Source: a virus
DNA: 20,981 nt
Direction: 5' to 3' (one strand)
IMG/VR virus record: IMGVR_UViG_3300017749_000172
Location: 1 to 20,981 of that record
This document shows positions 1 to 20,981 of the stretch, piece by piece (the stretch's first letter is position 1; the number at the start of each line of letters is the position of its first letter). A model generated the notes under the pieces. That model did no database searches and was not told the origin of the DNA. It was given only the letters and a program-made list of their open reading frames with translations. The translations under genes were made by a program, and so were the position numbers.

Positions 1-1
1 C

Positions 2-673
2 GATGGTTCTATTCGTACCTATCTAAAACATCAATTGACTCAAAGTCAAATTGATACCATGAAGACTAACGAAACACATACTGGTGTTAATAGTTCCAGT
101 AATGCATATCAAAGTCAAGAGTTCAAAGAAGAACAATCATATGTAGTGTTACCCGAATCAGTATTATCAGTAGTACGAATATTTCCTTTCAACGATAAAC
201 ACAACCTCAATATGTTTGACCTTAGATATCAACTAAGATTGAATGATGTATATGACCTAACTGCAACTAATGTATTGTACTACGAACAAGTGCAACAACA
301 CATCAGTCTATTAGACCATATGTTAGTGGGTGAAATACCTATAAGATATAAACAAGTTACTAACAGGTTATACCTAGATATGGATAAAGATTCTGTTACT
401 GCTGGTGAGTTTATCTTGATTGAGTGTTTTAGAAAACTAGACCCTACGACTTATACAGACATATACAATGACATGTGGTTAAAAAGATATACAACTGCAT
501 TAGTTAAATATCAATGGGGTTCAAACCTTTCCAAATTCGGTGGGATGCAATTGCCTGGCGGAGTTGAGTTAAACGGAAATGAAATAATGACACAAGCACA
601 GGAGGAGATTCGAAGACTAGAAGAGGAATCAAGATTGAACTATGAATTACCTCCTATAGATATGATAGGTTAA
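2..673 (+). CDS. 13: Neck protein gp13 (5' partial)
   Basis: Head-completion/neck protein that, with gp14, forms the collar joining the filled head to the tail. The frame is open from base 2 to the TAA at 671-673 (223 codons), so the gene starts left of the window. The TTG at 35 and the ATG at 59 are internal codons, not starts. T4 gp13 is about 309 residues, so roughly the last two-thirds is present. The visible part has a polar linker, a mixed alpha/beta middle (around FNDKHNLNMFDLRYQL) and a charged C-terminal helix rich in Glu and Arg. I recognise it mainly from its position directly before gp14-gp15-gp16-gp17 and from general resemblance, not from a catalytic motif. The next gene starts 3 bases after the stop, so the two are co-transcribed. 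Confidence 0.82.
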   Translation, partial: DGSIRTYLKHQLTQSQIDTMKTNETHTGVNSSSNAYQSQEFKEEQSYVVLPESVLSVVRIFPFNDKHNLNMFDLRYQLRLNDVYDLTATNVLYYEQVQQHISLLDHMLVGEIPIRYKQVTNRLYLDMDKDSVTAGEFILIECFRKLDPTTYTDIYNDMWLKRYTTALVKYQWGSNLSKFGGMQLPGGVELNGNEIMTQAQEEIRRLEEESRLNYELPPIDMIG

Positions 674-675
674 TT

Positions 676-1545
676 ATGCCAACAAATGTATTTTTCAATC
701 ATGCAGTATCGTCTGAACAACACCTGTATGAAGACTTAGTTGTTGAGTCACTTAGAATGTATGGTCACAACATCTACTATCTTCCTAGGGAGATAATAGA
801 AGAAGACACCATTTTAGGAGAAGATGTTGCATCAAAATTTGGAGATGCATATGAGATTGAAGCATATCTAGAAAACGTAGAAGGATTTGAAGGAGAAGGA
901 GACTTATATTCTAAGTTTGGTGTAGAGATAAGAGACCAAGCAACCTTTGTGATTGCACTTAGAACATGGGAAAGATTCGTATCTCTAGATAATAACCTCA
1001 CCTCATCATTCAGACCAAACGAAGGTGATGTAATACACTTCCCTCTCAGTGGTTCTTTATTTGAAATTAAGTTTGTTGAACATGAAGACCCATTCTATCA
1101 AGTCGGTAAGCTCTTTGTATTCAAGTGTAGATGTGAATTATTTGAATATAGAGGAGAAGATTTTGACACTGGTACTAATGCAGACTTGGTTGAAGCAGAA
1201 AGAACATACACTATAAGTGCAACAATGACTGCTGGTTCAGGAGACTCAGGTAATTACACAGAAAATGAAGAACTTAAGATTGGTGATAATGTTATTGGTG
1301 AAGTGTCTACATATAAAAGGTCTAACAGAACTCTTACAATCATACACAACAATACACCACTTGCAGTGGGTGACAGATTAGTAGGTGCAGTGTCAGGTGC
1401 AACTAGACAGATACAAACAATTACCGATGCACTTGATATGCCAAATGACCCGAATGCACAAAATAAAGAATTCGAAGATGCAGCTGATAATTACATAGAC
1501 TTCAGTGAAACAAACCCTTTCGGTGAGATAGGAAATAATAGTTAA
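676..1545 (+). CDS. 14: Neck protein gp14
   Basis: Second neck/head-closure protein and partner of gp13 at the head-tail junction. It is 289 residues against about 256 in T4. The N-terminal part (residues 1-165: FFNHAVSSEQHLYEDLVVESLRM, then an RTWERFVSLDN region) looks like the family core. Note that the first stretch is quoted only as a landmark. Residues about 194-250 form a beta-rich, Gly/Asp-containing segment (KIGDNVIGEV, then PLAVGDRLVGAVSG) that looks like an added module, followed by an acidic Asn-rich tail. The ATG at 676 lies 3 bases after the gp13 stop, with a weak AGG upstream. Identity rests on order plus fold character. A similar module appears in gp15 and gp18 of this window. 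Confidence 0.83.
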   Translation: MPTNVFFNHAVSSEQHLYEDLVVESLRMYGHNIYYLPREIIEEDTILGEDVASKFGDAYEIEAYLENVEGFEGEGDLYSKFGVEIRDQATFVIALRTWERFVSLDNNLTSSFRPNEGDVIHFPLSGSLFEIKFVEHEDPFYQVGKLFVFKCRCELFEYRGEDFDTGTNADLVEAERTYTISATMTAGSGDSGNYTENEELKIGDNVIGEVSTYKRSNRTLTIIHNNTPLAVGDRLVGAVSGATRQIQTITDALDMPNDPNAQNKEFEDAADNYIDFSETNPFGEIGNNS

Positions 1546-1547
1546 TC

Positions 1548-2582
1548 ATGTTTACATATTTTTACAATGAAACAATAAGACGTTCAGTATCTGTGTTTGG
1601 TACCATGTTTAATAATATCACAGTTAAACAGACTAAATCAGATGGGACAGTTGTAAACAGTATTAAAGTTCCTTTGTCGTATGGTCAAAGACAGAAGTTC
1701 TTACAGAGATTAAAAGAAGAACCCGATTTGAATGACAACTTAAGAAGTGCAATATCACTTCCTAGAATGGGATTTGAAGTCAGTGGTTTCACCTACGACC
1801 AAAATAGACAACAAAATAAACTTATCCGTTCCACTAAAACTACTATGGAGTCAGATAATGTTAGTAGAAAGTTTCAATATCAACCCACACCATATGATAT
1901 AAACTTTACACTATCCATCTATGCAAAGAACATGACAGATGGTTTACAAATAGTAGAACAAATACTACCGTATTTTCAACCCGAATATACGGTTGCAATG
2001 AAAATGATTGATGATATGTCAGAAGTAAGAGACGTACCTATCATTTTAACAGGTGTAAATATGGACGACCAATTCGAAGGGTCGTTTGAAGACAAGAGAG
2101 TAATTAACTTTACTCTAGATTTTACAATGAAAACTTATTTCTTTGGCCCAGTATATAAAGGTAAAGTTATTACTAAGGTTAGAGAGAAAACATTTATAAA
2201 TGATGGAAGACATGGTTTCACATCATCAGAACTTACTACATCAGGCATCGTAAAGGACGTTAAGTTTTACGAACCAGCATTTGAAGGAACAGTTGCAAGT
2301 GCAGTGTCTAATAACACTACAGTGACTTTCTCAGCTGCAATAGATAGTAATGTATCTGTAAATGATACTATGGAAGGTTCATCTACTAATCCCGACCCAA
2401 CAGTCTCTTCTATAGCAGGAGACAGACTGTCTGTAGTGGTTTCTAGTAACGTTACTTTGTCCCAAGGTGATAAAGTATACTTCACAGGAAGTGCATCTGC
2501 AGAGGACAATTATGTTATATCAGAAGATGTATCATTCTTTGATGAGGGATATGGTGGTAATGAAGCTTCAACCACAGACTAG
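1548..2582 (+). CDS. 15: Tail sheath stabiliser / tail completion protein gp15
   Basis: In T4, gp15 forms the hexameric ring that caps the contractile sheath and tube and docks the tail to the neck. The protein is 344 residues against 272 in T4. The core (about 1-240) holds the family-like stretch LPRMGFEVSGFTYDQNRQQN and a long beta region (PTPYDINFTLSIYAKNMTDG). Residues about 245-318 are an extra Ser/Thr/Val-rich beta module ending LSQGDKVYFTGS, then an acidic tail with YGGNE. The extension explains the excess length over T4. It starts 3 bases after gp14 with an AGGA upstream, inside the same run of genes. Confidence 0.86.
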   Translation: MFTYFYNETIRRSVSVFGTMFNNITVKQTKSDGTVVNSIKVPLSYGQRQKFLQRLKEEPDLNDNLRSAISLPRMGFEVSGFTYDQNRQQNKLIRSTKTTMESDNVSRKFQYQPTPYDINFTLSIYAKNMTDGLQIVEQILPYFQPEYTVAMKMIDDMSEVRDVPIILTGVNMDDQFEGSFEDKRVINFTLDFTMKTYFFGPVYKGKVITKVREKTFINDGRHGFTSSELTTSGIVKDVKFYEPAFEGTVASAVSNNTTVTFSAAIDSNVSVNDTMEGSSTNPDPTVSSIAGDRLSVVVSSNVTLSQGDKVYFTGSASAEDNYVISEDVSFFDEGYGGNEASTTD

Positions 2583-2591
2583 TGAAAAATT

Positions 2592-3014
2592 ATGACAGAC
2601 AATGTTGACGATAAATTAAATCAAGTATTAGATATAAACACGGACATGAAGAAGGACTTAAAGAAAGTCCCTACAGTCCGTACAGACCTCTCTAAGGAGT
2701 CTTTAGAGACAGACTATAGATATGCAAGGGAAAATCTTTACGACCTTGTAGAGAGGGGACAGGATGCATTAGACGGTATCCTAGACCTATCTAAAGAGAT
2801 GGAGAATCCTCGTGCATATGAAGTGGCAGGACAGATACTTAAAACCACCTCAGAGATTGCAGAAAAACTTTTAGACCTTCAGGTCAAAATGAAAAGTATC
2901 AACAAAGAAGAAATTGCAAAAGAAGGTGATACTCATAATCACTTATACGTTGGGTCAACATCAGACTTACAAAAATATTTGAAGAAAAACAAACATGGTA
3001 AATACGAAGAATGA
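2592..3014 (+). CDS. 16: Small terminase subunit gp16
   Basis: Small terminase, which recognises or regulates DNA for packaging and stimulates the gp17 motor. It is 140 residues against 164 in T4. The central region (about 45-110: YRYARENLYDLVERGQDALD onward) is strongly helical with heptad spacing, as expected for the oligomerising core of T4-type gp16. The C-terminus is Lys-rich (KKNKHGKYEE). The start has no clear Shine-Dalgarno, only AGTGAAAA. The last 20 bases overlap the gp17 start, a typical gp16/gp17 translational coupling. Assignment comes from position, size and helical pattern. Confidence 0.82.
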   Translation: MTDNVDDKLNQVLDINTDMKKDLKKVPTVRTDLSKESLETDYRYARENLYDLVERGQDALDGILDLSKEMENPRAYEVAGQILKTTSEIAEKLLDLQVKMKSINKEEIAKEGDTHNHLYVGSTSDLQKYLKKNKHGKYEE

Positions 3015-4584
3015 AGGTTATCTAGGTAACACTCAAATCAAACGTGCAAACGTTGAGACGAAGTATACCAAAGAAGAACTAGACGAATATCTCAAGTGTC
3101 AACAAGACCCTTGTTATTTTATTGAATCTTATACACAGATTATCTCTCTTGATGAGGGTATGGTTCCTTTTAAGTTACGTGGATATCAAGAAAGTTTAAT
3201 AACACATTATAATGAAGAAAGATTCAGTATAGTACTTGCATCGAGACAAAGTGGTAAGTCTATTACGTCTTGTGCATATTTACTATGGTATCTATTGTTT
3301 ACACCCGAAGTTACAGTAGCTGTTCTTGCAAACAAAGGTGCAATTGCAAGAGAGATGGTTGCAAGGATAACTACTATGTTAGAATCTGTTCCTTTCTTTT
3401 TACAGCCTGGGGTTAAGATTCTAAACAAAGGTAATATAGAATTTGGTAATGATAGTAAACTAGTTGCAGCTGCAACATCATCATCATCAATTCGTGGACT
3501 TTCTATTAATATGTTGTACCTAGATGAGTTTGCATTCGTTGAAAATGCAGAAGAGTTCTACACTGCAACATATCCCGTGGTTACTTCAGGTAGAGATTCT
3601 AAGGTAATTATCACTTCTACTGCAAACGGTGTGGGTAATATGTTCCACAAAATATATGAAAGTGCAACTGTAGGTGAATCAGAATACAAATCGTTTCTGA
3701 TAAACTGGTATGATGTTCCAGGCCGTGATGAAGAATGGAAGAAACAAACTATTGCAAACACTTCTGAGTTACAGTTTCAACAAGAGTATGGTAATAGTTT
3801 CTTAGGAACGGGTAATACACTTATTGCATCTGATACACTGTTAGGATTACGTTCATCAAATCCTATCTGGCACAAGGAAGGTTTTAGTGTTTATAAAAAG
3901 CCAGAGAAGACTCACACCTATATATGTACTGTAGATGTATCGAAAGGGAGAGGTTTTGACTATTCAACCTTTACAATTTTCGATGTATCCACTGAACCAT
4001 TTGAACAGGTTGCAGTATATAGAGACAATATGATATCTCCATTACTGTATCCCGATGTAATTGCAAAATATTGTTCACACTATAACACTGCATTAGTGAT
4101 TATAGAAAACAATGCAGAGGGAGCTGTGGTTGCACAACAGATGCATTATGATTTAGAATATGATAATGTATTCGTTCAGGGTGGTTTAAGATTAGAAGAC
4201 ATCGGGGTAACAATGACCCGAAAGATTAAAAGAATAGGAACTTCTACACTTAAGGAAGTGTTAGAAGAAAATAAATTGAAAATTTGTGATAGGGAGTTGA
4301 TAAAAGAACTCTTAACTTATGTGAATAAAGGAATGTCTTTTGAAGCAGATAGAGGTTATCATGATGATTTAGTTATGAATTGTGTGGTGTTTAGTTGGTT
4401 TTTAACAACTCAATTTTTTGAACACCTAACAAACAATAAAGTTAAAGACTTACTATACGCAGGACAACAACAGGAAATATATGACGATGTCTTACCAGTA
4501 GGAGTTTTTGGAGAACTGGATAAAGAGTCTCACTCATTTGTAGACACGAGTGGAGACCGATGGTATTTACAAGAGAACGACTAA
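2995..4584 (+). CDS. 17: Large terminase subunit gp17 (packaging ATPase/nuclease)
   Basis: Motor that pumps DNA into the prohead through the portal and cuts the concatemer at the ends of headful packaging. It is 529 residues (T4 610). The N-terminal ATPase shows Walker A SRQSGKS at 83-89, Walker B MLYLDEF with D177/E178, and coupling motif STANG at 208-212. The C-terminal RNase H-like nuclease shows the expected acidic residues: D314 in TVDVSKGRGFD, E371 in VIIENNAEG and D457/D458 in YHDDLVMN. The T4 nuclease triad is Asp-Glu-Asp, so the enzyme looks intact. It begins inside the end of gp16. After its stop comes a 59-base gap with a late promoter for gp18. Confidence 0.97.
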   Translation: MVNTKNEGYLGNTQIKRANVETKYTKEELDEYLKCQQDPCYFIESYTQIISLDEGMVPFKLRGYQESLITHYNEERFSIVLASRQSGKSITSCAYLLWYLLFTPEVTVAVLANKGAIAREMVARITTMLESVPFFLQPGVKILNKGNIEFGNDSKLVAAATSSSSIRGLSINMLYLDEFAFVENAEEFYTATYPVVTSGRDSKVIITSTANGVGNMFHKIYESATVGESEYKSFLINWYDVPGRDEEWKKQTIANTSELQFQQEYGNSFLGTGNTLIASDTLLGLRSSNPIWHKEGFSVYKKPEKTHTYICTVDVSKGRGFDYSTFTIFDVSTEPFEQVAVYRDNMISPLLYPDVIAKYCSHYNTALVIIENNAEGAVVAQQMHYDLEYDNVFVQGGLRLEDIGVTMTRKIKRIGTSTLKEVLEENKLKICDRELIKELLTYVNKGMSFEADRGYHDDLVMNCVVFSWFLTTQFFEHLTNNKVKDLLYAGQQQEIYDDVLPVGVFGELDKESHSFVDTSGDRWYLQEND

Positions 4585-4595
4585 GTTCAAAAAAA

Positions 4596-4603
4596 TATAA
4601 ATA
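4596..4603 (+). promoter_or_regulatory. Late promoter octamer before gp18
   Basis: Exact TATAAATA, the T4 late-promoter sequence recognised by gp55-RNA polymerase. It sits in the 59-base gap between gp17 and gp18, 40 bases before the gp18 ATG. The predicted leader carries AGGAG at 4633-4637, 6 bases before the start. Confidence 0.85.
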
Positions 4604-4643
4604 CATTAAAAGAATTGACTAAGGTCGCAAAAAGGAGAAAAAT

Positions 4644-6650
4644 ATGGCATTTCAAGTATCACCAGGCGTACAGGTTAAAGAAGTTGACCTTACAAATGTA
4701 GTACCTGCAGTAGCAGGGACAAGTGGTGCATTTGCTGGAACTTTTTCATGGGGCCCAGTTGATGAGGTTGTAACCGTATCAGGTCAACAAGAGTTAGTAG
4801 AGGTTTTTAATTCACCAGCAAATAATAACGCAGGTGCAGAAGATTTCTTTACTGCAGAGGGTTTCCTAAGATATGGTTCATCATTAAGAGTAGTTAGAGT
4901 TAACTCAACAAACCTTGCAAACGCAAACGCTTCTTCAACCGCTTCACAAATTATTAAGAACGGTTCAGAATACATAGAGTCTTACAGAGACTTGAGTAAT
5001 TCAGGAAGTGTTGGAGCATATGTTGCTAAGTTCGCAGGTGCATTGGGTAATTCATTAAGTGTTCATGTTTGTGCATCTTCAAATGCATGGCAGGAAGCTT
5101 CAGCAGGTAACACAACTGCAGACAACGCTCTAAATGCAACGTCTATCACTGGTGTCACAAACGCATCAACACTATTTGTTGTTGGTGACGTTATCGTGTT
5201 TGACAATCACACTCAAGAGTATAAAGTAACTGCAGTAGCAGGAACTTCACTAACTATTGAAGCACTTAACCAACCAGCTGGAACAGGTTTAACATCTGCA
5301 GTTGATGGTTCAGGTTCAGGTGCAGCAGTAGGTATTACTCGTAAGTGGGAATGGCAATCATATTTTGAAAAAGCACCTGGCACATCTGCACTAGCAGCTG
5401 CTAATGGTTCATCTAACGATGAAATTCATATAGTAATCGTAGACGAAGACGGAGATATATCAGGAACTAAAAATACAGTTCTTGAATCATATGGATTTGT
5501 TTCATTAGCATCAGACGCAAAAAATTTAAACGGAGATTCAAACTTTTACAGAGATGTATTAGAGAGAGACTCACAATGGGTATATGTTACTTCACACTTG
5601 GCAGCAATTGTGTCAAACACAAGTACTATATACACATCTTCATCTTTAGGTTCAAATAACCTAACACCCGACTTACCACAGAAAACAGCATTCGGTGCTG
5701 GTAATGATGGTAACCTTCCTACAGCAGGACAAAAGTACGGTGCATGGCAAGACCATTTCGAAGATGGAGAAACATCAGACATTTCATTCCTTATCGTAGG
5801 TTCAACAAGAACTGATAACGGAAGTGGAACAGAACAAGATACCCTTGCAGATTGGACAACAATCGTTAATCAGGGTATATTGGTTTGTGAAAAACGTAAG
5901 GATTGTCTATTATTAGCATCACCAAGAAGAGCATCAGTTGTTAACGTTTCATCAGAAGCGACCCAATTGTCAAACGTACTAGCAGACGTTAATACTGCAT
6001 CAAGTTCTTCATTCTGTGTCTTTGACTCAGGTTGGTTATATGTCTATGATAAGTACAATGATAGATACGTTTATGTTCCTGCTAACGGACACACAGGTGG
6101 AATTATGGCAAGGTCAGACTTATTGAATGACCCATGGTTCTCACCAGCAGGTTTCAACAGAGGACAATACCTAGGAGTAACCAAACTTGCATTTAATCCT
6201 AAGAAGGCATCAAGAGATGACTTGTATAGAGCAAGAGTTAATCCAGTGGTAACATTCCCTGGCCAAGGAACCGTGTTGTTTGGAGATAAAACAGGACTAA
6301 CACAACCATCAGCGTTCGATAGAATTAACGTACGAAGACTATTCATCGTATTAGAGAAAGCAATTTCAGCAGCAGCTAAAGGTAGACTCTTTGAATTCAA
6401 TGACGGATTCACAAGAGCTCAGTTTAGAAGTGCAATTGAACCTTTCCTAAGAGATGTTAAAAATAGAAAAGGTATTTACGACTTCTCAGTAGTATGTGAT
6501 GAGTCTAACAATACTGATTCGGTGGTAGATAGAAATGAGTTTGTCGCATCTATCTTCATTAAACCAGCTAAATCTATTAATTTCATCACTCTTAACTTCG
6601 TGGCTGCAAGGTCAGGTGTTGAGTTTGAAGAACTTTATGGTGCAATCTAA
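4644..6650 (+). CDS. 18: Tail sheath protein gp18
   Basis: Contractile sheath subunit that polymerises around the gp19 tube and shortens during injection. It is 668 residues (T4 659). The N-terminus FQVSPGVQVKEVDLTN is the classic sheath opening, followed by GTFSWGPVDEV. The C-terminal domain has RDLYRARVNPV-like residues, FGDKTGLTQPSAFDRINVRR and the conserved end SINFITLNFVAARSGVEFEE. Residues about 165-215 contain a Val/Thr-rich beta insert (VVGDVIVFDNHTQEYKVTAV) similar in style to modules in gp14 and gp15. This insert lies in the outward-facing part of the sheath fold by analogy with T4. Its own late promoter and an AGGAG suit the very high expression expected. Confidence 0.95.
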   Translation: MAFQVSPGVQVKEVDLTNVVPAVAGTSGAFAGTFSWGPVDEVVTVSGQQELVEVFNSPANNNAGAEDFFTAEGFLRYGSSLRVVRVNSTNLANANASSTASQIIKNGSEYIESYRDLSNSGSVGAYVAKFAGALGNSLSVHVCASSNAWQEASAGNTTADNALNATSITGVTNASTLFVVGDVIVFDNHTQEYKVTAVAGTSLTIEALNQPAGTGLTSAVDGSGSGAAVGITRKWEWQSYFEKAPGTSALAAANGSSNDEIHIVIVDEDGDISGTKNTVLESYGFVSLASDAKNLNGDSNFYRDVLERDSQWVYVTSHLAAIVSNTSTIYTSSSLGSNNLTPDLPQKTAFGAGNDGNLPTAGQKYGAWQDHFEDGETSDISFLIVGSTRTDNGSGTEQDTLADWTTIVNQGILVCEKRKDCLLLASPRRASVVNVSSEATQLSNVLADVNTASSSSFCVFDSGWLYVYDKYNDRYVYVPANGHTGGIMARSDLLNDPWFSPAGFNRGQYLGVTKLAFNPKKASRDDLYRARVNPVVTFPGQGTVLFGDKTGLTQPSAFDRINVRRLFIVLEKAISAAAKGRLFEFNDGFTRAQFRSAIEPFLRDVKNRKGIYDFSVVCDESNNTDSVVDRNEFVASIFIKPAKSINFITLNFVAARSGVEFEELYGAI

Positions 6651-6660
6651 GGAGTAAACA

Positions 6661-7158
6661 ATGGCAAGTATAGACAGTTTTAAAGCACAATTACTCGGTG
6701 GAGGCCCAAGAGCAAATAGATTTAAGGTTTTCCTACCTAGGTCAGGTGGTAAGATTGAGTTCCTTTGTAAGGCAGCTCAGATACCAGCATCAACTATCCC
6801 AGCATTTGAGGTGAACTTTAGAGGTTCAAAACTTAAAATCGCAGGTGATAGAACATTTGAAGATTGGACTGTTTCAATCATCAATGATGTGGAGTTCTCT
6901 GCAAGAACAGCTCTAGAAGCATGGCAGAGAGATATCCAAGAACTAGATTCAGGAGAAGGTTTAACATCACTAGATTATCTATTAGATAGGGCTTTCGTTG
7001 AACAATTAAACAAAGACGATACTGTGTTGGCAAGATATGAGTTCTTCAACATGTTCCCTAACAATATTGGTGAAATCGCATTAGATTACGATACAACCGA
7101 CCAGTTGGAGACATTTGATGTCACATTCTCATATTCACACTGGCAGAGAGTCGTTTAA
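6661..7158 (+). CDS. 19: Tail tube protein gp19
   Basis: Subunit of the rigid inner tail tube through which DNA passes. It is 165 residues, close to T4's 163. The tube-family pattern is clear: an N-terminal FKVFLP strand, the conserved EFLCKAAQIPASTIPAFEV stretch, a central AWQRDIQEL helix, and a C-terminal strand TFDVTFSYSHWQR. AGGAG at 6650-6654 lies 6 bases before the ATG. Only 10 bases separate it from gp18, so it belongs to the sheath transcript. A hairpin and a new late promoter follow before gp20. Confidence 0.94.
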   Translation: MASIDSFKAQLLGGGPRANRFKVFLPRSGGKIEFLCKAAQIPASTIPAFEVNFRGSKLKIAGDRTFEDWTVSIINDVEFSARTALEAWQRDIQELDSGEGLTSLDYLLDRAFVEQLNKDDTVLARYEFFNMFPNNIGEIALDYDTTDQLETFDVTFSYSHWQRVV

Positions 7159-7168
7159 TTTAGAAGGA

Positions 7169-7204
7169 TTATACTCCCCTAGACACATGTTTCGGGGAGT
7201 ATAA
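7169..7204 (+). other. 11-bp hairpin overlapping a late promoter
   Basis: Perfect inverted repeat: TTATACTCCCC at 7169-7179 pairs with GGGGAGTATAA at 7194-7204, with a 14-base loop. It lies between gp19 and gp20. The right arm runs into the TATAAATA octamer at 7200-7207. No T-run follows, so it is not a standard intrinsic terminator. It may partly stop or protect the gp18-gp19 transcript end, or influence promoter use. Confidence 0.7.
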
Positions 7205-7207
7205 ATA
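7200..7207 (+). promoter_or_regulatory. Late promoter octamer before gp20
   Basis: Exact TATAAATA. Its 5' half is part of the hairpin arm. Only 8 bases (TATATATT) separate it from the gp20 ATG at 7216 and there is no Shine-Dalgarno between. A transcript starting at the usual distance would have almost no leader. Confidence 0.72.
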
Positions 7208-7215
7208 TATATATT

Positions 7216-8739
7216 ATGGAATTATTTGGATTCGAGATAACTCGTAAAACAGAAACACAACAGGGGAAAGAGAAAATCTCAGCCCCTTCATTCGTACCAC
7301 CAGTTGAGGATGACGGAACACCCGTTATTCAACAACAAGCAGGGTATGTCTCAGGTGCAGCTTATGGTGCATATGTGGACATGGAAGGTGGTATCAAAAA
7401 TGAGGTTGACCTCATTAGAAGGTATCGTGAAGTATCATTGATACCCGAATGTGACTCTGCTATTGAAGACATTGTCAACGAGTGTATCACTTCTGATGTC
7501 AAGGATAATATAGTATCACTTGATTTGGGTAAAGTAAAGTTGACTGCAAGTATAAAGTCAAAGATACAAGAAGAATTTGATTATCTTCTACACCTAATGA
7601 AGTTCCCTCAGAACTCTCATGAACTATTCAGAAAATGGTACGTTGATGGAAGAATATACTTCCATAAAGTCGTGGACAAAAATAATGTCAAGAAAGGTAT
7701 TGTGGACTTGAGAAACATCGACCCTCTCAAAATTAAGAAGGTCAGAAACGTTGAGAAAGAAAAAGACGCAAAAACCAAAATCGAAAAGATTAAGAAAGTT
7801 GAAGAGTTCTTTATGTTCAATGATAAAGGATTCAACAAGACAGGTACCAGTGATGGTACAACTATGAGGATTGCACCCGAGGCAGTAACATATACAACAT
7901 CGGGACTATTAGACTATAGTAAAAATGTAGTGATAGGATATCTTCATAAAGCATTGAAGACTGCAAATCAGTTATCAATGATGGAGGATGCACTTGTAAT
8001 ATACAGAATCACAAGAGCTCCTGAGAGAAGAATTTATTACATTGATGTAGGTAACCTTCCGAAAGCAAAAGCAGAACAGTACCTTGCAGATGTGATGAAC
8101 AAGTATAGAAATAAACTTGTTTACAATGCAGCTACAGGGGAAATCAAAGACGACAGAAAACATATGTCGATGATGGAAGATTACTGGTTACCACGTAGAG
8201 AAGGTGGTAGAGGTACAGAGATAACAACTTTGCCTGGCGGTCAGAACCTTGCAGAGATTGAAGATGTTGAATACTTTAAGAAGAAGTTATACAAGTCTTT
8301 AAGTGTACCAATATCTAGATTAGAATCCGATGCTGGTTTCTCTCTAGGAAGAGCATCAGAGATTAATAGGGATGAACTTAAATTTAACAAGTTCACCAAC
8401 AGACTTCAAATGAAGTTTTCTAGATGTTTCACTGATATCCTAAGGACTCAGTTGATACTAAAGAACATAATGAAACCCGATGAATTTGACGGTGTTTCAG
8501 ATTTTATTAAGTATGATTTTGCATCAGACAACCACTTTACAGAGTTGAAAGATTCAGAAATCATAAGAGAGAGGATTGACACTATGCAGAATATGTCAGA
8601 ACTCGTAGGTAAATATTACTCTATCGATTATGTTAGAAAGAATATTCTCATGCAATCAGAACAAGAAATTGAGAAAATTAATAAACAGATAGAGTCAGAA
8701 AAAGAATTAGGTCTTTACGGAGATGACGAGGAGTACTAA
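7216..8739 (+). CDS. 20: Portal protein gp20
   Basis: Dodecameric portal at the unique head vertex. It nucleates prohead assembly, is the channel used by gp17, and later docks the neck. It is 507 residues (T4 524). Family features are the N-terminal VDLIRRYREVSLIPECDSAI region, RAPERRIYYIDVGNLPK, the TTLPGGQNLAEIEDVEYF segment and SVPISRLESDAGFSLGRASE, all typical of gp20, which is widely used as a marine myovirus marker. The C-terminus is a charged helix. The start at 7216 has no Shine-Dalgarno, only the promoter box immediately upstream. Its stop overlaps the next start (TAATG). Confidence 0.96.
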   Translation: MELFGFEITRKTETQQGKEKISAPSFVPPVEDDGTPVIQQQAGYVSGAAYGAYVDMEGGIKNEVDLIRRYREVSLIPECDSAIEDIVNECITSDVKDNIVSLDLGKVKLTASIKSKIQEEFDYLLHLMKFPQNSHELFRKWYVDGRIYFHKVVDKNNVKKGIVDLRNIDPLKIKKVRNVEKEKDAKTKIEKIKKVEEFFMFNDKGFNKTGTSDGTTMRIAPEAVTYTTSGLLDYSKNVVIGYLHKALKTANQLSMMEDALVIYRITRAPERRIYYIDVGNLPKAKAEQYLADVMNKYRNKLVYNAATGEIKDDRKHMSMMEDYWLPRREGGRGTEITTLPGGQNLAEIEDVEYFKKKLYKSLSVPISRLESDAGFSLGRASEINRDELKFNKFTNRLQMKFSRCFTDILRTQLILKNIMKPDEFDGVSDFIKYDFASDNHFTELKDSEIIRERIDTMQNMSELVGKYYSIDYVRKNILMQSEQEIEKINKQIESEKELGLYGDDEEY

Positions 8740-8924
8740 TGAGTAATGTAAAAGAAATTGTTAATGGAATAGAACGTGGTGAATTAAATGATGCAAGAGA
8801 ACTCATCAATCAGACACTTAGTCAGAAAGCTGCAGAAGTGGTTGATATGAAAAGAGTCGAACAATCTATGGATTGGATGAATGCATCTGAAAATCAAGAA
8901 GTACCATTAGAGTCAGAAGACTAA
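8739..8924 (+). CDS. 67: Prohead core protein gp67
   Basis: Small internal scaffold protein of the prohead (PIP in T4), cut by gp21 during maturation. It is 61 residues against 80 in T4. The pattern of an amphipathic N-terminal helix (IVNGIERGELNDARELINQT) followed by an acidic tail (EVPLESED) resembles T4 gp67, which has IEAIKSNDLVAARKL then a long acidic run. The tail is much shorter here. GAGGAG at 8728-8733 is a good ribosome site. Start and stop overlap its neighbours by one base on both sides (TAATG twice), so gp20-67-next gene are tightly coupled. Confidence 0.75.
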   Translation: MSNVKEIVNGIERGELNDARELINQTLSQKAAEVVDMKRVEQSMDWMNASENQEVPLESED

Positions 8925-9220
8925 TGAAAACGTTCTCTCAACTTACAAGAGACTTATATGAGGTAAAGATGTCTTTACCCACAGGTCATAAAGAAGTTAA
9001 AGTAGAGAAGATGAGAGTTGGTGGTAAGAATTATGATATCACCTATTCACAAAAGGGTCGTGAGGTATTTGCATACGTCAACGATAACGAAACAGGCCCC
9101 TATAGGAACATGAAAGAAGCAGAGAAGTCAGTAAAAGAAATGTCTAAACTGTTCAAACAAATGAACTTTGAGGGAGTAAAAATAGAGGAGATTTTCAATG
9201 AAATTAATTTCAGAGTTTAA
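8924..9220 (+). CDS. Probable prohead core protein, gp68 position
   Basis: A 98-residue protein between gp67 and gp21, where T4 carries gp68 (141 residues), another core component. I do not recognise a motif strong enough to name it by sequence. It has a short N-terminal helix, then a beta hairpin with Lys and Gly (KMRVGGKNYDITYSQKGREV), then a helical Lys/Glu-rich end. Its start overlaps the gp67 stop and its last 23 bases overlap the gp21 start, within which lies the gp21 ribosome site. The layout argues for co-translation with the other core proteins. Function is inferred from position only. Confidence 0.6.
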   Translation: MKTFSQLTRDLYEVKMSLPTGHKEVKVEKMRVGGKNYDITYSQKGREVFAYVNDNETGPYRNMKEAEKSVKEMSKLFKQMNFEGVKIEEIFNEINFRV

Positions 9221-9845
9221 CGATATAGTTACACCTATCTGTGAATCAAAAGAAGATGGGAGTAAGGATTACTTCATTGAAGGGATTTTTATTCAGTCAG
9301 AGATTAAAAACAGAAATGGAAGAGTATATCCAAAAGAAGTAATCAAAGAAGAAGTTGCACGTTACAATAAAGAGTTCGTACAGAAACAACGTGCATTCGG
9401 AGAGTTAGGTCATCCCGATGGCCCAACAATCAATTTGGACAAAGTGTCCCACTTAATTCAATCATTAGAAGAAGATGGTAACAATTATGTAGGACGTGCA
9501 AAAGTTTTATCTACACCAAACGGGCAAATCGTCAGAAACCTCATTGATGACGGTGCTAAACTTGGTGTTTCATCTCGTGGTCTAGGTTCCCTAGAACAAA
9601 AGAATGGAGCTCAATACGTTAAAGATGACTTTCAATTAGCAACAGCTGGAGACATTGTTGCTGACCCATCCGCTCCCGAGGCATTTGTCGAAGGGATAAT
9701 GGAAGGTGTTGAATGGATTTTCGAAAACGGTGTACTAAAAGCAGTGGAAGCAGAAAAGATGAGAGACCAACTTATGTCTGCAAAACTGAATAAATTAGAG
9801 GAAACAAAGTTAATTATATGGAAAAAGTTTGTTGAAAGTTTGTAA
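9198..9845 (+). CDS. 21: Prohead maturation protease gp21
   Basis: Serine protease inside the prohead that cleaves core and capsid proteins and then itself. It is 215 residues (T4 212), so full length. H72 in RAFGELGHPDGP and S125/S126 in KLGVSSRGLG are the expected catalytic His and Ser regions of this herpesvirus-protease-like family. ADPSAPEAFVEG follows as in other gp21 proteins. GAGGAG at 9185-9190 lies 7 bases before the ATG, inside the end of the preceding gene. LxE/IxE-type cut sites appear in gp22 and gp23 nearby. A late promoter pair for gp22 starts 3 bases after its stop. Confidence 0.93.
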   Translation: MKLISEFNDIVTPICESKEDGSKDYFIEGIFIQSEIKNRNGRVYPKEVIKEEVARYNKEFVQKQRAFGELGHPDGPTINLDKVSHLIQSLEEDGNNYVGRAKVLSTPNGQIVRNLIDDGAKLGVSSRGLGSLEQKNGAQYVKDDFQLATAGDIVADPSAPEAFVEGIMEGVEWIFENGVLKAVEAEKMRDQLMSAKLNKLEETKLIIWKKFVESL

Positions 9846-9847
9846 GA

Positions 9848-9864
9848 TATAAATAATATAAATA
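9848..9864 (+). promoter_or_regulatory. Two tandem late promoter octamers before gp22
   Basis: Two exact TATAAATA copies at 9848-9855 and 9857-9864, separated by one base, 28 bases before the gp22 ATG. AGGAG lies in the leader. The pair precedes the scaffold and major capsid genes, which have no other promoter between them. Confidence 0.83.
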
Positions 9865-9892
9865 CAATAAACAGACCATAACAGGAGAAATT

Positions 9893-11269
9893 ATGTCTAA
9901 CTTAGAAAAAATGATAGCAGAGGAGATGAAAAAAGACAGTTCTGCACCTGTGGCGAAAGCCGAGAAGGGTGATGCAAAACCAGTCAAACAAGGTTCATCA
10001 GACGCTGCTGTAATTGGTTCAGGTAAGGGCGAGATTGTTAAGCCTGAAGAAAATCCTGTTGACAAAGCTGTTAAATCCGTAAAAGGTGCTGAGGCTGGGT
10101 CAAAGGAAATTTCAGGAGACCCACAACAGAAGGGTGAAGCACCTGCCGAAAAACCAGTTCAATTAAAGAAAGTAAAAGAAGAAGAAGATTCTGAAGAGTC
10201 AAAACCTTCAAAAATGGAAATGATTAAGTCTATGGTTTCATCAATGAAATCAATGGATAAAGAAAAACTCATGGCAATGTATATGAAGTCATCTAAAGAT
10301 ATGGAAGAAGAAGTCGAAGTATCTGAAGATTCTACTAAAGCAGAAATTGCTAGAGCATTCGTTGAAATGATGAAGAAGAAAGACGAAGATGACGTAGAAG
10401 AGTCATTCAACTCTTTATTTGTCGAAGAAGAAGACAAAGAAGAAGAGGACGAAGACGAAGATGAAGATGAGAAAAAAGAATCAACTAAGAAAGAAGAAGT
10501 CGAAGTTGAATCATCTCTCGTAGACATCGAAGTCGATGAAGACCTAGCTGCAATATCTGAATCTCTAGAACTTTCTGAAGAGAATACAGAAAAAGCAAAA
10601 ACAATTTTCAAAGCTGCAATCAACTCGAAGGCAGCAGAAATCAACGAACAACTCAAGTCTCAATACGAGCAAGAGTTGAAAACCACGGTTGATTCCGTCA
10701 AATCTGATTTGACTGAAGCAGTTGATAAGTACCTTTCATATGTCGCTGAAGAGTGGGCATCTGAAAATGAACTTGCAATTGAACGTGGACTAAGAGCGGA
10801 AATGACTGAAAACTTTATCGAAGGTCTGAAAACATTGTTCACTGAACATTATGTTGACGTACCTGAAGACAAGTATAACGTTATTGACGAACTTGCAAAT
10901 AAACTCGATGACATGGAACTAAAACTCGATGCAGAAGTATCTAAGAATATGGATATTTCAGAAGAGATGGATTCATTAAAACGAGCTAACGTGGTCAGAG
11001 AAACTAGTGATAGTCTATCCGATTCACAAGCTGAAAAACTATCTGCATTAGCAGAAGGTGTAGACTTCAAAAGCATCGAAGACTTTAGTGATAAAGTTAA
11101 CGAGTTGAAAGAAGCTTACTTCCCTGCTACTGAAACAGAAAGTATTTCAGAAGAAACCCTAGAAGTAGAAGGTATGGGTACTCTTGAAGAGGAATCTTCA
11201 GAACCAGTACTTGACCCTTCAATGTCTAGATATGCTAGCGCATTAAGTAAACTAAAACCATTAGGTTAA
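9893..11269 (+). CDS. 22: Prohead scaffold/core protein gp22
   Basis: Major scaffold that fills the prohead and is degraded by gp21. It is 458 residues against 269 in T4. The extra length is in the N-terminal half: a Lys/Pro/Gly/Glu-rich disordered stretch (1-100), Met/Lys/Ser-rich helices (about 100-165), and an almost pure Glu/Asp run near 178-196. The C-terminal half (about 205-400) is a long predicted coiled coil with few Gly or Pro, as in gp22. Several LxE-type sites suit gp21 digestion (ELSEEN, LEVEG). Position between gp21 and gp23 supports the call. The purine-rich DNA coding the acidic run (10424-10475) reads as a Ser-rich open frame on the other strand, which is a shadow. Confidence 0.87.
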   Translation: MSNLEKMIAEEMKKDSSAPVAKAEKGDAKPVKQGSSDAAVIGSGKGEIVKPEENPVDKAVKSVKGAEAGSKEISGDPQQKGEAPAEKPVQLKKVKEEEDSEESKPSKMEMIKSMVSSMKSMDKEKLMAMYMKSSKDMEEEVEVSEDSTKAEIARAFVEMMKKKDEDDVEESFNSLFVEEEDKEEEDEDEDEDEKKESTKKEEVEVESSLVDIEVDEDLAAISESLELSEENTEKAKTIFKAAINSKAAEINEQLKSQYEQELKTTVDSVKSDLTEAVDKYLSYVAEEWASENELAIERGLRAEMTENFIEGLKTLFTEHYVDVPEDKYNVIDELANKLDDMELKLDAEVSKNMDISEEMDSLKRANVVRETSDSLSDSQAEKLSALAEGVDFKSIEDFSDKVNELKEAYFPATETESISEETLEVEGMGTLEEESSEPVLDPSMSRYASALSKLKPLG

Positions 11270-11288
11270 TTTCAAGGAGAAATAAAAA

Positions 11289-12599
11289 ATGTTCTTATCA
11301 GAAGATTTACAAAAGAAATGGGAACCTATCTTAGAGCATTCCGATTTACCAAAAATCGAGGATAACTACAAGAGAGCAGTCACAGCTGTTATCTTGGAGA
11401 ACCAAGAGAATGCACTTAACGAAGATAGAGCAACCTTATCAGAAGCAGCTCCATTGAATGCAACTGGTTCAAGTGCAATTAGCAACTGGGAGCCAATCCT
11501 TATATCATTGGTTAGAAGAGCAATGCCAAATCTCGTAGCTTACGACATTTGCGGTGTTCAACCAATGACTGGCCCGACAGGTCTTATCTTCGCTATGAAA
11601 GCAAGATATAACGACTATCCATCAGTGGGTAGAGAGGGTAAATCAGAAGCATTAGGAATCAACGAACCCGTTTCATCATATTCAAGTGCAGCACAATCAT
11701 CAGCAGCAGGCGCACAGCAAGCTGCAATCGGTGACCCATTTGATACATCATCACCATCATACGAATCAACAACTGGTTCAGGAATGTCTACAGCAACAGC
11801 TGAAGCATTAGGTGATAGTTCATCAAATAGTTTTGCAGAAATGTCTTTCACAATTGAGAAAGCAACTGTTACTGCGAAATCAAGAGCACTTAAAGCTGAA
11901 TACACATTAGAATTAGCACAAGACCTTAAAGCAATTCATGGTCTTGACGCTGAGTCAGAACTTGCTAACATTCTTTCATCAGAAATTTTAGCAGAAATTA
12001 ATAGAGAAGTTGTAAGAAGTGTTAACCTTCAAGCAAAAACTGGAGCAGAAGATACTGCATCAGCCGGTACATTCAACCTAGACGTTGATGCTAACGGAAG
12101 ATGGTCAGTAGAGAAGTTCAAAGGTCTATTATTCCAAATCGAAAGAGAATCAAACAAGATTGCTAAAGAATCAAGAAGAGGTAAAGGTAACTTTATCCTA
12201 TGTTCTTCAGACGTAGCATCTGCTCTTTCTATGGCAGGAGTATTAGATTATGCACCAGCTTTAGCAACTAACTTAAACGTAGACGACACAGGTAATACAT
12301 TTGCTGGTGTTCTTAACGGAAGAGTAAAGGTCTATATAGACCCTTATGCATCTGTTAACTACCTAACAGTTGGTTACAGAGGTTCAAACCCATACGACGC
12401 AGGTATGTTCTATTGCCCTTACGTTCCATTACAAATGGTACGTGCAGTTGGTGAGAACACATTCCAACCAAAAATCGGTTTCAAAACTAGATATGGAATG
12501 ATTTCAAATCCATTCGTAGGTGATACACCTTCAAGTGGTCTTGCATCAAATGGTTCTAACTTCTACTATAGAAAAATGGCTGTAAGCAATATTCTATAA
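11289..12599 (+). CDS. 23: Major capsid protein gp23 (precursor)
   Basis: Main shell protein of the HK97-like capsid, 436 residues (T4 521). QPMTGPTGLIFAMKARY at 91-107 and the C-terminal YVPLQMVRAVGENTFQPKIG and FKTRYGMISNPF are hallmark gp23 segments. A gp21 cleavage site is visible: LSE at 50-52, cut before AAPLNATG, removing a 52-residue helical propeptide. Residues about 128-183 are Ser/Ala/Gly-rich with many small residues (SSAAQSSAAGAQQAA), where T4 gp23 has its larger insertion domain. AGGAG at 11275-11279 is 9 bases before the ATG. It is the last gene before a strong terminator at 12619. Confidence 0.96.
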   Translation: MFLSEDLQKKWEPILEHSDLPKIEDNYKRAVTAVILENQENALNEDRATLSEAAPLNATGSSAISNWEPILISLVRRAMPNLVAYDICGVQPMTGPTGLIFAMKARYNDYPSVGREGKSEALGINEPVSSYSSAAQSSAAGAQQAAIGDPFDTSSPSYESTTGSGMSTATAEALGDSSSNSFAEMSFTIEKATVTAKSRALKAEYTLELAQDLKAIHGLDAESELANILSSEILAEINREVVRSVNLQAKTGAEDTASAGTFNLDVDANGRWSVEKFKGLLFQIERESNKIAKESRRGKGNFILCSSDVASALSMAGVLDYAPALATNLNVDDTGNTFAGVLNGRVKVYIDPYASVNYLTVGYRGSNPYDAGMFYCPYVPLQMVRAVGENTFQPKIGFKTRYGMISNPFVGDTPSSGLASNGSNFYYRKMAVSNIL

Positions 12600-12616
12600 T
12601 TAAAAGTTTAGACTTT

Positions 12617-12965
12617 TTAAAAGGACTCTTCGGAGTCCTTTTTTTTGTTTAGTGACTCTAATCGTTCAATGTCTTGGGGATTAACCCAATTCTTTACACC
12701 GTGTCCTTCTAGTGAGGCCTTACCCCAATTTTATCTAGGTCAATAGGTAGTGACCATAAAGAAATTCGTTTACCATACTTTCCCAATTCGTCAAAAATTT
12801 CAAGTACTTCTCTGTTCGGATTCTATCCACACCTCACGATTATATGCCACGTCTTAATTGACTTTAACAGTGTGAACACCTTTTCTATACGGAACAACCT
12901 CTCACAACCAACTTACTTCCGTCTCGATTTCCTACTTTACTAGTATACCAAAAAGTTAGGTACAT
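12617..12965 (-). pseudogene. Decayed minus-strand gene of unknown function
   Basis: Reading the reverse strand, protein-like sequence continues through this gap but jumps frame. 12857-12901 reads EVVPYRKGVHTVKVN and ends at TAA (12854-12856). 12803-12853 continues the same frame with DVAYNREVWIESEQR. 12712-12822 in another frame reads EVLEIFDELGKYGKR then ISLWSLPIDLDKIG. 12620-12730, back in the first frame, reads KASLEGHGVKNWVNPQDIER and ends at TAA 12617-12619. Joining them needs two compensating frameshifts plus in-frame stops (TGA at 12902-12904, TAA at 12854). A possible start is the ATG at 12963-12965, in a third frame. I do not recognise the family. It is the only sign of minus-strand coding in the window. 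Sequencing indels are an alternative. Confidence 0.6.
12619..12646 (+). terminator. Intrinsic terminator after gp23
   Basis: AAAAGGACTC at 12619-12628, tetraloop TTCG, then GAGTCCTTTT at 12633-12642, followed by more T. The 10-bp perfect stem with a UUCG loop and an eight-base T-run is a textbook Rho-independent terminator, 19 bases after the gp23 stop. The stem is symmetrical and has A/T runs on both sides, so it could also stop transcription coming from the right. It lies inside the 3' end of the minus-strand gene remnant. Confidence 0.93.
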
Positions 12966-12971
12966 TGTCAA

Positions 12972-12979
12972 CCTAAATA
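12972..12979 (+). promoter_or_regulatory. Possible degenerate late promoter
   Basis: CCTAAATA matches TATAAATA at 6 of 8 positions and lies 50 bases before the ATG at 13030, after the gp23 terminator, where a new promoter is needed. A TTGTCA at 12965-12970 with AATAAT at 12990-12995 (19-base spacing) is an alternative sigma70-like reading. Neither is strong. Confidence 0.28.
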
Positions 12980-13029
12980 CAAGGTAAGGAATAATCTTTA
13001 CATTACACATACACACACAGGAGAAAAAT

Positions 13030-13248
13030 ATGAGTAATTCAGGAAAATCGGGGTTCGAAATCAGAGCCGACTTATTATCACAAGCAGAAGGACTATTGTC
13101 TCTTAATTATCAGAGGGAGGTTGACGCTATCTATATGCATAACGAAAACAATCCTAATAATAAGAAACCTTTACCACTAAGAGAAATCACTGGTGAAGAA
13201 GTTATACAAACTGCAAGAATGTTAAATGAGTTTGTAACCGAGAAGTAA
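13030..13248 (+). CDS. Conserved-looking small protein, function unknown
   Basis: A 72-residue soluble protein that I do not recognise. It opens with a Ser/Gly stretch, then FEIRADLLSQAEGLLSLNYQ, a probable amphipathic helix, and a second helix near the C-terminus (EEVIQTARMLNEFVTEK), with an Asn/Lys/Pro-rich linker between. A clear AGGAG at 13019-13023 lies 6 bases before the ATG, which supports real translation. It is the first gene after the gp23 terminator and runs into a cluster ending with a tail-tube-like protein. Two short helices and small size would suit an accessory or assembly factor, but this is a guess. Confidence 0.75.
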   Translation: MSNSGKSGFEIRADLLSQAEGLLSLNYQREVDAIYMHNENNPNNKKPLPLREITGEEVIQTARMLNEFVTEK

Positions 13249-13249
13249 C

Positions 13250-13257
13250 TATAAATA
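13250..13257 (+). promoter_or_regulatory. Late promoter octamer directly before a start codon
   Basis: Exact TATAAATA beginning 2 bases after the upstream stop and ending 5 bases before the ATG at 13263. There is no Shine-Dalgarno in that space. A start at the usual late-promoter distance would give a leaderless mRNA for the 78-aa gene. Confidence 0.65.
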
Positions 13258-13262
13258 CTACT

Positions 13263-13499
13263 ATGGACAAATACAAAAAACAAGTTACTATTAGTGAAGG
13301 GCCGTTCGAAAGAATTGGATTTCCTAATGGAGTTGAAACCAAAAATGTTTTATCTAGACAGATGAAAACAATCTATGTTCAAGATGGATATTTGTGTGAG
13401 TCTATAGTAGACCGTGAATACAGAGATGGTGACTATCATGACACCACAAAGAACATTAGGGTAATCAAACTAAATGACAATAAACACATCAGTTCTTAA
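13263..13499 (+). CDS. Small protein, function unknown
   Basis: A 78-residue basic/acidic mixed protein not recognised. The sequence alternates short strands and turns (QVTISEGPFERIGFPNGV, MKTIYVQDGYLCESIVDREY, NIRVIKLND), which suggests an all-beta fold. There is no signal peptide or membrane segment. The start is immediately preceded by a TATAAATA box and lacks a ribosome site. Its last 26 bases overlap the next gene, which encodes a tail-tube-fold protein, so coupling with a virion gene is likely. A virion or tail-assembly role is inferred from context only. Confidence 0.68.
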   Translation: MDKYKKQVTISEGPFERIGFPNGVETKNVLSRQMKTIYVQDGYLCESIVDREYRDGDYHDTTKNIRVIKLNDNKHISS

Positions 13500-14001
13500 T
13501 CGAAATAATTTTCGATTTCTAATCGACAGAATTCCAAACGTGGAATACTTTTGTAGGACTGTACAATTACCAGGCTTGTCATTCACAGAAACAATACAAG
13601 CTGCTGGGGTTGGATTAGATGCATATTTTCCAGGCGACAAGTTAGAATTCGAAACACTTCAAGTGCAATTCTTAGTCGATGAGGATATGGCAAACTTCAC
13701 TGAGTTGTATAACTGGATGACATCTATCGTCCCGTTAGACCCAAAGAACTATAACCCAGCAAAATCTGCTGAGACCGATACACTTAATCGTTACACTTCA
13801 AATGAATTCTTAAATGAAATATCGGATGCATCATTAGTTGTAAACACAAACAAAAATGTTGCAAATAAGTTTATCAGATTTCATGACATATTCCCTACAT
13901 CTTTAAGTGGTGTAGAGTTCCAATCAGGTGCAGATGGTGAAGCTGTAGTATGTGATGTAACCTTTAGAATAGGTAGATATACCATAGAAACAAAGTCATA
14001 A
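13474..14001 (+). CDS. Tail-tube-fold structural protein (gp19 paralogue)
   Basis: 175 residues with the same signature as the tube protein earlier in the window: an N-terminal FRFLIDRIPNVEYFCRTVQL strand pair, then LPGLSFTE in the place of gp19's IPASTIPAFE, a helix after a Glu/Leu strand (NFTELYNWMTSIVPLD), and a terminal strand CDVTFRIGRY like TFDVTFSYSH. In T4 the tube fold is shared by gp19 and the baseplate caps gp48 and gp54. This protein is too short for those. In marine T4-like phages I recall tail completion gene 3 near this location, which would be the alternative name. I therefore give no symbol. The start overlaps the preceding gene by 26 bases. Confidence 0.8.
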   Translation: MTINTSVLNRNNFRFLIDRIPNVEYFCRTVQLPGLSFTETIQAAGVGLDAYFPGDKLEFETLQVQFLVDEDMANFTELYNWMTSIVPLDPKNYNPAKSAETDTLNRYTSNEFLNEISDASLVVNTNKNVANKFIRFHDIFPTSLSGVEFQSGADGEAVVCDVTFRIGRYTIETKS

Positions 14002-14006
14002 ATACC

Positions 14007-14035
14007 TATACAAAATACACCTTTTAGGGTATAAT
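14007..14035 (+). promoter_or_regulatory. Sigma70-like promoter before uvsY
   Basis: TATACA at 14007-14012 (4 of 6 to TTGACA), 17-base spacer, perfect TATAAT at 14030-14035, ending 6 bases before the uvsY ATG. No Shine-Dalgarno lies between. An overlapping CATAAATA at 13997-14004 is a one-mismatch late octamer. Confidence 0.5.
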
Positions 14036-14041
14036 TATATT

Positions 14042-14485
14042 ATGAATCTAGAACAATTAAAAGAAGAATGGAACAAAGATACTCAGATTGATGACATCGA
14101 ATTAGATAAATCAAGTCTTGAGATTCCCAAACTTCATGCAAAATACTCAAGTCTGTTATCAGACAAACTAATTACACTTAAGAAAATACAATTCGAATTA
14201 TCCAAAATTACCAAACTGAAATGGTTATGGTACAGTGGTAAACTTTCACAAGAAGAAATAAAAACATTGGGATGGGAAAATGACCCATTCGATGGTCTTA
14301 AAGTAATGAAGTCAGACTACAACTATTACTTCAATGCAGATGAGGATATTCAAAACTTGAATGGTAAAATCGAATACCTAAACGTCTGTATACAATTCTT
14401 ACAAAAGTGTATGGAGAACATCACTTGGAGACACCAAACAATCAAGAACACGATTGATTGGAGAAAATTTATGGCAGGTCAATAA
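14042..14485 (+). CDS. uvsY: Recombination mediator UvsY
   Basis: In T4, UvsY loads the UvsX recombinase onto gp32-covered single-stranded DNA. It is 147 residues (T4 137). The N-terminus NLEQLKEEWNKDTQID parallels T4's LEDLQEELKKDVFID and the C-terminus IKNTIDWRKFMAGQ parallels T4's IKHIQDMRAFEAGK. Both ends and the spacing of the basic middle (KLKWLWYSGKLSQEEI) fit the family. No uvsX lies in this window. A sigma70-like promoter directly precedes the ATG. The next gene begins one base after the stop, so UvsY is co-transcribed with the oxygenase and UvsW. Confidence 0.87.
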   Translation: MNLEQLKEEWNKDTQIDDIELDKSSLEIPKLHAKYSSLLSDKLITLKKIQFELSKITKLKWLWYSGKLSQEEIKTLGWENDPFDGLKVMKSDYNYYFNADEDIQNLNGKIEYLNVCIQFLQKCMENITWRHQTIKNTIDWRKFMAGQ

Positions 14486-14486
14486 A

Positions 14487-15161
14487 ATGATTTTAGAAAA
14501 CAATTGTATCATCTTAAATGAATACTTAACACCCGAAGAAGTTGCAAGAATACATGCATCTTCTGATACTATTCCATGGGATGAGGGAAGAACAGGTGGT
14601 AATCAAGATGACCCCGATGCATCAGGAGAAACAGAAGATGAACATGGGTTAAACGAAGACTTGAGAGTATCTCAAATTAAGTGGTTCGACAGAGACCACT
14701 TCATTCCACAGGACATTAACAACAAAATTATTGAAGGATTACAGATTGCAAATCAAAATGCAGATTGGAATGTGAATATAGATTATTTCGAAAACTTCCA
14801 ATACACATCGTACACTGCAGATAGAGGTAAGCCTGGATTCTACACATGGCACACAGACCATGGTGGAATGAAAAATCAAGATGGTACTATAAGAAAATTA
14901 TCAATTACCATACAACTAACAGAACCCGATGAATATAACGGTGGTCATTTTCAATGGTTAGAACCTGTGAATGAATTCAATCAGTTGACAAATGAGAGGG
15001 TAGTTGATGTACATAAGATGATACATACTGCACCTTTCAGTGCAAAGGCAATAGGTACTATGATTGTATTTCCATCATTTGTATACCACCAAGTAACACC
15101 AGTAACCATGGGGACAAGAACTTCTTTAGTAGGGTGGGCATGTGGACAACCATATGTGTAA
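14487..15161 (+). CDS. 2-oxoglutarate/Fe(II)-dependent oxygenase
   Basis: A 224-residue hydroxylase-type enzyme of the prolyl-4-hydroxylase-like 2OG-Fe(II) superfamily. The iron triad is complete: H122 and D124 in FYTWHTDHGG and H201 in VFPSFVYHQV. R211 in GTRTSLVGW is the expected 2-oxoglutarate-binding Arg. The double-stranded beta-helix strands RKLSITIQLT and GGHFQWLEP lie between. I chose the ATG at 14487, right after the uvsY stop, over the longer upstream frame starting at 14454, because the extra 11 residues overlap uvsY and add nothing family-like. Such enzymes are common in marine T4-like phages. The substrate is unknown: protein, nucleic acid or small molecule are all possible. Confidence 0.88.
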   Translation: MILENNCIILNEYLTPEEVARIHASSDTIPWDEGRTGGNQDDPDASGETEDEHGLNEDLRVSQIKWFDRDHFIPQDINNKIIEGLQIANQNADWNVNIDYFENFQYTSYTADRGKPGFYTWHTDHGGMKNQDGTIRKLSITIQLTEPDEYNGGHFQWLEPVNEFNQLTNERVVDVHKMIHTAPFSAKAIGTMIVFPSFVYHQVTPVTMGTRTSLVGWACGQPYV

Positions 15162-15164
15162 TTC

Positions 15165-16562
15165 ATGGTCGTATCAGCAAAACTAGACGAAGTATATCTA
15201 CAAGTATCTTGTGAACCATCCATTGCAAAGGAACTTCATCAGTTCTTTTCATTCAACGTCCCTAATGCAAAGTTCATGCCATCATATAAAAACAAATGGT
15301 GGGATGGGAAGATATACTTATTTTCAATCAAGACAGGTAAACTCTACCTAGGACTTCATAAATACTTAGAATTATTCTGTGAGGAGAGAGGGTATGCTTA
15401 CAAAACTGATATTCGAAAGTCTAAGGAGACGACAAAGGAGGTTCTTGAGAAACACATCAGTTCTCTTAACGTTCCTTTTAGTCCTCGTGATTATCAATTC
15501 GATTCTGTTCTAGACTGTATAAACTCAGAACGTAAACTACTAGTATCACCAACTGCAAGTGGTAAGTCATTCATCATCTATCTATTACATAGATGGTATC
15601 AAAAAAAATCATTAATCATAGTACCAACAACATCTCTAGTAGAACAGATGACTAAAGATTTTGCAGACTATGGTTTCAAAGAAAAAATTTGTAAGGTCTA
15701 TAGTGGTCAAGATATTTTTGAATCAAATGTAACTATTACTACATGGCAGTCATTGAGTAGATTACCAAAAGAATATTACAATACATTTGATGTGGTTTTC
15801 GGAGATGAAGCTCATTTATTTAAAGCTAATGTTCTGAAGGGTATCCTTGAAAAGATGAAAAATGTAAAGTACAGATTCGGTACTACAGGTACACTTGATG
15901 GTTCAGAGGTACATAAGTTACAACTAGAAGGATTGTTTGGTGAAGCAAAGAAGGTTATCAGTACTGATGAATTAATGCAGAAAGGTACCGTTGCAAAGTT
16001 AGAGATAGATTGTCTGATACTTAAACATCCAAAACAAAAGAAGATGAAGTATCAAGACGAAATGGATTACATTGTTTCCAATCAGAAGAGAAATGAGTTC
16101 TTATGTAATTTAGTGTTCAGTCTGAAAGGGAACACACTAGTGTTATTTCAATATGTAGAAAAACACGGACAAGTTTTATATCCTATGTTAGATAAACGGG
16201 TGAAGAACTTACACTATGTTTACGGTGGTACAGATGCAGTAGACCGTGAAGAAGTCAGAGAGAAAGTAGAGAAAAGTAATAACAGTGTAATACTTGCATC
16301 ATACGGTGTCTTCTCTACAGGGGTCAATATTAAAAAGATAAATAATATTGTATTTGCAAGTCCTACTAAATCAAGGATTAGAAATCTACAGTCTATAGGA
16401 CGTGGTCTTAGAGTGTCAGATGATAAGAAGGACTTGAAACTTTTTGACATTGCAGATGATTTACAATGTGAGAATTATACACTTAACCACTTGAAAGAAA
16501 GAATAAATATCTATAACGAGGAGAAATTTGTATACAACATGCATACAATTAACTTAAAGTAA
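15165..16562 (+). CDS. uvsW: DNA/RNA helicase UvsW
   Basis: Superfamily 2 helicase that in T4 remodels replication forks and branched DNA and unwinds R-loops, shifting replication from origin to recombination mode. It is 465 residues (T4 587, so compact). The N-terminal accessory domain has NKWWDGKIYLF (about 43-53). Motif Q-like RDYQFDSV precedes Walker A PTASGKS (129-135). DEAH is at 214-217, motif III TGTL at 241-244, and motif VI QSIGRGLR at 409-416. VEKSNNSVILASYGVFSTGV is motif V. The ATG follows the oxygenase stop by 3 bases, and its stop overlaps the next gene (TAATG). The C-terminal region present in T4 UvsW is probably missing. Confidence 0.93.
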   Translation: MVVSAKLDEVYLQVSCEPSIAKELHQFFSFNVPNAKFMPSYKNKWWDGKIYLFSIKTGKLYLGLHKYLELFCEERGYAYKTDIRKSKETTKEVLEKHISSLNVPFSPRDYQFDSVLDCINSERKLLVSPTASGKSFIIYLLHRWYQKKSLIIVPTTSLVEQMTKDFADYGFKEKICKVYSGQDIFESNVTITTWQSLSRLPKEYYNTFDVVFGDEAHLFKANVLKGILEKMKNVKYRFGTTGTLDGSEVHKLQLEGLFGEAKKVISTDELMQKGTVAKLEIDCLILKHPKQKKMKYQDEMDYIVSNQKRNEFLCNLVFSLKGNTLVLFQYVEKHGQVLYPMLDKRVKNLHYVYGGTDAVDREEVREKVEKSNNSVILASYGVFSTGVNIKKINNIVFASPTKSRIRNLQSIGRGLRVSDDKKDLKLFDIADDLQCENYTLNHLKERINIYNEEKFVYNMHTINLK

Positions 16563-17047
16563 TGGTATCACCAAAAGACTTAATTAAAACACCCGAAAAA
16601 TATCAAGTTGTAAAACTTAAAAACGGACTAGAAATAGTAGGTATGACTGTGGATAAGGGAGACAGTATTAGTGTTACACTTCCTATGCATTGTTCACTGT
16701 TACCTTCTAAGTATCAACAGGGTCATACGGTGTGTCAATTTTATCCTTACATCCCTATGACTGATGAACCAGTCGTATCAATTGAAAAAGAAACAATCAT
16801 GGCAACGGTATCTCTTGCAAAACAATACATTCCTATGTATGACCAAGCATGTGTGAGATGGAGTAATTGGGTAGAGACCGAAACTATTCCAGTCATCGAT
16901 AGAGAACCCGTGGACAGTAGAAGTATTCATGACCGCGTCTCATCACTCATGGAAGAAATGCAAGCTAGTGGTGAATACGATGACATATTAGATGAAGAGT
17001 TCGATGATTTCGATGTCGAAGATGTGTCCAAAAAAATAATACATTAA
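16562..17047 (+). CDS. Unknown protein with possible Sm-like N-terminus
   Basis: 161 residues. The N-terminal half is strand-rich: YQVVKLKNGLEIVGMTVDKG then DSISVTLPMHC. This resembles the first motif of Sm/LSm folds, where a strand pair carries LxNG...G and a following D..M/I. This is a faint, by-eye likeness and not a firm family call. The middle is hydrophobic and aromatic (CQFYPYIPMTDEP, KQYIPMYDQACVRWSNW) and the C-terminus is very acidic (DDILDEEFDDFDVED). It overlaps uvsW by one base, so it is translated right after the helicase. An acidic tail of this type could contact a nucleic-acid-binding partner. Confidence 0.8.
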   Translation: MVSPKDLIKTPEKYQVVKLKNGLEIVGMTVDKGDSISVTLPMHCSLLPSKYQQGHTVCQFYPYIPMTDEPVVSIEKETIMATVSLAKQYIPMYDQACVRWSNWVETETIPVIDREPVDSRSIHDRVSSLMEEMQASGEYDDILDEEFDDFDVEDVSKKIIH

Positions 17048-17081
17048 TTTAATAAAATCAATATCTTAGGTTTTCTATTTG

Positions 17082-17115
17082 TCTAAATATGGGTGTAATA
17101 ACCCTACCCTATATT
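17082..17115 (+). promoter_or_regulatory. Possible promoter and hairpin before small membrane genes
   Basis: TCTAAATA at 17082-17089 is a one-mismatch late octamer. It is followed by GGGT at 17091-17094, which can pair with either of two ACCC copies at 17101-17104 and 17106-17109. The second choice extends with AATAT pairing to TATATT. It sits in the 94-base gap before the 41-aa gene. Evidence is modest because such matches are frequent in AT-rich DNA. Confidence 0.3.
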
Positions 17116-17141
17116 AAATTATCACTGGAACCTATATTATA

Positions 17142-17267
17142 ATGACTGAATTAATTAAAAGAAAAATCCGTAAAATCGATACGCAAGACGTAGATAACTT
17201 CTTTGAGATGCTTTTGCTCTCTGTTATCTTTGCAGTTTGTGTATTAGCTATTGCACCCATCGTATAA
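17142..17267 (+). CDS. Very small membrane protein (41 aa)
   Basis: A short open frame starting at ATG 17142 and ending at TAA 17265-17267, directly abutting the next ATG at 17268. It encodes a basic amphipathic N-terminus (LIKRKIRKID), an acidic linker, and a single hydrophobic segment of about 18 residues (MLLLSVIFAVCVLAIAP). The design of positive start, one transmembrane helix and no tail suggests a membrane peptide inserted with its C-terminus outside. There is no clear ribosome site beyond GGAA at 17127-17130. No family is recognised. Adjacent genes of the same type raise confidence that it is real. Confidence 0.6.
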   Translation: MTELIKRKIRKIDTQDVDNFFEMLLLSVIFAVCVLAIAPIV

Positions 17268-17462
17268 ATGCAACTTCCCCTACCCCTAAATAAATGTAGA
17301 GATGCTACTCCTAAGGAAGTAGAGGAATGGAGAGAAAAGGATTTCTTTTCCAAAGGTGATTTCGATGTGATGAAAGTTTTCGTATTATTCCCTTCCCTCA
17401 TCCAACTTTTTATGTTAGGATTAATGTTAGTTATCTTCTTTATAAATGGTAAAACTTTTTAA
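17268..17462 (+). CDS. Small membrane protein (64 aa)
   Basis: 64 residues with a polar N-terminal half (KCRDATPKEVEEWREKDFF) and a C-terminal transmembrane helix (about 41-60: FVLFPSLIQLFMLGLMLVIF). The ATG is at 17268, immediately after the preceding stop. It overlaps the following ORF by 17 bases. It is unrecognised. It sits in a group of three single-span proteins between the uvsW block and gp55, which looks like a small host-membrane module. Possible roles include inhibition of host membrane functions or lysis control, but nothing in the sequence decides this. Confidence 0.65.
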   Translation: MQLPLPLNKCRDATPKEVEEWREKDFFSKGDFDVMKVFVLFPSLIQLFMLGLMLVIFFINGKTF

Positions 17463-17613
17463 AACAACAATTCGATTATTGATGGGTCTTGGAAAAGAGA
17501 CAGAATATGAATTCACACCCAATGAAGTATTTCTATTCAGTTTATTTTTGGGAACATCATTTATGAGTATAATTGTATGTCTAATTCTTCTAGTAAATAA
17601 TCTCTTTTTATAA
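17446..17613 (+). CDS. Very small membrane protein (55 aa)
   Basis: ATG at 17446 lies within the end of the preceding gene in another frame, and the TAA is at 17611-17613. The protein has a basic start (VKLFKTTIRLLMGLGKE), an acidic turn and a single hydrophobic helix (VFLFSLFLGTSFMSIIVCLI) to the C-terminus. It is the third single-span protein in a row. The 17-base overlap with the previous gene suggests translational coupling. No ribosome site or family is evident. It ends 138 bases before gp55. Confidence 0.58.
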   Translation: MVKLFKTTIRLLMGLGKETEYEFTPNEVFLFSLFLGTSFMSIIVCLILLVNNLFL

Positions 17614-17635
17614 TACTAAGAGTCTCCTTGTGGGA

Positions 17636-17652
17636 CATAATTATGATATCAT
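17636..17652. other. Two overlapping palindromes upstream of gp55
   Basis: CATAATTATG (17636-17645) and ATGATATCAT (17643-17652) are each perfect 10-base palindromes sharing an ATG. They lie about 65 bases before the predicted -35 box of gp55, in a 138-base gap. They look like a twofold-symmetric protein binding site, but AT-rich DNA makes chance palindromes common. Confidence 0.3.
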
Positions 17653-17716
17653 GAGATTTTGATACTGTCAATAGACTTTTTAAAATAAATTAAATTAAAA
17701 AAACTTCAAAAACCTC

Positions 17717-17745
17717 TAGACACAGAGACAAATATACAGTATTAT
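17717..17745 (+). promoter_or_regulatory. Sigma70-like promoter before gp55
   Basis: TAGACA at 17717-17722 (5 of 6 to TTGACA), exactly 17 bases, then TATTAT at 17740-17745 (5 of 6 to TATAAT). The -10 box ends 6 bases before the gp55 ATG, so transcription would start at about the A of ATG. The gene has no Shine-Dalgarno. Confidence 0.6.
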
Positions 17746-17751
17746 AGTTAC

Positions 17752-18318
17752 ATGACTACTAAAACTAAAGCACAACAACAAGAACACTATGTGAATAACA
17801 AAGAGTTCACAGCAGCTGTTACTGAGTACAATCAACAAGTTAAAGAAGCTCTAGACAGAGAAGAAGAAAAACCTCAAATGTCAGAATACATTGGTGAATG
17901 CATCTATAAGATTGCAACCCGTCTATCGACACGTCCAAACTTTATCAACTATACCTATAGAGATGAAATGATTTGTGATGCAATTGAGAACTGTCTACAG
18001 TACATCAACAATTTCAATCCCGAAAAATCCAGTAATGCATTTGCATACATTACACAGATATGTTACTATGCATTCTTAAGACGTATACAAAAAGAAAAGA
18101 AACAAGTATACATCAAACAGAAAACAATTGAGAAAGTAGGAATCGAGGGGAGTGGATTTACCACAATCGATGGTCAACACGACCCTTCACTCGTCAATAC
18201 TAATATCGAATGGATGCAAGAAAATATGAATCCAGTCGACTACAAACCTAGAAAAGACAAAAAAACAACAACAACCAAAAAGAAAACTAAAAACAACCTA
18301 GATAAATTTACAGAATGA
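17752..18318 (+). CDS. 55: Late-transcription sigma factor gp55
   Basis: Small sigma-family protein that lets host RNA polymerase recognise TATAAATA late promoters and contacts the sliding clamp. It is 188 residues, close to T4's 185. The region-2-like core is plain: FNPEKSSNAFAYITQICYYA followed by FLRRIQKEKKQ matches the conserved gp55 segment. The C-terminus is a Lys/Thr-rich linker ending in NNLDKFTE, in the place of T4's hydrophobic/acidic clamp-binding tail. The exact TATAAATA sites in this window are its expected targets. The gene is preceded by a sigma70-like promoter, not a late one, which is what is needed before late transcription starts. It overlaps gp47 (ATGA). Confidence 0.94.
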   Translation: MTTKTKAQQQEHYVNNKEFTAAVTEYNQQVKEALDREEEKPQMSEYIGECIYKIATRLSTRPNFINYTYRDEMICDAIENCLQYINNFNPEKSSNAFAYITQICYYAFLRRIQKEKKQVYIKQKTIEKVGIEGSGFTTIDGQHDPSLVNTNIEWMQENMNPVDYKPRKDKKTTTTKKKTKNNLDKFTE

Positions 18319-19382
18319 AAATAGCTCTATTGAATGACACCCATGCTGGTGTCCGTGGAGATATGGTTGCAATGTCCGAGTACCAAGGACGTTTCTATGA
18401 AGAGGTATTCTTCCCATATCTAGATGAACATAATATCAAAAACATAATTCACTTAGGTGATTATTTTGATAGACGTAAGTACGTAAACTTTGCAAGTCTC
18501 AAAGCAAACAAAGAACACTTCATTGAACCTATGATTGAACGTGGTATTACTATGGATTTAATCTTAGGTAACCATGACACTTACTATAAGAATACCAATG
18601 ATGTAAATGCACCCGAGTTGTTATTGTTCCAAGAGAGTAATATAAACATCATCAGTGAACCCACTACTAAAGAGTATGATGGGTTTGAGTTATCATTAGT
18701 TCCGTGGATTAATCCCGAAAATTTTGCAGACACAATTGATTACTTACGAAACTGTACTGCAACATGGTGTATGGGTCACTTTGAAATCGAAGGTGCATTG
18801 ATGATGCCTGGCGTTGCATGTACTCATGGTTTTGACCATGTACATTTGAAAAGGTTTGAAAAGGTTTTGAGTGGTCACTTCCATCAGAAATCAGAAGTTC
18901 AGAATATCAAATACTTGGGTTCACAGATGCAGTTCACGTGGTCAGATTTTGGGGACAACAAATACTTCCACATATTTGATACGGATACACAAGAGTTATC
19001 TCCTATATTAAATCCACTTACAATGTTTGAAAAGATATTCTATGATGACACAGATGAAACATTCGACACTATCAAAGACAAAGACTATTCACACTTAAAA
19101 GAAAAGTTTGTAAAAATTATTGTTGTCAATAAAGACAACCCGTATTGGTTCGATGTATTCTTAGATGAAGTACACAAACAAGAACCATTGCACTTATCAG
19201 TAGTCGATGACCACAAGAACATCGACTTACTGGACGATGATGAAATCGAGAACGTAGAGGATACTCTCACAATACTAAACAAATATGTTGACAGTATGGA
19301 CATCCAAGGAAAGAAGAGACCTCTAAACGATTTAATGAAAACATTATATAATGAAGCTTTGGATGAACACAACTATCTATGA
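18315..19382 (+). CDS. 47: Recombination nuclease subunit gp47 (Mre11/SbcD type)
   Basis: Metallophosphoesterase nuclease that with gp46 resects DNA ends for recombination and degrades host DNA. It is 355 residues (T4 339). All metal-binding motifs are in order: D8-T-H10, GDYFDRR at 48-54, GNHD at 85-88, GHF at 154-156 and GHFH at 187-190. The C-terminal third is acidic and helical and probably binds gp46. The start overlaps the gp55 stop and the stop overlaps the gp46 start (both ATGA-type), so gp55-47-46 form one translationally coupled set. Confidence 0.96.
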   Translation: MKIALLNDTHAGVRGDMVAMSEYQGRFYEEVFFPYLDEHNIKNIIHLGDYFDRRKYVNFASLKANKEHFIEPMIERGITMDLILGNHDTYYKNTNDVNAPELLLFQESNINIISEPTTKEYDGFELSLVPWINPENFADTIDYLRNCTATWCMGHFEIEGALMMPGVACTHGFDHVHLKRFEKVLSGHFHQKSEVQNIKYLGSQMQFTWSDFGDNKYFHIFDTDTQELSPILNPLTMFEKIFYDDTDETFDTIKDKDYSHLKEKFVKIIVVNKDNPYWFDVFLDEVHKQEPLHLSVVDDHKNIDLLDDDEIENVEDTLTILNKYVDSMDIQGKKRPLNDLMKTLYNEALDEHNYL

Positions 19383-20981
19383 TAAAATTTGAAAAGGTAA
19401 GATACAAGAATTTACTATCTTCGGGAAACACATTTACAGAAATTAATTTAGACACACATCAAACCACATTGGTTATTGGTGAGAATGGTGCTGGTAAATC
19501 CACCATGTTAGATGCATTATGCTTTGGACTCTATGGTAAAGGGTTCAGGAATCTAAAAAAAGATTTACTTATCAACTCTATCAATCAGAGAGAATTACTT
19601 GTAGAGGTAGAATTCTCGGTTGGTAGAAAAAAGTATAAGGTAGTGAGGGGTGCAAAACCAAATCGATTTGAATTGTATCTGAATGACACACTCATCAACC
19701 AAGAGGCAAACCAAAGAGACTACCAAGAGATGTTAGAGAAGAACATCTTGAAGATGAGTTACAGGTCTTTTACACAGGTTGCAATTCTAGGTTCTGCAAA
19801 CTTCACACCTTTTATGCAATTGAAAGCAAGAGACAGACGTAAGTTAGTAGAAGACTTATTAGACATTTCTATATTCAGTACCATGAGAGATATACTTAGA
19901 AAGAAGATATCGAATCATACAGTTGAACTAAGAGACACAGACTATGAGGTAAAGATTCTAGAGGAAAGACTTCATGGTCTTAACGAACAACTAGAAGCAT
20001 TGAGAGTCAATCGAGAATCTAAAATCACTAGATATGAGAGTACAGTAAAAGAAACACAAGACAACATCGAAGACTTGATGACAAAGATTGGGTCTAACAA
20101 TGACCACATCACATCTCTAAGAAAAACAATTAGTGATGTCGACCCACAGAAAGACAGATTAAAACAAGCAGAAGACGTTACAAGACAACTAGAAGCTGCA
20201 AGAAAGAAAGCACTTCAAGAAGTAAAATTCTATGAAGACCATGACAATTGTCCAACATGTAAACAGGGGTTAGATGAGGAACACAAGAAGAAACACATTG
20301 AAGAGAAATCAGCAAAGGTTACAGAGGTCAAGGAGGCAGTGGTTTCACTCGACAAAACTATTAAAGAAACAAGAGAACGACTCGAAGAAATCGGAATAGT
20401 ACAAGATGAGATAAACCAAGTCCAAAAAGAAATTGGTGTTACTCAAACAGAAGTCGTATCCAATCAAAAATACATTACGAAGATACAAAAAGAAATTGAT
20501 TTATTGAAAAGTGAAGTCAGTGCATCTTCTGATACAGAAACAAAGATATCAGACAGTGAGGATAAACTAGAAATCCTAGAAGGTAAAAAGAAGACACTTG
20601 TTGAACAAGGTCATTACTTTGACATAGCTGGTCTACTTCTTAAAGACCAAGGTGTGAAAGAAAAGATTATCAAACAGTATATTCCAATCATGAACAAACT
20701 AATCAATAAGTATCTTGCACAAATGGAATTCTATGTCGGGTTTGAAATAGACGAAGGTTTCGAAGAGACTATCAAGTCAAGACACAGAGACGAATTCAAA
20801 TACGATAACTTCTCTCAAGGTGAGAAGATGAGAATCGACCTTGCACTTTTGTTTACTTGGAGAGGTATTGCAAGAATGAAGAACAGTGTAAACACCAACC
20901 TTCTTGTTCTTGATGAAGTGTTTGACAGTTCCCTTGATGTCAATGGTACAGATGAATTTCTAAAACTTCTTACAACACTTC
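19379..20981 (+). CDS. 46: Recombination ATPase subunit gp46 (Rad50/SbcC type, 3' partial)
   Basis: ABC-type ATPase with long coiled-coil arms and partner of gp47. The ATG at 19379 overlaps the gp47 stop. The frame is open to the right edge (534 codons; T4 560, so probably only the last few residues are missing). Walker A GENGAGKST is at 34-42. The zinc-hook CPTC (C291, C294) sits at the tip between two coiled coils. The signature FSQGEKMRIDLAL begins at 478. Walker B LLVLDEVFD carries D512/E513, followed by D-loop SSLD. All elements for ATP-driven control of the nuclease are present. Confidence 0.96.
   Translation, partial: MIKFEKVRYKNLLSSGNTFTEINLDTHQTTLVIGENGAGKSTMLDALCFGLYGKGFRNLKKDLLINSINQRELLVEVEFSVGRKKYKVVRGAKPNRFELYLNDTLINQEANQRDYQEMLEKNILKMSYRSFTQVAILGSANFTPFMQLKARDRRKLVEDLLDISIFSTMRDILRKKISNHTVELRDTDYEVKILEERLHGLNEQLEALRVNRESKITRYESTVKETQDNIEDLMTKIGSNNDHITSLRKTISDVDPQKDRLKQAEDVTRQLEAARKKALQEVKFYEDHDNCPTCKQGLDEEHKKKHIEEKSAKVTEVKEAVVSLDKTIKETRERLEEIGIVQDEINQVQKEIGVTQTEVVSNQKYITKIQKEIDLLKSEVSASSDTETKISDSEDKLEILEGKKKTLVEQGHYFDIAGLLLKDQGVKEKIIKQYIPIMNKLINKYLAQMEFYVGFEIDEGFEETIKSRHRDEFKYDNFSQGEKMRIDLALLFTWRGIARMKNSVNTNLLVLDEVFDSSLDVNGTDEFLKLLTTL

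Follow-up and report, generated by a model that had tools for sequence, protein, structure and literature searches.

In phage T4, the tail sheath protein gp18 is described as carrying a barrel, domain I (residues 98-188), which is inserted in sheath domain II, and both domains are reported to be solvent-exposed (PMC3004832); the contact at the head-tail joint is attributed to the C-terminal parts of gp14 and gp15 (PMC3004832, PMC12270204). More broadly, Ig-like domains are reported as small beta domains that occur across many kinds of virion protein (PMC9230969, PMC10276861). The window analysed here (the whole 20,981-nucleotide stretch of IMG/VR virus record IMGVR_UViG_3300017749_000172) encodes gp14, gp15 and gp18 proteins in which one segment each is an insert, absent from many relatives, whose corresponding site is empty or otherwise occupied. 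A preliminary description had taken these segments for a single small domain placed in several virion proteins, a claim that is partly supported: the segments are inserted beta domains, those of gp15 and gp18 are kin, and thinking of a small, mobile domain is sound; the gp14 segment, however, belongs by sequence to another family, and the three proteins do not all carry the same domain. We propose, with a probability of roughly 0.7, that the segments are accessory beta-barrel domains of at least two families, grafted at permissive sites in the neck, terminator and sheath proteins, where they would be exposed and may serve in reinforcement or docking.

All of the features concerned lie on the plus strand. 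The core of gp14, a T4-type neck protein of head closure, extends to the module (676..1209), and Pfam T4_neck-protein covers its residues 6-165. The gp14 module, M14, was delimited at residues 179-252 (1210..1431) from its predicted barrel and the family tests below; downstream of this variable module lies a conserved C-terminal peptide, NYIDFSETNPFGEI (1489..1530). In gp15, the tail terminator or sheath stabiliser, the core (residues 1-219, 1548..2204) precedes module M15 (residues 245-318, 2280..2501), assigned through its profile relation to the gp18 module, and a C-terminal tail (residues 319-344, 2502..2579) continues beyond it. The sheath protein gp18 occupies 4644..6650, and its module, M18 (residues 150-234, 5091..5345), was delimited from an AlphaFold2 model, fold matches, a sequence match to PDB 9n71 and its insertion site. 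The shorter segments first singled out (gp14 residues 194-250, 1255-1425; gp15 residues 245-318, 2280-2501; gp18 residues 165-215, 5136-5288) are correctly placed and contain the strings described for them, namely IGDNV and VGDRL in gp14, VNDTM and AGDRL in gp15, and VGDVI in gp18.

The segments were also held to account for the extra length of gp14 and gp15 over T4. With T2 proteins as the reference for T4-type lengths, this is so for gp15 (344 vs 272 amino acids) and in part for gp14 (289 vs 256), where the module replaces an unlike C-terminal arm. The sheath protein has no net excess (668 vs 659 in T2), since the T4 protein carries another barrel close to this site. M18 follows a GNxLxV strand, the counterpart of YPGELG in T4, and T4 domain I precedes that strand, so that the two sheath barrels are inserted at neighbouring but not identical sites. 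This placement was read by eye, since the automatic alignments left it unsettled: when T2 gp18 was aligned automatically with the Kyanoviridae proteins, the YPGELG strand ended up in the wrong position, and hhalign of the gp18 middle region gave a match of just 40 columns, which lay downstream (14%).

M18 is predicted by AlphaFold2 to form a small barrel (pLDDT 90.7), and its closest relative in both sequence and structure is an insert (residues 103-186) of the Acinetobacter phage Mystique protein in PDB 9n71. The match covers the module, and is the best fold match (Z 10.3, rmsd 4.0 over 79 residues; Foldseek rank 1) as well as the best sequence match of the M18 family profile (E 2e-5); the Mystique insert resides in a tail tube protein, however, whereas M18 resides in a T4-type sheath. 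A search whose coverage largely left out subscription papers and preprint servers found no paper on the 9n71 insert and, judged by titles and the opening of abstracts, none reporting the inserts described here. Inserted barrels in other carrier proteins resemble M18 more weakly, including the P22 coat I-domain (8i1v, Z 7.5, rmsd 2.5 over 74; 2m5s, Z 6.9) and the B domain of T5 pb9 (5mf2, Z 7.2), all with Z values below 8, the level the tool considers safe, and thus possibly just a common arrangement. The gp18 segment of the window also aligned with Pfam P22 coat (236-305) at E 0.011, which does not reach the cut-off.

As the structures listed with the M18-like fold include tailspikes and a capsule lyase, besides T5 pb9, the modules might instead be adhesion domains for host-surface glycans, rather than elements of reinforcement or contact. 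A paper on a marine roseophage credits an OB-like insert in the distal tail of T5 and RcGTA with host adhesion properties (PMC10276861), and in phage Mosig a laminin G-like stretch (E 0.005) occupies the gp15 slot. Against this, the neck is remote from the host cell and thus a poor fit for adhesion, and the same fold is that of the P22 coat I-domain, inserted domains of this kind being credited with stabilising the capsid (PMC7602432). We consider glycan adhesion as the main function unlikely, if worth bearing in mind, and reinforcement or docking the better account.

The gp14 module is likewise predicted to be a small barrel, at high confidence (pLDDT about 95). Its top fold matches are a domain of baseplate gp7 of T4 and KP1 (residues about 760-850; 9f4a, Z 7.4; 5hx2, Z 6.2), followed by barrels of the EF-Tu domain 3 type and T-protein (Z 5.2-6.4); every match falls below Z 8 and may represent only a common arrangement, and none is accompanied by a sequence match. 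No chain is common to the lists of 50 best solved folds for M14 and M18, which does not prove that the two folds differ. Pfam returned no clear family for the modules, its matches being confined to single members at E values of at least 0.0006 and scattered over unrelated families. LSM12 (10 of 101 members of the M14 family, best E 6e-4) and the Tudor-like 2ldm (E 0.098) were considered for M14 and set aside, both being absent from its 50 best folds. Ig families do not stand out in Pfam (Big_2 at E 0.058 in one of 77 M18 rows, Big_7 at E 0.062 in one of 101 M14 rows) or in the 50-best fold lists of either module, which does not exclude an Ig relationship.

The division into families rests on profile comparison. 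A first iterative search over all open reading frames assigned 84 gp18 domains to the M15 family, but was set aside for the relation between M15 and gp18 because it may have drifted, and profiles built from one protein, with decoys, were used instead. A profile of gp15 modules alone recovered gp18 modules at E 2e-4, 4e-4 and 6e-3, with none of 858 decoys below 1, and hhalign related M15 to M18 with a probability of 63-76%, a level attained by none of 49 null slices. The inserts of gp15 and gp18 therefore form one family, and chance resemblance of pattern as the sole cause is ruled out, since their relation withstands both decoys and null profiles. This is the only pair with a clear profile link, and family profiles alone reveal it: in direct BLASTP the gp15 and gp18 segments gave no alignment at all, and neither remaining pair reached significance (best E values of 0.16 for gp14-gp15 and 0.18 for gp14-gp18).

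Could the gp14 segment nonetheless belong to the same family? A common hGD turn and strand pattern would favour this, as would a marginal likeness between M14 and M18 (hhalign 9%, a level reached by none of the 49 nulls, and 5%, reached by three of them), the relation of M15c to M18 (68% in one direction, 12% in the other), and the weak likeness of T4 gp18 domain I to both M14 (51%) and M18 (43%), with none of 49 nulls as high. A profile of gp14 modules alone, however, matched none of 131 gp18 proteins at E < 0.1 (loci being the best matches of a scan), M14 and M15 reached only 0.3-0.8% in hhalign, and the best folds differ. The pattern itself, as a regular expression composed after the segments had been inspected, matched once in gp15 and twice in gp18 (overlapping readings of one place; shuffle means 0.01 and 0.03, respectively), but not in gp14 or any other of the 18 further window proteins tested. 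We therefore regard one identical family in all three proteins as improbable and retain at least two, which, given the weak cross-likeness among M14, M18 and T4 domain I, may be remote kin. That the segments are unrelated elaborations of their core folds is very improbable: the sites are core loops or tails, and the bare turn h[GN]DxH is found in gp21, gp23, gp47 and gp46 as well, but M14 and M18 are confidently predicted to fold alone, the same families recur in other proteins, and many relatives lack the inserts.

On the favoured reading, related phages exchange these accessory barrels between proteins of the neck, the sheath and the baseplate. Counts of loci refer to a sample rather than a census, as each of three scans supplied the best 80 of at least 576 confirmed matches. 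Among 109 distinct parsed gp18 sequences from these best-match loci, the insertion site spans fewer than 60 residues in 19 and at least 100 in 90 (unparsed reading frames being left out of the site-length analysis: 41 of 197 for gp14, 10 of 209 for gp15 and 32 of 158 for gp18). The gp15 length distribution from this analysis included wrongly parsed tails and was left out of account. On a gp15 tree of 133 rows from best-match loci (20 of 153 reading frames were unparsed and left out), slot content changes 14 times, different families occupy the slot, and M14-type inserts appear at four separate places. A tblastn search with the C-terminal 120 residues of gp15 found nothing in the phages collection. 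The M14 family also occurs in gp13, gp15 and gp18 of relatives, and a near-identical phage carries M14-type copies in four other proteins (gp53-like, gp8-like, a wedge protein and another large protein). Its assignment to gp13 is based on the iterative search of all reading frames, which found members just upstream of gp14, and on hhalign between M14 and M13; one null slice, taken from gp13, gave a strong match to M13 owing to the gp13 flanks in the M13 profile, and was counted there as one of 49. In the relative S-WAM1, gp18 has both M14-type and M15b-type copies. M15b, the gp15 insert of cyanophage-like relatives, gave no direct match to M15 (about 2% in hhalign).

Together, these comparisons give at least two families: one comprises M18, M15 (by profile) and M15b, and a second comprises M14 with the copies that relatives carry in gp13, gp15, gp18, gp53-like and gp8-like proteins and further tail proteins. 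By analogy with published T4 structures, the modules are most likely exposed accessory domains on the virion, and may strengthen the outside of the particle or offer docking contacts instead of having a catalytic role or belonging to the core; the surface decoration or subunit clamping first envisaged is plausible on the same grounds. M14 and M15 are, by this analogy, in or beside the arms of gp14 and gp15 that form the head-tail connection of T4, where contact or reinforcement is the likelier role, with exterior decoration likelier for M18; weak surface binding could be an additional function. It is more doubtful that the Kyanoviridae draw on a common stock of barrels from two interchangeable families, moved between slots in the neck, sheath, terminator and baseplate, and that in this lineage M14 and M15, placed in or next to arms that in T4 grip one another, form a lineage-specific clamp of head to tail.

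Length differences among relatives are large (gp15 258-532, gp14 272-470 and gp18 516-743 amino acids in seven phages), and are explained by the inserts; motif matches among gp14, gp15 and gp18 should accordingly be treated with caution, as they mirror inserts rather than kinship of the cores. Clear module boundaries are now available for deletion, swap and structural work. Promiscuity of virion domains is best known for Ig-like folds, which show a comparable spread, whereas M14 and M18 are barrels; here, in a marine T4-like group, two other small barrel families occupy defined slots that include the head-tail joint and a sheath site beside that of T4 domain I.

Small beta modules sit in gp14, gp15 and gp18 of this phage as insertions, which are absent from many relatives and have been exchanged among slots; the preliminary description recorded a real feature and guessed its kind rightly. 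The window covers late genes of a T4-like marine phage, for which the best named record is Pelagibacter phage Mosig EXVC030M (Kyanoviridae; 17% of the query at 69% identity, blastn with the first 7.2 kb). By Pfam, the core of gp14 (676-1545) ends at residue 165 and that of gp15 (1548-2582) at residue 219, and sheath domains are present in gp18 (4644-6650). The modules of gp14 (M14, residues 179-252) and gp15 (M15, 245-318) fall beyond these cores, and that of gp18 (M18, 150-234) lies mid-protein. Past gp23, 13474-14001 encodes another tail tube protein resembling gp19 (phrog_45, E 6e-32), in addition to gp19 itself at 6661-7158.

Lengths were compared among seven proteins each of gp14, gp15 and gp18, from the window and six named phages. 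The gp15 protein measures 258-280 aa in HTVC008M, Melnitz, C48C1, P-SSM2 and S-PM2, 344 aa in the window phage, and 532 aa in Mosig (L016 9368-10966), where the slot of M15 holds an extra stretch that is in part weakly laminin G-like (E 0.005 to laminin alpha-2), with no Pfam match to the laminin G-like part. GxGY-like repeats were also noted in this Mosig slot. The gp14 of P-SSM2 (L020 4643-6055) reaches 470 aa, with GxGY-type repeats adjoining its M14 module, and the 516-aa gp18 of C48C1 has no module. By eye, the gp15 proteins of P-SSM2 (L020 6055-6897) and S-PM2 (L021 12879-13679) carry a DKNNDGVIDSADD-type loop near the M15 slot, which we take to be EF-hand-like. After the variable part of gp14, all seven phages retain a DFSExNPFG-type C-terminal peptide (window 1489-1530), which is likely a contact peptide.

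Among loci of relatives (the best 80 of at least 576 confirmed matches in each of three scans), dereplication reduced gp14 from 197 to 145 sequences, gp15 from 209 to 153 and gp18 from 158 to 131. The M14 family was found in 103/145 gp14, the M18 family in 83/131 gp18 and the M15 family in 16/153 gp15; GxGY-type repeats occur in 31/145 gp14. Of the 109 different gp18 sequences that could be parsed across all loci, 19 have a site shorter than 60 aa and 90 a site of at least 100 aa. One gp18 (ORF L160_+_3861) has an insert with GITVGDVV...GTTVLSIAG before the YPG..GN strand, on the side of T4 domain I, its M18 side being short. Tails could be parsed for 133 of the 153 gp15 proteins, and their slot is short in 82, of M15b/M18 type in 24 (M15b being the insert that a cyanophage-like clade carries in gp15), M15 in 15, M14-type in four, GxGY repeats in two and other in six. 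On the tree of these 133 gp15 cores the slot label requires 14 changes, against a shuffled mean of 48; M15 and M15b each form one side of a branch (99 in both cases), and the M14-type insert is found at four distinct positions in the tree, three of them forced by well-supported branches.

Whether one domain recurs in all three proteins, as had been proposed, receives a divided answer. Raw pairwise BLASTP among the three segments gave nothing significant (best E 0.16). Profiles built from gp15 only matched gp18 inserts at E 2e-4, 4e-4 and 6e-3, with 0/858 reversed or shuffled decoys below 1; profiles from gp18 only reached 11/153 gp15 below 0.1 (one below 1e-3; no decoy below 0.1), and 2/145 gp14 below 0.1 (one below 1e-3), at places other than that of M14 in this phage. 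The gp15-derived M15b profile found 7/131 gp18 below 0.1, one below 1e-3 (Mosig), with 1/858 decoys below 0.1. Profiles from gp14 only matched 5/153 gp15 below 1e-3, all in phages other than this one, and 0/131 gp18 below 0.1, where one decoy scored 0.03. In hhalign comparisons, given per direction and controlled with 49 null slices of core proteins, M18 scored 76 and 63% with M15, and 92 and 93% with M15b; M14 scored 98.7 and 98.8% with M15c, and 95 and 85% with M13 (gp15 and gp13 inserts, respectively, of other relatives). The remaining pairs were M14-M18 at 9 and 5% (nulls as high, 0/49 and 3/49), M14-M15 at 0.3 and 0.8%, M15-M15b at 2.4 and 1.6%, and M15c-M18 at 68 and 12%. Kinship by profile therefore holds for gp15 and gp18, but not for gp14. 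On the basis of these searches and scores, the modules fall into two groups, and there is a hint that the two are distantly related.

Two of the three modules are predicted to fold by themselves. The AlphaFold2 models of M18 (pLDDT 90.7, pTM 0.82) and M14 (pLDDT about 95 in the barrel and about 60 in the C-terminal tail; mean 82.1) are confident. The Mystique tail tube ranks first for M18 among solved structures in Foldseek (E 5.7e-3), and is also its best sequence-profile match (E 2e-5). By VIA-align, M18 scores Z 10.3 with this tube, 9.5 with the LKA1 tailspike, 8.8 with the Chi tail tip (rmsd 1.7 over 73), 8.7 with both a K1 capsule lyase and a VP1 capsid chain, 7.5 with P22 coat and 7.2 with T5 pb9, ATP synthase and pyruvate kinase barrels lying lower (about 5.6-6). 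M14 scores Z 7.4 and 6.2 with the baseplate domain of T4-type gp7, and 5.2-6.4 with barrels of EF-Tu domain 3 and T-protein; the best 50 chains of each list share none. Against predicted viral structures M14 gave 412 matches at E up to 10, and four at E up to 0.001, among neck, wedge, gp53 and large structural proteins and the S-WAM1 tail sheath.

The gp14-type domain also occurs outside gp14. In a near-identical phage (a 135-kb IMG/VR genome sharing its gp15 core with the window at 100% identity), the gp14-derived profile matched proteins of gp53-like (5.2e-8) and gp8-like (1.4e-7) type, a wedge protein of 1289 aa (3.5e-8, and more weakly in three other stretches) and one protein longer than 2000 aa (1.7e-5 and 7e-3), the best decoy scoring 0.13; M15 and M18 profiles found nothing there besides gp15 and gp18 at E up to 1. 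The gp8-like protein was separately matched by a gp14 PHROG (E 3e-4). The M14 family further appears in gp13-position ORFs of relatives, and in the 932-aa gp18 sheath protein of S-WAM1 (L274 9854-12652), which combines one M14-type domain (residues 348-425; E 8.3e-6, against 0.016 for the best of 41 decoys), placed after the strand that M18 follows in the window phage, with two M15b-type domains (2e-12 and 5.5e-7), both before that strand.

In published work on the T4 sheath (PMC3004832), residues 98-188 of gp18 form domain I, a six-stranded barrel set into domain II. This barrel protrudes, takes no part in subunit contacts and binds the baseplate and retracted fibres. By eye, T4 domain I precedes the matching strand whereas M18 follows it, and M18 is therefore another barrel nearby, in place of domain I; profile likeness to the latter is weak (M14 51%, M18 43%). 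For the neck, a preprint describes T4 gp14 178-256 as disordered when the neck is free, and as contacting gp15 203-245 extensively once in the virion (PMC12270204). As our gp14 and gp15 profiles align with their T4 counterparts only up to residues 186 and 243, M14 lies within the interacting arms so described, and M15 at their edge.

The modules would be exposed on the virion, and may be tolerated because the core stays undisturbed. Most likely, M14 and M15 would reinforce or tune the head-tail joint, and M18 would decorate the sheath; a role in adhesion is a live alternative. A survey of sheath proteins reports extra domains, most of them Ig-like, at positions distant from the tube (PMC9230969). 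The gp14-type domain is spread more widely than had been proposed, and domain promiscuity of such kind is already known for Ig-like folds.
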